A stretch of DNA of 64,000 nt from Clostridia bacterium DTU025 (GTDB lineage: Bacteria > Bacillota > DTU025): positions 128,239-192,238 of the forward strand of contig LFSP01000037.1 in assembly GCA_001513145.1 (NCBI GenBank), read 5' to 3'. The position numbers and the translations under genes were made by a program. The notes beneath the pieces are model-generated. The model did no database searches. It was not told the DNA's origin and worked only from the letters and a program-made list of their open reading frames with translations. Positions 1-64,000 of the stretch are shown one piece after another. Position 1 is the first letter of the stretch. Each line of letters opens with the position of its first letter.

Positions 1-1000
1 TGAGCCTTACGACGCGCTTCTCCATGGGCTCGGCCAATGACCGGATCACGGCTGGCGCGAACTGCGCGAGCTCGTCAAGGAAAAGGATGCCCGTGTGCGC
101 CAGGGTCACTTCGCCTGGCACTGGAGGCACGCCTCCGCCCAACATGCCTGCGACGGTGGTGGTGTGGTTGGGCTGCCTGAAGGGCCTGCGGCGGGAGCAC
201 ACGCTGGCGACGTCCTCACCGGCGATGCTTCGGATGGAGGCTGTGGCCAGCCACTCGCTGTCGGAAAGGGGAGGCATCACATCTGCCGCGCACGACGCCA
301 GCATGGTCTTGCCTGTGCCCGGCGGACCCACCAGAAGAACGTGGTGCCCGCCGGCGATGGCAACCTCCATGGCGCGCACCGCCGCATCCTGACCCAATAC
401 GTGCGCGACGTCCAGCATCGGTTCGGTCGAAGCTTCCGGCGCCGGATCGCCGGCGCCGGGGCCCGCTGGCTCAGGCAGACGCGGCATCTGCCCCGACCTC
501 AGAAACCGCACCGCCTGCACCAGGTCGGCAACAGGCACCACCGTGACGCCAGGCACGAGACACGCCTCCCGGCAGTTGGCCGCCGGGACCACCACGTGGC
601 TCAGACCGGCCGATGCCGCGGCTATGCAGGCGGGGATGACGCCCTTCACCGGCATCACCCTGCCGTCCAGGGCGAGCTCTCCCACCAGGGCGCATCGTTC
701 TGTGGCACCGGCGGGAAGTTGCCCCGAAGCCGCCAGCACTGAGACGGCCATCGGCAGGTCAAGGCCCACTCCGAGCTTGTGCTGCCAGGCCGGTGAGAGG
801 TTAATGGTGAGCCGCGCCAGGGGGAACTGGAAACCGGCGTTGCGGAGAGCCGGCCGTATCCTGCTGGTGGCCTCCCTCACGCTGGCATCAGGAAGGCCCA
901 CGATCTCAACGCACGGAAGGCCACGGTGATGGTCGCACTCCACTGCGACCATGAGGCCAGCCACACCCTTCACCGCGCAGCCCCACGCTCGCCCAAGCAC
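1..1000 (-). CDS. comM: ComM/YifB family Mg-chelatase-like AAA+ ATPase (3' end beyond window)
   Basis: This is the amino-terminal two thirds of a YifB/ComM protein; the gene continues past base 1. The start of the protein reads VLGRAWGCAVKGVAGLMV, followed by the family's LonC-like region with EIVGLPDASVREA. The Walker A motif GPPGTGKTMLA lies near residue 222 and the Walker B-like ILFLDELAQF near residue 303. In Gram-negative transformers ComM is a helicase that helps integrate incoming DNA; in Firmicutes the role is less clear. I chose the GTG at 1000 because the reading frame matches the family from that point, but the only Shine-Dalgarno candidate (GGAG at 1017-1020) is far away, so the ATG near residue 16 is possible. 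It follows yraN by about 23 bases. Confidence 0.9.
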   Translation of the reverse strand, partial: MLGRAWGCAVKGVAGLMVAVECDHHRGLPCVEIVGLPDASVREATSRIRPALRNAGFQFPLARLTINLSPAWQHKLGVGLDLPMAVSVLAASGQLPAGATERCALVGELALDGRVMPVKGVIPACIAAASAGLSHVVVPAANCREACLVPGVTVVPVADLVQAVRFLRSGQMPRLPEPAGPGAGDPAPEASTEPMLDVAHVLGQDAAVRAMEVAIAGGHHVLLVGPPGTGKTMLASCAADVMPPLSDSEWLATASIRSIAGEDVASVCSRRRPFRQPNHTTTVAGMLGGGVPPVPGEVTLAHTGILFLDELAQFAPAVIRSLAEPMEKRVVRL

Positions 1001-1023
1001 CGCCGATGCACCGCCATCTCCGG

Positions 1024-1398
1024 CTACCCGGTGATGTTGGGAACGTGGACGAGCTCGACCCCTATGAGCCTCCGCTCGGATACTCCGCGGGCGCGTATGC
1101 CCACGACGTCCACGCGCACCGATGCGAAGCCCCACTTGATGGCCGCAAGCCGCGCGGCCCTGGAGAGCCTCTCGGCTTTGGCCGGCGTGATCTGCTCGAT
1201 GGGGCTTCCGAAGGCCGAGGAGAGCCTCGTTTTGACCTCCACCACCACCAAGGCGTCACCTTGGCGCGCCAGGATGTCCACCTCGCAGCCTGCCAGCTTC
1301 AGGTTCCTCCCCAGGATCTGAAACCCCGCGGCCTCAAGATGCTTGGCAGCCAGCGCCTCGCCCAAGGCCCCGGCCAATTGCGTCACCCGGCTTCCCAT
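1024..1398 (-). CDS. yraN: YraN/UPF0102 family protein
   Basis: This is a small nuclease-fold protein of 124 residues from the ATG at 1398. It shows the family pattern: an early GALGEALAAKHLEAAGF helix, RNLKLAGCEVDILARQ near residues 32-47, and VVVEVKTR near residue 55. The E-V-D and E-V-K residues correspond to the acidic/lysine core of PD-(D/E)XK-like folds. The biological function of the family is unknown. It sits between rnhB and comM, a common arrangement in many bacteria, and probably forms a transcript with comM, since a terminator hairpin separates it from rnhB. An alternative GTG start lies 18 bases upstream; both have weak ribosome-binding sites. Confidence 0.88.
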   Translation of the reverse strand: MGSRVTQLAGALGEALAAKHLEAAGFQILGRNLKLAGCEVDILARQGDALVVVEVKTRLSSAFGSPIEQITPAKAERLSRAARLAAIKWGFASVRVDVVGIRARGVSERRLIGVELVHVPNITG

Positions 1399-1477
1399 GT
1401 ACACCACCAGTACCACCGGTAATTGCCATGTGAACCATCATTCTGCCAAAGAGTGTTGAATTCCTGCCCACAGACGA

Positions 1478-1499
1478 CAAAATCGCCCTTTCGGGCGAT
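1478..1499 (-). terminator. Rho-independent terminator after rnhB
   Basis: Read on the minus strand, ATCGCCC-GAAA-GGGCGAT forms a 7-bp stem with a GAAA tetraloop and runs into TTTTG. It begins directly after the rnhB stop codon and should end the rpsP-to-rnhB transcript. Confidence 0.75.
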
Positions 1500-1500
1500 C

Positions 1501-2142
1501 TCACCCCACCCCTCTGAACGTCAACCGGTGGATACTGCAAGGCCCCAGGCGCCTCAGCGCCTCCAGGTGCTGGGGCGTGGGATACCCTTTGTGCTGGGCG
1601 AATCCGTAACCCGGGTAGAGTCTGTCCATCTCCGTCATGAGCTCATCCCTGGTCACCTTTGCCAGGATTGACGCCGCGGCCACGCACTGGCTGCGGCAGT
1701 CTCCGCCCACCACCGCGATGCACCTTGCACCCACGTCGATGGTGTCGCGCCCGTCCACCAGGACCAGGTCAGGCGCGATCCTCAACCCCCGCACCGCCCT
1801 GACCATGGCCGTGAGGGTTGCCCGGCGGATATTCAGCGCGTCGATCTCACCGGGCTCCGCCATCCCCAGGTTCCAGGCCAAGGCCTGTTCCCTTATGACG
1901 GCGGAGAGCCTGGCCCGCACGGCTGGCGTCAACCGCTTACTATCGTTCACCTCAGGCAGGCATAGCCCTGCCGGGAGGATCACCGCAGCGGCTACCACAG
2001 GCCCGGCCAGCGGGCCCCGCCCAGCCTCGTCCACCCCGGCAACGTGTATGCAGCGACCGTCGCGCACAGCCTCATCGAACTCTGCTCTGTAGGCCCTCTC
2101 GGCCCGCGGGGCTCTCTCGGCATTGTTTGCCAGGCGGCTCAT
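1501..2142 (-). CDS. rnhB: Ribonuclease HII
   Basis: RNase HII cleaves the RNA strand of RNA-DNA hybrids and initiates removal of single ribonucleotides from DNA. The 213-residue protein carries the diagnostic VAGVDEAGRGPLAGPVVAAA block near residues 34-53, with catalytic Asp and Glu in DEAGRG. The next conserved Asp is in VDG (LVLVDGRDTI), and the C-terminal half has AASILAKVTRDELM and the YPGYGFAQHKGYPTPQH motif. The ATG start overlaps the rbgA stop by four bases, indicating translational coupling. A terminator hairpin follows immediately. The N-terminal extension of about 30 residues before the core is moderately long but within the family range. Confidence 0.97.
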   Translation of the reverse strand: MSRLANNAERAPRAERAYRAEFDEAVRDGRCIHVAGVDEAGRGPLAGPVVAAAVILPAGLCLPEVNDSKRLTPAVRARLSAVIREQALAWNLGMAEPGEIDALNIRRATLTAMVRAVRGLRIAPDLVLVDGRDTIDVGARCIAVVGGDCRSQCVAAASILAKVTRDELMTEMDRLYPGYGFAQHKGYPTPQHLEALRRLGPCSIHRLTFRGVG

Positions 2143-3011
2143 CGCTCCCCACCTGGCCGTTCCAACGTGATCCTCCCGAGCTTTCCGCCGCGCAGCTCTC
2201 TGAGGAAAATCAGCGCAGCCCTGGCAGTGTCAACAGCCCCGCCAGGCGCCAGAAGCCCCCGCGCCTTCCCCACAGCCTCCAGGATGACGTGGGGGTCGCT
2301 CAGGTCATCCTGCACAGAGTACTTCTCCCTGAAGCCGCGGTACCCCGCCTCATCCAACACCGGGAAGAGCCATCGACACACCTCCTCAGCGTCGAACAGC
2401 GTGTCGTCGACGCACCCGAGTGCGCACAGCTTCATCCACGTCGCTTGATCGTCAACGCGGGTGGGCATGATGCCAGGGGTGTCCAGAAGCTCCAGGTCGG
2501 GGCCTACCACGATCCACTGCTTGGCGCGGGTAACGCCTGGCTTGTCTCCCACCCTGGCGCCAGCGCGGCGCGACACCCTGTTGATGAAGGACGACTTGCC
2601 CACGTTCGGCATGCCGACCACGGCCGACCGAAACCTCCTTCGCAGCCCGCCACCCTTGCCGCTTCCGCCGCCTCGGCCGGACCGGCTCGAGCCGGACCTG
2701 GCGGCAGTGACCGCCGCGCGCATCGCCGCCTGGATCCCTGCCCCAGTCTGGCTGTTGGTGGCGACGGCGATCCCGCCGGCGGCCCGAACGTGCCGTCTCC
2801 AGGCCTCCGTAGTCGCCTCATCTGCCAGGTCAGCCTTGTTCAGGGCCACCACCAACGGCAGTCTGCCCGCTATCACCGCCAGAGCCGGGTTCGACGTGGC
2901 CGTCGGCGCACGGCTGTCTACTATCTCGATGACCACGTCGATGAGCTTCAACATGGCCGCCAGCTCCGCCTCGGCTTTGGCCATGTGCCCTGGATACCAC
3001 GACTGGGCCAA
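2139..3011 (-). CDS. rbgA: Ribosome biogenesis GTPase RbgA/YlqF
   Basis: RbgA is a circularly permuted GTPase that drives a late step of 50S subunit assembly. The permuted motif order is visible: G4 (NKADLAD) near residue 58 comes before G1 (GMPNVGKSSFIN) and before G3-type DTPGIMP. The conserved start SWYPGHMAKAEAELAAM follows directly from a TTG codon at 3011, with AAAGGAGGG about seven bases upstream; the upstream in-frame ATG at 3035 lacks a usable site. A Gly/Ser/Arg-rich insertion (SRSGRGGGSGKGGGL) separates G4 and G1, which is not typical of Bacillus RbgA. It lies between rplS and rnhB as in many Firmicutes, but without the lepB gene often found here. Confidence 0.96.
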   Translation of the reverse strand: MAQSWYPGHMAKAEAELAAMLKLIDVVIEIVDSRAPTATSNPALAVIAGRLPLVVALNKADLADEATTEAWRRHVRAAGGIAVATNSQTGAGIQAAMRAAVTAARSGSSRSGRGGGSGKGGGLRRRFRSAVVGMPNVGKSSFINRVSRRAGARVGDKPGVTRAKQWIVVGPDLELLDTPGIMPTRVDDQATWMKLCALGCVDDTLFDAEEVCRWLFPVLDEAGYRGFREKYSVQDDLSDPHVILEAVGKARGLLAPGGAVDTARAALIFLRELRGGKLGRITLERPGGER

Positions 3012-3136
3012 CTCGAACCCTCCTTTCGGCATCACAGAGGTTCACCGGTACGCGACGCCGCCGGTGATGAGCATCTCACCACCGGACGAGTCGGGACCTG
3101 CGATCCTGCAGTCTGTTTCCCCTCGGCGTTGCTTTG

Positions 3137-3496
3137 TTACTGGGTCGCGACTTCGCGCTTGCGCTCGCGGACCTTTGCCCGCTTGCCCACACGGCCGCGG
3201 AGGTAGTACAGCTTAGCCCTACGCACTCTGCCCTGCCGCGCCACTTCGATCCTCTCGATCTTGGGCGAATGAAGAGGGAAGACCCTTTCCACGCCCACGC
3301 CGCCGGAGAGCTTGCGCACGGTAAACGTCTCGCTGACGCCCTTGCCGCGCCGGGAGATGACAGTGCCCTCGAACACCTGGATGCGTTCGCGGTTGCCTTC
3401 CACGACTTTCACGTGCACCCTGACGGTGTCGCCAGGGCCGAACTCAGGAATGTCCTGACGCAACTGTTCGGCTTCTATTCTATCGATGATGTTCAC
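3137..3496 (-). CDS. rplS: 50S ribosomal protein L19
   Basis: L19 sits at the interface of the 30S and 50S subunits. The 119-residue protein matches the family over its whole length: [56 protein letters not shown] and the basic C-terminal [18 protein letters not shown]. The ATG overlaps the trmD stop by four bases, so translation is probably coupled. It belongs to the rpsP-khpA-rimM-trmD-rplS cluster. Confidence 0.98.
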
Positions 3497-4266
3497 TGCT
3501 GTTCACTCCTCATGATGGACTTGAGAATGCGCTTATCTTCGTCTGTCAGCTCAGCAGTCTCCAGAAGGTCCGGCCTGCGAAGCAGGGTCCGCCTAAGCGC
3601 CTCCGTGCGCCGCCACACCCTGATACGCTCGTGATCGCCTGAAAGCAGCACCTCCGGCACCTCCATGCCCCTCCAGTTTCGGGGCCTCGTGTAGTGCGGG
3701 TAGTCCAGGATCCCGTTCCAGAATGAATCCTCCGTGGCGCTGTCTGCATCCCCCAGAACCCCGGGTATCAGGCGGACAGTGGCGTCCACTATCACCATGG
3801 CCGGCAACTCGCCACCGGTCAGGACGTAGTCTCCGATGGATACCTCGTCCGTGAAGATGCCGCTGACTCGCTCGTCGATTCCCTCGTAATGGCCACACAC
3901 TATGATCAGGTGCTCCTCTTGCGCGAACTCCCTGGCCATCTCTTGGGAGAACCTCTTCCCGGCAGGGGTCGTCAGGATCACCCTGGCCGTGCCGCCCCCG
4001 GCGCCCTCGGCACCCTCGGTACCTTCAGCACCTTCCTTCGGCAGCACGCTCTGCACCGCCGCCCATACGGGCTCGGCCATCATCACCATGCCGGGGCCGC
4101 CGCCGAAGGGGTAGTCGTCCACACACCTGTGCTTATCCTGCGTGAAGTCGCGGATGTCATGTATCCTCAGCTCCACCAGGCCCTTCTCCTGCGCCCTGCC
4201 GATCATGCTCTCCGACATGGGGCCGTGGAACATGCCGGGGAAAATGGTGAGCACATCAATGCGCAT
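3493..4266 (-). CDS. trmD: tRNA (guanine-N1)-methyltransferase
   Basis: TrmD makes m1G37 in tRNAs using S-adenosylmethionine, preventing frameshifting. The 257-residue protein starts [13 protein letters not shown] and shows the trefoil-knot signatures: [11 protein letters not shown] near residue 55, [12 protein letters not shown] near 125, and [17 protein letters not shown] near 142-158. A low-complexity Glu-Gly-Ala insert ([15 protein letters not shown]) at about residues 79-93 is not part of the usual family sequence and is encoded by short imperfect DNA repeats. The gene is coupled to rplS by a 4-base overlap and preceded by rimM. Confidence 0.98.
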
Positions 4267-4273
4267 AGCGGGA

Positions 4274-4792
4274 TCACCTCAACCCTGGCCGACGCTCTAC
4301 AACCACTCGACGGTTCTCCAGGTCGATGTCCACCACGTAGCTCTTGACCATCGGCACCAGATATTCGGGACCGCCATCTGCCGCTTCCACCACCAACACA
4401 TCGTTGGCGGGGCGGTCCAGCACCTCGATGACCTGCCCCAGCAGGTTCCCTTCCTGGTCGTAGCAGTCCAGTCCCACCAGCATGAAGTGGTAGTACTCGC
4501 CCTCAGGCAGTTGCGGCAGGGTGCTTGCGGGCACCATCAGCTCGGCGCCTCTCAGCCGCTCCGCCGCGCCTGCGTCGGCCACTTCTTCCAGCTTCACTAT
4601 GGCGAGGCCCTTAGACACGTTGGCTTTCTGCCACTCCACGGCGGCCTTCCATGCCGGGGCGGCCCCCGCCTGCACCATCACCCATTGCACGTGGCGAAAC
4701 CTGTGCGGGTCGCCGTTGGCCGGCGCCACCTTGAGCTCGCCCTTCACACCGTGCACGCCTACGACGGTACCCACAACGACCAGGTCGTCCAT
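4274..4792 (-). CDS. rimM: 16S rRNA processing protein RimM
   Basis: RimM binds ribosomal protein S19 and assists maturation of the 30S head. The 172-residue protein begins with [17 protein letters not shown], the family's N-terminal beta-barrel signature, and has the PRC-barrel half with [17 protein letters not shown] and [20 protein letters not shown]. It lies between khpA and trmD with short gaps, so a common transcript is likely. Confidence 0.97.
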
Positions 4793-4802
4793 GGCTATGC
4801 GC

Positions 4803-5072
4803 TCACTCCACTATCTCAACAGTGGCCTTTTTTCCCTGGCGCGCCGCTATGGCCTTGACAACCGTCCGCATGGCCCTGGCTACGCGCCCGTGTCTGCCGA
4901 TGACCTTACCCATATCGTCGGGAGCCACCCTAACCTCGAGGATCACGGACCCGTCCGCATCGATCTGCTTCACTCTGACCATTTCCGGCTGGTCTACCAG
5001 GTTGGCGGCCATATACGATACCAAAGAACTGAGCTCTACCCGATTCCGCCGGCTACTTGCCATCGGCCCCAC
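4803..5072 (-). CDS. khpA: KH domain RNA-binding protein KhpA (YlqC family)
   Basis: KhpA is a small single-KH-domain RNA-binding protein that partners with KhpB in Firmicutes. The predicted protein has 89 residues and contains the KH GXXG loop as [16 protein letters not shown] near residues 57-72. The GTG at 5072 is preceded by AAGGA at a spacing of eight bases; an in-frame ATG at 5063 is a possible alternative. The start lies within the end of rpsP, an overlap of about 20 bases, consistent with coupling. Position between rpsP and rimM is the standard Firmicutes arrangement. Confidence 0.93.
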
Positions 5073-5337
5073 CGGCTGCGTCCTTCTTCAGGGCGTCCAT
5101 CACGCCTGCCTTAACCAGAAGATCCTTTGCCGTGTCAGATGGCTGAGCTCCCTTTCGAATCCAGTCGACAGTCTTCTCCACGTTCACCACTAGCTCCGCC
5201 GGCTCGGTTCTGGGGTTGTAGTGACCCACTACATCAATGAACCGCCCATCCCTGGGCGAACGGGAGTCGGCTACCACCAGACGGTAGCTGGGCTGCTTCT
5301 TCGCACCTGTTCTCATAAGTCTGATACGAACGGCCAT
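5053..5337 (-). CDS. rpsP: 30S ribosomal protein S16
   Basis: S16 is required for assembly of the 5' domain of the small subunit. The 94-residue protein has the family core [40 protein letters not shown] and the C-terminal [16 protein letters not shown]. It is the first ribosomal gene of the rpsP-trmD-rplS cluster and follows ffh closely, so ylxM-ffh and this cluster may be co-transcribed. Confidence 0.98.
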
Positions 5338-5365
5338 GTTGTTGAATGCACCTCCGAAGTGTTGT

Positions 5366-6709
5366 TCATGGCATGAAAGGCATCTTTCCCAGGGGCCCTC
5401 TGCGCCTTGACGCGTCGCTGATCTGCTTGATCATCTTCCTGGTCTGCTCGAACTGCTTGAGGAGCGCATTTACGTCCTGCACCTTCGTGCCGCTGCCCGC
5501 GGCGATCCGCCTCTTGCGCGACCCGTCGATCATGGACGGGTTCCTCCGCTCCTCCGGAGTCATCGACCTGATTATCGCCTCGACCTTGCCGAGCTCCTTC
5601 TCGCTGACCTGCAGGTCCTTCAGGGCCTTGGCCTTGCCCAGGCCCGGAATCATGCCCAAGAGCTGGTCCAGCGGACCCATCTTCCGCACATCCTGCAGCT
5701 GATTGAGGAAGTCCTCCAGCGTGAACTGCTGCTTGCGGAGCTTCTCCTCCATCTTGCGGGCCTGCTCGGCGTCGAAAGCCTCCTGCGCCCGCTCGATGAT
5801 GGTGAGCACGTCGCCCATGCCCAGGATGCGCGATGACATCCTGTCGGGATGGAACTGCTCCAAAGCGTCGAGCTTCTCGCCGGTGGCCACGAACTTGATG
5901 GGCTTGCCCGTCACTGCCCTCACCGACAGCGCCGCGCCGCCCCTGGCGTCGCCGTCCAACTTCGTCAGGACCACGCCATCGATGCCCATCCGCTGGTTGA
6001 ACGTGGTGGCCACATTGACGGCGTCCTGCCCGGTCATGGCATCTACTACCAGCAAGACCTCATGCGGTAAGACCCTGGCTCGTATCCGCTCCAGCTCCAC
6101 CATCATCTCGTCATCTATGTGAAGGCGTCCGGCCGTGTCAAGGATCACAGTGTCGTAGCCGAAGGACTTCGCCCTCTCCATCGCTCCAGCCGCAATGTCG
6201 GCCGGGTCGACCTTATCGCCCAGGGTGAAGACCTCGATGTTCAGCTGGGAGCCAAGCACCTGCAACTGTCTGATGGCTGCGGGCCGGTAGACGTCCGCCG
6301 CCGCAAGGAGCGGCTTCCTGCCCTGCCTCCTCAAGAGGGCGGCGAGTTTGCCGCAGGTGGTGGTCTTGCCCGACCCCTGCAGCCCCACCAGCATGATCAG
6401 GGTCGGGGGTTTCGGCGCGAAAGTGATCTTCGAAGACTGCCCGCCCATCAAGTCGGTGAGCTCTTCGTGGACGATCTTGATGACCTGCTGCGCAGGGGTG
6501 AGGCTTGCCAACACTTCCTCGCCCACCGCCCTTGCGCGGACACGGGCTACAAAGTCCTTCACGACCTTGAAGTTGACATCGGCCTCCAACAGAGCCATAC
6601 GAACCTCTTTCAGCGCAAGGTCCACGTCCTTCTCCGTGAGCTTGCCCCGGTTCCTGAGATTCTTGAAAACGCCCTGAAGCTTTGCCGAGAGGTTCTCGAA
6701 CACCGGCAC
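5366..6709 (-). CDS. ffh: Signal recognition particle protein Ffh (SRP54)
   Basis: Ffh is the GTPase subunit of the signal recognition particle that delivers nascent membrane and secreted proteins to FtsY. The 447-residue protein has the N domain ([18 protein letters not shown]), the G1 loop [15 protein letters not shown] near residue 108, [13 protein letters not shown] near 191, [10 protein letters not shown] near 247, and a methionine-rich M domain whose core [17 protein letters not shown] contacts SRP RNA. It follows ylxM, as in most Firmicutes. No SRP RNA gene was recognised in this window. Confidence 0.98.
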
Positions 6710-6761
6710 TCACCTGCCTTCTGTTCACCTAGTTCACGGGCTTCCGCTGCGCGGCCCGCAC

Positions 6762-7139
6762 CTACAGGAGGTCCGGCTCTGAAAGCAGCCCTTCAAGCGC
6801 CTCCTCGACGCTCTCCAGCACAGCCCCGGCCTGCGCGCAGTTACCCTTGGCCAGGTGATCACGGGCCTCACGTAGACGGGCGGCGGAGTTAGCAAGACGA
6901 CGATGAAGCTCCTCGCTGCGGGCGACAAGCCCGAACTGAGCCTCGTAGCCCTCCATCGCGCGCTCCGCCCTTACCAGCGTGTCATACACCGCCTGCCGGG
7001 AGATCCCCTGAGCTTCCGCTATCTCGCCGAGCGACAGGTCGTTCAGGAAGTAGTCGGTGGCGATCTCCCGCTGCTTGTCGGTGAGCAACACGCTGTACCT
7101 GTCCAGGAGCGCGCTCATGCGCAGCATCTTCTCCAGCAT
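6762..7139 (-). CDS. ylxM: YlxM/p13-like putative DNA-binding protein
   Basis: YlxM is a small helix-turn-helix protein encoded beside ffh in Firmicutes; an SRP-stimulating role has been reported in streptococci. The 125-residue protein has LTDKQREIATDYFLNDLSLG and EIAEAQGISRQAVYDTLVRA, a sigma-70 region-4-like helix-turn-helix, followed by a charged helical tail. The start is set by GGAGGT at 7149-7154, nine bases before the ATG at 7139; longer in-frame starts upstream lack such a site. It directly precedes ffh. Confidence 0.93.
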   Translation of the reverse strand: MLEKMLRMSALLDRYSVLLTDKQREIATDYFLNDLSLGEIAEAQGISRQAVYDTLVRAERAMEGYEAQFGLVARSEELHRRLANSAARLREARDHLAKGNCAQAGAVLESVEEALEGLLSEPDLL

Positions 7140-7374
7140 GCAGCACGCACCTCCACACACCCGGATTGGTGTTAAGGCGCAGGCCTTTACATCGTAAGTG
7201 ACAGTATACCCCGGTGGTACGGTGGTGTCAAGGGGAGTACGTTGACTGAAGCGGAGTGCTGGTAGCGCTGGTATTACGGTGGAGGCGCGGCGACGAGACG
7301 GCGCGGTGGCAGGTGTAGCGTTGTGACCAGTTTTCCCATCACGGAAACCAGGCTGAGCACTTCGCCTCCCGATC

Positions 7375-7992
7375 GAGGAGCAGCTTAGGGCTTGCTCCTA
7401 CATACGGAGGAGCACCCCTCGACTTGCTCCTCTAGAACGAGGAATACGGCGATCCGAGAAGTGCGGTGGTCACGTCGCATGAACACGCCTCGCTGGGCCA
7501 GCGCTTCTAGCTGGAGGTTTGATCTGTCGCTTCCGGTCCATGGGACCTTGTGATCGCCGCCCCCGTTGGCGGCAGGCCCCAACACTGATCTGCACAGGCG
7601 ATTCTCCTACACTTCGAGGAGCACTCTGCGGCTTGCTCCTCCAAACGGAGGGGCACTCCTCGACTTGCCCCTCCAAAGAGAGGAACACGGCGATCCGAAA
7701 GGCGCAGCGACTGCGCCTCCTGAGCACGCCTCGCTGGCCCACCGCTTCTAGCTGGGGTTCGATCTGTCACTTCCGGTCCATGGGACCTTGTGATCGCCGG
7801 CTGCGTTGGCGGCAGGCCCCAAGACTGATCTCCACAGGCGATTCTCCTACACTTCGAGGAGCACTCTGCGGCTTGCTCCTCCAAACGGAGGGGCACTCCT
7901 CGACTTGCTCCTCCAAAGAGAGGAACACGGCGATCCGAAAGGCGCAGCGACCGCGCCTCCTGAACACGCCTCGCTGGCCCACCGCTTCTAGC
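7375..7992. repeat. 240-bp tandem repeat, about 2.6 copies, built from hairpins
   Basis: Two almost identical copies start near 7520 and 7760 with an exact offset of 240 bases, and a diverged partial copy precedes them from about 7375. Each unit carries two adjacent stem-loops with 10-base loops. The first type is GAGGAGCA paired with TGCTCCTC (7616-7641 and 7856-7881; similar at 7376-7399). The second is GGAGGGGCA with TGCCCCTCC (7647-7674), with a G-T variant at 7887-7914, and GAGGAGCA with TGCTCCTC in the older copy (7407-7432). The paired A-T to G-C change between copies suggests that base pairing is maintained. Confidence 0.85.
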
Positions 7993-8102
7993 CGAGGGGG
8001 AGCCTCAACCTCTGAGCCATCGGGATCTGCGATCAACCACTCGCATTGTGGCAAGTGCCGAAGCCCACCTTCGGTGGGGGTTTTCCCCCCGCATTGAGCG
8101 GC

Positions 8103-8144
8103 GAGGCGGGTGTGCTCCTCTCTACGTAGGAGCACACCCGCCTC
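8103..8144. repeat. 17-bp perfect inverted repeat
   Basis: The arm at 8103-8119 is exactly complementary to the arm at 8128-8144, with an 8-base loop. The inner part, TGCTCCT / AGGAGCA, is the same heptamer pair as the hairpin stems of the neighbouring 240-bp repeat but in the opposite order. There is no T-run on the 3' side on either strand, so it is not a simple Rho-independent terminator. Confidence 0.85.
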
Positions 8145-8273
8145 TGCGCCACGAAAAAGAGGAGAACCTCGCTCGCACCTGTCCTTATGCCTAGCTCCCC
8201 CGGCCGAGCCCTCTGTCGTTGGTCCTACCCTTGGCCCCGCGACGCCGCCTCTGTTGTGCCGGCACGCCACCCA

Positions 8274-9200
8274 CTAGTGCGAGACCAAGCTCGATGCAAA
8301 CTCCCTGGGATCGAAGGGCCTCAGATCGTCCACGCCCTCGCCTACGCCCACGTACTTGACAGGTATGCCGAACTCGCTGCATATCGCCACAACTATCCCG
8401 CCCCTGGCAGTGCCGTCCAGCTTAGTCAGCACGATGCCTGTGAGCTCCACCGCCTCATTGAACACCCTGGCCTGAGCTATGGCGTTCTGCCCGGTGGTAG
8501 CGTCCACCACCAGCAATACCTCGTGGGGAGCGCCGGTTCCGGCCCGCCCCAGCACCCGCTTGATCTTCTTCAGCTCCTCCATGAGGTTGCTCTTGGTGTG
8601 GAGCCTCCCCGCGGTGTCCACGATGAGATAGTCGACGCCCCGGGCTCTAGCGGCTTCGAACGCATCGAAGGCCACCGCTGCCGGATCCGAACCTTCTTGG
8701 TGCTTAATGACCGGGGCTCCGACCCGCCGTCCCCACACCTCCAGCTGCTCTATGGCGGCCGCCCTGAAGGTGTCCGCCGCAGCCAGCATCACGCCGTGCC
8801 CCCCCTTGCTCAGCATCGACGCAATCTTCCCCGCCGACGTGGTTTTCCCGGTGCCGTTCACCCCTACCATCATGATGACAGTGGGACCCTGCTCAGCCTT
8901 GGCAAGCTCGGGACGCAGGCTGTCGGCCCCGAGGATGCGCAGTATCTCCTCCTCGATAAGGCCTGTAGCCGTGTTGGAGTCAACGGGCTGCCCCTCCTCG
9001 GCCCTCTTCCGCAACGCTTCCATGATGGACTCAGTGGCCTTCACGCCAAGGTCCGACTGGATGAGAACTGCCTCGAGCTCTTCCAGGGCCTCCTCGTCGA
9101 TGCGGGCCTTCCCAGTGAAAACCTGCTCGATCTTGCCTATAAGGGCCTCCCTCGTCTTTGTTAGCCCGGCACGGATTGCAGAAAACAACGACGGCGACAT
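8274..9200 (-). CDS. ftsY: Signal recognition particle receptor FtsY
   Basis: FtsY is the membrane-associated receptor GTPase that pairs with Ffh. The 308-residue protein has the NG-domain layout: an N-domain helix bundle (LFSAIRAGLTKTREALIG), G1 GVNGTGKTTSAGKIA near residue 110, DTAGRLHTKSNLMEEL near 196, TKLDGTARGG near 255 and the closing VKYVGVGEGVDDLRPFD. There is no long acidic A domain, as is normal in Firmicutes. It lies 38 bases downstream of smc, and the rnc-smc-ftsY order is conserved. Confidence 0.98.
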   Translation of the reverse strand: MSPSLFSAIRAGLTKTREALIGKIEQVFTGKARIDEEALEELEAVLIQSDLGVKATESIMEALRKRAEEGQPVDSNTATGLIEEEILRILGADSLRPELAKAEQGPTVIMMVGVNGTGKTTSAGKIASMLSKGGHGVMLAAADTFRAAAIEQLEVWGRRVGAPVIKHQEGSDPAAVAFDAFEAARARGVDYLIVDTAGRLHTKSNLMEELKKIKRVLGRAGTGAPHEVLLVVDATTGQNAIAQARVFNEAVELTGIVLTKLDGTARGGIVVAICSEFGIPVKYVGVGEGVDDLRPFDPREFASSLVSH

Positions 9201-9238
9201 GGGACTACCTCCGCTTAGCCTACGCTAATGTACCTACG

Positions 9239-12200
9239 CTAATGTGAGGGCGCGACCAGGCTGAACACCTTCGATACGCCCTGCTCCTCCATGGTGACGC
9301 CGTACAGCACGTCGGCGCACTCCATGGTTCTCTTCCTGTGAGTGACGATTATGACCTGAACTGTCCGTGCTATTGACCTCAGCATCTCGACGAACCTAGC
9401 GAGGTTGGCTTCATCCAGGGCTGCGTCTATCTCGTCGAACACGCAAACCGGACTGGGCTTCACGCGCATTATCGCAAAGAGAAGCGCGATCGCAACCAGC
9501 GACTTCTCCCCGCCTGAAAGCAGCGACATCCGGGTCAGGCGCTTCCCAGGCGGCTGGCAGACGATCTCGATGCCGCATTCCAGCGAACGCGACGGGTCCT
9601 CCAGCACCAGGTCTGCGGTGCCTCCTCCGAAGATCTCAGTGAATATGTCGCTGAACTCCACCCTGAGCTGCTCGAAAGTGGCATGGAACTGCTCTGTGCA
9701 CGCTCTGTCGCATTCGCGGATAACCTGGATAAGGGACTCCTGCGCCTCCTCCAGGTCCTGAAGCTGCGCGGTGAGGAACTGGTATCGCTCTCCAAGGGCG
9801 GCCGCCTCCTCCGGAGCGGTGTGGTTTATGGGCCCCATCGCCTCCATCTCGGCACGCAGAGCATCGATCCGCTCACACATGTCGTCTCGGTTCAACGCCG
9901 ACGGCGGACGGTTCAGGGCGGCCTGCACATCCATGTCGTATGCGTCCTCAAGGCGCTCACGGGCGGACTCGAACTCCGCCGCACGCCTGGCCTCCTCCAC
10001 GCTGGCTTCACGCAGCTTCTCGGCCAGGGACGACTCAGCCCTTCGGGCCGACCTCACTTCCCGCTCGGCCGTGGCGGCGGCCTGAGTCGCTTCGGCCCTC
10101 GCAGCCAGGGCATGGTCGAGCCTGTCTCTGTCCTCCTCGTAACGCGCCGCCGCTACCGCCGCGGCCGCCTCCGCCTCAGCCACCTCTGACTCCAGGCGCG
10201 CCAGATCCTCGCGGGCGGCGGCGAGCTCAGCCTGAAGCCTGGCCACATTGGCGCCGCGCTCGGCTAGGCGCCTTTCCGCCCTGGCGAGATCCGCACGGCT
10301 CGATGACAGTCTCTCCACCGCAGCAGCCAGACGGCCCGAAGCGGCCGCGTTCAGTCTGGAGCACTCGTCCTCCAGCCGACGTTGCCTGGCGGTGAGCTCC
10401 GTCAGCCGGGCCACCTCAGATTCCAGTTCCTTCTGCCTCTCGGCTGACGCTGCCAAGGCGCTGTCGATGTCCTCCAAGACGGCAGCAGCCGCCTCGCCGG
10501 ACAACTGGTCCAGCTCCAGCTGGAGATCTGAGAGCGCCTCCCTCACAGCCGCAGCCTGCAGCGTTACCGTCTCCAGGCGCCGTGCGGCCTCAGCTTGGGC
10601 ATTGCGCGCTGCGGCCACGGCGTCCTCCGCATCGGCGACAGCCTTCTGCGACGCCTGCAGAGCCACCTGCGTCCTCTCACGCTCCGCCGCAGCTTCCGCA
10701 GCTTGAGTCCTTGCCTGCTGGAGCTCCTCTCCGAGCTCCTTAAGCCTTCTGACTCTTCCTATTAGCCCTGACTGCCTGTCGTTGCGCTCTCCTCCGGTGA
10801 TGGCGCCAGCTCCCGATATGAGGTCACCATCTAGCGTGGCCATGCGCAGACGGCACCCCGCCCGCGCAAGCCGGATGCCTGACTCCAGCGTGTCCACCAC
10901 CAGAACCCTGCCCAGCAGGTAGTCCACGACTTTGCGGTAGGCGGGATCGGCTTGCACTAGGTCCGCCGCTAGCCCCACAACTCCGCTGGCATATGCCTGC
11001 CCTCGCCCTTGCCCGAAGCCTGGGATCTCCGACGCCGCAGCACGCTGTGGGCGCAGGATGTCCAGGGGAAGGAAGGTGGCCCTGCCCGCCCTCTGGCGCT
11101 TCAGCTCCTCCACGGCGCGTCTGGCCACGTCAGCGGTGGACGCCACGATGTTCTGGACCGCTGACCCCAGCGCAGCCTCTATGGCAGCCTCATACTCCTT
11201 CGGCGCCGTGACGAGCTCCGCCACCGCCCCCAAGAGGCCCGCCTTCTTCCAGGAGTCGTCCGCAAGCAGAGTCCGCACTGCGCGGCCGTACCCCTCGTAG
11301 TCGCGCTGGATCGCAGCCAGGCTGCTGTAGGATGCCTCCAGCGATGCGAGCATCGCGTTGCACCTGCTCACCGCCGCCTCCGCCGCCCTCATTCGGGCCT
11401 GAGCCTGTTGGTGCTTGTCCAGGCATGATCGGTGGTGAGCCGCCGCCTCGTCGATGCGGCGCTTGGCGTCAGCCACCGCTACCGCGGCGGCTGACCCCGC
11501 CCGCTCCAGCTCAGCGAGCTCCGCCTGCTTGGTCTGCACCTGCAGTGTAAGGCGTTCCGCCCGGGCCTGCCTGTTTCGGGCCTCCGCCTCGCGGGCCGCC
11601 TTGGCCGACCTCAGGTCGGCGCAGGTGGAGAGCACCTCAAAGAGCCTGGCTTTCGCCTGGTCCAGGGCTGACTCCGCCGCCTCCCTCTCCTGCCTGGCCC
11701 TGGAGGCCTCCACCCTGACCTGAGCCATCTCCGCCTGCGCGGCCTCGTGCTCCGCCCGGCACTCGGCGAAAGCCTCCGTCGCTTGTACGCGCTGCCCCTC
11801 GGCTTCGGCCAGCTGTACCTTTGCGTCCTCAAGTTCCGACTCCAGTTCTGTGCAGCGCTGCGTGGCGGCCTCCAGTCGCTCCCTGGCCAGCTGATACATG
11901 CCTGCCCGGCGCTCAGCCTCTGCCCTCGCCTCGCCCAGGGCGGAATGAAGCGCGTCGGCGCGGCTCTCTGCGTCAGCCGCGGCCACTCGGGCAGCCTCCG
12001 CAGCGGCCTCCGCCTGGGCGCACGACGCCGCCGCCGCGTGTATCCGATCGGTCATGGCCTCTATCTGGCGCTGCGCCTCGGTGCGCGCAGCGTTCGCCCT
12101 GGCGAGGTCATGGCAGAGTAGGTCCAGCTCCAGCTGACGCAGTTCGTCCGACAGCCCTCGCCAGGCCACCGCCTGGTCCGCCTGCGCGCGCAACACAGGG

Positions 12201-12805
12201 AGCTGCCGCGCGATCTCGGCGGCGACATCGCTCACCCTGAGCTGATCAGCTCTTACCTCCACCAGCCGGCGCTCGGCGTCCCTCTTGCGAAGGCGGTACT
12301 TGGTGATCCCGGCAGCCTCGTCGAACACCGCCCGCCTGTCCTCCGGCCGGGCCGATAGCACAGCGTCTATTTTCCCCTGCTCCACAACGGAGTACGCCTC
12401 TCGGCCCAGGCCCGTGCCGGAGAATAGGTCTTGCACGTCCCGCAGACGGCACTGCACGCCGTTGAGCAGGTACTCGGATTCGCCGGACCTATACACCCTT
12501 CGTGCGACGGTGACCTCGTCATAGTCTACATTGAGAAAATGATCGGAGTTGTCGAACACCAGCACGACCTCGGCGTAGCCCAACGGCCGCCTGCCAGCGG
12601 CGCCGGAGAAGATCACGTCCTGCATCCGCGATCCTCTGAGGATGCGCGGGCTCTGCTCGCCCATGGCCCATCTGATGGCATCGGAAATGTTGCTCTTTCC
12701 AACGCCATTGGGGCCCACGATGCCGGCTATGCCCTGCTTGAACTCAAGCTCCACACGGCCGGCAAAGGACTTGAACCCGTACATCGACATCTTTTTCAGG
12801 TACAA
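9239..12805 (-). CDS. smc: Chromosome partition protein SMC
   Basis: SMC is the ATPase arm of bacterial condensin and works with ScpA and ScpB. From a TTG at 12805 (GGGAGG seven bases upstream) the protein is 1188 residues and starts MYLKKMSMYGFKSFAGRV. Walker A is GPNGVGKSNISDAIRWAMGE near residue 32, with long Ala/Glu-rich coiled coils on both sides of a hinge near residues 500-650. The C-terminal head has LSGGEKSLVAIALLFAI and VCVFDEIDAALDEAN. The more common Cys or Ser in the P loop is Val here. An in-frame start 15 bases upstream overlaps its own ribosome-binding site and was rejected. Confidence 0.98.
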   Translation of the reverse strand: MYLKKMSMYGFKSFAGRVELEFKQGIAGIVGPNGVGKSNISDAIRWAMGEQSPRILRGSRMQDVIFSGAAGRRPLGYAEVVLVFDNSDHFLNVDYDEVTVARRVYRSGESEYLLNGVQCRLRDVQDLFSGTGLGREAYSVVEQGKIDAVLSARPEDRRAVFDEAAGITKYRLRKRDAERRLVEVRADQLRVSDVAAEIARQLPVLRAQADQAVAWRGLSDELRQLELDLLCHDLARANAARTEAQRQIEAMTDRIHAAAASCAQAEAAAEAARVAAADAESRADALHSALGEARAEAERRAGMYQLARERLEAATQRCTELESELEDAKVQLAEAEGQRVQATEAFAECRAEHEAAQAEMAQVRVEASRARQEREAAESALDQAKARLFEVLSTCADLRSAKAAREAEARNRQARAERLTLQVQTKQAELAELERAGSAAAVAVADAKRRIDEAAAHHRSCLDKHQQAQARMRAAEAAVSRCNAMLASLEASYSSLAAIQRDYEGYGRAVRTLLADDSWKKAGLLGAVAELVTAPKEYEAAIEAALGSAVQNIVASTADVARRAVEELKRQRAGRATFLPLDILRPQRAAASEIPGFGQGRGQAYASGVVGLAADLVQADPAYRKVVDYLLGRVLVVDTLESGIRLARAGCRLRMATLDGDLISGAGAITGGERNDRQSGLIGRVRRLKELGEELQQARTQAAEAAAERERTQVALQASQKAVADAEDAVAAARNAQAEAARRLETVTLQAAAVREALSDLQLELDQLSGEAAAAVLEDIDSALAASAERQKELESEVARLTELTARQRRLEDECSRLNAAASGRLAAAVERLSSSRADLARAERRLAERGANVARLQAELAAAREDLARLESEVAEAEAAAAVAAARYEEDRDRLDHALAARAEATQAAATAEREVRSARRAESSLAEKLREASVEEARRAAEFESARERLEDAYDMDVQAALNRPPSALNRDDMCERIDALRAEMEAMGPINHTAPEEAAALGERYQFLTAQLQDLEEAQESLIQVIRECDRACTEQFHATFEQLRVEFSDIFTEIFGGGTADLVLEDPSRSLECGIEIVCQPPGKRLTRMSLLSGGEKSLVAIALLFAIMRVKPSPVCVFDEIDAALDEANLARFVEMLRSIARTVQVIIVTHRKRTMECADVLYGVTMEEQGVSKVFSLVAPSH

Positions 12806-12883
12806 CGCCGAACCTCCCAAAAAGCCGGGCCGGACATGGCCGGCCCGGCGTGACGCTTGGTGGATTGCCGCTACGACATGGCG

Positions 12884-13570
12884 CTACTCGAGAGACTCCA
12901 GAGACTCAAGGGATTCCAAAGCTGCCCTGGCGGCGTTCTGCTCGGCATCGCGCCGGCTGGATCCGACGCCTATCGACGCTGGGCGGCCATTGATGACGGC
13001 CTGAACGGTGAACACAGGCGCATGCGGCGGGCCCTCCACAGACAGCGTGGTGTACGACACGGTCCCGGCTCCGCCTGCCTGAACACGCTCCTGCAGGGCT
13101 GTCTTGTAGTCAGCAAGCGGCTCGGATATCGCCTGCGCTATCTCCCGCTCCATCCATCGCATGATGAAGCCGCGCGCAGCGTCGAAGCCTCCGTCGATGA
13201 ACACCGCCCCTATCACGGCCTCCATCGCGCCAGCCAGGTTGCGCCGCTTATTTCGTCCACCGCTCAGCTCCTCGCCGTGGCTGAGCCTCAGCATATCGCC
13301 GAGTCGCAGCCTCCTAGCGACGCGAGCAAGGGTGCGGCCGCTCAGCACTTGCGCGCTGACCTTCGACATAGCTCCCTCGGAGGCGTCGGGCATCATCCGC
13401 ATCAGCGCCTCCGCCACCACCGCCTTCAGCACGGCATCGCCAAGGTACTCCAGGCGTTCGTTGGAGGCATGCCGGCCCAGTCCGTGCTCCGAGCTGTAGG
13501 AACTGTGGGTCAGGGCTTGTTCAAGCAGCTCCGGCCTGGAGAACTCGTATCCGACGCCTTCAGCGCACAC
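12884..13570 (-). CDS. rnc: Ribonuclease III
   Basis: RNase III cuts double-stranded RNA in rRNA and mRNA processing. The 228-residue protein has the catalytic signature NERLEYLGDAVLKAVVAE near residues 37-54, the second acidic cluster AGAMEAVIGAVFIDGG near 114-129, and a C-terminal double-stranded-RNA-binding domain (DYKTALQERVQ ... GVGSSRRDAEQNAARAAL). It ends in a run of Leu-Glu-Ser triplets (LESLESLESLE) encoded by imperfect 9-base DNA repeats. It overlaps the end of acpP by about 10 bases and leads into smc. Confidence 0.97.
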   Translation of the reverse strand: MCAEGVGYEFSRPELLEQALTHSSYSSEHGLGRHASNERLEYLGDAVLKAVVAEALMRMMPDASEGAMSKVSAQVLSGRTLARVARRLRLGDMLRLSHGEELSGGRNKRRNLAGAMEAVIGAVFIDGGFDAARGFIMRWMEREIAQAISEPLADYKTALQERVQAGGAGTVSYTTLSVEGPPHAPVFTVQAVINGRPASIGVGSSRRDAEQNAARAALESLESLESLE

Positions 13571-13802
13571 GCTCGGCTATGTACGACACAGCCTGCCCCA
13601 CTGTGCGAAGCTGGTCGAAGTCGTCCTCCGATACTCTCATGTTGAACTCCTCTTCCAGCTCGTAGACGATCTCCGTGAGATAGAGTGAGTCGGCTCCAAG
13701 GTCGTCCACGAAGCTGGCGTCTGGAGTCACGTCCTCCTCAGGTATGCCAAGCTTATCGGCGACGATCTCGCGCACTTTGGCCAGGATCTCTGCCTCGGTC
13801 AT
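13560..13802 (-). CDS. acpP: Acyl carrier protein
   Basis: ACP carries growing acyl chains on a phosphopantetheine arm. The 80-residue acidic helical protein contains DDLGADSLYLTEIVYELEEE, where Ser in the DSL motif is the attachment site; Tyr follows the DSL where Leu or Val is usual. The ATG at 13802 is chosen because GGAGGTG lies six bases upstream; an ATG 15 bases earlier overlaps that site. The gene lies between plsX and rnc, without the fab genes that accompany it in many Firmicutes. Confidence 0.96.
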   Translation of the reverse strand: MTEAEILAKVREIVADKLGIPEEDVTPDASFVDDLGADSLYLTEIVYELEEEFNMRVSEDDFDQLRTVGQAVSYIAERVR

Positions 13803-13860
13803 TACCGGCACCTCCATGTGCGTTGTTCAACGACAGTGTAACTCAAGGCCAGCAGGGGCT

Positions 13861-14898
13861 TCAAGAGCCGCCGGTCTCGCCGCCTCCTGCATTCTCCGCC
13901 CTGAACTGGGCAGCCGCCCGCTTCATGCTCTGAACCACGCCGGCTTCGACCAGCCTGGCCGTGACGGCGATGGCGCTGGCGAACGCCTTCCTGCTGGAGC
14001 TGCCGTGGGCTTTCACCACCAGCCCGGCAAGGCCCAACAGCGGTGCGCCGCCGTACTCAGAATAGTCCATCCGAGCCTTCACGCTCTTCAGGGCGGGTTT
14101 CAGAAGCAGCGCTCCCATCTTGGCGCGGAAGTTGCGCTCCACCTCCTGGCGGATCATCTGAAACACCGCCTGCCCCAGCCCCTCCATGAGCTTGAGGGCG
14201 ACGTTCCCCGTGAAGCCATCTGACACGATGACGTCCACGTCGCCGCTTTGGATGGTTCTGGCCTCAATGTTGCCGACGAAGTCCAATCCTGACTTCGACA
14301 GGAGCTCGAAAGCCTGACGATGCACCGCGGTGCCCTTGCTTGGCTCGGTGCCGTTGGAAAGCAGCCCCACGCTGGGGCGCTGGATGCCGAAGAGCGCAGC
14401 CGCGTAAGCGCTTCCCAATGCGGCGAACTGCAGCAGGTGTTCGGGCTTGCACTCCGGGTTCGCCCCGACGTCCAGAAACAGGCACGGCCTCTTCAACGTC
14501 GGCACAGGCGTGGCCAGAGCAGGCCTGGCTATGCCGGGGATCCTGCCCACCACCAGCGGCCCCGCTGCCACCAGCGCCCCGGTGCTGCCGGCGCTGACCA
14601 GAGCGGCAGCCCTGCCCTCCCGAACCAGTCTGGCTCCCACCACTATGGAGGAGTCGCGCTTGTGCCTCACCGCCGTGAGGGGATCCTCATCCATGGTGAT
14701 GGACTCGGATGCGTGGACGACGCTGATCCGCTGCCCAAGGTCGGCCCCGATCCCGAGGCTCGAGAGCTCCTTCGCGATCACCGCCTCGTCTCCCACGAGG
14801 GCAATGCGTGCACTGCAGCGCCTGAGGGCTTCGACGGCTCCCGGCACCGCCTCAAGCGGACCGTAGTCACCGCCCATGGCGTCCACTGCGATTATCAT
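13861..14898 (-). CDS. plsX: Phosphate acyltransferase PlsX
   Basis: PlsX converts acyl-ACP to acyl-phosphate, the donor used by PlsY for phosphatidic acid synthesis. The protein starts MIIAVDAMGGDYGPLEAVPG, the family N terminus, and has SAGSTGALVAAGPLVVGRIP, LLSNGTEPSKGTAVHRQAFE and VDVIVSDGFTGNVALKLMEG. The start at ATG 14898 fits the family; GGGGGGTG is about 12 bases upstream. It is followed by acpP. Acyl-phosphate is also the product of the FakA/FakB pathway encoded at 21222-23897. Confidence 0.97.
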   Translation of the reverse strand: MIIAVDAMGGDYGPLEAVPGAVEALRRCSARIALVGDEAVIAKELSSLGIGADLGQRISVVHASESITMDEDPLTAVRHKRDSSIVVGARLVREGRAAALVSAGSTGALVAAGPLVVGRIPGIARPALATPVPTLKRPCLFLDVGANPECKPEHLLQFAALGSAYAAALFGIQRPSVGLLSNGTEPSKGTAVHRQAFELLSKSGLDFVGNIEARTIQSGDVDVIVSDGFTGNVALKLMEGLGQAVFQMIRQEVERNFRAKMGALLLKPALKSVKARMDYSEYGGAPLLGLAGLVVKAHGSSSRKAFASAIAVTARLVEAGVVQSMKRAAAQFRAENAGGGETGGS

Positions 14899-14994
14899 TG
14901 CTGAACGCGCACCCCCCAACAAAAGCTTAGAGCGGGTTCAACCGAACGACGCCACGCTCGGACGAATCCGCTCAACAAGCTTTCATAGCCACGT

Positions 14995-15174
14995 TTACTC
15001 TGACACCGCAACGGCCGCGCGGCCGCGGTAGTGACCACATTCCGGGCATGCAGTGTGGGGAAGCCTCGGCTTCTTGCACTGCGGGCACTCTACAGTCGCC
15101 ACCGGCTCGGCCTTCCAGTTCGCGCGGCGCTTGCGGGTACGGGACTTCCCAAACTTCTGCTTCGGATTACCCAT
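14995..15174 (-). CDS. rpmF: 50S ribosomal protein L32
   Basis: This is a zinc-type L32 of 59 residues. It begins MGNPKQKFGKSRTRKRRANW and keeps both metal-binding pairs, CPQCKKP and CPECGHY. The ATG at 15174 fits the family start; a TTG 12 bases upstream is possible because the spacing of the AGG before the ATG is very short. It lies between yceD and plsX, the usual yceD-rpmF-plsX order. Confidence 0.95.
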   Translation of the reverse strand: MGNPKQKFGKSRTRKRRANWKAEPVATVECPQCKKPRLPHTACPECGHYRGRAAVAVSE

Positions 15175-15320
15175 AGCCTCGGTCAAGCCGCGGGCTCATC
15201 GCCTCGCAGGCCAGACCTTTACACCCCCTGTTCAATGACTCAAGCTTTCACATTTTACTACTTGCGCGTCCCCCAGGCAAGGGGCACACGTCGCTCGCCC
15301 TGTTGGCCTCGCCTCCTGGC

Positions 15321-15839
15321 CTACTCCTTCAAGTCGCGCAGCAACAGTCCCAGGCCCCAGTCGTCCTGAGGCGGGCACTGGCACGACGCCTTGTTCCGAT
15401 CCGCCCCGCACTGGGGGCACAGACCCTTGCATTCCTCGCTGCACAGGAGCTTGATAGGCAACTGTAGCAGGAAGCCCTGCTCTATCGACTCGCGCAGGTC
15501 TATTTCGTCGTCCAAGCCGTACGGCCTCGCGTCGTCGTCCAGCACTTCCTTGGCGGGCGCCTCGTCCACACGGTAGAAGGTCTCGAGCAGCTCCACCGTG
15601 AGGGGCATCGAGTACTCCTCCAGGCATCGGTCGCAGGTGAGCACCGACTCCGCCTGGGCCGTGCCGGTCACAAGGATGTGCTTTCCTGCGTTAGTGGCCT
15701 GCCCCTCGAACCTCACAGGTCCTGGGAACTTCATCTCACTCCTGGTAAGATCGATGGGGTCCAACGTGCCCTCGAGCTCCAAAGGCATGCTGCTGCCTTT
15801 CTCGAGACGAAGGCTCTCCACACTGAATGAAAAGGCCAA
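15321..15839 (-). CDS. yceD: YceD/DUF177 family protein
   Basis: This 172-residue protein belongs to the DUF177 family found beside rpmF; the plant and E. coli members are linked to 23S rRNA accumulation. Two Cys pairs are visible: LTCDRCLEEYSMPL near residues 70-83 and CSEECKGLCPQCGADRN near residues 138-154, the second followed by SCQCPP. Position directly upstream of rpmF supports the call. It follows ackA by 16 bases. Confidence 0.93.
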   Translation of the reverse strand: MAFSFSVESLRLEKGSSMPLELEGTLDPIDLTRSEMKFPGPVRFEGQATNAGKHILVTGTAQAESVLTCDRCLEEYSMPLTVELLETFYRVDEAPAKEVLDDDARPYGLDDEIDLRESIEQGFLLQLPIKLLCSEECKGLCPQCGADRNKASCQCPPQDDWGLGLLLRDLKE

Positions 15840-15855
15840 GTGGATACACCCCGTT

Positions 15856-17073
15856 CTATGAGACTGCTCCGGCGGCCTTCACGATCTCCGCGGTGTCTCG
15901 TGCTATCGTGATCTCCTCGTTGGTGGGGATGCACAGCACCGCCACGCGGGACGCAGGCGTGGAGATCACCTGTTCCACCCCTCGCACCTGGTTCTTCTCT
16001 GGGTCCAGCTCCACACCGAAGACGCCCAGCCTCTTGCAGATTCGCTCGCGCATCTCGGGGGAGTTCTCGCCTATGCCAGCGGTGAACACGATCGCGTCAA
16101 GGGCGCCCATGGCCACTGCGTACGCCCCGATGTACTTCGCCACCCTGTAGGCGAAGACGTCCAGCGCCAGCTGCGCCAGCTCGTTTCCGTCGAGAGCAGC
16201 CTGTTCTAGGTCGCGGAAGTCGTTGGATGCTCCTCCAGACAGCCCAAGCACGCCAGACTTCTTGTTGAGGTAGCCCAGCACCACCTCCGCCGGTGACTTC
16301 TCCAGCTTCTCACAGAGAAAAGAGACTATGGCCGGATCGATATCTCCGCTCCTGGTGCCCATGGGCACGCCCTCGAGCGGAGTGAACCCCATGGTGGTAT
16401 CGATGGAGATCCCGTGTTTCACTGCGGCAAGGCTCGAGCCGTTGCCCAAGTGGCATGTGACTACGCACAACTCCTCCTTGGGCCTGCTGAGTACCTGCGC
16501 CGCCCGGGCTGACACGTATCTGTGAGACGTGCCGTGGAACCCGTAGCGCCTGACGCCGTACTTCCTGTACAGCTCGTAAGGTAGGGCGTACATGTAGGCT
16601 TCCCTGGGCATCGTCTGATGAAACGCCGTATCGAACACGCCCACCATGGGCAGGTTCGGCATGAGACGGCGGCAAGCCTGAACGCCCATGATGTTCGGAG
16701 GGTTGTGCAGGGGCGCAAGGTCCTGGCACTCGTCCAGAGCCTTCATGACTTCGTCGTCGATAAGCACCGAACCGGCGAACTTCTCTCCGCCGTGCACCAC
16801 CCGGTGCCCCACCGCCGAGACCTCGGAAAGGTCAGAGATTACGCCGATCTCGGCGTCGGTGAGGGCGGCGAACACGTGCTTTAGGGCCTCCTCGTGGTCC
16901 TTGGCCTCAACGTTGTACGTGATCTTGTCGCGCCCCTCGGGCCGGTGCACGATGAAGGCGTCGGGACTGCCGACCCGCTCCACGTTGCCCTTGGCCATGC
17001 ACACCTCCTTGTCCATGTCGAACAGCTGGTACTTCAGCGACGAGCTGCCACAGTTGATCACCAGAATCTTCAT
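15856..17073 (-). CDS. ackA: Acetate kinase
   Basis: Acetate kinase interconverts acetyl-phosphate plus ADP with acetate plus ATP. The 405-residue protein starts [20 protein letters not shown] from the ATG at 17073, with GGAGGAGGT eight bases upstream. Conserved blocks include [59 protein letters not shown] and [14 protein letters not shown]. No pta gene is adjacent. It probably heads a transcript with yceD, rpmF and plsX. Confidence 0.98.
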
Positions 17074-17176
17074 ACGGTAATACCTCCTCCAGTTCAAAAC
17101 AAAGACATGGCTGACGCCACGTCTTGACACCCTACGTCTGTTGGCGCCCTGCCGGCCTTGCGGCTCAGCCGCGAGG

Positions 17177-18055
17177 TCACTTGCCCACTGCGGCCCGCAC
17201 CATGTTCTGATGCGCTGCGTCTACGGAGTTGCTGCCGTGGGTGCGACTTCCAAGGAAGTGCACGCAGAAATGGCCGGGGAAGCCGTTGTCAGCTATGGCC
17301 TCTCCGCCGTGGGGCATGCCGTTGATGGAGGCGGCCATGCGCCTCCCACCTGCCACCACCACCACCGCGCGCCGCTCCCAGCTCCACGTGCCGCCGTAGA
17401 TTCGCTTCATGGTGGCGGTGTCCTCGCGGGTGAGGGGCTCCGCGTCCGCATGGTTGTGGCCCCCGCGGCGCTGGACCTGGAAGGAGAGGCCAGTCTTCAC
17501 ATCGATGATGGTGGCCCTGTGAGTGAAGACGTTCCTTGCCTCCGACCAGCTCACCAGCTCCGCTCCTCCCCTGCTTGAGGCCGAACGGGAAGCAGCGCCC
17601 TGCACCGGGATGAGGAGCTCCTGGCCAGGCTTGATGCGGTCGGGCTGCGATAGCCCCGACGCTTCGGCGATCTCCCGAACGGTGCATCCGTGGCGTCGGG
17701 CGATGCCGTAGAGGGTGTCGCCGGGCACCACCACGTACTTCCGCACCGCGGAGGAGCAGGCGTCCATCAGCGCGCTCCATGTGCGCGGGCCGACTATCCC
17801 GTCTGCCTCCAGGGATGCCTCCTTCTGGAACCTCAGCACGGCCTGTTCAGTCTCGTTTCCGAAGATGCCGTCGACTTTACCGGAGTAGTACCCCGCAATA
17901 GACAGGTACTCCTGCAGCTCGCACACAACCTCACCGCGGTCACCCTTCCTCAGTACCTGGCTCGCACCAAACCCAGGGAAAGCGGCCACAATCACAAGCA
18001 AACACGCAAAGGCCAGTACCGCAAGAGATGACGCTGCTCTACTCCGTAATCCCAT
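17177..18055 (-). CDS. Exported peptidoglycan-binding protein with PG_binding_1 and LysM domains
   Basis: The 292-residue protein has an N-terminal hydrophobic signal ([19 protein letters not shown]), then a PG_binding_1 repeat ([20 protein letters not shown] ... [15 protein letters not shown]) near residues 40-95, then a LysM motif ([20 protein letters not shown] ... LIPV) near residues 110-155. The remaining 130 residues form a C-terminal domain with [19 protein letters not shown] and an [14 protein letters not shown] motif, seen in other Clostridia-type cell-wall proteins whose activity is not established. The start at ATG 18055 has GGGAG nine bases upstream. It diverges from ylbJ, so a role in the spore or cell envelope is plausible but inferred. 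Confidence 0.88.
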
Positions 18056-18200
18056 GCCAAGAGGCTCCCTTCGTAGGTCAAAGCTCACCAGACGTGGTAT
18101 TCTACTCCCTCCGCGCATTTCCTTCAGCATAGGCTCGGCTCACGTCAAATATAGATCACCTGAAGGCTTGAGTTCACCCTGAAAGGACGTGTGATCGCCG

Positions 18201-19439
18201 TTGCCTCCGCTCGCTGAGCCTACTCGCAGAAGCGCATATCTGGTTGCAGCCGTCGCGTCAGCCATCACGTTGGCCGTCATGCTCATGCCCGAGGTGTCCT
18301 TCGCAGCGTCCCTGGAAGGGCTGCGGGTATGGTGGGAGATAGTATTCCCTGCGCTCTTGCCCTTCTTCATACTATGTGACGTGCTGATGGGATTGGGAGT
18401 TGTACACTACATCGGCGCGCTCCTGGAGCCGCTGATGCGGCCGCTCTTCGGGGTGCCGGGAGTCGGAGCCTTCGCCTTCGCCATGGGGCTTGCGTCGGGC
18501 TATCCCATCGGCGCACGCATCACGGCAAGGCTCCGCAGGGAGGGGATGTGCTCAAGGGTGGAGGCGGAAAGGCTGGTGTCGTTCACGAACACCGCTGACC
18601 CTCTATTCATGGTGGGGGCGGTTGCAGTAGGGATGTTCCGCATGCCCTCGCTCGGCGCCACGCTCGCCGCATCGCACTACATATCCGCGGTCATCGTTGG
18701 CCTCCTGCTGAAGTTCTACGGCCACAGGGATCCGGAAAGCAGCTCAGCTGAGGCCGGCCGGCGCAGCCGCGAACCGCTCCTTGCCCGCGCCGCGCACGCG
18801 CTTTACACCGCCCGCCACCAGGATGGGCGCTCTTTCGGCCAGATCTTCGGCGATTCGGTAAGGGATTCAGTAGCAACCTTGCTGCTAATAGGAGGCTGTA
18901 TCATGCTATTCTCCGTGGTGGTGAGGGTGCTGGACGTGGCCGGCGTGACCCATCTGGCGGCCACCGCCGTTCGGTGGGTGCTCTCGCCCCTGAAGATGAG
19001 CACAGCCATAATCCCGTCCCTCATGAGCGGCACGTTCGAGATCACCCTGGGAACTGAGATCGCCAGCCGGGCCGCGGCGCCGCTGTCGCAGAGGGCCATA
19101 GCCGCCAGCGCCATAATAGCCTGGAGCGGGCTGAGCGTGTTCGCTCAGGTAGCTGCCATGCTGCACGGCACCGACGTACGCATGAAGCCATATCTTTCCG
19201 CGAGGCTCCTTCACGCGGCCCTGGCCGCAGCCGTCACCAAGGCACTCCTGATCCTGTCCCCCGCCATCCTCGGTGCCTCCGCACTGCCTGAGGGGGTGCT
19301 CGCCTTCCAGCCGGGCTTCATGTGGAACATGGCGAGGTCACTGGCATCGGCTGCAGTGGTCATGGGCCTCCTGGGACTGGCCGCCGTCGGCACGGCGACC
19401 GTGGCTCACCCCCGTCCGACGCAGCACAGGCGCCGATAG
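18201..19439 (+). CDS. ylbJ: Sporulation integral membrane protein YlbJ
   Basis: YlbJ is a polytopic membrane protein needed for spore cortex formation in Bacillus subtilis. The 412-residue protein has about eight hydrophobic segments and two Gate (nucleoside-recognition-like) repeats; the family signature GLASGYPIGARITARLRREG ... LVSFTNTADPLFMVGAVAVG lies near residues 97-150. The TTG start at 18201 has AAAGGA about 12 bases upstream; an in-frame GTG at 18189 is followed by a stop. It is one of only two plus-strand protein genes in the window and converges on the coaD cluster. Confidence 0.93.
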   Translation: MPPLAEPTRRSAYLVAAVASAITLAVMLMPEVSFAASLEGLRVWWEIVFPALLPFFILCDVLMGLGVVHYIGALLEPLMRPLFGVPGVGAFAFAMGLASGYPIGARITARLRREGMCSRVEAERLVSFTNTADPLFMVGAVAVGMFRMPSLGATLAASHYISAVIVGLLLKFYGHRDPESSSAEAGRRSREPLLARAAHALYTARHQDGRSFGQIFGDSVRDSVATLLLIGGCIMLFSVVVRVLDVAGVTHLAATAVRWVLSPLKMSTAIIPSLMSGTFEITLGTEIASRAAAPLSQRAIAASAIIAWSGLSVFAQVAAMLHGTDVRMKPYLSARLLHAALAAAVTKALLILSPAILGASALPEGVLAFQPGFMWNMARSLASAAVVMGLLGLAAVGTATVAHPRPTQHRRR

Positions 19440-19724
19440 CCAGTGCCTATCCGTCGTAGGTGTCAAAGAACGGTTGCGGTGCCCCGCCGGGTGGGTCGCT
19501 ATTCGGTGGCAACGACCCACCCACGCGTCGTTTACACGGGAAGCGCTCCGCACCGCCTTGGGCCCGGCGCGGGAGTTGAGGGGGGGTAGCCGGCGCCACG
19601 GCGCTGGCGTGACAACGACCCGCCGGCGGGTCGAAGCCCTGCACAAGCGACCCACCCATGGGTCGGCTTGGGCGGCCCCGCCCGGCCGGGGTCAGACGCC
19701 TGTCTCCCGCTGGTTCGACGCTCA
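19440..19724. repeat. Cluster of three GGGTCG palindromes between convergent genes
   Basis: Three inverted repeats share a GGGTCG/CGACCC core: a 10-bp stem with a 14-base loop at 19489-19522, an 18-bp perfect palindrome at 19616-19633, and a 7-bp stem with a 4-base loop at 19648-19665. The rest of the stretch holds no gene. The position between the ends of ylbJ and the coiled-coil gene suits bidirectional termination, but there are no T-runs. A similar element lies at 52184-52221. Confidence 0.8.
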
Positions 19725-20168
19725 CTATGCCTGTCGCGCGCTCCTGCGCCTGAGCTCCTCTATACCGTTTTTCACCACCGCCGAGGTGCGGTCGAGGGTC
19801 TCATGCAGCACCTGCAGAGTCGACTCCGCGTACTCCCTGGCACCGGCACGGATCTGCTCCGCCTCAGCCTGAGCCTCAGCGATGAGCTCAGCGGCGCGTT
19901 CCCTGGCCGCGGCCTCGTCCGGCTGCAGCTTCCGGCTCTCCCTGGCCGTGGACGAAGGCGAGACTTCGCTCTTGGCCGCTGCGCTCTCGGCGCCTGCCAC
20001 CGCCTGGGAGCGCCGCGCCTGTTCCTGCAGCACTGCCCTGATGCGGTCGATGAGGTCCAGGATCTCGACGGCGTCCACCGCCCGCTTGGAGCTGAAGGGG
20101 ATCCTGGTGCCCGTCTCGAGCAGGCGCTCCATCTTGTCCAAACACTCAAGCACGGAATACTGTGTCAC
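19725..20168 (-). CDS. Coiled-coil protein encoded after coaD (ATPase subunit H/B-like)
   Basis: The 147-residue protein has an N-terminal segment resembling small DivIVA/YlqD-like helices (TQYSVLECLDKMERLLETG), then a long Ala/Glu-rich coiled coil near residues 70-130 of the type seen in ATP synthase subunit B/E stalks (ERAAELIAEAQAEAEQIRAG). It has no membrane segment. Uncharacterised proteins of this kind follow coaD in several Clostridia. The GTG start at 20168 has GGGAGAGG six bases upstream and overlaps the coaD stop. The function is unknown. Confidence 0.75.
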   Translation of the reverse strand: MTQYSVLECLDKMERLLETGTRIPFSSKRAVDAVEILDLIDRIRAVLQEQARRSQAVAGAESAAAKSEVSPSSTARESRKLQPDEAAARERAAELIAEAQAEAEQIRAGAREYAESTLQVLHETLDRTSAVVKNGIEELRRRSARQA

Positions 20169-20170
20169 CG

Positions 20171-20656
20171 CTAACCCTCTCCCTTGCATCTGGCGATGAT
20201 CCGGTCCGCGAGCGCCGCAGGCACCATGCACCGGATGTCGCCGCCCAGTCTGGCAACCTCCTTGACGATGCTGGAGCTCAAGAAGGAATACTCCTGTGAC
20301 GCCATTATGTACATGGTCTCGACGGTGGGATCCAGCTTCCTGTTCATCAGGGCCATGGTCAGCTCGTATTCGAAGTCCGACACGGCCCTGAGGCCTCGAA
20401 CCACCACGTGGGCGCCACGGGCCCGCACGTAATCCACCAGCAGGCCTTCGAAGTGGTCCACTGACACGTTGGGCAGGTGACCGCAGGCCATCCGGAGCAT
20501 CTCGAGGCGCTCATCAGTGGTGAACAATGTGCGCTTTTCTGAGTTCACCAGAATAGATACTATCACAGTGTCGAAAATGCTCGCAGCCCTCTCAATCACG
20601 TCCAGGTGTCCATTGGTGACCGGGTCGAAGGTACCAGGGCAGATGGCCACTGTCAT
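20171..20656 (-). CDS. coaD: Phosphopantetheine adenylyltransferase
   Basis: CoaD performs the penultimate step of coenzyme A synthesis, joining 4'-phosphopantetheine to ATP. The 161-residue protein starts MTVAICPGTFDPVTNGHLDV, containing the nucleotidyltransferase T/H-x-G-H motif (NGHL), and has RGLRAVSDFEYELTMALMNR and the C-terminal YSFLSSSIVKEVARLGGD. The ATG at 20656 has GAGGTG six bases upstream; codons nine bases earlier are possible. It lies between rsmD and the coiled-coil gene, the usual rsmD-coaD pairing. Confidence 0.97.
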   Translation of the reverse strand: MTVAICPGTFDPVTNGHLDVIERAASIFDTVIVSILVNSEKRTLFTTDERLEMLRMACGHLPNVSVDHFEGLLVDYVRARGAHVVVRGLRAVSDFEYELTMALMNRKLDPTVETMYIMASQEYSFLSSSIVKEVARLGGDIRCMVPAALADRIIARCKGEG

Positions 20657-20661
20657 GTACA

Positions 20662-21225
20662 TCACCTCGTGAACTGGTAGAAGCTGATACCGGTGTCACC
20701 GTACGTGCTCTGCCTGATGAGCTCCATCCCGTCGGGCACAGGAGCGCTCTCGGTCCTTGATGAGTGCTCCACCACGATGAGCGCGTCTCGGGATATCGCC
20801 GGCGACATCGCCGCGTCCTCGAGAAGCTGACCCCATACTCCCAGCCCGTACGGGGGATCGGCGAACACCAGGTCAAACGGACCCCACTGCATGACCCTGC
20901 TGTCCGGGCTGCGCAGCACCGTGCTGGCCTTCCTGCATAGCACCAGGGCCGAGCCAGCAAACCCAAGGCTCTCGAGGTTCTCGCGTATCACGCGACAAGC
21001 GGCACGGTCCGTGTCGACGAACACGCACCGCGCCGCTCCCCTTGATAGGCTTTCGATCCCCAGGGTGCCTGCGCCCGCGAAAAGGTCAAGCACTCTGGCA
21101 CCGCTGGGCCTTTCGCCGAGGATGGAGAAGAGGGCCTCCCTCACCCTGTCAGACGTTGGCCGGGCTGACATGCCCGGAACGGTCTTCAGGCGTCGTCCCC
21201 CTGCGGAACCGGCGATGACCCTCAT
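20662..21225 (-). CDS. rsmD: 16S rRNA (guanine966-N2)-methyltransferase RsmD
   Basis: RsmD methylates G966 of 16S rRNA in the assembled small subunit. The 187-residue protein starts MRVIAGSAGGRRLKTVPG and shows RPTSDRVREALFSILGE, the SAM-binding VLDLFAGAGTLGIESLSRGA near residues 45-64, and the catalytic FADPPYGLGVW near residues 122-132. The ATG at 21225 overlaps the degV stop by four bases. Confidence 0.97.
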   Translation of the reverse strand: MRVIAGSAGGRRLKTVPGMSARPTSDRVREALFSILGERPSGARVLDLFAGAGTLGIESLSRGAARCVFVDTDRAACRVIRENLESLGFAGSALVLCRKASTVLRSPDSRVMQWGPFDLVFADPPYGLGVWGQLLEDAAMSPAISRDALIVVEHSSRTESAPVPDGMELIRQSTYGDTGISFYQFTR

Positions 21226-22082
21226 TTCAACAGCTCGCTCACAGGGCGCCACGCCACAGACATGGTGCCCGGGCCTGCATGTGTCCCCACGATGGGCCCG
21301 CACTCCACCAGCCAGCTGTTCCTCACGTTGAACCTGGACTTCACGTCGGCCAGCCACTGCTCCCCACGGGGCTCGTCGTCGGCGTGTAGCACTATCAAGT
21401 CGATCTCCTGCCCTTCAGGGATCGCCTCATGCATCAGCTCCAGGATCCTGGGGTACACCCTGCTCGCGCCGCGCACCCTCTCTACGGCGTCGATCTCGCC
21501 GTTACGCACCGTCAGGATGGGCTTGACCGACAACAGGCTCCCGATGAAGGCCGTTGCCTTGCCTATCCTGCCGTTCTTCTGGAGGTACTCCAGGGTATCC
21601 AGGGTGAAGTATAGCCCGTAGTTGGCCTTCGCGTGCTCAACGACCTTCCTGATGTCCTCTACCGACAGGCCCTTGTCGATGGCCTCGGCCGCTGCCATCA
21701 CTATCAGTCCCAGACCTAGCGACACGTTCTCCGAGTCGATCACCTCGATCTTGGACGACCCGATGGTGTTAGCCGCGATGCTGGCGCTCTGTAGGGTGCC
21801 GCTCATCTTCGTAGATATGTGTATCGAGAAGATGTGATCGTAGTCGGTTAGCAGCGACTCATACACCCTGATGAAGTCAGCGGGCGACGGCTGGCTCGTC
21901 TTTGGCATGACGGAAGCCGCACGCAGCTTGCGGAAGAACTCCTTGCTGTCGATCTCGACCCCGTCGAGGTAGCTTTCGTCTCCAAAGTGCACAGTCAGGG
22001 GGATGATGATGATCCCCTTGTCCTGTGCAACGCTCTTGCGTATATCGGAGGTGCTGTCAGTGACCAGAGCGATCCTGCCCAT
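21222..22082 (-). CDS. degV: DegV family fatty-acid-binding protein (FakB type)
   Basis: DegV-family proteins bind a fatty acid and present it to the kinase FakA. The 286-residue protein starts MGRIALVTDSTSDIRKS and has SQPSPADFIRVYESLL, the Thr/Ser-rich lipid pocket ISTKMSGTLQSASIAA, and YLQKNGRIGKATAFIGSLLS. The ATG at 22082 has AGGAG nine bases upstream. Its position twelve bases after fakA makes a functional FakA-FakB pair very likely. Confidence 0.95.
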   Translation of the reverse strand: MGRIALVTDSTSDIRKSVAQDKGIIIIPLTVHFGDESYLDGVEIDSKEFFRKLRAASVMPKTSQPSPADFIRVYESLLTDYDHIFSIHISTKMSGTLQSASIAANTIGSSKIEVIDSENVSLGLGLIVMAAAEAIDKGLSVEDIRKVVEHAKANYGLYFTLDTLEYLQKNGRIGKATAFIGSLLSVKPILTVRNGEIDAVERVRGASRVYPRILELMHEAIPEGQEIDLIVLHADDEPRGEQWLADVKSRFNVRNSWLVECGPIVGTHAGPGTMSVAWRPVSELLK

Positions 22083-22094
22083 GGCGTTCACTCC

Positions 22095-23897
22095 TCATTC
22101 CAGTGAAATCAGATAGTAGTACAGAGGCTGTCCGCCGTAGCAGACCTCGAACTCAAGATTGGGATAGGCCTCCTGTAGCCTCGCCACGATGTCGTTGGCC
22201 TCTTCTTCGGTCACGTCTGCGCCGTAGAAAACCGTGGCCACTTCATCGTTCTCAGAGTACATGGCCGCCATCAGCTCCTCGACCACCTGGTGGCGGCTCT
22301 CACCCACCGCCCTGAGGTCGCCGTCGAAGAGGCCTATGGTGTCCCCCTCCTTGATTACCCATCCATTGAACGAGGAATCCCGAACCGCGTACGTCACTTC
22401 GCCGGTCTTTACCTTTCCGGCCACCTCTGTCATGCGCTCGATGTTCTCTTCCATAGAAAGACTGGGGTTCAGCGCCAAGAGCGCGGCAACGCCCTGAGGT
22501 ACCGTCTTCGTCGGCACGACGCCGATCCTGATGTCAGACGTGTCGGGCACCTCAGACGCCTTGCCTGCCGTCAATAGCACGTTACTGTTGTTGGGCAGCA
22601 CGATGACGTTGTCGGCGTTGGCCGCCTTGGCCGCCTCCGCGATATCCTGGATGCTGGGGTTCATGGTCTGGCCACCTGTGACCACCACGTCCACGCCCAG
22701 GCTGCGCAGGATCTCGTCGAACCCATCGCCTGCCGCCACAGCCACAACGCCCAGGGGTTTCCTGGGCCTTTCCTGCGCCTCAGCCGCGGTGCCCTGGCCA
22801 GCCCCGGACGAGCCGCTTCCGTCGCCCGCCGGGTCGCCTCCTACTACGCCGGCCTCCGCCGCCGACCCCGCCTTGGCCTCGAACTCCTCGTGTTGGTCCT
22901 CCATGTTGTTGATGTCGATCTCATGAAGCGACCCGTAAACCAGGCAGGTCTCCAGCACCTTGCCGGGGGAGTTGGTGTGGATGTGCACCTTAACGGCCTG
23001 GCTATTGCCTACGATCAGCGCTGAATCGCCCTCCACGGCCCCCAGCACCGCGGCCTTTATTGCGTCCGGATCAAGGTGCGCACCTTTGACGATGAACTCG
23101 GTGCAATACTTGAACTCTATGTGTTCCCTGGCACTTCTAGCCTCCGGGGTCACCGCCACCGAAGCGCGTGCGGCCGGAGCGGATGAAGCTGCTGCCGCCG
23201 CGGCTACGCCGGCCGGACGCTCCTGGGGCAGTTCCCCCGGCTCAAACGCTGGCTCGCCCTTGAGGGCTCCCACAAACCCCTCAAGGAAGATGAGGAAACC
23301 CTTGCCTCCTGCGTCGACGACGCCAGCTTCCTTCAGCGTCGGCAGCATCTCCGGGGTGCGCTCCAACGTGATCTGACCCTGGCGAAGGCCCTCCTCTAGC
23401 ACGCCCACGACGTCGGCGTGCTGCCTTCCTGCCTGCACGCATCCGCGGGCTGTCATCCGGGCTACGGTGAGGATGGTCCCCTCAACGGGCTTGATCACCG
23501 CCTTGTACGCCATGTTGGCGGCCTCCACGAAGGCGGCGGCGATGTCGGTGGGACCCGCAGTCTTCATGCCCTGAAGACGCTTGGCGAACCCCCTCATGAG
23601 CTGCGAGAAGATTACGCCGGAGTTGCCCCTGGCCCCCATGAGGGCGCCAAGGGAGATGGCGTCAGCCACGACGCCGATGTCATTCGAATTCGATTTCTGC
23701 GCTTCCTTCAGCGCCGACGAGACCGTAAGGTACATGTTCGTACCCGTATCTCCATCGGGTACTGGGAACACGTTGAGCGAATCTACCAGACTCTTATTGT
23801 TTCCCAGCCAAGCCACTCCGGAGGCGAACGCGGTCTTTAGGCCAGAGCCGTCCATCACCTCGACGCGAGCCTGCTGGCTGCGCTCCTCTCCTGCCAT
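22095..23897 (-). CDS. fakA: Fatty acid kinase FakA (DAK2/DhaL domain, YloV family)
   Basis: FakA phosphorylates FakB-bound exogenous fatty acids to acyl-phosphate for PlsY. The 600-residue protein has an N-terminal DhaL-like nucleotide domain with VFPVPDGDTGTNMYLTV near residues 41-57 and MGARGNSGVIFSQLMRGFA near 92-110, both typical of the DhaL phosphate/Mg site, then the FakA middle and C-terminal domains. Two low-complexity Ala/Gly-rich linkers near residues 225-250 and 350-375 separate the domains and are longer than in Staphylococcus. Its start overlaps the asp23 stop, so asp23-fakA-degV-rsmD-coaD looks like one operon. Confidence 0.95.
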   Translation of the reverse strand: MAGEERSQQARVEVMDGSGLKTAFASGVAWLGNNKSLVDSLNVFPVPDGDTGTNMYLTVSSALKEAQKSNSNDIGVVADAISLGALMGARGNSGVIFSQLMRGFAKRLQGMKTAGPTDIAAAFVEAANMAYKAVIKPVEGTILTVARMTARGCVQAGRQHADVVGVLEEGLRQGQITLERTPEMLPTLKEAGVVDAGGKGFLIFLEGFVGALKGEPAFEPGELPQERPAGVAAAAAASSAPAARASVAVTPEARSAREHIEFKYCTEFIVKGAHLDPDAIKAAVLGAVEGDSALIVGNSQAVKVHIHTNSPGKVLETCLVYGSLHEIDINNMEDQHEEFEAKAGSAAEAGVVGGDPAGDGSGSSGAGQGTAAEAQERPRKPLGVVAVAAGDGFDEILRSLGVDVVVTGGQTMNPSIQDIAEAAKAANADNVIVLPNNSNVLLTAGKASEVPDTSDIRIGVVPTKTVPQGVAALLALNPSLSMEENIERMTEVAGKVKTGEVTYAVRDSSFNGWVIKEGDTIGLFDGDLRAVGESRHQVVEELMAAMYSENDEVATVFYGADVTEEEANDIVARLQEAYPNLEFEVCYGGQPLYYYLISLE

Positions 23898-24274
23898 CAG
23901 CTGCGCTTTTCCTTTCTGCGTGCACCGACTCGAACACCGTGCACTGTAACGTTGATCTCTGCAACTGGTAACCCCGTGGCTTTCTCCAACACGTACTTCA
24001 CCGTGTCCATGACGTTGTGGGCCACTTCGGTTATCCTTGTTCCGTATTCGACAATAATATATAGGTTTATTCTGAGACCGTCATCCCTCGCGTCCACTTC
24101 GACGCCCCGGGCGAGATTATCGTACCCGAGAAGCTCGGCTATGCCGTCAGTAAGAGTGCGAGACGCCATGCCTACCAAGCCGTAACACTCGGTCGCCGCC
24201 ATGCCGGCAACTGACGCAATCACGTCATCCGATATGGTGATGCGGCCCAGCTGTGTGAGAATGGACTTGCCCAT
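23897..24274 (-). CDS. Asp23/Gls24 family envelope stress protein (YloU)
   Basis: The 125-residue protein carries the Asp23 fold: GRITISDDVIASVAGMAATE, then CYGLVGM near residue 30, LRINLYIIVEYGTRITEVAH and a basic C terminus. Family members are membrane-associated cell-envelope homeostasis proteins. A YloU-type gene directly before a FakA/YloV gene is the normal Firmicutes order. The ATG at 24274 has GGAGGT close upstream. It diverges from rpmB. Confidence 0.94.
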   Translation of the reverse strand: MGKSILTQLGRITISDDVIASVAGMAATECYGLVGMASRTLTDGIAELLGYDNLARGVEVDARDDGLRINLYIIVEYGTRITEVAHNVMDTVKYVLEKATGLPVAEINVTVHGVRVGARRKEKRS

Positions 24275-24354
24275 CTCCAGACCTCCAACACTGCAACGCT
24301 AGGCGATTCTCTTGTATTCTCTGTCGCCCTTAGTTATTCCTTCTTGTGGCTACC

Positions 24355-24383
24355 TTGCGTAGTCTGCCCGCATATGATAGTAT
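24355..24383 (+). promoter_or_regulatory. Promoter for rpmB
   Basis: A -35 box TTGCGT at 24355-24360 and a -10 box TAGTAT at 24378-24383 are separated by 17 bases and lie about 40 bases before the rpmB start. Confidence 0.6.
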
Positions 24384-24424
24384 TTACGTTGTGCTCTCAG
24401 AGGCGCTGTCGAGGAGGAATTCGC

Positions 24425-24616
24425 ATGCCCAAGATGTGTGCAGTATGCGGTAAGACCCCGAGATCTGGCAACAACGTAAGCCACTCAGAGGTCAAGACCC
24501 GGCGCCGGTGGCTTCCGAACCTCCAGAAGGTCCGGGCGGTTGTTGACGGCAGTCCACGAAGGATCACCGTCTGCACCAGGTGCCTCCGTTCTGGCAAAGT
24601 CACCCGTGCGCTGTAA
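24425..24616 (+). CDS. rpmB: 50S ribosomal protein L28
   Basis: L28 of 63 residues starts MPKMCAVCGKTPRSGNNVSH and continues KTRRRWLPNLQKVRAVVDG, with a second Cys pair in TVCTRCLRSGKV, so the zinc-binding C+ form is intact. GAGGAGGAAT precedes the ATG by seven bases. It is a single-gene unit on the plus strand, divergent from the asp23-fakA operon, with its own promoter and terminator. Confidence 0.97.
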   Translation: MPKMCAVCGKTPRSGNNVSHSEVKTRRRWLPNLQKVRAVVDGSPRRITVCTRCLRSGKVTRAL

Positions 24617-24624
24617 TGTGGCTC

Positions 24625-24648
24625 GCCCCCGGCTCTGCCGGGGGCGTT
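24625..24648 (+). terminator. Terminator after rpmB
   Basis: GCCCCCGGC-TCT-GCCGGGGGC forms a 9-bp GC stem followed by GTTTC, directly after rpmB and before the convergent PHP gene. Confidence 0.7.
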
Positions 24649-24655
24649 TCACTTA

Positions 24656-25486
24656 TCACTGCACCGCCTGCCGTCTCAGTTCCTCCACCACTGACACGTC
24701 CACCGTTGACGTGCCCAGCATCACCCCTGACTTGCTCCGTGGACCGTGGCAGTCAGATCCGCCCGTGGCAACCAACCCGTACTGCCTCGCCAATGCCTGG
24801 TAGTGTCGCTGCTGCGCAGGGCTGTGGTCGGGGTACACCACCTCTATGCCCTTGAGGCCCGACTCCACCAGCGAAGGGATCATGTGGTCATTGTTGACCA
24901 GACCCGGATGGGCCATCACCGGCACTCCGCCCGCCTCCAGTATCGCCTGCACGGCTTCGTGCGGCGTCAGCTTGGACCTGGGCACGTACGCCGGCGCCCT
25001 CCTGCCTATGTACCTGGAGAAGGCTTCGTCCCACGAAGTGACGTAGCCGCCACGTATCATGGCCGAGGCGACGTGCGGCCGGCCTACTGATGCGCCCGGT
25101 TCCGCAACGGCCAGCACGTCCGAGATCTCCAGGTTCACTCCGAGCCGCGCAAGCTTTTCCAGCATCAGCTCCACCCGGCGTAGCCTGCTCTCGCGCTGCT
25201 CATAGAGGAGCTTGAGGAAAGGCTCATGGTGCACGTCCACGAAGTAGCCCAGCACGTGAATCTCTCCATCATCCACGTCCGTGGAGATCTCCACCCCACC
25301 CACCACCGTAACCCCCAGGCTGTCCCCGGCGTCCAGCGACGCCTCAACGCCGTCCACTGAGTCGTGGTCGGTAACGGCGATGGCGGCGAGTCCTCGCCTC
25401 GCCGCCTCCTGTACCAGCTGCTCAGGGGTGAAGGTGCCGTCAGACGCCGTGGTGTGGCAGTGCAGGTCAGCGCGCCCGTGCAACAC
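24656..25486 (-). CDS. PHP domain phosphoesterase (TrpH/RNase AM-like)
   Basis: The 276-residue protein is a complete PHP-domain hydrolase. Metal ligands are seen in RADLHCHTTASDGTFTPE near residues 5-22, VTDHDSVDGV near 38, GGVEISTD near 63, the VMAHPGL motif near residue 193 and GGSDCHGP near 246. The closest characterised relatives hydrolyse 3',5'-nucleoside bisphosphates or trim RNA 5' ends (YciV/TrpH). The start overlaps the ileS end by 20 bases, so it is probably co-transcribed with ileS. Confidence 0.9.
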   Translation of the reverse strand: MLHGRADLHCHTTASDGTFTPEQLVQEAARRGLAAIAVTDHDSVDGVEASLDAGDSLGVTVVGGVEISTDVDDGEIHVLGYFVDVHHEPFLKLLYEQRESRLRRVELMLEKLARLGVNLEISDVLAVAEPGASVGRPHVASAMIRGGYVTSWDEAFSRYIGRRAPAYVPRSKLTPHEAVQAILEAGGVPVMAHPGLVNNDHMIPSLVESGLKGIEVVYPDHSPAQQRHYQALARQYGLVATGGSDCHGPRSKSGVMLGTSTVDVSVVEELRRQAVQ

Positions 25487-28400
25487 CGATCGCCACCCTC
25501 TCGCCGTTTACATCCCATTCCTTCACGAACTCGCCGCAGGCTTCCCCGAAGCTCAGGCTGAGGCTGAGCGTTTCGGCCATGATGCGATCGCGGAAAGCCT
25601 CCGCGGCCCTGATGGCGTCGCCCTCGCCTTCCAGCACCGTGTGGATCCTGTCGGACACCTCGAACCCAGCCTCTTTCCTGGAGGTCTGGATCTTGTTCAC
25701 CAGCTCGCGGGCGAAGCCCTCCATCCGCAGCTCCTCGGTGATGGTGGTGTCCAGGGCCACCGCAACGCTGTTCTCCGACTGCACGCAGAAGCCCTCTGCC
25801 GCCATGGTCTCCACGACGACCTCCTCCGGCAGCAGCGCCACCGTGGAGCCGTCCTCCAGCGTCAGCCGATACTCGGATCCGGCCAGCACAGCCCTGGCCA
25901 CTTCCTCCGGGGCGGCTACCGCCAGGGCGGCTGCAATCCCCTTCATCATGCGCCCATACTTGGGCCCTAGCACGTCAAACTTGGGCTTTACCTTGTATGA
26001 TACGAACTCGCCCATGTCGTCGGCGTATTCCACAGCCTTGACGTTGAGCTCGTCCATGATAACGTCCTCGAGGCTCCCCACCGCGTCACGGGCCCCGCCA
26101 CTGAGGGCCACCACTATCTTGGACAGCGGCTGTCGATTCTTGATGTTCACCGCGTTGCGCGCGGCCCTGCCGAGGTACACCACCTGCCGCGCCAGGTCCA
26201 TCGCCTGCTCCAGCTCGAGGTCAACCACTGCCGGATCCCCGGCCGGGTAGTCCTGCAGGTGCACGCTGCCCCTGCCCTGCTCCAGGTTGCTGAAGATCTC
26301 CTCCGCGATGAACGGCGTGAACGGCGCCGCCAGCTTCGCCACTGTAACCAGCGCCTCGTGGAGCGTGAGGTAAGCGGCCTCCTTGTCCATTGACATCTCG
26401 CTGCCCCAGTAGCGGCGGCGGTTGCGCCGCACATACCAGTTGGAGAGCTCGTCGACGAACTGCTCGATCCTGCGGGCAGCGGCAGTTATGTCGTACGCGT
26501 CCATGAGCTCCGTTACCTGTGTGCACAGCCGCGAGAGGCGCGAGAGCAGCCACCTGTCGATGAGCGGCCGCTGCTCTAGCGGCACATGGTGCTCGCCTGG
26601 GTCGAAGCCATCGAGGTTGGCGTAGAGCACGTAGAACGAGTACACGTTCCACAGCGTTCCCATGAACCGCCTCATCGCCTCAGTAACGCCTTCCTGGTAG
26701 AAACGCTTCGGCGTCCACGGCGCGTTCACGGTGTACAGGTACCAACGCACGGCGTCGGCGCCCTGCTTGTTGAACAGGCCCCACACGTCGATGACATTGC
26801 CCTTGCTCTTGCTCATCTTCAGGCCCTCTTCGTCGACCACCAGGCCCAACACCACGCAGTTCTTGAAGGGGGCCCTCCCGAAGAGCAGCGTGGAGATGGC
26901 AAGCAGCGTGTAGAACCAACCCCTGGTCTGGTCCACCGCCTCGGTTATGAAATCGGCCGGGAACGACTCCTCAAACAGCTTCTGGTTCTCGAACGGGTAG
27001 TGCCACTGGGCGAAGGGCATCGAGCCCGAATCGAACCAGCAGTCCATCACCTCGGGAACCCGGCGCATGTCGCCTCCGCACTCGGGGCAGGTCAGCACCG
27101 CCTGGTCGATGTACGGCCTGTGGAGCTCGAAATGTTCGGGCAGGGTCCGCGCCATGCCGCGCAGCTCCGCGACGCTACCCACCACGTGCTGGTGCCGGCA
27201 GTCTTCGCAGATCCAGATGGGTAGCGGAGTGCCCCAGTACCTCTCGCGGCTGACGGCCCAGTCTACAACGTTATCAAGGAAGTTGCCGAACCTGCCGTCG
27301 CGGATGTACTCAGGGTACCAACTGATCTCGGAGTTGTTGGCCAGAAGCTGCTCCCTGAGGCTGGACATCTTGATGAACCACGACGCCCTGGCGTAGTACA
27401 GAAGCGGCGTGTCGCACCGCCAGCAGAAGGGATAGGTGTGCTCACACTGGGCAACCTTGAAGATCAGCCCGCGGCTCTCCAGGTCCTTCATGATCAGCGG
27501 ATCGGCTTCCTTGACGAACATGCCGGCCCACTGCGGCACCCTCTCGTCGAACCTGCCCTCCGCGTTCACCAGCTGGATGACGGGCAGGCCGTTCTCGACG
27601 CCGACGCGCATGTCGTCCTCGCCAAAAGCCGGCGCTATGTGCACGATGCCCGTGCCGTCCTCAAGGCTGACGAAGTCTGCGGCCACAACCCGCCACGCCG
27701 GCTCCTCGGGCTCCACGAAAGCGAACAGCGGCTCGTACTCCGCCCCCACCAGTTCGGAGCCTTTCACCACCCGCTCGATGGAGCAGGGCTCGGAAACCAC
27801 GCCCTCCACCAGCTCCTTCGCCATGATCAGCGTCTCGTCGCCGGCCCTGACGTAGGCGTATTCCGCGTCAGCCGACACGGCCAGCGCAGCGTTGGACGGC
27901 AGCGTCCACGGCGTGGTGGTCCAAGCCAGAAAGAAAGCCTTCTCTTGCCCGCGTACGGGGAACCGCACGTAGAGGGAGGGATCCGTCACCTCCCGGTAGC
28001 CCTGTGCCACCTCGTGGCTTGACAGCGCCGTGCCGCACCTGGGGCAGTACGGAACCACCTTGTGACCGCGGTACAGAAGGCCCTTCTCGTATATGGTCTT
28101 CACCGCCCACCACACGGACTCAATGTACGTGTCGTGGTAAGTGATGTACGGGTCGTCCATGTCCAGCCAGAAGCCTAGGCGCTCGGTCATGCGCCTCCAC
28201 TCCTGCTCATACTTGAAGACTGAGGCCTTGCAGCGCTTGATGAACTCCTCGACGCCGAACTCCTCGATCTGCGGCTTGCCGCTGATGCCCAGTTCCTTCT
28301 CGACCTCCAGCTCCACAGGCAGACCGTGGGTGTCCCACCCGGCCTTGCGCGGCACATAGAAGCCCTTCATCGTCTTGTAGCGGAGCACCACGTCCTTCAT

Positions 28401-28589
28401 CGCCCTGGTCTCGACGTGGCCCGGATGGGGCAGGCCGTTGGCGGTGGGAGGTCCCTCGAAGAACACGAACTTCGGGGCCCCCTTTCGCCTGGTCACGCTC
28501 TCCTCGAACACCTTCTCGCGGCGCCACCGATCCAGGATCTCCTGCTCCAGCCGGGGAAAATCCATCGACGGGTCGACCTTCTTGAACAT
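25467..28589 (-). CDS. ileS: Isoleucyl-tRNA synthetase, IleRS2-like
   Basis: The 1040-residue enzyme starts MFKKVDPSMDFPRLEQEIL from the ATG at 28589. The HIGH-type motif is PHPGHVETRAMKDVVLRY near residues 58-75, WDTHGLPVELEVEKELG follows near 90, and the KMSKS loop is GLKMSKSKGNVIDV. Features such as CEHTYPFCWRCDTPLLY and the length point to the eukaryote-like IleRS2 type, which is often less sensitive to mupirocin; that property is inferred. Its long leader carries a T-box with an Ile specifier. It is followed by the PHP gene. Confidence 0.97.
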   Translation of the reverse strand: MFKKVDPSMDFPRLEQEILDRWRREKVFEESVTRRKGAPKFVFFEGPPTANGLPHPGHVETRAMKDVVLRYKTMKGFYVPRKAGWDTHGLPVELEVEKELGISGKPQIEEFGVEEFIKRCKASVFKYEQEWRRMTERLGFWLDMDDPYITYHDTYIESVWWAVKTIYEKGLLYRGHKVVPYCPRCGTALSSHEVAQGYREVTDPSLYVRFPVRGQEKAFFLAWTTTPWTLPSNAALAVSADAEYAYVRAGDETLIMAKELVEGVVSEPCSIERVVKGSELVGAEYEPLFAFVEPEEPAWRVVAADFVSLEDGTGIVHIAPAFGEDDMRVGVENGLPVIQLVNAEGRFDERVPQWAGMFVKEADPLIMKDLESRGLIFKVAQCEHTYPFCWRCDTPLLYYARASWFIKMSSLREQLLANNSEISWYPEYIRDGRFGNFLDNVVDWAVSRERYWGTPLPIWICEDCRHQHVVGSVAELRGMARTLPEHFELHRPYIDQAVLTCPECGGDMRRVPEVMDCWFDSGSMPFAQWHYPFENQKLFEESFPADFITEAVDQTRGWFYTLLAISTLLFGRAPFKNCVVLGLVVDEEGLKMSKSKGNVIDVWGLFNKQGADAVRWYLYTVNAPWTPKRFYQEGVTEAMRRFMGTLWNVYSFYVLYANLDGFDPGEHHVPLEQRPLIDRWLLSRLSRLCTQVTELMDAYDITAAARRIEQFVDELSNWYVRRNRRRYWGSEMSMDKEAAYLTLHEALVTVAKLAAPFTPFIAEEIFSNLEQGRGSVHLQDYPAGDPAVVDLELEQAMDLARQVVYLGRAARNAVNIKNRQPLSKIVVALSGGARDAVGSLEDVIMDELNVKAVEYADDMGEFVSYKVKPKFDVLGPKYGRMMKGIAAALAVAAPEEVARAVLAGSEYRLTLEDGSTVALLPEEVVVETMAAEGFCVQSENSVAVALDTTITEELRMEGFARELVNKIQTSRKEAGFEVSDRIHTVLEGEGDAIRAAEAFRDRIMAETLSLSLSFGEACGEFVKEWDVNGERVAIGVARAR

Positions 28590-28647
28590 TATCGTAGACT
28601 CCTCCCTGCATCGGCGCGTATACACATGATATCCCATGAACTCGAAT

Positions 28648-28924
28648 GCCCCTCGTCCACAAGGGACGAGGGGCAAGCTCGCGGTACCACCCTTTTGGCT
28701 GAGCACAGCATCTACAGCCGCAGCTTGTTGCAGTGCACAACCCACTCAAAGGACGCCCGTTAACGCCGGGCAAACGTCGCAGCCTAGTCGTTGCCTTTCA
28801 GCCCGAAGCTCGGGGGCGATCTTCGTGCAGGCGCCGGCGCGGAGCTTTCACCTTGCCTCCGCTCTCTGAGAGCCTGGCTCTCCTGCCTACTCCTCCCCGT
28901 CATAGCCTTTCTCCATGTTAGACT
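28648..28924 (-). promoter_or_regulatory. T-box riboswitch leader of ileS
   Basis: On the minus strand the leader has a long stem I containing GAAGATCG, where ATC at 28818-28820 is a good isoleucine specifier codon. A stem III-like hairpin GCCCG/CGGGC follows, then the conserved T-box AGGGTGGTACCGCG at 28680-28693. The terminator stem GCCCCTCGTCC with GGACGAGGGGC lies at 28648-28674, about 60 bases before ileS. The T-run after it is weak. Uncharged tRNA-Ile should bind the specifier and T-box and allow read-through. Confidence 0.9.
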
Positions 28925-28930
28925 ACGCCC

Positions 28931-28959
28931 ACTCTAACACAGGGCAGGCTGCGAGTCAA
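28931..28959 (-). promoter_or_regulatory. Promoter of the T-box-ileS transcript
   Basis: On the minus strand, TTGACT (28954-28959) and TAGAGT (28931-28936) are spaced by 17 bases, and transcription would begin at the first bases of the T-box leader. Confidence 0.75.
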
Positions 28960-29010
28960 CCGGTGAGCGCCGCCGGCCAGCCTGGGCTCAAAGGCGCCAA
29001 ACCGACTAGT

Positions 29011-29574
29011 TCAGCCACGATGTCTCGCGCTTCCGCGAGCGACCGAGCTGCGGCTTACCAGGTAAGCTATGACGATTGCCGAGATGATGAGTTCGGGCAC
29101 CAGGTACGAAGCGTTGTAACCTACTGAGTATGCCCAGGGAGACACGCCCTCCGGAGCATACTCCGCGAAGAAGACGGCGCCTGAAAGGGTGAACGAGATG
29201 AGCTGCAGGGCGAACGCTCCGATGGTGCCGATTATGACGCCAAGCGTGCCACGGCTCACCGCGAAGATCGGTGCCAGGCCCACCACCAGGGACGCTATGG
29301 GATAGTCCAGCATGGCCTGGATCGGGTGCATCACGTAGCCGCCCAGCAGCATCTGCAGGATGCCGGTGACGAACCCGGCCGCGACGCCCTGCTTCGCACC
29401 GCGCATGAACGCCACGTAGAGTACGGGCAGCGCCTCCAGGGAGACGGAGCCGCCCTGCGGCATCTGATACACCTTAAGACGACTCAAGATGAAGGACAGG
29501 GCTGCAGCAACCCCGACCTCCGCCAGGAACGTTGCCATTCCCGGCTGTGAACTGGTTCGCGCGCTTCTGTTCAT
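29011..29574 (-). CDS. thiT: Thiamine ECF transporter S component ThiT
   Basis: ThiT is the thiamine-binding membrane subunit of an energy-coupling-factor transporter; the shared EcfA/T module is not encoded nearby. The 187-residue protein has about six hydrophobic segments and the family's thiamine-site region KVYQMPQGGSVSLEALPVLY near residues 38-57, then MRGAKQGVAAGFVTGILQML and GYVMHPIQAMLDYPIA. The ATG at 29574 has GGAGG eight bases upstream. The TPP riboswitch upstream supports the substrate. Confidence 0.95.
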   Translation of the reverse strand: MNRSARTSSQPGMATFLAEVGVAAALSFILSRLKVYQMPQGGSVSLEALPVLYVAFMRGAKQGVAAGFVTGILQMLLGGYVMHPIQAMLDYPIASLVVGLAPIFAVSRGTLGVIIGTIGAFALQLISFTLSGAVFFAEYAPEGVSPWAYSVGYNASYLVPELIISAIVIAYLVSRSSVARGSARHRG

Positions 29575-29609
29575 CGACGTTGCCTCCTCGCGCCGGCCGC
29601 TTGACGGGC

Positions 29610-29776
29610 AAAAAGGGAGCTGCTGACCACATAGTGATCCGCAGCCCCCAAAGGCTTGACCGCTTCCCTACGCTGGTATTACCCAGGGCGGGCATGACAC
29701 CCGCGCGATCAGGTTCGAGGGTTTCGGGTGGACGACGTCCACCCGCTCTCAGCCGTGGATAGGCTCCCCTAGCGGA
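29610..29776 (-). promoter_or_regulatory. TPP riboswitch with terminator, upstream of thiT
   Basis: The THI-element aptamer is read on the minus strand at 29661-29776: AGGGGAGCC, GGCTGAGAGCGGG, CCTCGAACCTGAT and GTAATACCAGCGTAGGGAAG are all present in order. An extra GGGTGGACGTCGTCCACCC helix forms the variable P3 extension. The expression platform at 29610-29649 is a stem based on GGGGGCTGC and GCAGCTCCC followed by TTTTT, a typical intrinsic terminator. Confidence 0.96.
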
Positions 29777-29809
29777 TCGGCACTGTATTGTTTTTCGCTT
29801 CCATCACGC

Positions 29810-29838
29810 ATTATACCAGCACCCCGAGGCGATGTCCA
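29810..29838 (-). promoter_or_regulatory. Promoter of the TPP-thiT transcript
   Basis: On the minus strand, TGGACA (29833-29838) and a perfect TATAAT (29810-29815) are spaced by 17 bases, about 30 bases before the riboswitch. Confidence 0.8.
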
Positions 29839-29908
29839 CCTCCGGTTGTGGCCAGTTGGGGCCAGGCTCCGCCAGCGCAAAGGGCAGACAGCCGGCGGTT
29901 TGAGGCGG

Positions 29909-30265
29909 CTAGAGAGAGAACGCAACCTCCAGGACGTTGCCTGACCTGCCCACCATGACGTCGCGGATCAGGTGCTCAGGTATGACCGACCCGACCGTGC
30001 GCTTCACGGCGCGAAGCAGATCTCGCTCGCTCATGCCCCCCAAGGCGGCGGCTTCGTGCTCGTCCATCACCACCGTGGCCACCAGCACTCCCTTGATCTG
30101 CGTCAGCTGCACGTCGTGGCCCCCCTCCGATTCGACTCGAAAGGTGTTTCGCCGGCGCGGAACAACGTCCTTCCTCGGAGCCGTCGTGGTATTCCGTGAG
30201 GAGCTGTCGCCCTGTGCCGAACTGCGCCGAATCCGATACGCTTTGTCTCGCGTAAGGCCGGGCAT
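29909..30265 (-). CDS. Hypothetical protein next to spoVT
   Basis: This 118-residue frame encodes a basic, Ser/Thr/Arg-rich N terminus and a C-terminal half with the pattern TQIKGVLVATVVMDEHEAA, DLLRAVKRTVGSVIPEHLIR and DVMVGRSGNVLEV. That alternation of a beta strand, an amphipathic helix with RAVK, and a DVxV strand resembles the C-terminal part of YhcN/YlaJ sporulation proteins, but the match is by eye only, and there is no lipobox or signal peptide. The ribosome-binding site is weak. It lies 47 bases downstream of spoVT in the same direction. Confidence 0.55.
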   Translation of the reverse strand: MPGLTRDKAYRIRRSSAQGDSSSRNTTTAPRKDVVPRRRNTFRVESEGGHDVQLTQIKGVLVATVVMDEHEAAALGGMSERDLLRAVKRTVGSVIPEHLIRDVMVGRSGNVLEVAFSL

Positions 30266-30312
30266 TCTGTGGAGGCCTCGACCAACCCCGCAACTAATCG
30301 ATCATCTGTGGG

Positions 30313-30846
30313 TCATTGGCCCAGCTGCTTGGCTAGAAACCCCGCAGCGGTCTCCGCCATCTTGATCTCCATGTCACCCATGGGTGTCATGTCGCGCGAC
30401 AGGAGCACCACGGCACCTGCAATGTCTCCCTCCACGATGATGGGCGCCACCACCTGGCTCGCGAACTCGATGCCTTCCACAGGGGGCCTGTCGTTAGGGG
30501 AGTTTGAGAGGTATGTCTTGCGGTTCCTCATCACCTCCTCCACGTGCTCCGTGATGGGCTGCTCCACTACCCTCTTGTCAGGAAGGCCGGCGGCAGCTAC
30601 CACCTCGTCCTGGTCGCATATGAGCACCGCGTGGCCCGTGCCTTCGGTCAGGGATTCAGCGTACTCCTGCGCGAATCTGCCCAGGTCTGCCACTGGCGAG
30701 TACTTCTTTAGGATGACCTCGCCTTCACGGTCTGTAAAGATCTCGAGAGGGTCTCCCTCGCGGATGCGAAGATTTCTGCGTATCTCCTTTGGTATCACTA
30801 CTCTTCCCAGGTCGTCTATTCTTCTCACGATGCCCGTTGCTTTCAC
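30313..30846 (-). CDS. spoVT: Stage V sporulation protein T
   Basis: SpoVT is an AbrB-family regulator that modulates sigma-G-dependent genes in the forespore. The 177-residue protein has the N-terminal swapped-hairpin domain MKATGIVRRIDDLGRVVIPK ... LRIREGDPLEIFTDREGEV in residues 1-50 and a C-terminal GAF-like domain (GHAVLICDQDEVVAAAGLPD ... GDIAGAVVLLSRD) in residues 70-177. The GTG at 30846 has GGGAGGG about seven bases upstream. A sigma-G-like promoter lies 20 bases before the start. Confidence 0.97.
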   Translation of the reverse strand: MKATGIVRRIDDLGRVVIPKEIRRNLRIREGDPLEIFTDREGEVILKKYSPVADLGRFAQEYAESLTEGTGHAVLICDQDEVVAAAGLPDKRVVEQPITEHVEEVMRNRKTYLSNSPNDRPPVEGIEFASQVVAPIIVEGDIAGAVVLLSRDMTPMGDMEIKMAETAAGFLAKQLGQ

Positions 30847-30866
30847 CTGTATCCCTCCCCTGCTAG

Positions 30867-30896
30867 TAGTCTGCCTAGCCAGAACGCGGTTATGCT
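30867..30896 (-). promoter_or_regulatory. Candidate sigma-G promoter of spoVT
   Basis: On the minus strand, AGCATA (30891-30896) and CAGACTA (30867-30873) are 17 bases apart. The -10 matches the Bacillus sigma-G consensus CATACTA at six of seven positions and the -35 matches TGAATA at four of six. SpoVT is sigma-G-transcribed in Bacillus subtilis. Confidence 0.55.
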
Positions 30897-31302
30897 AGCC
30901 CACCCGCCTGTCGCCCACATCATCTCATGGCGCAAACGTGGAAAAAACACGGTCAGCGACGACCTGGCTCCGGCTGCTGCACCCCGTTACGTGACCATCC
31001 AATACCGGACTTGCGGCACTGAACAGCCATTACACGGACTACAACAACCTTTGCTCGACCGACGCCCGGACTTAGGCATCATACCGCAATCTCTCGACTG
31101 CGGCACCATGCGGTCGCCCGTGCGGCGATCTGGCCTCGACCAATACAGATGAGTTTCCCTGCCTCGACGACCCTTCAGCCGCCGCAACAAGTTGGCCCAC
31201 CTGTACTGATCTTCAGCAGGTTCCTTACCTGCATCGGCTCAGTCATCGCTGACCTCGACACTTATGATTGCCCGAATCCGTTCGCATATGCGATCGAAGA
31301 AC
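30897..31302. other. Gene-free stretch upstream of spoVT
   Basis: I see no convincing gene here. A 67-codon frame on the minus strand (30987-31190) has no recognisable domain and no ribosome-binding site. The stretch contains a palindrome CGCATATGCG near 31282 and several short CGAC-rich segments of no clear meaning. Confidence 0.5.
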
Positions 31303-31345
31303 AAGAAAAAACAACCATGGCGGAGCCTGTCCACCAGGCCCCGCC
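31303..31345 (-). terminator. Terminator of the rubrerythrin operon
   Basis: On the minus strand the stem GGCGGGGCCTG / CAGGCTCCGCC (one mismatch) is followed by GGTTGTTTTTTCTTG. It lies about 20 bases after the last rubredoxin-like gene. Confidence 0.85.
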
Positions 31346-31367
31346 ACTTGTCGTCTACAACCGGGTA

Positions 31368-31703
31368 TTAGCCCCACTTACCTTTATTCATGTGCCCACG
31401 GATCTCGGCTCTCGACGCCTGCCTGATGATCCACGCCTGCTCCTTGGCGTACTTGAACAGGGCGACGCACGGAGGATCGAGCGCGTCCTCGAGGCCAGCC
31501 TCTGCCAGCTCAATGACCTCGCCCATCAGCGTGATCAGCTTGCAGTGAAGGTCGTTGGTGAACCTCGACCTCTTGATCAGCTCAGACTCGGAATCATCGA
31601 TGACCGTGAACTTGTCCTTAGGGGCGCCACACTTGGGGCACTTGTCAGGAGCTTCATCGCCGTCGTGTACGTACCCGCACACACCGCATCTGAACAACTT
31701 CAC
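31368..31703 (-). CDS. Rubredoxin-domain protein with helical C-terminal domain
   Basis: The 111-residue protein has an N-terminal rubredoxin-like iron site, FRCGVCGYVHDGDEAPDKCP then KCGAPKDKFTVID, within the first 35 residues, of the short type found at the end of rubrerythrins. The remaining 75 residues are predicted helical (LIKRSRFTNDLHCKLITLMG ... LEDALDPPCVALFKYAKEQA) and lack the ExxH iron motifs of rubrerythrin. It is the third gene of an operon with rubredoxin and rubrerythrin, so an electron-transfer role in oxidative-stress defence is likely but inferred. Confidence 0.85.
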   Translation of the reverse strand: MKLFRCGVCGYVHDGDEAPDKCPKCGAPKDKFTVIDDSESELIKRSRFTNDLHCKLITLMGEVIELAEAGLEDALDPPCVALFKYAKEQAWIIRQASRAEIRGHMNKGKWG

Positions 31704-31743
31704 ACGATGACCTCCCCTCGGCGAACCTTATGTAACGGATCCA

Positions 31744-32286
31744 CTACCAGTTCTTGGCCCTCAGCTCATAGTAGTTCTGGGGATAACCGCAGGCAGGGCA
31801 GTTCTTCGGCGGCTCGGTGCCCTTGTGGATGTAACCGCAGTTGCGGCACTTCCACTCGACGACCTCGTCCCTCTTGAACACCTTCCCCTGCTCGATGTTG
31901 GCCTTGAGGGCCAGGAAACGCTCCTCGTGATACTCCTCCACCTCCGCGATCTCGTGGAAGACCTCGGCGACGTCGTCAAATCCCTCTTCCTTGGCGATCC
32001 GCTCGAACTCTGGATACATCTGGGTGTGCTCGTAGCGCTCGCCGTCTGCAGCCTGCGCCAGGTAAGCCGCGGTGCCCTCATCGAGCCCGATCAGGCTGAG
32101 TAAGCGCCTCGCGTGGGCCTTCTCGTTGGCGGCCGTCTCCTCGAAGAGGTCGGCTATCTGCTCATATCCCTCGCGCCTGGCTATCTCGGCCCACAAGTCG
32201 TACTTGTTCCGCGCCATGGACTCGCCGGAGAAAGCAGCCATGATGTTATTGAAAGTCTTGGTTCCTTGGAGCTTCTTACGCACCAA
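31744..32286 (-). CDS. rbr: Rubrerythrin
   Basis: Rubrerythrin is a cytoplasmic non-heme di-iron peroxidase that reduces hydrogen peroxide in anaerobes. The 180-residue protein has the ferritin-like bundle with iron ligands in GESMARNKYDLWAEIAR near residues 19-35, EETAANEKAHARRLL near 49-63, and EIAEVEEYHEERFLAL near 117-132, and a C-terminal rubredoxin domain CRNCGYIHKGTEPPKNCPAC. It follows a separate rubredoxin gene by 24 bases. Confidence 0.97.
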   Translation of the reverse strand: MVRKKLQGTKTFNNIMAAFSGESMARNKYDLWAEIARREGYEQIADLFEETAANEKAHARRLLSLIGLDEGTAAYLAQAADGERYEHTQMYPEFERIAKEEGFDDVAEVFHEIAEVEEYHEERFLALKANIEQGKVFKRDEVVEWKCRNCGYIHKGTEPPKNCPACGYPQNYYELRAKNW

Positions 32287-32310
32287 TCAGCACCTCCAAC
32301 AAATGTCGGG

Positions 32311-32469
32311 TTATACCTCTTCGAAGTTGTCTTTCCCAACTCCGCACTCAGGGCAAACCCAGCTGTCAGGCAAATCTTCGAAGGCCGTTCCAGGTTCAAT
32401 GCCGTTCTCAGGGTCCCCTATTGCAGGATCATAGATGTAGCCGCAGACCAAGCAGACCCACTTTGTCAT
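32311..32469 (-). CDS. Rubredoxin (52 aa)
   Basis: This short gene encodes a full-length classic rubredoxin of 52 residues. It begins [20 protein letters not shown], with the second iron site [13 protein letters not shown] near residues 37-49, and the usual [15 protein letters not shown] linker between them. The ATG at 32469 is preceded by GGAGG seven bases upstream. It is the first gene of the rubredoxin-rubrerythrin-rubredoxin-like operon and probably donates electrons to the rubrerythrin. Confidence 0.97.
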
Positions 32470-32533
32470 GCACATTCCTCCCGTCGCGTGCGTCGTAAGG
32501 CGCGAAGCCTTGAGCCCTCTGGCCCTCTAGTAC

Positions 32534-32563
32534 CGTATATCACGCCTGTAACTTCGGTGTCAA
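32534..32563 (-). promoter_or_regulatory. Promoter of the rubredoxin-rubrerythrin operon
   Basis: A perfect -35 TTGACA (32558-32563) is followed, after 18 bases, by TATACG (32534-32539) on the minus strand, about 65 bases before the rubredoxin start. No PerR-like palindrome was recognised. Confidence 0.6.
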
Positions 32564-32595
32564 CGGGGGCCAGCTCCAAGCGGCCGTCGGTACAC

Positions 32596-32618
32596 AAAAA
32601 AACTGACCCATCGGTCAG
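32596..32618 (-). terminator. Terminator downstream of rnpB
   Basis: On the minus strand CTGACC-GATG-GGTCAG is followed by TTTTTTT, about 60 bases after the mature 3' end of RNase P RNA. Confidence 0.85.
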
Positions 32619-32650
32619 GCGCGGTCCCTCACATGCGATGGGATGAAGCC

Positions 32651-32680
32651 GCATACGAACGCATGTGAACGCATATGAAA
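32651..32680. repeat. Three tandem 10-bp repeats next to rnpB
   Basis: Three consecutive decamers GCATACGAAC, GCATGTGAAC and GCATATGAAA lie immediately beside the 3' end of rnpB, between it and the terminator. Confidence 0.75.
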
Positions 32681-32681
32681 T

Positions 32682-33033
32682 GGACGCAAGCAGGCCTATA
32701 AGCCGAGTTCTGTCGAGAGCGGTCATCTATCTTGGACCCACGTTGCCGTGGGCCTCCAGCGACCTAACCCGAGAGAAGGACGGGCCGCCCTGTGCCTCTC
32801 CTACTTGGTCTTGCTCCGGGTGGGGTTTGCCTAGCCGCACAGTCGCCTGCGCGCTGGTGCGCTCTTACCGCACCGTTTCATCCTTACCCGCCATAGACGG
32901 GCGGTTTGATTTCTGTGGCACTTTCCTTGGAGTCGCCTCCACTGGGTGTTACCCAGCACCCTGCCCTGTGGAGCTCGGACTTTCCTCAGGCAGCCAATAC
33001 AGCCGCCCGCGACCACTCAGCCTACTTGCGTCC
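32682..33033 (-). ncRNA. rnpB: RNase P RNA, bacterial class A
   Basis: The catalytic RNA of RNase P, about 352 nucleotides, is read on the minus strand. Hallmarks in order are GAGGAAAGTCCGAGCTCC, ACAGGGCAGGGTGCTGGGTA, GTGCCACAGAAATCAAACCG, GGTAAGGATGAAACGGTGCG, GTAAGAGCGCACC, CACCCGGAGCAAGACCAAGT and, near the 3' end, CGACAGAACTCGGCTTATAG. The ends GGACGCAAG and CTTGCGTCC pair to form P1, which sets the boundaries. Confidence 0.97.
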
Positions 33034-33069
33034 ATGCAGGATGTATCGTAACATGCGGCATACCTAAGG

Positions 33070-33252
33070 TCAACTTCTGACGGCTCCCAGCAGATCCTTG
33101 TAGGTATCGATGTCCATACCTACCTCGGTTCGTCTCGGCGAATAATCGGTTCCGTTGGTCCTGGCACATTCGATGCACCGCCTGGTGTCGGGAAGCGCTT
33201 CGAGTCGTTCCTTCGGGATCGCCTTGCCGCAGATCTCGCATCTCCGTTTCAC
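33070..33252 (-). CDS. Short TraR/DksA-type C4 zinc-finger protein
   Basis: The 60-residue protein consists almost only of a C4 zinc finger: CEICGKAIPKERLEALPDTR near residues 5-24 followed by RCIECARTNG. This is the C-terminal half of DksA/TraR-family proteins; the long coiled-coil that carries the catalytic-like acidic tip is absent. The GTG at 33252 has GGAGG about 11 bases upstream. It lies alone between the tRNA terminator and rnpB. Whether it acts on RNA polymerase is unknown. Confidence 0.8.
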   Translation of the reverse strand: MKRRCEICGKAIPKERLEALPDTRRCIECARTNGTDYSPRRTEVGMDIDTYKDLLGAVRS

Positions 33253-33376
33253 CGCGCGTTTCGCCTCCAGTGCTCAGACGGAGTCTCACATAACTGTTAC
33301 TGACGTACTGTTGTCTATATTCTGCACCGGGCGCGAAAATCCTGTGTCCGCCTGCGTCAATTACTGGATGAAAGGC

Positions 33377-33397
33377 AAAAAGCGGACATCCGTCCGC
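33377..33397 (-). terminator. Terminator of the tRNA transcript
   Basis: On the minus strand GCGGAC-GGAT-GTCCGC runs into TTTTTGCC, about 20 bases after the second tRNA. Confidence 0.85.
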
Positions 33398-33415
33398 CCC
33401 CAATGCAGGATACTA

Positions 33416-33490
<75 letters not shown>

Positions 33491-33491
33491 A

Positions 33492-33566
33492 TGGCTCCTC
33501 GAGCAGGATTCGAACCTGCGACCCACCGGTTAACAGCCGGTTGCTCTACCGCTGAGCTATCGAGGA
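33492..33566 (-). tRNA. tRNA-Asn (GTT)
   Basis: A complete tRNA with encoded CCA: acceptor TCCTCGA / TCGAGGA, discriminator G, anticodon loop CTGTTAA (GTT) and T arm GCAGGTTCGAATCCTGC. It is transcribed first, one base before the CAT tRNA. Confidence 0.96.
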
Positions 33567-33583
33567 ATCAACTTGCATACTGT

Positions 33584-33613
33584 AATATACTACAACACCG
33601 CTGCGTAGGTCAA
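33584..33613 (-). promoter_or_regulatory. Promoter of the tRNA pair
   Basis: On the minus strand TTGACC (33608-33613) and TATATT (33584-33589) are 18 bases apart, about 18 bases before tRNA-Asn. Confidence 0.75.
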
Positions 33614-33629
33614 TAAGCTTTCACAAATC

Positions 33630-33665
33630 AGACAACCCGGGCTGCCTCAGCTGCCCGGGTTGTCT
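33630..33665 (-). terminator. Hairpin after the uracil permease gene
   Basis: A perfect 13-bp stem, AGACAACCCGGGC with GCCCGGGTTGTCT, and a 10-base loop end about 135 bases after the permease stop. The following GATTTGTG is only a weak T-tract, so termination there is probable rather than certain. Confidence 0.6.
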
Positions 33666-33800
33666 CGCCCAACACAACCGAGAACGGCTTCAAACCGTCT
33701 TGCGTTCTCCGCTCGATGCCAGAGCTTGCGCCAACAACGTCCTCTGGGACGTTCCTGCGCGCACCGGCATCTGCAGCTGGTCCAGCTGCCGCCTCGGTGT

Positions 33801-35120
33801 TTACTCTTCCGCAGCCCCGTTCTGCTTGGGCGGGAAGAACTCGAACACAAGGTTCAGGACAATTCCGAACACGGCCGCCGTGGCTATGGCGGGAAGCTGC
33901 GCGCCGCCCATGGGGATCATGCCGTTGGGGAAGGCGAAGCTTCCGCCGATCCCTATGATCAGTATCGTCGCCGCCACGGCCAGGTTCCGCGCAGAGAAGA
34001 GGTCCACCTTCTCAGACATCATCAACGCCACTCCCTGCACACCGATGACCCCGAACAGGTAGACCGAGACGCCGCCTATCACCGCTGCGGGCACCGAGTT
34101 CACGACCCCTGCCAGCTTGCCGAAGAGCGAGAGCACCATCGCGATCACCGCCGCCAGCCCCAGCACGGGAACGGAGAAGTTGCGGGTGATCGCCATCACA
34201 CTGTTGTTCTCGCCGTAGTTGGTGCCTGCAGGGCCGCCTATCAACCCTGCGATTATGTCGGCCAGCCCGTCGCCGATGAGGTTGCTCCCCAGCAGATCGG
34301 CGATGGGATACGTCTTCTTGCGCCCCAGCTTCTTCGCGAGGTTGTTAACGTACAGGTCGATCTGATACAGATGCGCCGTAGACTCAGGGATGGTCGCTAT
34401 GGCCACAGGCATGATGGCCAGTATGGCCGCAGGGCTCCACTTGGGAAACGTGAAGTGCGGCAGGCTGAACGCGGCAGCCTCAGTGATGGCGCTGTAATCC
34501 ACCGCGCCCGTCACGGCGCTGACCAGGTAGCCCACGCCCACGCCCAGCAGTACCGGAAGCTGCCCCAGCGTTCCGCGGAGGTACACCGAGAAGAGGATGG
34601 TGGCCAGAAGCGTCACTATGGAGAGGGTCCAGTTGCCCGCCGCCTGATCCATGGCGGCTCCAGCCAACGCGATTCCGATGACCACCGCTACGCTGCCGGT
34701 AACCACTGGCGGCAGTACCCGCTCGATCTTGTCGCGCCCACTCTTGTTGATGATCGCGCCCGCCAGAATGGACATTAGCCCCGACGCAACGATGCCGCAC
34801 TGGGCCTGAGAGATGGCGATGTCAGGGGCTATCTCGCCGAAGGCCTTCACGCCGGTGACCGCGGTGACGGCGGCGATGTACGAGAAGCTCGAGCCGTAGT
34901 ACAGCGGGATCCTGCCCTTGGTGACGAGGATGAATCCGAGAGTTGCCAAACCTGAGGCGAAGATCGTGGTGGATACGTGGAATCCGGTGAGTAGCGCCAC
35001 CATCACTGTGGCCGGGAACATGACGACTACCTGCTGAAGCGCGAAAAACACGAGTTTCCAGAATGGAGGGGTGTCATCAGGTAGATAACCGACAAGCTGG
35101 TGGTCCTTAGTGTTCGACAA
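33801..35120 (-). CDS. pyrP: Uracil/xanthine permease (NCS2 family, PyrP/UraA-like)
   Basis: The 439-residue protein is a polytopic NCS2 transporter with about twelve to fourteen hydrophobic segments. It starts with VGYLPDDTPPFWKLVFFALQ, typical of PyrP/UraA, and has GSSFSYIAAVTAV near residue 80 and IAGLIGGPAGTNYGENNSVM near residues 287-306, which includes the Glu of the substrate site. Uracil is the likely substrate because a PyrR-type attenuator precedes the gene. It is a single-gene unit between the secretin island and the tRNAs. Confidence 0.94.
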   Translation of the reverse strand: MSNTKDHQLVGYLPDDTPPFWKLVFFALQQVVVMFPATVMVALLTGFHVSTTIFASGLATLGFILVTKGRIPLYYGSSFSYIAAVTAVTGVKAFGEIAPDIAISQAQCGIVASGLMSILAGAIINKSGRDKIERVLPPVVTGSVAVVIGIALAGAAMDQAAGNWTLSIVTLLATILFSVYLRGTLGQLPVLLGVGVGYLVSAVTGAVDYSAITEAAAFSLPHFTFPKWSPAAILAIMPVAIATIPESTAHLYQIDLYVNNLAKKLGRKKTYPIADLLGSNLIGDGLADIIAGLIGGPAGTNYGENNSVMAITRNFSVPVLGLAAVIAMVLSLFGKLAGVVNSVPAAVIGGVSVYLFGVIGVQGVALMMSEKVDLFSARNLAVAATILIIGIGGSFAFPNGMIPMGGAQLPAIATAAVFGIVLNLVFEFFPPKQNGAAEE

Positions 35121-35163
35121 GGCTGTTTCCCCCTTCGCTTCCGGTTACTCTCGCCGAGGCACG

Positions 35164-35241
35164 AAAAAACACTTCTGTCACGCCGGACAGAAGTGTACAC
35201 GATCGTGCGTCTGACACTCTTTCCGGCCTCACGGGACCGAG
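35164..35241 (-). promoter_or_regulatory. PyrR-type attenuator upstream of pyrP
   Basis: On the minus strand the leader has TCGGTCCCGTGAGGCCGGAA (35220-35239 region), which matches the PyrR-binding anti-antiterminator pattern, followed by an 11-bp intrinsic terminator ACACTTCTGTC / GACAGAAGTGT and TTTTTT at 35164-35196. UMP-bound PyrR should favour termination when pyrimidines are plentiful. Confidence 0.85.
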
Positions 35242-35270
35242 ATTAAAGAGTAACCTGCTTTCTTTCTCGA

Positions 35271-35300
35271 ATCCTACATCCCAACCAGGCAGGATGTCAA
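35271..35300 (-). promoter_or_regulatory. Promoter of the pyrP transcript
   Basis: On the minus strand a perfect TTGACA (35295-35300) and TAGGAT (35271-35276) are 18 bases apart, just before the PyrR site and directly after the S41 peptidase stop codon. Confidence 0.75.
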
Positions 35301-35303
35301 GAG

Positions 35304-36605
35304 TCAGCGCAGATAAATTTCACTCATGTTGATGGCCACCTCAACGGCCTTCTCGAGCACTTCGTCTCGCCCGGCGAGCACTCCCGCCAGTGTGGGCGCA
35401 ACCTCAACGTCAGCCGGAACTCCTCTTCCCTCGATAAGCTCGCCGGTGGTACGGTACTCCCTCCATCTGGAGATCTGATACTTGAAGCCAGCCACCTCAC
35501 GGCTCACGGGGTTCCCGCTTGATCCCGCCGTCGTCTGCCCCACCGTTACGGCCCTTCCCGAATCGTGCAGACCTGCAACGAAGTGCTCTGCCGAGCTGAA
35601 GACCTGCTCGTCGATGCAGAGCACCATCGGACCGCGGAACTGCCACAACCCTCTCGGCGCCACGCTCCGGCGGAACACCGGCGTGAACCAGCCCTTACCC
35701 AGCGTCACCACGCGAAACTGGAACCTGGGAAAGTCCGTGGCCTCGCTGAGGAGCCGCCCGGCACATGCGCCTGCCAGCCGGTCATCGCCGCCGCCGTTGC
35801 CGCGCACGTCGATTATCAGGGCCCGGCAGCCCCTGACGACCTCCATCGCCGCGTCGAACGCCTTCCTGAACTCCTTCGCCGAACCAAGGCCCAGCACCCC
35901 GAAGGAGAACGATGCCAGCCGGATGTACCCGATGTTCCCGTCCAGCACCGCGGCGCCGATCGGGTCGACTTTCCGTCGCGTGCCCGACCTCCGCGCAAGC
36001 CGCACCCGCAGCACGCTTCCGCCTCCGTCCCCCAGCTCCACCTCTACGTCCTGATCCAGCGGACCAGCGAGCAGCGCCCTCGCGGCGATGGCCCTGGCCG
36101 ACCACGGCGTTGACGCAGTCACCCCGCCCTCCAGCTCCCTTAGAAGCTGGCCCGCGTCCATACCGTCGACCCGGAGCACCTCCATCCCCACTGCCACGCC
36201 CAGGCCCTCGGCGTCGGAGCCTTCCGCCACGCCCACCACGACGGGCCTGCCCTCGATCAGGGCCAGCTCCACCGCGGGAGACCCGTGCGAACCGCCCAGA
36301 GGTTGCGGGTACTCATACACGTAGGAGTGCCCGTCCCTGAGCTCCCTCACCATTCCCGCTATGGCCGCGAAGAACTGGCGATCCGACTCCGCCGCCTCGG
36401 CCGCGCCGATGTACACGCGGCCGACCTCGTCCCAGTTCATACCCTTGTCATGGAAGTAACTGTATCTGAGCTTGATGTCTTCCCATATCTGGGTCGCTAT
36501 GGACCGCCTCTCGTCAGCCGCATAGCTGCCGGCGCATGCCACCGGAAAAGCGCATGCTGCAAGCACTGCCGCAGCCACGACCAAGAACACCGTTCTCCGC
36601 ACCAT
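35304..36605 (-). CDS. Exported S41-family serine peptidase (last gene of module A)
   Basis: The 433-residue protein has an N-terminal signal (TVFLVVAAAVLAACAFPVAC) that could be a lipoprotein signal. It is followed by an N-terminal helical part (WEDIKLRYSYFHDKGMNWDE), a PDZ-like region (GLGVAVGMEVLRVDGMDAGQ) near residues 140-160, and a tail-protease core: GYIRLASFSFG, ALIIDVRGNGGGDDRLAG and the nucleophile region DEQVFSSAEHFVAGLHDSGR near residues 337-356. The Lys of CtpA is not evident, and Ser-Ser-Ala-Glu resembles tricorn/IRBP-type S41B enzymes. It follows secretin-like gene A by 20 bases, so processing of exported proteins is a reasonable guess. Confidence 0.88.
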   Translation of the reverse strand: MVRRTVFLVVAAAVLAACAFPVACAGSYAADERRSIATQIWEDIKLRYSYFHDKGMNWDEVGRVYIGAAEAAESDRQFFAAIAGMVRELRDGHSYVYEYPQPLGGSHGSPAVELALIEGRPVVVGVAEGSDAEGLGVAVGMEVLRVDGMDAGQLLRELEGGVTASTPWSARAIAARALLAGPLDQDVEVELGDGGGSVLRVRLARRSGTRRKVDPIGAAVLDGNIGYIRLASFSFGVLGLGSAKEFRKAFDAAMEVVRGCRALIIDVRGNGGGDDRLAGACAGRLLSEATDFPRFQFRVVTLGKGWFTPVFRRSVAPRGLWQFRGPMVLCIDEQVFSSAEHFVAGLHDSGRAVTVGQTTAGSSGNPVSREVAGFKYQISRWREYRTTGELIEGRGVPADVEVAPTLAGVLAGRDEVLEKAVEVAINMSEIYLR

Positions 36606-36625
36606 ATAGGAATCACCCCTGGGCT

Positions 36626-37702
36626 TCAACTCTGCAGCATGGGGATTCGCGGCGGATGTGCGGATTCCTCTATAGAGTCTTCGCTTTCACTGGAGACTGT
36701 CTCCGCCCTCACCAGGAGAGCCGTGCTAGATCGTTCTTCGGCGGTCCCTGTAGAAAAGGCCCCAGCCAAGACGGCGCACCCATCCAGCGTCAGGGCGGTG
36801 GTGCTCACGCGGTGCCTGGTTGTGGACGATACGCCGCCACCGGCCTGCGTCACTTCCGAAAGGTCCGCATCGATGCTCAGCATGATCTGCCCGCCCTCCG
36901 ACACCCTTGGCGTCACCCTCAAGAGCAGAGTGACTGTGGCCCGCAATCCCCCGGGCGTGCCCTCCCCCAAAGGCCGCTCCAGGGTGAGGCTCACCTCCCC
37001 CGCCTCGCCGTCGGTCGCCAGCAGCCTCGCCGTTGTCAGCACCTGGGACCTACCTACGTTGACCATCGCCTCCACGTCTCTGGCAGTGGTGTTCGCCCCG
37101 ACCGGAGTCGGCATCTCCACCAGGGCCACCTCCACCACCACCTGCGCCGGCGGGACGTCGATCCGCTTCAGGAAGGACTTCACTCGCTCCACGGTGCGCC
37201 TGGTGCCGGTGATAACCAGGGAGTTGGCAGCCGGGTTCACCTTCACGCTGGAGGCGAAGTGCTCCGACAGCAGCTTGGCCGCGACCTCCGCCTTGACGTA
37301 AGCGAGCTTCACCACTTCCACGTCGACAAACAGGGAGTACGACGGATTTCTCACGTCAGCCGAGCCGACGATGTAATAGTCGTCCACCTTGACCCATGCG
37401 TATCCCAGGGGCGTGACGATCATATCCAGGGCCCGCTCCAGCGGAACTGCCTTGAGCGTCAACGTCACCCAGCCCTGAACTGACGGCTCAGCCAGGATGC
37501 TGCATCCGGTCTGGGCGGAGATGTAGCGAAGCACGTTCAGGACGTTCTCGTCGTCGAACACATTGCTCACCAAGGGGCCCTCTCGGCCGGCGCCCCACGC
37601 GCTGGACGTCAAGAGTAGCACCAGCGCCATACCCAGCGCCCCGAGCACGGCCGCGCGCCATGCACCGCCCCTCCGCACTCCACAACCTACCTGCCTATCC
37701 AT
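36626..37702 (-). CDS. Secretin-like protein A, lacking the canonical gate motif
   Basis: The 358-residue exported protein has a signal segment (AAVLGALGMALVLLLTSSAW), then an N0/STN domain (NVFDDENVLNVLRYISAQTG ... WVTLTLKAVPLERALDMIVT) in residues 45-110, an N1 domain (VEVVKLAYVKAEVAAKLLSE) in 127-200, and a shortened secretin C domain. The C terminus has HRVSTTALTLDGCAVLAGAF but then ends, without the VPxLGxxPxLGxLF gate/beta-barrel signature present in its paralogue at 42117-43379. The ATG at 37702 overlaps the preceding PapD-like gene by 8 bases. It could be an accessory or degenerate channel subunit. Confidence 0.85.
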   Translation of the reverse strand: MDRQVGCGVRRGGAWRAAVLGALGMALVLLLTSSAWGAGREGPLVSNVFDDENVLNVLRYISAQTGCSILAEPSVQGWVTLTLKAVPLERALDMIVTPLGYAWVKVDDYYIVGSADVRNPSYSLFVDVEVVKLAYVKAEVAAKLLSEHFASSVKVNPAANSLVITGTRRTVERVKSFLKRIDVPPAQVVVEVALVEMPTPVGANTTARDVEAMVNVGRSQVLTTARLLATDGEAGEVSLTLERPLGEGTPGGLRATVTLLLRVTPRVSEGGQIMLSIDADLSEVTQAGGGVSSTTRHRVSTTALTLDGCAVLAGAFSTGTAEERSSTALLVRAETVSSESEDSIEESAHPPRIPMLQS

Positions 37703-39341
37703 TGCTCTCGCCCCCATTCGCCGACTCCACCGTCAGCTCGCCCTCTGCTGTAAGCACGCGGCCCGCCTCGCACTCCACGAGAAACCTCACCTGGTAGCGT
37801 CCGGGCTCTAGGCCGCTGGGCAGCGGCGCCAGCAGCGCGCGAGTCGCCCCGGGCAGCAGCGGTTCCGCCTCATCTGACAGCTCCATCGAGCCCACCATAA
37901 CCCATGACCCTGTACCTTCAGATTCCGCCATCAGCTGAACCGTCGTGCGCGGCCTGAAGTGCGCAGCACCGGTGTTGGCCAGCACGACGCCGGCCACGGT
38001 GCCCGCGGTGGGCCCTGAATCCTCGAACTCCACTCTGCCCAACTCCGCCTCCAAGGGAACGTCCCTTCCCACACACAGGTACACCTGGCTCCCAGTCTGG
38101 ACCGACCACGACTGCCCATCTCCCATAGGCTGCGCGTCCAACAGGATGCTAGCGTAACGCCCGCCCCACTCCCCTTCCGGGATCGAGAGTATCATCTGAA
38201 CCGTCTGCCGGGCGCCAGGCGCAACGGCGAACCTCTCGGGCCACAGCTGAATCCACCCCTCGCAGCTGGGCGCGGACGCCGCCTGGCCGTCAACGGCCAA
38301 GGCCGCCACGCGCACCTCAACCTGTATGGACTGGTCAGAGAGGTTCTCCACCGTCAGCGTCCTCGTGATGGTCGCGCCGGCCATGTAGCTCAGTTCAAGC
38401 TCCGCCGGACTGACCGAAAGAGAGGCGATCGCCGCCATCTGCCCGCCGCCGGCCGTCTCACCTGTCCCACCCACCACCACGTCCCCGACGGAGTCAACCG
38501 TAAACGGCACCCTGGCCGTTGCCCGCCTAGCCCCGCCGTAGCTCACGGAGATATCCGCCACGTAGCCGCCAGGGGCGAGGCCTCTCGGCAGTATCGTGGC
38601 CAAACTCACCGTGGCGCCCGGCAGCACTATGCCCCTGCCTCCCCCGATGGGAGTCTCCAGCAGGCGCCTGCCTGACGCATCGCGCAGCACGAAAGTGCCC
38701 CTGGCGAACACGTGCACCTCCCCCGAGTTCCTCACGCTGGCCTCCAGCGCCATAATATCGGGGCCGTATTGCCTTGCGAACGACGGCCTCTGCTCCGCCC
38801 CCAGCGCCGAGAAGCCCACGATGTCCAGGCGGCTCTGCGTCTGCCGCCCAGGTATCGTCACCTCCACCACCGACATGAGCCTCTGCACCACGGCCGTCGA
38901 CGCCGCGCCGGACTGGTCCGCCCTCGCCTCAGGCTCCAGTTCAAACACCACCGCGGCGTACCGGCCCCCCGATACTCCCCACGGCACCGTAACGGTGGCG
39001 ACGACGGTGTGCACCTCACCGGGGCCTACCTCGGCCCTATCGGCCGAGAGCTGGATGAAGGGCACCGCTGAATACGCCGACCCGCCAGCCTCCGCCAGGC
39101 GGTACTGCCCGTCAGGCCGCTGCTGAATGTCGGCGGCGTAAATCGAACACTCCACGGTCTTGTCTGCGCTGTCGTTCCTCAACATCACTGTGAACTGGCC
39201 AGACGACCCCGGAGCCAACGTCAGTTCCGTCAGCATCGGAGCGAAGCTCACCGTCATCTGGGCGCATGCGCCGCCGCAATTCCCTATTATCACTGCAAGA
39301 CTGACGAGCGCGGCCGAAGTCACCCGTCGCCAAGCTGGCAT
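37695..39341 (-). CDS. PapD/DUF916-like tandem Ig-fold secreted protein A
   Basis: The 548-residue protein has a signal peptide (SAALVSLAVIIGNCGGACAQ) followed by two related halves. Half one starts SFAPMLTELTLAPGSSGQFT and includes a strand pair ending GVSGGRYAAVVFELE; half two starts ASLSVSPAELELSYMAGATI and repeats the layout, ending GEWGGRYASILLDAQ. This Ig-like arrangement with N-D-S and GGRYA motifs resembles PapD-type pilus chaperones and the DUF916 part of WxL proteins; the assignment is by pattern only. It is a paralogue of the 43432-45120 product, and both precede a secretin gene. Confidence 0.75.
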   Translation of the reverse strand: MPAWRRVTSAALVSLAVIIGNCGGACAQMTVSFAPMLTELTLAPGSSGQFTVMLRNDSADKTVECSIYAADIQQRPDGQYRLAEAGGSAYSAVPFIQLSADRAEVGPGEVHTVVATVTVPWGVSGGRYAAVVFELEPEARADQSGAASTAVVQRLMSVVEVTIPGRQTQSRLDIVGFSALGAEQRPSFARQYGPDIMALEASVRNSGEVHVFARGTFVLRDASGRRLLETPIGGGRGIVLPGATVSLATILPRGLAPGGYVADISVSYGGARRATARVPFTVDSVGDVVVGGTGETAGGGQMAAIASLSVSPAELELSYMAGATITRTLTVENLSDQSIQVEVRVAALAVDGQAASAPSCEGWIQLWPERFAVAPGARQTVQMILSIPEGEWGGRYASILLDAQPMGDGQSWSVQTGSQVYLCVGRDVPLEAELGRVEFEDSGPTAGTVAGVVLANTGAAHFRPRTTVQLMAESEGTGSWVMVGSMELSDEAEPLLPGATRALLAPLPSGLEPGRYQVRFLVECEAGRVLTAEGELTVESANGGESNG

Positions 39342-39403
39342 CGAGGCCTTCCCCCTTTTCCGGTGCCGAAAGGGGCAGCCCGCAGACCGCCCCTCCTCCA
39401 CGT

Positions 39404-40099
39404 CTACCGCATCGCCCAGCCGCCGTCATCAGCAACCCAAGGCTGCTGGTTGATAAGGCTCAGGGTGACGGTGGCTGTGTCCTCGTACTCGCCAGAGCTG
39501 TTCCAGACGTCCACGACGATCCTGGTGAACAGCTTGGTGGTCCATCCGGAGTGAAGCACCGCAGAGTCGGCGATGATGTCGTCGCTGTCATTCAGGTCGA
39601 ACGACCTTACCCAACCGTTGTCGATGGCCGCTTCGATGCTCGGACCGTAGCCGTAGTAAGTGTCGATGGTCTGCTTGACACCTCCCGGCGTCAGGCTGGT
39701 CAAGTCTCCAAAGCCCTCATAGTCGATGAGGACAGCGCTGTTACTCTGAATGGTGAAGCTCATGCAGTTGGCAGCGTAGTCCCCAGGCTTGAGCACCCTC
39801 CAGTCCCACCGCGTCCCCGTGACGCTCCAGGTGGACCACTGAGCCAGCGAGGCGTGATTCGTGAAGTCCACCGTCCAGGTGCCCCTGTTGCAGCTACCAG
39901 CGGCGCCTCCACTTCTCCAAACCTGCACGTTGATGCCGACTTCGCACTCCGCCTCAGTCGCCAGCCTTCCGTCCTTCAGTTGCCACGCCTCCACCCGCAC
40001 CGCCCCGGCCGGAAGCGGTGCCCCGGCCAACTGCGCGCTGACCGCGGCAGGGACCAGCAACAGTAACAGAACGCACCATGCAATGATCGCCTTTTTCAC
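39404..40099 (-). CDS. Small secreted protein A1 of the LKPGDYA family
   Basis: The 231-residue protein starts from a GTG with a clear signal peptide (MKKAIIAWCVLLLLLVPAAV ... SAQ). The mature part has GSCNRGTWTVDFTNHASLAQ, then TRWDWRVLKPGDYAANCMSF near residues 96-115 and IDYEGFGDLTSLTPGG, and ends with a conserved VVDVWNSSGEYEDTATVTLS. It is a close paralogue of the neighbour at 40381-41079 and more distantly of two other island proteins. No known family was recognised; the layout is beta-rich, and the two Cys could pair. It precedes PapD-like gene A by 62 bases. Confidence 0.8.
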   Translation of the reverse strand: MKKAIIAWCVLLLLLVPAAVSAQLAGAPLPAGAVRVEAWQLKDGRLATEAECEVGINVQVWRSGGAAGSCNRGTWTVDFTNHASLAQWSTWSVTGTRWDWRVLKPGDYAANCMSFTIQSNSAVLIDYEGFGDLTSLTPGGVKQTIDTYYGYGPSIEAAIDNGWVRSFDLNDSDDIIADSAVLHSGWTTKLFTRIVVDVWNSSGEYEDTATVTLSLINQQPWVADDGGWAMR

Positions 40100-40251
40100 A
40101 GATGATCAGCCCCCAATCAAGGATGAACAGGTAATAATCGCGGAACTGAAGTGCGCTGGAATACGAACATGATCACCTCCTGTGCCAACTCAAAGCTTGT
40201 CCCATCGTTTAGCAGGCTTTGACCGTCTTCTCTCGACAGGCCCAATTAACG

Positions 40252-40290
40252 CAGATACCTGACAGGCGCGAAGGCCATGTCAGGTATCTG
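40252..40290. repeat. 13-bp perfect inverted repeat upstream of protein A1
   Basis: CAGATACCTGACA (40252-40264) is exactly complementary to TGTCAGGTATCTG (40278-40290), with a 13-base loop. It lies between the two small-protein genes, about 150 bases before the A1 start. No T-run follows on the minus strand. Confidence 0.85.
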
Positions 40291-40380
40291 AACGGGCTGT
40301 GCCCGCTTTCGCCCTATGGATTACTATGTGCCTGGGCGGTACACCTCCTGAAAGATTCCGTGCGTTCCAGTGTCACGTCG

Positions 40381-41079
40381 TCACTGCGCCCCGGTCCACC
40401 CTCCGGCATCGGCAACCCACGGCTGCTGGTTCACCAAACTCAGAGTCACCACGGCTGTATCCTCGTACTCCCCTGAGCTGTTCCAGACGTCCACCACGAT
40501 CCTGTTATACAGCTTCGTGCTCCATCCGGTATGCAGCGCAGCCACGTCCCCGATGATGTCGTCACAGTCGTTCAAATCGTACGCCCTTACCCAGCCGTTA
40601 GCCATAGCCGTCACGATGGAATCGCCGTAGCTGTAATAAGTGTCGATAGTCTGCTTTACCCCACCAGGCGAAGTGCGGGTTAGATCGCTGAAGCCCTCGT
40701 AGTCTATGAGGACCGCGTTATTGCTCTGAACCCAGAACCCGATGCAGTCGGTGGCATAGTCGCCTGGCTTCAGCACTCGCCAGTCCCACCTTGTTCCGGT
40801 GACGCTCCAGTTCACCCACTGGGCCAGCGCGGCGTGGACAGTGAACTCCACGGTCCAGCTCGCCCTGTTGCAGCTGCCCACGGCGCCCCCGCTTCTCCAC
40901 GCCCTGGCGTTGGCACCAACCATGGAGTCCGCGAAGAACACCCACTCGCCGTCGTCGAACTCCCAGTGCTCCACCTCCACAGCACCTGCCGGCAACGGTG
41001 AGCCGGGAAGCTGCGCTGCTGCCTCAGCCGAGACCGTTACCACCACCATGACGCACAACAGCAGAACCAGTCTCTTCAT
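40381..41079 (-). CDS. Small secreted protein A2 of the LKPGDYA family
   Basis: The 232-residue protein has a signal peptide (MKRLVLLLCVMVVVTVSAEA) and is a tandem paralogue of protein A1. Shared blocks are GSCNRASWTVEFTVHAALAQ, TRWDWRVLKPGDYATDCIGF, VLIDYEGFSDL and VVDVWNSSGEYEDTAVVTLS. Its ribosome-binding leader is also similar to that of A1. The pair appears to have arisen by duplication including the upstream region. Secretion and beta-sheet structure are likely; function is unknown. Confidence 0.8.
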   Translation of the reverse strand: MKRLVLLLCVMVVVTVSAEAAAQLPGSPLPAGAVEVEHWEFDDGEWVFFADSMVGANARAWRSGGAVGSCNRASWTVEFTVHAALAQWVNWSVTGTRWDWRVLKPGDYATDCIGFWVQSNNAVLIDYEGFSDLTRTSPGGVKQTIDTYYSYGDSIVTAMANGWVRAYDLNDCDDIIGDVAALHTGWSTKLYNRIVVDVWNSSGEYEDTAVVTLSLVNQQPWVADAGGWTGAQ

Positions 41080-41175
41080 TGCACATCAGGCCCCCCAATC
41101 ATGTATGAATGGGCACGTACCACTTCGTCATCAGACTATGGTCGTGGGCCTGAGAATATGTCCACTCAACGGAAA

Positions 41176-41208
41176 CACCTGACGGATCCTACATGACCGA
41201 GTCAGGTG
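41176..41208. repeat. Inverted repeat upstream of protein A2
   Basis: CACCTGAC (41176-41183) and GTCAGGTG (41201-41208) form an 8-bp stem with a 17-base loop, about 100 bases before the A2 start. The core ACCTGAC/GTCAGGT is the same as in the repeat at 40252. Confidence 0.75.
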
Positions 41209-41242
41209 CCTCGCCGCAATCCTATTCAGTCCATCCAGCCCT

Positions 41243-42133
41243 TCAGAACGACGCGCTGGCTCCGATGCAGTGTGCCAACGGCCGGTCGCCGCCGCCCATC
41301 ACAGCGTAATCCAGCGTTGCTCTGCCGGCGTTGAACCCTACGCCGCCAGAGTACGACGCTCGCATCTCTCCCGGCTCGCCATCAAGTATGACTCCCGCCC
41401 TCAGCGCTACCTTCTCCTTGAGCCACAGCTCCGCCCCTGCTGAATACCACCTTTGAGCCTCTTCGCTTGATGACCAAAGATCGTGGACATCCGCCGCGAT
41501 GGTTAACCCTCCAGGAGTCTGCAGGGCTACCCCAACCGAGACTGACGGGCTGAACTCAGTGTCAATCTCACCATCGCCGAAACACGTGGCACTCATGCTG
41601 GATACTTGAGCCCCAATCCGAAACGCCCCGAGTTTCAGCACCGCTCCAGCTTCCGTGGTCAGGACTGGCCGATCGTCGTCCGCTCTGGAGAGCCCGATCC
41701 CCATCCCCACCGACAGCCACTGGCTCACCGCCTTCCCCAGCTGATAGACGCCCCTCATGGCACCCGCACACCCGTTGTCTTTCGGATTACGGCGATAAGT
41801 GAACGCGAATCCGCCTGCCCCCAGTCCGCGGTCAACATCGCGGAGACCTACGAAGGCGGAACTCGGCCCATCACCTGGAACCGCGGCGACGCCGGACAAG
41901 GCTGCTGTCTCGTCCACATCAAACCCGTATGCTGCGGGATTTGTGCATCCAGGCGTTGGTGCGCCGAGCACGCCCACATATGTAAGGCCCATACCCAGGG
42001 CTCTGGCATCACATGTGGCAGGAACTCGTGCGCTTGCGGAAGCCGTGAGAGCCAACATGGTCGCAGCGATCGCCACCAGTAGCCACGGTGTTGACACCTT
42101 GCGGTCGTAAGGAGACCTAGTGCAGGCTGTCAT
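41243..42133 (-). CDS. PorV/FadL-like outer-membrane barrel candidate
   Basis: The 296-residue protein has an N-terminal signal (WLLVAIAATMLALTASASAR), then CDARALGMGLTYVGV and a PxxxNPAAYGF segment typical of PorV/FadL/UPF0164 barrel proteins. It continues as alternating amphipathic strands (VGMGIGLSRADDD, VGVALQTPGGLTIAADVHDL, AELWLKEKVALRAGVILDG) and ends in GASASF with a C-terminal Phe, the usual signal for BAM-type insertion. The start ATG overlaps secretin B and has GGAGG nine bases upstream. Outer-membrane location is inferred. Confidence 0.75.
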   Translation of the reverse strand: MTACTRSPYDRKVSTPWLLVAIAATMLALTASASARVPATCDARALGMGLTYVGVLGAPTPGCTNPAAYGFDVDETAALSGVAAVPGDGPSSAFVGLRDVDRGLGAGGFAFTYRRNPKDNGCAGAMRGVYQLGKAVSQWLSVGMGIGLSRADDDRPVLTTEAGAVLKLGAFRIGAQVSSMSATCFGDGEIDTEFSPSVSVGVALQTPGGLTIAADVHDLWSSSEEAQRWYSAGAELWLKEKVALRAGVILDGEPGEMRASYSGGVGFNAGRATLDYAVMGGGDRPLAHCIGASASF

Positions 42134-43379
42134 CGTCCCTCACCTCCGCCGGCTGGCCAGGGTATAGTATCTTCGGGCTGATGAGGATTACCGTTTCCGT
42201 CTCCACCGATTCTTTCTTCGTACTGCTGAACAGCAGACCCAACACAGGTAAATCACCGAGGATCGGGACTTTGCTCTCGCTTTCGTACTCTGATTCCAGC
42301 TTCAGCCCGCCGATCACCAAAGTCTCGCCATCGCGCACCAATACGGTGGTGGACGCTCTCCTCGTACTCACCAGCGGCAATCCATCTGGCCCTTCCACCG
42401 CATCCGACACTTCAGGTTGGATCTTCAGGAACACCTGTCCATCCGCAGCCACCCTCGGAGTGAACTTGAGTGATATCCCGGTGCGAATCGACTCAAGTCG
42501 ACTCGATGTGGTCGCTGCGCCATTGGAAGTAGTCACGAGGTAGTACCTGTCCTTCCCCAAGAAGATCTCTGCAGACTCACCGTCGAGAGCCGCGAGACGC
42601 GGAGAGGCATGAATCCGAGCCTTGCCTGAATCTACTAGGAACTTGATTGATGCCAGTGCCTGGTGCAGGCCTCCTGTAAGGCTTATCTTGCCACCCCAAA
42701 TCCCCGACACGAAGTCGATGAAACCGGAACCTGGCATGCCTGGGTCGCTAGGGCCGGACTTGCCTTCATACCGCCAGTCAGCTCGCAGGGAGTTGCCGGC
42801 GTCGACTGTAACCTCCATCACAACAGCCTCAAGCACTACCTGAGGAGACGGCTGATCGAGTAGGGCAAGGTCAGCCTTGATCCTCGCTACTTGGGCCTCA
42901 GTCCCGGTTATCGTAACAGTGTTTTCAACGGTGTTCACCTTCACATTGGCCTTGAAGTGGTCTGACAGCTGGTTCGCCGCTCGATCTGCACCGATGTAGT
43001 TCAGCTTGACAACCTCGGTTCTGGACAGCAACGGGAATATGGGGCTGGCTACGTCGGCGGAGCCGACCACATAATAGTCGTCAACCTTTACAAAGGTGTA
43101 ACCTAGTGGAGTAAGTATCATCTCAAGCGCCTTCTCGAGAGGGACGTCGAAAAGCTCCAGAGTAACCCACCCTTGGACCGCCGGTTCTGCGATGATGTTC
43201 ACCCCTGTTTGGGCAGAAACATCCCGGAGAACACTGCTCAAGTCGGTGCTGTCAAATACGTTAGTGACAAGGATCTCGTTCGCAGTGGACGGCGGTACAA
43301 GTGTTACCAAGGTGGCGATCAAAATCAGGGCTATGATACTGGTCTTGCGGCGGCGCGAGCGCCTATAGGCCTCAACCAT
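42117..43379 (-). CDS. Secretin B (full-length core)
   Basis: The 420-residue protein has a signal segment (TSIIALILIATLVTLVPPST), an N0/STN domain (VFDSTDLSSVLRDVSAQTGV ... LELFDVPLEKALEMILTPLG), an N1 domain (EVVKLNYIGADRAANQLSDH) and a complete secretin C domain. The latter includes TRRASTTVLVRDGETLVIGG and the hallmark KVPILGDLPVLGLLF, with TETVILISPKIL at the end. Secretins form outer-membrane export channels, yet no ATPase, platform or pseudopilin gene is nearby. The ATG at 43379 has GGAGGTG six bases upstream. Confidence 0.92.
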   Translation of the reverse strand: MVEAYRRSRRRKTSIIALILIATLVTLVPPSTANEILVTNVFDSTDLSSVLRDVSAQTGVNIIAEPAVQGWVTLELFDVPLEKALEMILTPLGYTFVKVDDYYVVGSADVASPIFPLLSRTEVVKLNYIGADRAANQLSDHFKANVKVNTVENTVTITGTEAQVARIKADLALLDQPSPQVVLEAVVMEVTVDAGNSLRADWRYEGKSGPSDPGMPGSGFIDFVSGIWGGKISLTGGLHQALASIKFLVDSGKARIHASPRLAALDGESAEIFLGKDRYYLVTTSNGAATTSSRLESIRTGISLKFTPRVAADGQVFLKIQPEVSDAVEGPDGLPLVSTRRASTTVLVRDGETLVIGGLKLESEYESESKVPILGDLPVLGLLFSSTKKESVETETVILISPKILYPGQPAEVRDDDSLH

Positions 43380-43431
43380 ACGAACACCTCCAATACATGG
43401 GAACACTACCATCATGCGCTTGCCACAGTGG

Positions 43432-45120
43432 TCAGGGTTCCACGATGAATTCCGTCGTGCCTAAGAGGGGTGCCTCCCCACCGTACGCAACCGTATACTC
43501 AACTCGGTATCTTCCCGGTTCCAAGCGCGCTGGATACTCAACTCTCAGAGTCCTAGTCCCCCCGGGCAAGACGTAGGTGGCGACCTCGCCAAGATTAGCG
43601 CTATTCACGAGTTCCCACCACCCCTGCCCGACGTATTCCAACCCTTCGCTGCTCTGGGGCAACACATGCCTCCTGATAGCTACGAACACACTGGGCTTCA
43701 CGTGGATGGTTCCAGTGTTCGCGAACACCGCTTCAAAGGCCCACCCGAGCTCATTGCCACTGTCCATTGCGTCTACACACAAGATATCGGCAGCTACCTG
43801 GGTCTCCTTTCCCACGATCAAGAAGATAAGGGTTCCCACCGTGCTAGCCCATTTCGTTTCTGCAGGTCCCCAGTCTTCCTCTACAGGACTTCCGGTGAAC
43901 TCCAGGCTTGCGTAGTATCCGCCAGCAGCGTCCTTGGGGATGCTTATCACAGTACGGACAACCTGTCTGGATCTCGGTTTGACCTCGAAAACTGAGGGAC
44001 GTAGCTCGATCCAGTCGGCACAGCTGCCGACCGACGGCTGGTCATCGCCAATCACGAGTTCACCCTCTGAGTCATATCGGAACGGTACAGCCCGCGCCTC
44101 GACGAGCATGGGCTTGTCCGATTTGTTCTCCAGAACTAGCGCCTTCGCCGCTGTAGCGCCCGCGGGATAGTTGAGGTGCAGTACCTGCTCGTTAACGACA
44201 AGCGGCGCGACGGTACCGAAGCTCTGAATCTCCTGCGATTGGCTTCCACCCGTTGACACGGTAAAGGCCACTCTAGCCCTGGCTGGCATTATTCCTCCGT
44301 AGTCAACATAGATGTCACCTAGGTAGTCCCCTGGAGGCAGGCCTGAGGGCAACACAGACGTGAGTGCAACGGACGCGCCGGGTAACACTATCCCTCTTCC
44401 GCCCCCGAGCGGAATCTGTCTCAACCTCCGACCTGCGTTATCCCGGATGATCAAGCTACCGCGAGCGAAGACGTGAGTGTCCCCATCATTTGACACTTCC
44501 GCCGACAGCATCAGAGCGTTCTGACCGTAACTAGATCTGAGCTGCGTGTTTTCACTACCCGTCTGCGCACTGAATGCGGTGACGGCCAGGGATCTCCTCA
44601 CTGCCGGAGCCTGAACACTTATCTCCACGGGCACGACGACTCTGGGGATAAGCACACTTGATGCCACTGCGCCTTGGCTTCTTACGGTATCCTCAACGAG
44701 TTCAAGTACCACGGCCGCGTACCTACCTCCGAGAGCGCCTCTGGGCACGGTAATAGCTACGCCGACCTCGAACGTCTGCCCCGGGTTAACCCGGATCCTT
44801 TGGTTCGAAAGCTTGATCCACGGCACAGCTGATCTTGACGTACTGCCTGCTGGAACCACGGAGTATTCCCCATCCGGCCCCTGAGTAATGTCAGCTAGGT
44901 AGACCAAGAACTCAGCTGCTCTCACGCCGTCCGCGTTGTTCACCACAATGTTACGCACAGTACTGCCACCAGGCGCTAGGCTCAAGGTGATCAGCATGGG
45001 CGCAAAGGAAAAACCGGTCTGTGCAATCGTGTAAGGCGACGCGAGCACTAACATCACAACGGCAAGAGCGATCCTTGTGGACGTAATACCAGCCCCACGG
45101 AGGTAGTGCAGCGATAGCAT
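43432..45120 (-). CDS. PapD/DUF916-like tandem Ig-fold secreted protein B
   Basis: The 562-residue protein has a signal peptide (IALAVVMLVLASPYTIAQ) and the same two-part structure as its paralogue at 37695-39341. Half one begins FSFAPMLITLSLAPGGST and contains ALGGRYAAVVLELVE and ARGSLIIRDNAGRRLRQIPL; half two begins LNYPAGATAAKALVLENKSD and contains DAAGGYYASLEFTG. The Ig-like pattern resembles PapD chaperones and DUF916. It lies 52 bases before secretin B. AGGAGAG lies about ten bases before the ATG at 45120. Confidence 0.75.
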   Translation of the reverse strand: MLSLHYLRGAGITSTRIALAVVMLVLASPYTIAQTGFSFAPMLITLSLAPGGSTVRNIVVNNADGVRAAEFLVYLADITQGPDGEYSVVPAGSTSRSAVPWIKLSNQRIRVNPGQTFEVGVAITVPRGALGGRYAAVVLELVEDTVRSQGAVASSVLIPRVVVPVEISVQAPAVRRSLAVTAFSAQTGSENTQLRSSYGQNALMLSAEVSNDGDTHVFARGSLIIRDNAGRRLRQIPLGGGRGIVLPGASVALTSVLPSGLPPGDYLGDIYVDYGGIMPARARVAFTVSTGGSQSQEIQSFGTVAPLVVNEQVLHLNYPAGATAAKALVLENKSDKPMLVEARAVPFRYDSEGELVIGDDQPSVGSCADWIELRPSVFEVKPRSRQVVRTVISIPKDAAGGYYASLEFTGSPVEEDWGPAETKWASTVGTLIFLIVGKETQVAADILCVDAMDSGNELGWAFEAVFANTGTIHVKPSVFVAIRRHVLPQSSEGLEYVGQGWWELVNSANLGEVATYVLPGGTRTLRVEYPARLEPGRYRVEYTVAYGGEAPLLGTTEFIVEP

Positions 45121-45217
45121 GTAAGCATCTCTCCTTCTGCTCAGCGAGGGCGGCCAACTGGTCGCCCTCGCAATCGTGTCATTGTCATCGTCGCCTTAGG
45201 ATAGGTCACCACGGTCA

Positions 45218-46021
45218 CTAAGCGCAACCATTGTCGTCGCCGTTGCCTCCGTTGACTTCTTCGGCGACCCACTTCTTCTGGTTTTCGACTATCAGCAAAA
45301 TCTGTCCAGTATTCTCGTACTCACATGACAGATCGTCGCGCCCGACAACCAGCTTGGTGCAGAGACGCACCATGGAATACCACCCGTCATCGCGGAGTGT
45401 AAAGGAGAGGGGCACGGTTTCCGTGAATTCACTTGGCGTTTTCCAATCCAGGTCATCCATATCTTCTGGCATCAAGACTTGCTTGCCTGACCATGCGTAG
45501 AAGACATCTATGGTGGGTGCATCAATCGAGCCATCCTCACCTACTATGTCGGCCCAGTTCTGGTAGGGCATGTCCTCGGCGAAGCTGGCCTTTACGCTGA
45601 CGGGCCCGTTGCTCCAAACCTCCAACCTCAGCCCATCACCGGCGTACTCTCCGGGTTTCAGTATTCTCCAGTCAAATCTAGTGTTGTTTATTTGCCATTC
45701 GCACCAATGCGCGACCGAAGCGTGATTGATGACATCGATCGTCCACTCGGCAGCATTACAGTTGCCAGAGTTTTCTCCAGAGACATATAGACGCGCGTTT
45801 CCCTTATCTGCATCGTCCCGCTTTCGCCTAATCCAATTGCCATCCTCGCCCTTTTCAAACCACTGGTAGAACAGCTCCGCATCGTCAGGTAGGTCCTCTC
45901 CTTCGTTGTAGTTCTCCTGGGTGATCCTCGGCATTGTGATTGTAGTACCAGCAGCAGTTGTGGGTGCAACCCACGCCAACGCAAGGGCAAGCAGTGTCAT
46001 GAATACCAAGAGCCTTTTCAT
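45218..46021 (-). CDS. Secreted protein B1 of the LKPGDYA family
   Basis: The 267-residue protein has a signal peptide (MKRLLVFMTLLALALAWVAP), an acidic N-terminal region (NYNEGEDLPDDAELFYQWFE), and the family core: NCNAAEWTIDVINHASVAHW, TRFDWRILKPGEYAGDGLRL near residues 113-132 and, near the end, DDLSCEYENTGQILLIVENQ. It is a distant paralogue of A1 and A2. The ATG at 46021 has GGGAGG nine bases upstream. It precedes PapD-like gene B. Function is unknown. Confidence 0.78.
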   Translation of the reverse strand: MKRLLVFMTLLALALAWVAPTTAAGTTITMPRITQENYNEGEDLPDDAELFYQWFEKGEDGNWIRRKRDDADKGNARLYVSGENSGNCNAAEWTIDVINHASVAHWCEWQINNTRFDWRILKPGEYAGDGLRLEVWSNGPVSVKASFAEDMPYQNWADIVGEDGSIDAPTIDVFYAWSGKQVLMPEDMDDLDWKTPSEFTETVPLSFTLRDDGWYSMVRLCTKLVVGRDDLSCEYENTGQILLIVENQKKWVAEEVNGGNGDDNGCA

Positions 46022-46136
46022 ACGTTCACGCCTCCCAAGATGTAAGGTTGGTGTCTGGCACCCGCCTGTGAAGAGAACCGGTCTCAACACGGCCAAGCGT
46101 CGACAAGTAGACGGCCACACTGAAGCGGCACAAACG

Positions 46137-47465
46137 TCACAGATTGCTGGCTGTGAAAGTGATCACCCCCCGATTCTCATAGTCAGCAGACAGGGTGGAT
46201 TCGCTGATGTGTATCTTGATCCACATACGCATCGGCACGGCGGGATCAAGACTCCTGGGCACCCTGCCATCGCCTAAGTTGGCCAAGCCCTCCGCAGGCA
46301 CCCACAGGGGTGACTCTGGCTCAGGAAGATCTGCGCTGAAGCTATACCATACCCTTATTACACTTGGAGCACCCGTCGTAGGCACGAGATCGTCGAATCC
46401 GCTGAAGTTGATGTAAAGCGGCTGGGTACCTGATACGGACACCTCCGCGGCAAGTGCCGCAAACGTGCCAGGCCCGAGGACGTACCAGTGAACCTCCGGA
46501 GGGCCCAACAGCACGGTGGCGTGATCTTCATCCATCCGCACGTAGATAGGGTCGAGCCTCACGGATGCTGGCTTACCCTCTGGACTGAAAGAAAACGCGA
46601 TGCCGTCACAAAATACAGCGGGCAGACTGCTGGTGCTCAAAGATGTGGCAGTGACCTTAAGTACCATGTGCGCTTCCGATCCACACGAAAACTTCGATCC
46701 GTGCTTGCCTTGGTGCTGCCACTTCCAGTGGACGTGTGTTGGCTCCCCAGGCTTTGAGCCCTGTGTCACCTCAAGCGCGTTCTGCCCGGAACCACCAGGT
46801 GTTTCTGGAAAGGTGACGGAAGGCGCGCTTTCCATGTCCACCTCAAAGCCGGGCCCGAAGTCTATACTGACCGAAAAACTAACCCACTCTGTGCCGCTCA
46901 TGTGGTTCTCTATCCTGATCTCTACCAGCCAATCGAGTCTCTTGCCGACTGTGGCCGAGAAGTGCGGGAGGGCAGCCTGGCCCTCCGGATAGGCGAACTC
47001 CTTCACCGCTATCCCGGGTACAGTCAGCGCTGTGGCGATGATGGTACAGCCGCCGCCTGATCGTCTCACCATAGCAAGCTCCTGAAGTGCGCGGGTCGCC
47101 GGTTCTGTCCCGGTGTTCGTTCCACCACGGTTGAGCTTGAGCTGCACAGAGTCAGTGGGTATGGAAGTAGAGGGCATCGTCTTGTTCGGAGGAGCTTGCA
47201 CTTCTGTCGACTCCTCGCGGTTCGGGCTGGACACCCATGTCACTGGCCGTGTGGGAGTCTGATTGCCCCAGCCGTACTGCCCGTTCTCTTCATGCATGGG
47301 TACGCCTCCGGCAACTGGCTCACTATGAAGCTCGTATGGAGACAAGTCCAGCAAAGGCACCAACTGCATAGGGGACAGTTGGCTACATAACGCAGGCAAG
47401 GAGGCCACGATGATGGTTGCGGCTATCCACGCCACTATCAAACTCGTTCTCGCGCGATCGCCCAT
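46137..47465 (-). CDS. Large secreted protein B2, distant LKPGDYA-family member
   Basis: The 442-residue protein has a signal/anchor (TSLIVAWIAATIIVASLPAL), a Pro/Thr/Ser-rich stretch near residues 35-115, and a long beta-rich region. The C-terminal third repeats the family layout: VHWYVLGPGTFAALAAEVSV, PLYINFSGFDDLVPT, and STLSADYENRGVITFTASNL at the very end. The ATG at 47465 has GGAG five bases upstream. It is the first gene of the island and is likely to be transcribed with B1. Function is unknown. Confidence 0.75.
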   Translation of the reverse strand: MGDRARTSLIVAWIAATIIVASLPALCSQLSPMQLVPLLDLSPYELHSEPVAGGVPMHEENGQYGWGNQTPTRPVTWVSSPNREESTEVQAPPNKTMPSTSIPTDSVQLKLNRGGTNTGTEPATRALQELAMVRRSGGGCTIIATALTVPGIAVKEFAYPEGQAALPHFSATVGKRLDWLVEIRIENHMSGTEWVSFSVSIDFGPGFEVDMESAPSVTFPETPGGSGQNALEVTQGSKPGEPTHVHWKWQHQGKHGSKFSCGSEAHMVLKVTATSLSTSSLPAVFCDGIAFSFSPEGKPASVRLDPIYVRMDEDHATVLLGPPEVHWYVLGPGTFAALAAEVSVSGTQPLYINFSGFDDLVPTTGAPSVIRVWYSFSADLPEPESPLWVPAEGLANLGDGRVPRSLDPAVPMRMWIKIHISESTLSADYENRGVITFTASNL

Positions 47466-47742
47466 CTCTTCTCCCCCAAGCAATCGGATCTGACGACACC
47501 TCATTCGGGGGCCCAACATGTTGCTCGAGTCTCGTCCAATATCTTCGAATCCCTCTCTCATTGCAGATACCTGGCCAACTCCCTCGAGCCAGCCAGGTAC
47601 CTCCGGGCCACAGCACGCCATATCTGTCTGCTTCCACGATTACGACAAGTCTCAAGCTATTCCTTCCTAAAACTTCCGTGTCTCTCCCATCTAGTTCGGG
47701 GCATTTCAACATCGACCTAAGGTATGTCGCACTGTTCCAGGA
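47466..47742. other. Leader/promoter region of the secretin island
   Basis: No gene is seen here. On the minus strand a weak promoter candidate is TTGTCG with AGATAT after 17 bases, near 47615-47645. The inverted repeat at 47568-47599 lies about 100 bases before the first island gene. Confidence 0.4.
47568..47599. repeat. Inverted repeat in the leader of protein B2
   Basis: TACCTGGC (47568-47575) and GCCAGGTA (47592-47599) form an 8-bp stem with a 16-base loop. The left side, GCAGATACCTG, is identical over 11 bases to the repeat at 40251. Confidence 0.8.
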
Positions 47743-47771
47743 AACAAGAAAAGCGCCTGCATAACAGGCGC
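47743..47771 (-). terminator. Terminator after sigA
   Basis: On the minus strand GCGCCTG-TTATG-CAGGCGC is followed by TTTTCTTGTTT, about 35 bases after the sigA stop. Confidence 0.85.
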
Positions 47772-47807
47772 CTATTCGATGATCACCTAGATCGTATTTC
47801 CGCAGGT

Positions 47808-48905
47808 TTACTCAAGGAAATCCTTGAGTTTCTTGCTCCGGTTTGGATGACGCAGCTTCCTCAGGGCCTTGGCCTCGATCTGTCGTATCCTCTCTCTGGT
47901 CACCCCGAATTCCTGGCCGACCTCCTCCAAGGTTCGAGCCCTGCCATCGTCGATGCCGAATCGCAGCCTGAGCACTTTGGCTTCCCTCTCAGCTAGGGTG
48001 TCCAGCACGTCCTGGAGCTGTTCCTTGAGCAGCGTGAAGGATGCGGCGTCTGGCGGCGCCTGGGCGTCCTCGTCCTCGATGAAATCGCCGAGGTGGGAGT
48101 CCTCTTCCTCGCCGATGGGGGTCTCCAATGACACAGGCTCCTGGGCCACCTTCATGATCTCCCGCACGCGCTCCACGGGCTGGCCCATGGCCTCGGCTAT
48201 CTCCTCGGCGCTGGGTTCGCGGCCAAGCTCCTGCAGGAGTTGCCGCTGCACGCGGACGAGCTTGTTGATGGTCTCCACCATGTGCACGGGGATGCGTATC
48301 GTGCGTGCCTGGTCCGCTATGGCCCTGGTGATGGCCTGCCGTATCCACCACGTGGCATAGGTGCTGAACTTGAAGCCCTTCTGGTAGTCGAACTTCTCGA
48401 CGGCTTTGAGCAATCCGAGATTGCCCTCTTGTATGAGGTCGAGGAGAAGCATGCCGCGGCCGACGTATCTCTTGGCTATGCTCACCACCAGCCTGAGATT
48501 GGCTTCGGTGAGCCTGCGCTTGGCCTCCTCGTCGCCCTGTTCGATGCGTTTGGCAAGCTCCACTTCTTCCTCGGCGGTGAGCAGCGGCACACGACCTATC
48601 TCCTTCAGGTACATGCGCACCGGGTCGTCGATGGCGATTCCCTCAGGGATAGACCGATCTATGTCCACCTCGGCGTGGTCCTGCGCTGCCTCCCCGTGCT
48701 CGGCAGGGGAAACCGGACCCTCGTCAGGAACGTCGACGATATCCACTCCTGACTCGTCGAGGGTGTCCAGCACATCTTCTATTTGATCCGGCGTGAGTTC
48801 GACGTCCTGCAACGCGTCCATGATCTCACGGCTGCTAAGACTTCCTCTCTTGCTGCCTCTTGCCACGAGATCTTTCAGCTCGGGCGCGCTCAATTCCTTC
48901 GACAT
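47808..48905 (-). CDS. sigA: RNA polymerase primary sigma factor SigA (RpoD)
   Basis: The 365-residue protein is the housekeeping sigma-70 factor. Region 1.1 is in the first 75 residues, region 1.2 is [17 protein letters not shown] near 94-110, region 2 contains [20 protein letters not shown] and [20 protein letters not shown], region 3 follows with [14 protein letters not shown], and region 4 ends with [20 protein letters not shown]. Leu replaces the usual Phe in GRGMLFLDLI. It follows dnaG, the conserved dnaG-sigA order. Confidence 0.98.
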
Positions 48906-48964
48906 GATCTCCTCACCTTCCGAACCGCCGTGTAACGGCCACCGATGCCCTGTGCCGCCTGCCG

Positions 48965-50794
48965 CTAGTAGAGTGCTATGTCACGGCCGAGCGCTTGCCT
49001 GAGCTCGACCTGTTCTTTCAACAATGCCTTGATCCTTTCAACTGCTCCAGCCGATTCCGCTTGCTTGATCTCGGCGTCTATCTCGGCGAGACGCACCTGC
49101 ATGCGCCTTCGCCGCAGGAGATCCAAGGCTCTATCCACGGCGCCTTCATCCAGGTCGAAGGCGTCCTCCGAACCCACCAGTTCAGACACGTACCCGGCCA
49201 GCTCCGGCCCGGCAGCGTCAACGAGACTTGCGGCATCAATATGTTTGCCCTCCGAACGAGCCTGCAACACGATGTCCATCAGCTTCGCGTTGGGGGACGT
49301 GGACAGCGGGTTCTCGCCGACAGCATCCGCTATCCGAGCCGCGGCCTCGGCATCCGTCAAAGCCAGAAGCAGCAGCCACCGCTCAACCTCAAAGTATGCC
49401 TTGCTGGCCAGCGGGGAGCTATCCACCGGCCTGAAAGCCTCGCGCTTCAAGCGCACAGACGGCACCCGCTGTCGGTCTCTGGCGGCTGCGACCAGTCTTC
49501 GCACCGCTGCAGACAGAACCTGCGGGTCCACCCCGAGCTTCTCACATACCTCACGCAGGTATTCTGCTCTCTCCACATCATCAGATACAGAAGCCAGGGT
49601 TTCAGCCACCTGGTCGGCGGCCTTGACGCGGCTCTCGATGCTGGAAAGGTCAGTGCCCTGCAGTATCCTGCGTATCCTGTATGAGGCGAACGGCTCCGCG
49701 TCGTCCAGCAGCGCCTTCACGGCTTCGGGGCCTTCCTGCCTTGCGAAACTGTCCGGGTCATGGCCGCCGGGAAGCGGCGCCACTCTCACTGCAAGTCCCA
49801 CTGACTGGGCCACCTCAACAGCCTTCGCCGTGGCCGCGAAGCCGGCGTCGTCGCCGTCGTAGAACAGCACTAGCTCGCTGGCGTATCTCGCGATCAGCCT
49901 GGCCTGCTCCACGGTGAGTGCTGTGCCTAACGTCGCTACTACGTTGGGCACTCCTGCCTTCATCAGCGAGACCACGTCGATGTAGCCCTCCACCAGGATG
50001 GCCCGCCCGGAGCTCTTAATGGAGTCGGCGGCCAGGTTCAATCCGTACAGGTTGCGTCTCTTGCTGAACACCAGCGACTCCGGGCTGTTCAGGTACTTGG
50101 GGTTCGTGCCGTCGTACGAGCGGCCCCCGAAGCCTATGACCCTGCCCCATACGTTGATGATGGGGAACATCACCCTGTTCCTGAACCGATCGAAGATCCT
50201 CCCCGATCCATCGTCCACCAGCGCCAGCCCGCACTCCACGAGGGTCTCACGGGATATGCCCTTTGCAGACAGGGCTTTCACCAGGCCGTCCCAGCCGGCA
50301 GGGGTGAGGCCGATGTTGAACCGCTCCGCAACGGCGCGATCGATGCCTCGGCCCAGAAGATAGTCTCGGGCGGCTCGAGCCTGCGCCGAGGTGCTGCGGT
50401 TCAGCACGTGACAGTAATACGCCATGGCCAGCTGGTTTGCCTCGAAAGCTCTCTGTCGGCGTTCGCGGGCGGCACGGTCCTCTTCCGTCTCCAAGTCCGA
50501 TGAGATGTCGAGCCCGGCCCGCGCAGCCAGGCGTTCCACGGCCTCGGGAAATGTCAGCCCCTCGATCCTCATGACGAAGGAGAACACGTTTCCCCCAGCA
50601 TGGCAACCGAAGCAGTAGAACAGCTGCCTGTCCTTGGACACGCTGAACGATGGAGTGCGTTCGCTGTGGAACGGACAGAGCCCGACGAACCTGTTGCCGA
50701 CCTTCTTGAGCTGCACGTACTCTGACACCACCTGGACGATGTCAGAGGCGTCTCGCACCCTGGCAACGGTCTCATCTTTGTATCGAGCTGTCAA
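48965..50794 (-). CDS. dnaG: DNA primase
   Basis: DnaG makes RNA primers for replication. The 609-residue protein has the N-terminal zinc site [11 protein letters not shown] ... [13 protein letters not shown] near residues 40-75, the basic [20 protein letters not shown] segment, and the TOPRIM motifs [16 protein letters not shown] near residue 260 and [14 protein letters not shown] near 310; the C-terminal helicase-interaction domain is present. I place the start at the TTG at 50794, with AGGGG nine bases upstream; a TTG nine bases earlier abuts that site. Confidence 0.97.
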
Positions 50795-50890
50795 GGCAAC
50801 CAACCCCTGTTGGGGTAGTGTTCTGCGACGCCACAGATTTTCCTGCTAAAACACGGGAGCATCTCATCTTGAGCTCCGGACGGGCCGTCG

Positions 50891-50934
50891 AAACAAAACC
50901 CCGCTTCCGAATCCTAGATCCTGCGGAAGCGAGG
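50891..50934 (-). terminator. Terminator after dgt
   Basis: On the minus strand CCTCGCTTCCG pairs with CGGAAGCGGGG (one wobble) and TTTTGTTT follows. The remaining 300 bases between dgt and dnaG hold no gene. Confidence 0.8.
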
Positions 50935-51103
50935 ACGTCCGGACCGTTAGCTACCCTGCACCGGTGCATTCCGTAATTCTACCCAGGATCGAAATTCCCT
51001 TCTATTCGCCGGAATGTTTGGTACGGCGAAATGATGATGGAGCATTGTCCTTAATATTCCGCAACATTCGCCATCTATGCGGTTTCCCCTGCATGTCTTG
51101 GGC

Positions 51104-52129
51104 CTAGTAGACGCTCCACGGCGCCGGCACGAACCTGCGCGTCCACTGCTTCATGGCGAACCGGTCTGTCATCCCTGCCACATAGTCTACGGCGACGCGC
51201 ACCACATCGTCAGGATGCAGCGGACCCTCGCCCGAGTCGCTCTCAAGCTCGTCAGGATGGTCTACATAGTGCTTGAAAAGCTGGATCAGCAGCCGCTCGG
51301 CCTTCTCGGCTTCAGCCTTGGCGGCGGAACCCACGTATACCATCTCGAACATGAACGACCTCAGAGCCGCCATAGCTTCTGCCACGTCTGGGCTCTGGGC
51401 TATGCAGGGCTTGTCCATGCTCTGCTCGATGATGTCGCCCACGAGCGTGTTCAACCGCTCCGGCCTGGTGGCTCCCAGCACTTCCCTGGCGATCTCGGGG
51501 ATCATTTCCTCAGTGATTATCCCCGCCCTCACGGCGTCGTCCACGTCGTGGTTGATGTAGGCTATCTTGTCTGCCAGCCGCACCACCTGCCCCTCCAGCG
51601 TTGCGGCCTGCTCCGGCCAATCGGCGGAATGGCACAGGATGCCGTTGCGCACCTCCCACGTGAGGTTCAGGCCTCGTTCAGGCCTACCGTTTCGCCGCTC
51701 AACGTGCTCCACCACCCTCAGGCTCTGCTCGTTGTGGCGGAATCCCTCGGAAAGCACGGCGTTCAGAGCCGCCTCACCGGAATGGCCGAACGGGGTGTGC
51801 CCCAGGTCATGGGCCAGCGCGATGGCCTCGGTCAGATCCTCGTTGAGCCTGAGGGCACGGGCGATGGTGCGGGCGATCTGGCTCACCTCCAGGGTGTGCG
51901 TGAGCCTGGAACGGTAATGGTCGCCCTCCGGCGCGTAGAACACCTGTGTCTTGTGCTTCAGCCGACGGAAGGCCTTGCAGTGAAGTACCCTGTCACGGTC
52001 CCGCTGGAAGCACGTGCGGAACTCGTCCTCTTCCTCTGGCCGCTCCCGCCCGCGTGAGCGCGATGCCCTGGCGGCGTAAGGTAAAAGCCTGGCGTCCTCC
52101 TCAGCCTCGATCCGCTGCCTGACGTTCAT
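51104..52129 (-). CDS. dgt: Deoxyguanosinetriphosphate triphosphohydrolase-like HD protein
   Basis: The 341-residue protein belongs to the dNTPase (SAMHD1-like) HD family, which cleaves dNTPs to nucleosides and triphosphate. It has FQRDRDRVLHCKAFRRLKHK, the HD histidines in YRSRLTHTLEVSQIARTIAR near residues 68-87 and the metal motif AIALAHDLGHTPFGHSGEAA near 101-120, with YINHDVDD near 190. The ATG at 52129 is preceded by GGGGGCG; longer starts are not family-like. It lies upstream of dnaG, as in many Firmicutes. Confidence 0.94.
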   Translation of the reverse strand: MNVRQRIEAEEDARLLPYAARASRSRGRERPEEEDEFRTCFQRDRDRVLHCKAFRRLKHKTQVFYAPEGDHYRSRLTHTLEVSQIARTIARALRLNEDLTEAIALAHDLGHTPFGHSGEAALNAVLSEGFRHNEQSLRVVEHVERRNGRPERGLNLTWEVRNGILCHSADWPEQAATLEGQVVRLADKIAYINHDVDDAVRAGIITEEMIPEIAREVLGATRPERLNTLVGDIIEQSMDKPCIAQSPDVAEAMAALRSFMFEMVYVGSAAKAEAEKAERLLIQLFKHYVDHPDELESDSGEGPLHPDDVVRVAVDYVAGMTDRFAMKQWTRRFVPAPWSVY

Positions 52130-52183
52130 GCCATCGCCCCCAACAGTCTCACGTTGTGACGACGAATGCCGCCTGTGCGTCAA

Positions 52184-52221
52184 GCGACCCACACGGCGCC
52201 TTTCGACGCCGAGTGGGTCGC
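52184..52221. repeat. GCGACCCAC/GTGGGTCGC inverted repeat
   Basis: GCGACCCAC at 52184-52192 is complementary to GTGGGTCGC at 52213-52221, with an inner CGGCG / CGCCG stem. It lies between ppdK and dgt and shares the CGACCCAC core with 19489-19665. No T-run follows. Confidence 0.8.
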
Positions 52222-52257
52222 AAGCTGACCCGCTATGGATAATTCCACTTCGAGTCG

Positions 52258-54912
52258 TTACTTCCTCCTGGGGTTCCTGAGCTCAGCTTGGGCCGCCGCA
52301 AGACGTGCTATGGGCACCCTAAACGGCGAGCAGCTCACGTAGTCCAGGCCTGCGCGGTGGAAGAAGTCCACCGAATCCGGGTCCCCGCCGTGCTCTCCGC
52401 ACACGCCCACCTTCAGGTCGGGCCTGGTGGTTCGGCCCAGCTTCGTGCCGAGCTCCACCAGCTGACCCACGCCCTCCTGGTCCAGCGACTGGAAGGGATC
52501 CGCGGGCAGCACGTTGGCCTGCAGGTAAGCGTCGAGGAACCTTCCGGCATCGTCGCGGCTGTAGCCGAAGGTCATCTGCGTCAGGTCGTTGGTGCCGAAC
52601 GAGAAGAACTCGGCATCCTCAGCGATCTTGTCGGCGATCAGCGCTGCCCTCGGCACCTCGATCATGGTGCCCACCAGGTACTTCAGCTCAACGCCGTACT
52701 GCGCTATGGTCTCGTCGGCTATCCTAACGATGTAGTCCCGGATCATCTGCATCTCGCCAGTGGTACCTACCAGAGGGATCATCACCTCAGGCAGCACCTG
52801 GACGCCCTCGCGCGTCAGCTCGCACGCAGCCTCGAATATCGCCTTGACCTGCATCTCGTAGATCTCGGAGTACACGACGCCCAGACGACAGCCTCTGAAG
52901 CCCAGCATCGGGTTGAGCTCGTGCAGCGCCTCGATGCGCTCGCGGATCTTCGCTTCGGACACGCCCAGGTCGTTCGCGAGCTCAGCTATCTGCTTCGTCT
53001 GCTCCGGCTTGGGCAGGAACTCATGCAGCGGCGGGTCCAGCAGCCTCACGGTCACCGGCAGCCCGGCCATCTCACGGAAGATGCCGACGAAGTCCGCCTT
53101 CTGGAAAGGCAGGAGCTTAGCCAAAGCAGCGCGCCTCTCCTGCTCGGTGTCGGCCAGGATCATCTCGCGCATCGCCCTGATGCGATCCTCCGCGAAGAAC
53201 ATGTGCTCGGTACGGCACAGCCCTATGCCCTCGGCCCCGAACTGCCTGGCCTGCCTGGCGTCGACGGGGGTGTCGGCGTTGGTGCGCACCTTCATGGTCC
53301 GGATGCTGTCAGCCATCTCCATGAGCTTGCCGAAGTTGCCGGTGAGGCTCGGCTGAACCAGCGGAGCCTTGCCCTTGATGACTTCGCCGGTGGAACCGTT
53401 GAGGGTGATCCAGTCGCCCTCCGCGAACTGTGCTCCGCTGATGGTCATCGTGCGCTGATGCTCGTTGATGATCACTGCTCCGCAGCCTGCCACGCAGCAC
53501 TTGCCCATGCCCCTTGCCACCACGGCGGCGTGGGAGGTCATGCCTCCGCGGGCGGTCAGGATGCCCTGCGCCGCGTGCATGCCGCCGATGTCCTCAGGCG
53601 ACGTCTCGGTTCTCACAAGGATGACCTGCTCGCCACGGGCGGCCCACTCCTCGGCAGCCTCGGCGGTGAACACGACCCTGCCGACTGCGGCTCCAGGCGA
53701 TGCAGGCAGGCCTTTTGCCAGCACTTCCACCTTGGCCTTGGGGTCGATCATCGGATGGAGCAGCTGGTCCAAGGCGCTGGGCTGAACGCGCATCACTGCG
53801 GTCTTCTCGTCGATGAGCCCTTCCTCCACCATCTCCACGGCCATGCGAACTGCAGCCGGTCCAGTGCGCTTGCCTGTGCGGGTCTGCAGCATGAAGAGGC
53901 GGCCTTCCTGGATGGTGAACTCGATATCCTGCATGTCCTTGTAATGCTGCTCGAGCTTCTTGTAGATGGACTCAAGCTGCGCGTAGATCTCCGGCATATC
54001 CGCCTTGAGCTGGCTGATGGGCACGGGCGTGCGGATGCCGGCCACAACGTCCTCTCCCTGGGCGTTCATGAGGTACTCGCCGTAGAAGACGTTCTCGCCG
54101 GTGGCCGGGTCGCGGGTGAACGCCACTCCGGTGCCGGAGGTCTCGCCCATGTTGCCGAACACCATGGCCTGCACGTTGACTGCGGTGCCCCAGTCGTGGG
54201 GGATGCCGTGGATCTTGCGGTAAGTGATGGCGCGCTTTGAGTTCCAGGAGCCGAACACCGCGTTGATGGCGCCCTTCAGCTGCTCCCACGGATCCTCAGG
54301 AAACACCTTGCCCGTGGTCTCGCGGGCGATCTCCATGTACTGGTGAGCCAGCTCCTTGAGGTCCTCGGCGACGAGCTCCGAGTCAAGGGTGACGCCTCGC
54401 TTCTCCTTCATGGCAGCGATGGCCTTCTCGAACTCCTCGTGTGGAGCTCCCAGAACCACGTCGGAGTACATATGTACGAACCGACGGAAGCTGTCCCAAA
54501 CGAACCGCGGATTGCCGGTCTTCTTGATCATTCCCTCTGCCACGGCATCGTTCAATCCCAGGTTGAGGACGGTGTCCATCATGCCCGGCATCGACACCCT
54601 GGCGCCCGACCTCACCGACACCAGGAGCGGGTTGGACGGGTCGCCGAACTTCTGGCCCATCTCGGATTCCAGCTTGGCGAGGTTCTCCTTGACCTGCTCC
54701 TCAAGGCCCTCCGGCCACTGGCCGTTGTTCTCGTAATAAGCCGTGCACACTTCCGTGGTAATGGTAAAGCCAGGGGGAACAGGGATGCCCAGGTTCACCA
54801 TTTCTGCGAGGTTCGCGCCCTTGCCGCCGAGGAGGTTCTTCATGTTCTCATTGCCCTCGGCCTTGCCTCCGCCGAAATAGTAAACAAACTTCGGTATCTG
54901 CTTGTTCGCCAT
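52258..54912 (-). CDS. ppdK: Pyruvate, phosphate dikinase
   Basis: PPDK reversibly converts pyruvate, ATP and phosphate to PEP, AMP and pyrophosphate. The 884-residue protein has the ATP-grasp domain from the N terminus ([20 protein letters not shown] ... [20 protein letters not shown]), the phosphohistidine loop [20 protein letters not shown] near residues 453-472, and the C-terminal PEP barrel with [14 protein letters not shown] and [11 protein letters not shown]. The Cys of this last motif is the conserved proton donor. The start at 54912 has AGGAGG seven bases upstream. It lies downstream of glyS. Confidence 0.98.
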
Positions 54913-55062
54913 TTGCATCCTCCTAGTCCTTCAATTTCAAACACGCGTATCGCATAACATTCTACTCTGAGACCGACGACGCTTCAAGCGCTTCACGGAA
55001 ACCATCGAATCCTGTGAGATCCGCGGCGGCTAGCTCGCTGCCTGCGCTTCCGCATCCGCCCC

Positions 55063-57249
55063 TCACTCCGACGCCGACGCGAACACGATCTTGCTCAGGT
55101 CCACCACCAGCGACAGCACCGAGTGCAGCGCCTTTAGCATGCCCAGACGGTTTGAGCGCAACTTCTGGTCTTTGGCCATCACCAGCACGGCGTCGAAGTA
55201 CTGGTTGATGGGCGGCACTATCAGGCTCATGCGCTCCAGTGCCGACACGTAGGCTTTCCTGTCGACGAACCCGGACCTTCGGCTGTCCACTGAAGTGCGG
55301 ATCTCCGATTCCAGGTCGTGCATGGCCTTGTAGAGCGCGTGCTCCGCCCTCTCCTCGAAGAGGCTCGGCGTGAACTGTGCGGTCTCGGCGTGCGCGGCGA
55401 TGTTACGCACCCTGGAGGCTGCAGTCGCAAGGGCGGCGAACCAGGGCTCGTGTGCAACTTGCGTAACCGCCCATGCCCGTTCCCACGTGCATGCTGGCCT
55501 GCCTATCCCGGCGGCTATGGCGGCATCAGCGATGTCGTACCTGATGCCGGCCTCCTCCATGGCCACCCTGAGCCTGGTGCCGATGAACTCCATCACCTGG
55601 CCAACCACCGAATCCACCTGGTCCGGCGCCAGCACCCCGGAATCGGCGTAAAGCTCTGCCGCGCGGGCCACCAGGGCGTCCAGACCCAAGACATACCGAG
55701 CCTTTCCGTACACACCCAGCACCCCTGCGGCCTGCCTGCGCAGGGCGTAGGGGTCTGCGGAACCCGAAGGGATCATCCCTATGCCGAAATACCCCACGAT
55801 GCTGTCGACCTTGTCCGCCACCGACAGGGCAGCCCCCAGGGGCGATTCCGGCACCCGGTCGTCGGCGAACCTCGGCAGATAGTGCTCGAATATGGCCTCA
55901 GCCACCACGGGCTCAACTCCCTGCCGCAGGGCGTATTCCCGCCCCATCACTCCCTGAAGCTCGGTGAACTCCCGCACCATGGACGTGACCAGGTCAGCCT
56001 TGGCCATGAGCGCAGCGACGTCCACCAGAGCCGCCATGGGCGTGCCGCCCACCAGCTCGCTCGCGAGCTTGCCGATGCGCAGGGCCTTGTCGTACATGGA
56101 GCCCAGCTTCTCCTGGAACATGACGCCTTTGAGCTCGTCGACCCTGGCCATCAGGGGCACCGCCATGTCTTCCTTGAAGAAGAACTCGGCGTCTGCCAAC
56201 CTTGCCGCCAGCACCCTCTCGTTTCCGGCGCGCACGACGTCGATGCTCCTGGTGCCACCGTTGCGCACGCCGATGAAGGCGTTCATCAGGCGCCCGCCGG
56301 CGTCGCGCACAGGGAAGTACCGCTGGTGGTTAACCATGGGCGTGGTGACGCAGGGCTCCGGAAGCTCAAGGTACCTGGCGTCGAACCGCCCTGAGAACGC
56401 CGTGGGCCACTCCACCAGGTTCACCACTTCGTCCAGGAGCTCGTCGGAGATGACAGGCTGCCCGCCCAGGCCCTCCGCGAGGCTCCGGGCCTCCTCCACG
56501 ATGCGCTCCGCGCGCCGCGCCGGGTCGTAGACGACCCCCGCAGCCTCAAGCACCCTCGGGAGATCCCACGATGACGGCACCACCGCCGGGCCAGGCGCCA
56601 GCGTCCTGTGGCCGTACGTAACCCTGCCGCTGGCTATGTTGTGGTAGCTGAACTCCACCATGTCCTCGCCCATCAGCGCTAGGATCCAGCGTATCGGCCT
56701 GCCAAACCGGAAATCGTTGCTGCCCCATCTCATGGCCTTGGGGAAGCTGAAGGCGTCGATGAGCTTGGGGAATATCTCCGCCAGCACCTCTATGGTCGGC
56801 CTGCCCTCCTCGGTCTTCCTGGCAAACACATACTCCCCCGCCTCGGTGGTTCGGCGCTCCACCGAATCCACGCTCACGCCGGCCGAACGTGCGAACCCCT
56901 CCAGGGCGCGCGTGGGCTTTCCCTCCGCGTCGTAGGCGATGCGGGCAGCAGGCCCTCTGAGCTCCACCTCAAGGGGAGCTTGCTTCGGCGCAAGGCCGGT
57001 GATGGCCACGATGATCCGGCGGGGGGTGGTATAGCACTTGACCCCACCTGACTCCACGTGGGCGTCAGCCAGCAGCCTGTAGCAGCCCTCCTCAGCCTGT
57101 CGGATCAGCCCTGCCGCGAACCTTGCGGGCATCTCCTCGGTGCCTATCTCTAACACGGCGTCCCAGCCTGACAGGCTCTGGGCCGCTGCGGCGCCGGCAG
57201 CTTCCGTGTCACGCGATGTATCAAGCCTTTGCTGCTGCGTCTTCCGCAT
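55063..57249 (-). CDS. glyS: Glycyl-tRNA synthetase beta subunit
   Basis: GlyS is the tRNA-binding beta subunit of the alpha2beta2 bacterial glycyl-tRNA synthetase. The 728-residue protein has the [14 protein letters not shown] start near residue 36, then [40 protein letters not shown] near residue 175, [20 protein letters not shown] near 307, and [20 protein letters not shown] near 507. It overlaps glyQ by 29 bases. GAGGCGG precedes its ATG. Confidence 0.97.
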
Positions 57250-58105
57250 CTTGCGCCGCCTCCTCTCTCTCCCTCTTCACCCAGGCCACGGCCACCTTCC
57301 GCGCCATCGTCCGCACCCTGCCCATGTATTCCGCGCGTTGGGCCGCGCCGAAGGCGCCCCTGGCGTCCAGCACGTTGAACGAGTGCGAGCACTTGAGGAC
57401 GTAGTCGTACGCAGGCAGGATGAGCCCGGCCTCCAGGGCGCGGGAGGCCTCCACCTCGTAGCTCTCGAAGGAACTCTTCAGGGTGGGGATGTCGGCCACC
57501 TCGAAAGAGTACTTGGAGAACTCGTATTCCGCCCGACGGAACACGTCGCCGTACGTCAGGTCGCCGACCCATCTCACGTCGTACACGTTGTTCACGCCCT
57601 GCAGGTACATGGCGATCCGCTCCAGCCCGTACGTGATCTCTGCGCTGACGGGCTTCACATCGATGCCGCCCACCTGCTGGAAGTAGGTGAACTGCGTTAT
57701 CTCCATGCCGTCAAGCCACACTTCCCAGCCAGTGCCCCAGGCGCCAAGGGTCGGAGCCTCCCAGTTGTCCTCGACGAACCTGATGTCGTGATCCGCGGGA
57801 TCGAAGCCGATCCTGGCGAGGCTCTCCAGGTACACCTCCTGAACGTCGTCAGGGCTGGGTTTGAGAATTACCTGGTACTGGTGGTGCTGGAACAGGCGGT
57901 TCGGGTTGTCGCCGTACCTGCCGTCAGCCGGTCTCCTGGACGGCTGCACGTAGGCAACGTTCCACGGCTTGGGGCCGAGCACCCGCAGGAAAGTATGCGG
58001 GCTCATGGTGCCGGCGCCAACCTCCACCACGTAGGGCTGCTGGATCGTGACGCCTCGCTCGGCCCAGAACTGCTCCAGAGTCAATATGAGATCTTGAAAG
58101 TCCAA
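57221..58105 (-). CDS. glyQ: Glycyl-tRNA synthetase alpha subunit
   Basis: GlyQ carries the class II catalytic core. The 294-residue protein starts [20 protein letters not shown] and has [20 protein letters not shown] near residues 26-45, [40 protein letters not shown] and [15 protein letters not shown]. It follows the SpoIIM-family gene by 26 bases and overlaps glyS, indicating one transcript. No glycine T-box was recognised upstream. Confidence 0.98.
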
Positions 58106-58131
58106 GCACGTTCCCTCCCAAATCGGGCAGA

Positions 58132-58776
58132 CTAGGGCATGACTGACGGAAAACCTGGCGATATGGCGCGGATCACCGCCGGAGTCAGCGTGAGCTCCAA
58201 GAGCGCCGCCAGAGCCAACATGGGCACGATGCTGAAAGCAAGGAGCGTGACGCTCTCGGCTATGGTTCTGCCGAGGTCATCAGGACCCGTCCTGCCCCTC
58301 CACACGAGAGGTGCCAGAAAGCCTATCCTCAGACCGATGGCCTGCCCGGCGATGAATGCCGGGATCTCCAACACGCCGTGGGGCAGGAACGACAGCACCA
58401 CCATCCCCAGGCTCCAGCCGCTTCGGACCATCACCATCTTGGCGCCCATCCCGATGATCACGCCGTTTAGGCCGCAGCTGATCAGTGGCACTATTCCCAG
58501 GATCCATCCAAAGGCTATCGACAGCGCGATGGCCTTCAGGTTGTTCAGGAACAACTCGAGAGCGCGGCTCCACAGAGCCCCGTTCTCAATCCGCCTGGTG
58601 AGGTCGGCGACGCCTTTCAAAGCCCAGGGCACTGAACCATCAGCCGCCGGGGTGTATCCCGTGAACCCCACCACGATACAAGTCACGAACAGTATGAACG
58701 TGAACACGAAGTATCGCTGGTAGGCCCTGGCCGCCCTGGGCAGAGCGGAGGTAAACAGCTTGTGGACCGCGCTCAC
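58132..58776 (-). CDS. Stage II sporulation protein M family membrane protein
   Basis: The 214-residue protein belongs to the SpoIIM/DUF95 family. About five hydrophobic segments are visible: [80 protein letters not shown] with the family's FLPHG.LEIPA motif, and a C-terminal [20 protein letters not shown]. SpoIIM supports septal peptidoglycan remodelling during engulfment; relatives without sporulation roles exist, so the specific function is inferred. The GTG at 58776 follows AGAGGGGG; a terminator-like hairpin lies 20 bases upstream of the start. Confidence 0.88.
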
Positions 58777-58794
58777 GCCTGGGCCCCCTCTACG

Positions 58795-58834
58795 AAAAAA
58801 GCCTCCGCCCCTAAGGCTCTGGGGACGAGAGGCT
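58795..58834 (-). terminator. Terminator or attenuator in the leader of the SpoIIM-glyQS-ppdK unit
   Basis: On the minus strand GCCTC...CCCC pairs with GGGG...GAGGC, followed by TTTTTT. It lies after the promoter at 58868-58896, so it interrupts that promoter's own transcript as well as read-through from the recO operon. Confidence 0.8.
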
Positions 58835-58867
58835 GGATTCCCGAAGCACCCGGTGCACGCATTCAAT

Positions 58868-58896
58868 AGGATAGCGTACGCTGCGATGGGTGTCAA
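58868..58896 (-). promoter_or_regulatory. Promoter upstream of the attenuator-like hairpin
   Basis: On the minus strand a perfect TTGACA (58891-58896) and TATCCT (58868-58873) are 17 bases apart, right after the DUF4342 stop. The predicted RNA reaches the terminator hairpin in about 65 bases. Confidence 0.75.
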
Positions 58897-58906
58897 ACCC
58901 ATGCGA

Positions 58907-59329
58907 TTACCTTGTTTCCACCCTTACCGTGCAACCGGTGGCCAGCGCCGCCATGGCGCCTATCGCTGCAAGCTGCGGCGCCACCACAGCTCCGATGACC
59001 CCTGCCACTATCGGCAGGTTGGCCAGCTTGTCGCCGTCGCGTTCCACCACCACTCGCATGCTGGCTCCGTGGTTCCACAGTTCCTTGATCCCATCCGCGA
59101 GTTTTCCCAGTGAAGACTGGCCCTCCTCCACCACGTCACTGTCCGGCACGAATCCTGCGGCACCCCTCGCAGACTTGCCCCCGCACATGTCCCTCTCGGC
59201 CATTATCAGCGCCTGTACCAGGTCGCCCCCGGCAGCCTCAAGGTACGATGCCGCCTCCTCATATGTGAGGTCCACCCGCTCGCGGAGCCTGTCAATCCGG
59301 TCCAAGTCTACCTTCACTGCTCGCTGCAT
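58907..59329 (-). CDS. DUF4342 domain protein with UBA-like N terminus
   Basis: The 140-residue protein has an N-terminal UBA-like helix triplet (IDRLRERVDLTYEEAASYLE AAGG region, residues 12-40), a variable middle, and a C-terminal DUF4342 part (HGASMRVVVERDGDKLANLP near 88-107) ending in a hydrophobic AGVIGAVVAPQLAAIGAMAA segment. Function is unknown. It overlaps the recO end by 38 bases in another frame. The ATG at 59329 abuts GGGAGG; a GTG at 59314 is an alternative. Confidence 0.82.
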   Translation of the reverse strand: MQRAVKVDLDRIDRLRERVDLTYEEAASYLEAAGGDLVQALIMAERDMCGGKSARGAAGFVPDSDVVEEGQSSLGKLADGIKELWNHGASMRVVVERDGDKLANLPIVAGVIGAVVAPQLAAIGAMAALATGCTVRVETR

Positions 59330-60086
59330 CCTCCCGACCCATCGAAGTTACGTGGTTGATGAACTCAAGTGTCCGAAGCCTGCGCTCCACCCTCAGATCC
59401 ACGTACTGACGCATTCCGTCTGCGACAGCGCCGTAGCCCCGGATCGAATCGTCCACGTCGCACAGCCGGGCATACGGACGCGCCATCAATGCCCGAAGCA
59501 GCCTCCGGCCATCGCGGTCCATCGGCACTGCTCCGGCGTCCGTGCGCCTGCATCGATCGCACAGAAGCCCGCCGGCCGCCGGCCCGAACCATGCGGTTTC
59601 AGCCTCAGGCGCTCGGCACGACACGCACGCCGCCACCTCCGGCTTGAAACCTATCAGCGAGAGGAACTTCACCTCGAATCCCAGGGCAATGATGGCGGCA
59701 GGCGCTTCCCTTCTATCCAGGGCCGCAAAGGTGGCGCATACCAGGGAGTACACCTGATCATCGGGCTGCCTCTCAGCGGTCATGGCATCGGCAAGCTCGG
59801 CGACGTACGATCCATAGGCCATGGAGACCAGGTCGGACCTGATGCGCGAGTGGCTGCTGACCACTTCAGCGCTGGAGAGAGTGTCGATGCTCCTGCCCCG
59901 AAACAGCATCATGTTGGCCCTGGTGAAGAGTTGGGCGGTGCCGGCCAAGCCGCTGCGCGGCCGGCGGGCGCCCCTGGCCACAGCCTCGAACTTCCCCTCT
60001 GTGGGCGACAGGATAGTCAGGATGCGGTCCGCCTCGTTGAAGTCTCGCACCCTGAGCACGATGCCCTCGCACCCGACCATGGCCAT
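59292..60086 (-). CDS. recO: DNA repair protein RecO
   Basis: RecO helps load RecA on SSB-coated DNA. The 264-residue protein has the OB-fold N terminus (CEGIVLRVRDFNEADRILTI LSP region, residues 5-28), EAVARGARRPRSGLAGTAQL and a zinc-finger pair CVSCRAPE ... LLCDRCR near residues 170-198. The ATG at 60086 has GGGAGG nine bases upstream. It follows queH and precedes the DUF4342 gene. Confidence 0.96.
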   Translation of the reverse strand: MAMVGCEGIVLRVRDFNEADRILTILSPTEGKFEAVARGARRPRSGLAGTAQLFTRANMMLFRGRSIDTLSSAEVVSSHSRIRSDLVSMAYGSYVAELADAMTAERQPDDQVYSLVCATFAALDRREAPAAIIALGFEVKFLSLIGFKPEVAACVSCRAPEAETAWFGPAAGGLLCDRCRRTDAGAVPMDRDGRRLLRALMARPYARLCDVDDSIRGYGAVADGMRQYVDLRVERRLRTLEFINHVTSMGREDAASSEGRLGPD

Positions 60087-60148
60087 GTGCCTGTCCTCCC
60101 GATATCCGGGCCTGGCCACGTAATTACGCTTCCCAGCCCTGAAAGTGA

Positions 60149-60697
60149 CTATACTTTCCGCCGCGGCCTAGCCCTGAGGTAACGCTCCTCCTCGCTGAAG
60201 ATGCAGCCGCAATACGGTTGCCTGTACAGGTTCATCCGCCGGGACATCTCAATGCTATCGCGGTAGCCCTGGCGAAAATCGAAGTACTTGAACTCGATGC
60301 CGCAGTCGTCCGCCACCTTCCCACCCACGGCCCTGATGAGATCGTGGTTCTGGTACGGGCTGATGGTGAGCGTGGTGGTGAAGGCATCGCACCCCTCCTG
60401 TACGGCATGCTGTGCGGCACGTCGCAGGCGCATCTCATAGCAGACGGCGCACCGTGCGTCGATGTCGCCGGCGACGGCAGCAAGGAACTGGCGCAGCCCG
60501 TACTCGTCCACGATCTGCGCCTCATGACCGGCCTGCGCACAGAAGCCTGCAAAAGCCTCCAGACGCCTGCGGAACTCGGTGTACGGGTGGATATTGGGGT
60601 TGAAGAAGATCCCCTTCACCTCATGGCCCTGCTGCCTAAGATGCTCCAGGCTGTAGGTGGTGCATGGCCCGCAGCATGAGTGCAGCATGATCTTCAC
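60149..60697 (-). CDS. queH: Epoxyqueuosine reductase QueH
   Basis: QueH is the DUF208 iron-sulfur enzyme that converts epoxyqueuosine to queuosine in tRNA. The 182-residue protein has [20 protein letters not shown] near residues 4-23, [29 protein letters not shown] near residue 82, [14 protein letters not shown] and the C-terminal [15 protein letters not shown]. All the conserved Cys pairs are present. It overlaps ruvB by four bases. No other queuosine gene is in the window. Confidence 0.95.
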
Positions 60698-61743
60698 AGC
60701 AGCACCCCCTGCCCGTCGTCGCGGAAGTCGCGGCGGCTTGAAGGCATGGGCCTGTCCATGTGCTCGTAAGCCCTGACAGTGGCCACGCGCCCGCGGGGCG
60801 TGCGCTCAATGAAGCCCAGCTGCATCAGGTACGGCTCGTACACGTCCTCGATGGTGTCGCGCTCCTCGTTCACGGACGCGGCCACGGTGTCCACCCCCAC
60901 CGGGCCCCCGTTGAACTTGTCGATTATGGTGGCAAGGATCCGCCGGTCAAGCCTGTCGAGGCCCAAGTGGTCAACGTCAAGCATGCTCAGGGCCTCCGCG
61001 GCCACCTCTTCCGTGACCACGCCGTCGGCCCTGACCTGCGCGTAGTCCCGCACCCGTCTGAGCATCCTGTTGGCCACCCTGGGCGTGCCCCGCGACCGCC
61101 TGGCTATCTCCCTGGCACCAGCTGGCTCCACCTTGACCCCCAGACGCTCCGCGGACTTTAGCACTATGGTGGTGAGCTCGTCAACGGTGTAGAACTCCAT
61201 TCTGTGGATCACGCCGAACCTCTCCCGAAGCGGGGACGATATCAGTCCGGTTCGGGTCGTGGCCCCTATCAGCGTGAACCTGGGCAGGTCGATCCTGATG
61301 GACCTGGCGGACGGCCCCTTTCCGATGACGATGTCCAGGGCGTAGTCCTCCATGGCAGGATACAGCACCTCTTCCACCACGCGGTTGAGGCGGTGGATCT
61401 CGTCTATGAACAGCACGTCGCCGGCGGAGAGGTTGGTGAGGATGGCGGCCAGGTCGCCCGCGCGCTCTATGGCTGGCCCCGACGTGACGCGTAGCCTCAC
61501 TCCCATCTCGTTGGCCACGATGCCCGCAAGGGTGGTCTTGCCCAGGCCAGGCGGGCCGTACAGCAGCACGTGATCGAGGCACTCCCGCCTTGCCCGGGCC
61601 GCCTCGATGAAGATGGCGAGGCTCTCCTTCACCCTCTCCTGCCCGATGAACTCCGAAAGCCGCTTGGGCCTGAGGCTCAGCTCGGCACGGGCGTCCTCAT
61701 CGGTTCGGTCGGGGGCAATGAATCTGGCTTCTCTGTCTTCCAT
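60694..61743 (-). CDS. ruvB: Holliday junction branch migration ATPase RuvB
   Basis: RuvB is the hexameric motor of the RuvABC resolvasome. The 349-residue protein has [20 protein letters not shown], Walker [21 protein letters not shown] near residues 61-80, Walker [21 protein letters not shown] near 110-129, sensor [20 protein letters not shown] near 158-177 with the arginine finger, and the winged-helix C terminus [17 protein letters not shown]. It follows ruvA by 14 bases. Confidence 0.98.
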
Positions 61744-61757
61744 GGATCACACCTCGT

Positions 61758-62366
61758 TCATTCAGAAGGGCCCAACCGGGCCAAGGACGCACGGATTATC
61801 TCCGCGGCGCTACCCCTGTAGCCCGCGACGACGGCGGCTCTCACCGCCCGCTCGGCCTCCATGGCGGAGTATCCCAGAGCCATCAGGCCGCTTATGGCAT
61901 CGCCCTCAGGCGAGCCCACCGTCCACGCGGACGGCACTTGTTCGGCCGATGCAGGCAGGCCGAACCTGCGCACCCTGTCGCGTAGCTCCACGGCCAGACG
62001 CTCGGCGGTACGCCTGCCTACCCCCGGAGCCGAAGCCAGGGTGGCTATATCGCCTGCGTTCACAGCGGCGACGATGGTCTCGAAGCTCAGCGCCGACAGG
62101 ATCGAAAGAGCCGTCTTCGGGCCTATCCCCTTGACATCGCAGAGCACGTCGAAAAGCTCCCGCTCGTCCACGGACTCGAACCCGTAAAGCGAGAGCGAAT
62201 CCTCCCTAACCACCATCGTGGTGAACAGCCGCACCTCGTCGCCGACCTCGCCCACCAGAGACTTGGCCCCGGCGGATGCCCACACCCTGAACCCGATGCC
62301 GCCCACCTCGATGACCATGGCGTCCTTGTCATAGCCGATGAACTTGCCTTTGAGCTGACTGATCAC
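61758..62366 (-). CDS. ruvA: Holliday junction DNA-binding protein RuvA
   Basis: RuvA binds four-way junctions and loads RuvB. The 202-residue protein starts MISQLKGKFIGYDKDAMVIE and has two helix-hairpin-helix motifs, VKGIGPKTALSILSAL near 75-90 and ASAPGVGRRTAERLAVEL near 109-127, plus a C-terminal RuvB-interaction domain (GLMALGYSAMEAERAVRAAV). It overlaps ruvC by four bases. Confidence 0.98.
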   Translation of the reverse strand: MISQLKGKFIGYDKDAMVIEVGGIGFRVWASAGAKSLVGEVGDEVRLFTTMVVREDSLSLYGFESVDERELFDVLCDVKGIGPKTALSILSALSFETIVAAVNAGDIATLASAPGVGRRTAERLAVELRDRVRRFGLPASAEQVPSAWTVGSPEGDAISGLMALGYSAMEAERAVRAAVVAGYRGSAAEIIRASLARLGPSE

Positions 62367-62875
62367 TGCGCATCACCCCATACGTTCCGCGACATCATCA
62401 CGTGGTACGGCGCGCTGTTGATGTGACAGATGGCTATGGCCAGGGCGTCCGCCACGTCGTCAGGCCTGGGCTCGGAGTCAAGGCCCAGAAGAAGCCGCAC
62501 CATGCTCTGCATCTGCTTCTTGTCGGCCTTCCCGTAGCCTGCCACCGCCAGCTTCACCTGCAGGGGGGTGTACTCGCTCACCGGTAGCCCCGCCTGGCAC
62601 GCTGCCAGCAACGCCACCCCTCTGGCGTGCCCCACCGCCAGGGCGCTGGTGGCGTTGGTGTTGAAGAACAGCTGCTCGATGGCGACGCAGTCCGGGCGGT
62701 GCCGGGCGATGAGCGCCGAGAGCTTGCTGTGTATCGTGGTCAGCCTTTCCGGCAGGGGCGTGTGGGCGGCGGTGCGGATGCATCCCATCCCGACGCACCT
62801 GAGCCCCCCGCCTTCATCGCTCACCAGTCCGAACCCTGTGATGGCTGTGCCCGGATCGATCCCCAGCACCAGCAC
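62363..62875 (-). CDS. ruvC: Holliday junction resolvase RuvC
   Basis: RuvC is the nuclease that resolves Holliday junctions. From the GTG at 62875 the protein is 170 residues and starts VLVLGIDPGTAITGFGLVSD, with the first catalytic Asp in GIDPGT. VAIEQLFFNTNATSALAVGH carries the catalytic Glu near residue 68 and the C terminus has PDDVADALAIAICHINS with the last catalytic Asp residues. AAGGGA lies nine bases upstream of the GTG. The longer upstream frame lacks family similarity. Confidence 0.97.
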   Translation of the reverse strand: MLVLGIDPGTAITGFGLVSDEGGGLRCVGMGCIRTAAHTPLPERLTTIHSKLSALIARHRPDCVAIEQLFFNTNATSALAVGHARGVALLAACQAGLPVSEYTPLQVKLAVAGYGKADKKQMQSMVRLLLGLDSEPRPDDVADALAIAICHINSAPYHVMMSRNVWGDAQ

Positions 62876-63021
62876 GTGAACACGTCCCTTCTGGCTGTGG
62901 CCCCGCGGCCCTGCCCGGCAGAGCGCGGAGCTCGCGGTGGCGTTCAGGCAATGCAAAGCGGCCACGGGCCGGAGCGCGTGGCCGCGGAAATGTCCTATGC
63001 GGCGCAAGCGGAACTCACCTG

Positions 63022-63786
63022 TCAGTTCTCCTGCTCCAGCTGCTCCAGCACCTCATCTGGTATGTCGAAGTTTCCGAAAACGTTCTGCACGTCGTCGTGA
63101 TCGTCCAGGGCGTCCACGAGCTTGAGGATGGACCTGGCCTCGTTCAGGCCCAGGGTGACGACGTTGGTGGGTACCCTCACCAGGCTTGCGGATTCCACCT
63201 GCACGCCTGCGGCCTCCAGGTTCCTGCGAACGCCGTCAAGCTCCTCCACTGACGTGGTGATCACGTAGGAGCCGTCCTCCAGCTTCAGGTCCTCGGCCCC
63301 GGCCTCCAAGGCGATGAGCATCATCTCGTCCTCGCCGCCCTGCGTGAACGTTTCCGCCTTGACGGTGATCTCACCTTTGCGTTGGAACATCCAGCTCACG
63401 CAACCCGACTCGCCCAGGTTACCGCCGTGCCGCGAGAACAAGTAGCGAACGTCAGACGCGGTGCGATTGCGGTTGTCCGTGGTGGCCTCAACCATGAGAG
63501 CTACGCCGTGGGGTCCGTACCCCTCGTACACGACCTCCTCGTAGTTCTCGGCGTCTCCCTCACCTGACGCCCGCTTTATCGCCCGCTGTATGCTCTCGTT
63601 GGGCATGTTCACCGCCCTGGCAGCCTGTATCGCCATGCGCAGGCGGAAGTTGGCCTCGGGATCAGCGCCGCCCTGCTTCACCGCAACGGCGATCTCCCTC
63701 GAGACCTTGGTGAACGCAGCGCCGCGCTGGGCGTCTGCCTTGGCCTTCTTATGCTTGATGTTAGCCCACTTCGAATGGCCGGACAC
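63022..63786 (-). CDS. yebC: YebC/PmpR family regulator
   Basis: YebC proteins are regulators or translation factors that act near ruvC loci; newer work links them to relief of proline-stretch ribosome stalling. The 254-residue protein has MSGHSKWANIKHKKAKADAQ, GADPEANFRLRMAIQAARAV NMP, YEGYGPHGVALMVEATTDNR near residues 87-106 and GCVSWMFQRKGEITV. It is followed by ruvC, the conserved order. Confidence 0.97.
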   Translation of the reverse strand: MSGHSKWANIKHKKAKADAQRGAAFTKVSREIAVAVKQGGADPEANFRLRMAIQAARAVNMPNESIQRAIKRASGEGDAENYEEVVYEGYGPHGVALMVEATTDNRNRTASDVRYLFSRHGGNLGESGCVSWMFQRKGEITVKAETFTQGGEDEMMLIALEAGAEDLKLEDGSYVITTSVEELDGVRRNLEAAGVQVESASLVRVPTNVVTLGLNEARSILKLVDALDDHDDVQNVFGNFDIPDEVLEQLEQEN

Positions 63787-64000
63787 CGTGTATACCCCCT
63801 CAATGCTCGCAACGCAAAGGATAAGCCTTACTCATTCTACCACAAGGATTAGGTTTCGCCGTCGACGTCGCCATTCCCTGCTGGAAGGCGGCTCCGTGCG
63901 CCAGCGGAGTCAGCCTGCGACTTCTCCGGCTCCACGGCGTCAGGCCCGCAGGGTGCGCCGTCATCAGCCCTGGACGAACAGTGATGAGCCCAGGGCGACC
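63787..64000. other. Region upstream of yebC at the window edge
   Basis: No gene is recognised here. A possible -10 TAGAAT on the minus strand (63834-63839) lies about 50 bases before yebC without a clear -35. A GCCCTGG / CCAGGGC pair near 63967-63996 could form a hairpin. Confidence 0.4.

What the first reader, a model, noticed from the sequence alone, without database searches (positions are those of the whole stretch)
35304..47465. Two parallel secretin modules with PapD-like and small secreted proteins
Read along the minus strand, module B is protein B2, protein B1, PapD/DUF916-like B, secretin B, barrel-like protein. Module A is protein A2, protein A1, PapD/DUF916-like A, secretin-like A, S41 peptidase. 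Each pair of core genes is paralogous, so the whole cassette has been duplicated and diverged. No secretion ATPase, inner-membrane platform or pseudopilin gene is present. I infer a surface-assembly or export system in which Ig-fold proteins escort small beta-rich subunits to a secretin pore. I know of no described system with this composition.
Basis: partly seen in the sequence, partly recalled or inferred. Interest (0 to 1): 0.88.

Follow-up and report, generated by a model that had tools for sequence, protein, structure and literature searches.

The report
Chaperone–secretin pathway without an usher
Two neighbouring gene sets, of a kind kept together in many related bacteria that carry outer-membrane machinery, combine pilus-chaperone-like proteins, small proteins predicted to resemble pilus subunits, and a secretin-family pore, and they would likely export subunits or build surface fibres by a route that seems not to need the usual usher or secretion motor.

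Summary
The observation mostly holds. Module B: large protein, small protein, Ig-fold protein, secretin, barrel. Module A: two small proteins, Ig-fold protein, divergent secretin, S41 peptidase. Ig, secretin and small genes are paralogous between modules; large protein and barrel are B only, the peptidase A only. The Ig protein is a tandem WxLIP-type (DUF916/DUF3324), PapD-like module. The small-protein model matches chaperone-usher pilins best (borderline Z); the large protein ends in the same domain. In 34 genomes, 39 of 39 tandem-Ig genes have a same-strand secretin within 7 kb; 0 of 20 lower-scoring relatives do. All 38 tandem-Ig genomes (of 398) carry Omp85, against 101 of 398 overall. 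No usher exceeds the Pfam cut-off in the 398. Four carriers, two single-contig, have only weak T2SS/T4P-ATPase hits and no platform-protein hit; in three the cassette secretin is the only secretin. I infer that WxLIP-like chaperones complement pilin-like subunits and pass them to a small secretin for surface assembly. Composition, conservation and, in those carriers, independence from T2SS/T4P are supported by searches; strand donation, fibres and energy source are untested.

The parts
46137..47621 (-). Large secreted protein (module B): N-terminal region without a confident family, C-terminal domain homologous to the small subunits; analogue of a two-domain tip subunit or of a 'large WxL' protein (inferred)
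   Evidence: ORF; C-terminal homology to the small proteins, hhalign E 3.6e-34 over 136 columns; no Pfam family at E<=1; in 21 of the 23 type I genes of the Ig tree a 'large' gene and a small gene precede the Ig gene
45218..46120 (-). Small beta-rich subunit smB1 (module B)
   Evidence: aligned with smA1/smA2 and relatives; found by the subunit profile at the cassette
43432..45120 (-). IgB: tandem WxLIP/PapD-like protein, two homologous modules of ~260 aa, N-terminal hydrophobic segment, no C-terminal TM helix; predicted periplasmic chaperone
42117..43415 (-). SecB: small secretin (N0-like + one N1 + secretin domain), no lipobox-like motif
   Evidence: Secretin E 2.6e-44, Secretin_N E 3.8e-8, N0 E 1.4e-5 just under its cut-off; best solved relatives PilQ/GspD; lipobox-like pattern in 0 of 40 cassette secretins
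41243..42133 (-). Predicted outer-membrane beta-barrel, distantly PorV/PorQ-like, ends in Phe
   Evidence: PorV_fam NF033709 E 1.3e-7 but 31.5 bits against a cut-off of 90; 14 of 15 type I barrels end in Phe
40381..41079 (-). Small subunit smA2 (module A); modelled
   Evidence: AF2 pLDDT 87.5; 46 of the 50 listed rows are chaperone-usher pilins or adhesins in both Foldseek and VIA-align; C70 and C112 both present in 66 of 73 aligned sequences
39404..40099 (-). Small subunit smA1 (module A), 68% identical to smA2
37695..39401 (-). IgA: paralogue of IgB; groups with the A copy of genome G004 at 100/100
36626..37717 (-). SecA: divergent secretin lacking the P-x-L-G-x-x-P-x-L region; same loss in the G004 A copy
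   Evidence: Secretin E 8.8e-10
35304..36629 (-). S41 peptidase, accessory to module A (also beside the A copy in L039 of G004)
   Evidence: Peptidase_S41 E 4.2e-22; L039 neighbourhood
47751..47773 (-). Terminator-like hairpin upstream of the block (behind the sigma-factor-like gene)
   Evidence: 10 pairs; 8 such sites in the region against 6.7 expected, so weak
35169..35196 (-). Terminator-like hairpin downstream of the block
   Evidence: 11 pairs; same caveat

Best explanation
The locus encodes a conserved set of WxLIP/PapD-like Ig proteins, small proteins predicted to be pilin-like, a small secretin and a predicted barrel that likely forms an export and surface-assembly pathway, in which the Ig protein would hold the subunits in the periplasm by lending them a strand and pass them to the secretin. 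Steps. (1) The proteins are secreted across the inner membrane by signal peptides (an N-terminal hydrophobic segment is found in most of each family; Sec export is inferred). (2) The tandem Ig protein, which has no C-terminal membrane helix by a hydropathy scan, binds one or two subunits (inferred). Each module has a low-confidence hairpin about where pilus chaperones and WxLIP carry the strand they donate; in the first module it is followed by a largely hydrophobic strand with Arg at its start in 51 of 64 aligned sequences. (3) The small secretin is the outer-membrane gate (inferred from its family). It is unlikely to depend on T2SS/T4P, because some carriers have only weak ATPase hits and no platform hit. 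(4) Subunits would be linked outside the cell by donor-strand exchange through their conserved N-terminal arm, with the large two-domain protein at the tip (inferred). (5) The PorV-like barrel would help receive or anchor subunits (speculative). Module A is a duplicate, shared with a sister genus, whose secretin has lost a core motif; it is probably specialised or helps module B.
For: Gene order: 39 of 39 tandem-Ig genes in 34 of the 38 carrier genomes have a same-strand secretin within 7 kb; 20 of these 39 lie in loci not used to build the profiles. Contrast: 0 of 20 lower-scoring, mostly single-module loci. Omp85 link: 38 of 38 tandem genomes against 101 of 398 overall (hypergeometric 4.7e-26, not corrected for kinship). 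Chaperone identity. In the related WxLIP-WxL pair AF2 predicts that a WxLIP strand fits a gap and completes the WxL sandwich (PMC10599100 section 2.4). Subunit fold; cysteine pair in 66 of 73. Large protein shares the subunit domain. No usher over cut-off in 398 genomes. Motor independence. Both trees unite the two A copies at 100/100 and make type II a clade. All 19 type I subunit-profile matches in 8 genomes lie at the cassettes.
Confidence: 0.57

Rival explanations
1. The secretins are spare or alternative PilQ rings of type IV pili or T2SS, and the neighbouring Ig and small proteins are accessory surface proteins.
For: The own genome has PilB/PilT-like ATPases (C51); the best solved relatives of SecB are PilQ; a PilQ homologue is reported in all Negativicutes and Halanaerobiales (PMC5007114, passages); in L044 genes that look like type IV pilus genes lie next to the cassette on the other strand (by eye).
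Against: The own genome has a separate multi-N1 secretin on C36. Carriers G161, G220, G311 and G372 have only weak T2SSE hits and no T2SSF hit; in three of them the cassette secretin is the only one found.
Confidence: 0.1
2. It is a diderm version of the monoderm WxL cluster: a static cell-wall or outer-membrane complex of WxLIP-like and small proteins, in which the secretin is only the exit pore and no fibre is made.
For: Same three-part logic (small, large with a shared C-terminal domain, WxLIP-like protein) as described for WxL clusters (PMC10599100 abstract and section 2.2); WxLIP homology.
Against: No C-terminal membrane helix in 39 of 39. Two or more W-x-L motifs in only 3 of 24 proteins matching the small profile and 3 of 23 matching the large profile. 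No WxL family among the Pfam matches of 73 small proteins. This rival does not exclude secretin export; it differs in the end product.
Confidence: 0.22
3. The tandem Ig protein is itself the exported adhesive product and the small proteins are its partners; the secretin exports the Ig protein.
For: The Ig protein has four predicted Ig-like domains and I identified no retention signal; Ig-rich proteins are common surface adhesins (general knowledge).
Against: Its best matches after WxLIP are mostly periplasmic pilus chaperones; the number of small genes varies (1 to 5 profile hits per locus), as expected of cargo, while the Ig gene is single per cassette.
Confidence: 0.08

Closest known systems
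WxL / Csc clusters of monoderm Firmicutes (small WxL, large WxL, WxLIP = DUF916+DUF3324+TMH)
   Same: WxLIP homology; one small and one large protein sharing a C-terminal domain; predicted strand donation by WxLIP to its partner (PMC10599100)
   Different: Tandem WxLIP module, no TM helix, no dual WxL motif in most small and large proteins, a secretin beside all 39 genes examined, Omp85 in all 38 carriers; the passages read on WxL clusters mention no secretin
Chaperone-usher pili (type 1, P, archaic Csu)
   Same: PapD-like two-Ig-domain module, predicted pilin-like subunits with a conserved cysteine pair, larger two-domain protein
   Different: No FimD/PapC-type usher (0 of 398 genomes over the cut-off); secretin plus small barrel instead; chaperone module duplicated in tandem; WxLIP sequence family
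Secretin systems (T2SS, T4P, Tad, T3SS; filamentous-phage pIV)
   Same: Secretin family; small N0-N1-secretin layout like phage pIV (layout of pIV recalled; a virion export protein is among the matches)
   Different: No ATPase or platform gene in the window; some carrier genomes have only weak ATPase hits and no platform hit; linked to Ig chaperones
TasA/TapA fibres and archaeal threads (strand-complemented fibres)
   Different: No WxLIP chaperone or outer-membrane pore is mentioned for these in the passages and listings seen
Type IX secretion (PorV barrel)
   Same: Barrel distantly PorV-like
   Different: Below the family cut-off; no SprA_N match in 8 genomes, but that search had a silent control

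Membership tests
Chaperone-usher pathway | PapD-like two-domain Ig chaperone | tested here: met
Chaperone-usher pathway | Outer-membrane usher (PF00577) | tested here: not met
   0 of 398 genomes over the cut-off, control rings in E. coli; one sub-threshold match in G202, near a single-module Ig gene
Chaperone-usher pathway | Incomplete pilin fold completed by a donor strand | tested here: inconclusive
WxL cluster | WxLIP protein (PGBD + HBD) | tested here: met
   EfmWxLIP1 E 1.8e-8 with the family profile; WxLIP_PGBD in 18 of 64 and WxLIP_HBD in 2 of 64 members at E<=1e-3; IgB alone matches neither at that level
WxL cluster | C-terminal transmembrane helix on WxLIP | tested here: not met
   0 of 39 have a hydrophobic 17-residue window in the last 60 residues
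WxL cluster | At least two proteins with the dual WxL motif | tested here: not met
   3 of 24 small-profile and 3 of 23 large-profile proteins have two or more W-x-L; no WxL family among matches at E<=0.1 of 73 small proteins
T2SS / type IV pilus | Secretin | tested here: met
T2SS / type IV pilus | GspE/PilB ATPase (PF00437) | tested here: not met
   None near the cassette in the own genome, though present elsewhere; carriers G161, G220, G311 and G372 have only weak matches, best E 2.7e-5 to 9.4e-4
T2SS / type IV pilus | Inner-membrane platform (PF00482) | tested here: not met
   No match in 6 of 8 carriers (G161, G220, G311, G372, own genome, G004); present in G002 and G196. The own genome and G004 have the ATPase, so gaps or misses are possible there
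T2SS / type IV pilus | Pseudopilins/pilins of the type IV family in the locus | not tested
   -
Type IX secretion | PorV barrel | tested here: inconclusive
   E 1.3e-7, 31.5 bits against a cut-off of 90
Type IX secretion | SprA/Sov translocon | tested here: inconclusive
   0 of 8 genomes, but no control rang
TasA-type fibre | Donor-strand-linked secreted subunits | tested here: inconclusive
   TasA fibre chain rank 7, Foldseek E 6e-3; linkage not tested

The most novel reading that the evidence does not exclude
Two-membrane Bacillota have a separate class of outer-membrane export pathway, a chaperone-secretin pathway: tandem WxLIP chaperones feed donor-strand subunits through a motor-free secretin to build surface fibres. 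The WxL clusters of one-membrane Firmicutes would be what remained of this machinery after the outer membrane, and with it the secretin and barrel, was lost.
Probability: 0.33. Interest if true: 0.93.

Novelty: categorically new. Interest (0 to 1): 0.82.

Why it matters
The parts resemble known folds, but the combination fails a tested defining feature of each known system: no usher over the cut-off, no T2SS/T4P platform and only weak ATPase hits in some carriers, no dual WxL motif in most subunits and no membrane anchor on the Ig protein. If right, it is a further way to move chaperone-held subunits across an outer membrane, it shows a secretin working without its usual ATPase, and it ties pilus-type chaperones to the WxL surface complexes of gut Firmicutes. 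It also makes a known question, how surface systems changed when Firmicutes lost the outer membrane, testable gene by gene. Cultured carriers appear to exist: named proteins from Selenihalanaerobacter shriftii and Natronospora cellulosivora sit on contigs of the same length as two cassette contigs.

Tried and rejected
Rejected: (1) that T4P/T2SS explains the secretins in general. (2) That the genes are a chance neighbourhood. (3) That B2 and A2 are full paralogues. (4) That the small proteins belong to a Pfam family: 73 members scanned, only scattered weak matches, best E 0.0011.

Led nowhere or weak: one secretin query in genome contigs returned a single 5.1-kb locus, L034. Type II small proteins could not be tied to type I by profile comparison. 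The PorV link stays below the cut-off. The SprA_N search is uninformative because its control was silent. The promoter/terminator scan is at chance level overall. One usher-like candidate beside a single-module Ig gene found no solved relative by sequence. Literature: no paper in the held library has both 'secretin' and 'DUF916'; searches showed no described system of this composition in what I saw (listings; abstract, passages and sections 2.2 and 2.4 of PMC10599100; passages of PMC9772566, PMC11456536, PMC5007114, PMC4793230 and PMC9715654). Subscription papers and preprints are not held, and I read no paper on entries 9i1y/9i25.

Rows and limits: the neighbourhoods of 34 of the 38 tandem-Ig genomes were examined; G344, G186, G143 and G290 were not fetched. 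The 38 were picked by me as the near-full-length matches in the table. The 20 loci were chosen by me from the weaker matches; 15 of their Ig ORFs are 203-319 aa and five (L051, L052, L110, L114, L126) are 454-522 aa, and some loci are cut short by contig ends. Dropped rows: secretins under 300 aa or with runs of N (L034, L048, L106) from the tree; large-profile hits under 50 bits, type II small hits under 25 bits and rows with runs of N. The large-profile hits counted include at least two that are not the cassette's large gene (L106, L107). That the weak T2SSE rows are under the cut-off is read from the tally (371 over, 383 matched) and the E-values, since their bits were not printed. Only the 7998 and 7995 best candidates were scored.
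Full report
What is there. The block 35304-47621 on the minus strand holds ten ORFs with short gaps or overlaps (-23 to +16 bases at six of nine junctions; 97, 163 and 281 at the other three). In reading order: large protein, smB1, IgB, SecB, barrel, smA2, smA1, IgA, SecA, S41 peptidase. Upstream lie genes that look like sigma-70 and DnaG, downstream a permease-like gene (recognised from the sequence, no call). Two terminator-like hairpins flank the block, but such sites are not more frequent than expected.

Are the modules duplicates? IgA/IgB 38%, SecA/SecB 39%, smA1/smA2 68% and smB1 about 32% to smA2. The large protein shares only its C-terminal domain with the small ones (E 3.6e-34 over 136 columns). 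Maximum-likelihood trees of 39 Ig proteins and of 37 cassette secretins plus the C36 secretin both unite the window's A copy with the A copy of genome G004 at 100/100. So Ig and secretin were duplicated together before these genera parted; the small proteins were not treed. SecA has a long branch and has lost the P-x-L-G-x-x-P-x-L region; the G004 copy lacks it too and falls below the Pfam cut-off.

Secretin and barrel. SecB has an N0-like region (just under the Pfam cut-off), one N1 and the secretin domain; none of 40 cassette secretins has a lipobox-like pattern. Type I barrels end in Phe in 14 of 15 and resemble PorV weakly. Type II barrels are longer and less clear (3 of 13 end in Phe).

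How widespread. In 398 genomes of the phylum sample, 72 match the Ig profile at E<=1e-3 and 38 have the near-full-length tandem form (my reading of the table). In 34 of these 38 I read the neighbourhood: 39 of 39 tandem genes have a same-strand secretin within 7 kb; 20 of the 39 come from loci not used for the profiles. None of 20 lower-scoring, mostly single-module loci has one. Two types exist: type I (23 Ig rows; 21 of them in the order large-small-Ig-secretin, the two A copies lacking the large gene) and type II (16 rows, different small proteins, order varied). Type II is a clade in the Ig tree (16 rows, 100/100) and in the secretin tree (15 rows, 99/100). All 38 tandem genomes have an Omp85 match, against 101 of 398 overall (hypergeometric 4.7e-26, ignoring kinship). 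Weaker, mostly single-module relatives also occur in genomes where Omp85 was not found, for example G032 and G035. Named relatives include Selenihalanaerobacter shriftii and Natronospora cellulosivora, whose contig lengths equal those of G381:C4 and G341:C13.

Not T2SS/T4P, not usher. No usher over cut-off in 398 genomes while E. coli rings. T2SSE is over the cut-off in 371 of 398 genomes, but in carriers G161, G220, G311 and G372 only weak matches remain. All four show no T2SSF; the own genome and G004 also show none although they have the ATPase, so in draft genomes this search can miss. G161, G220 and G372 have one secretin each, that of the cassette; G311 has four, two in cassettes and two near giant proteins. 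G311 and G372 are single-contig assemblies. The own genome has PilB/PilT-like genes and a separate long secretin, so the window alone would not have settled this.

How it probably works. In the WxL system AlphaFold predicts that a WxLIP strand fills a gap in the WxL sandwich (PMC10599100 section 2.4, read); in chaperone-usher pili PapD does the same for pilins (recalled; related passages of PMC9715654). A WxLIP/PapD-like protein next to pilin-like subunits therefore most likely does this too. In type I the next gene is not an usher but a secretin, so the subunits most likely leave through it. Assembly outside by strand exchange, with the large protein first, fits the anatomy but is inferred. 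What drives export is open: usher-type pili use folding and strand exchange (recalled), and the same could serve here.

Relation to known systems. It works like a chaperone-usher pathway with a secretin in the usher's place, and its chaperone and its small/large pair look like a WxL cluster. I file it under neither: no usher, no membrane anchor on the Ig protein, no dual WxL motif in most subunits. I found no description in the held library, which lacks many subscription papers. PMC5007114 reports a PilQ homologue in Negativicutes and Halanaerobiales as part of type IV pili (passages); cassette secretins might have been counted among these.

Noticed in passing
L051, L052, L109, L110, L113, L115-L118, L125, L129 (weaker WxLIP-like loci of other genomes): 11 of the 20 loci have a 712-1737 aa ORF on the same strand within 600 bases of the Ig gene; those scanned carry SdrD_B/CarboxypepD_reg or DUF11-type domains. 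In L113 the sequence looks usher-like to the eye, and the only (sub-threshold) PF00577 match in 398 genomes, in G202, lies within about 1.6 kb of such an Ig gene. Possibly an unrecognised divergent usher family.
   Followed up: partly
L131, L132 (G311) and L133 (G002): Further secretins near giant ORFs (1315-1667 aa) with no Ig chaperone profile match; maybe another secretin export system.
   Followed up: partly
L121 (own genome contig C36), 8554-12324: A 1256-aa secretin with repeated N1-like segments and Pro/Glu-rich linkers beside a Xaa-Pro-peptidase-like gene; probably the type IV pilus secretin.
   Followed up: no
window 36626-37717; L039 11766-12911: SecA-type secretins in two genera have lost the conserved P-x-L-G region yet stay open ORFs: specialised or non-pore partner.
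   Followed up: partly
own genome contig C51, 109-2313: PilB/PilT-like ATPases at a contig end; no T2SSF platform gene found in the assembly, perhaps a gap.
   Followed up: no
window 33801-35120; L039 14502-15818: A similar permease-like gene follows the S41 gene in both the window and genome G004: the position of the double cassette is conserved.
   Followed up: no
L047 9655-10134: A type II small protein matches DUF4402 just under its cut-off (E 4.3e-5, 24.6 against 25.2 bits); that family may link type II subunits to other surface proteins.
   Followed up: no
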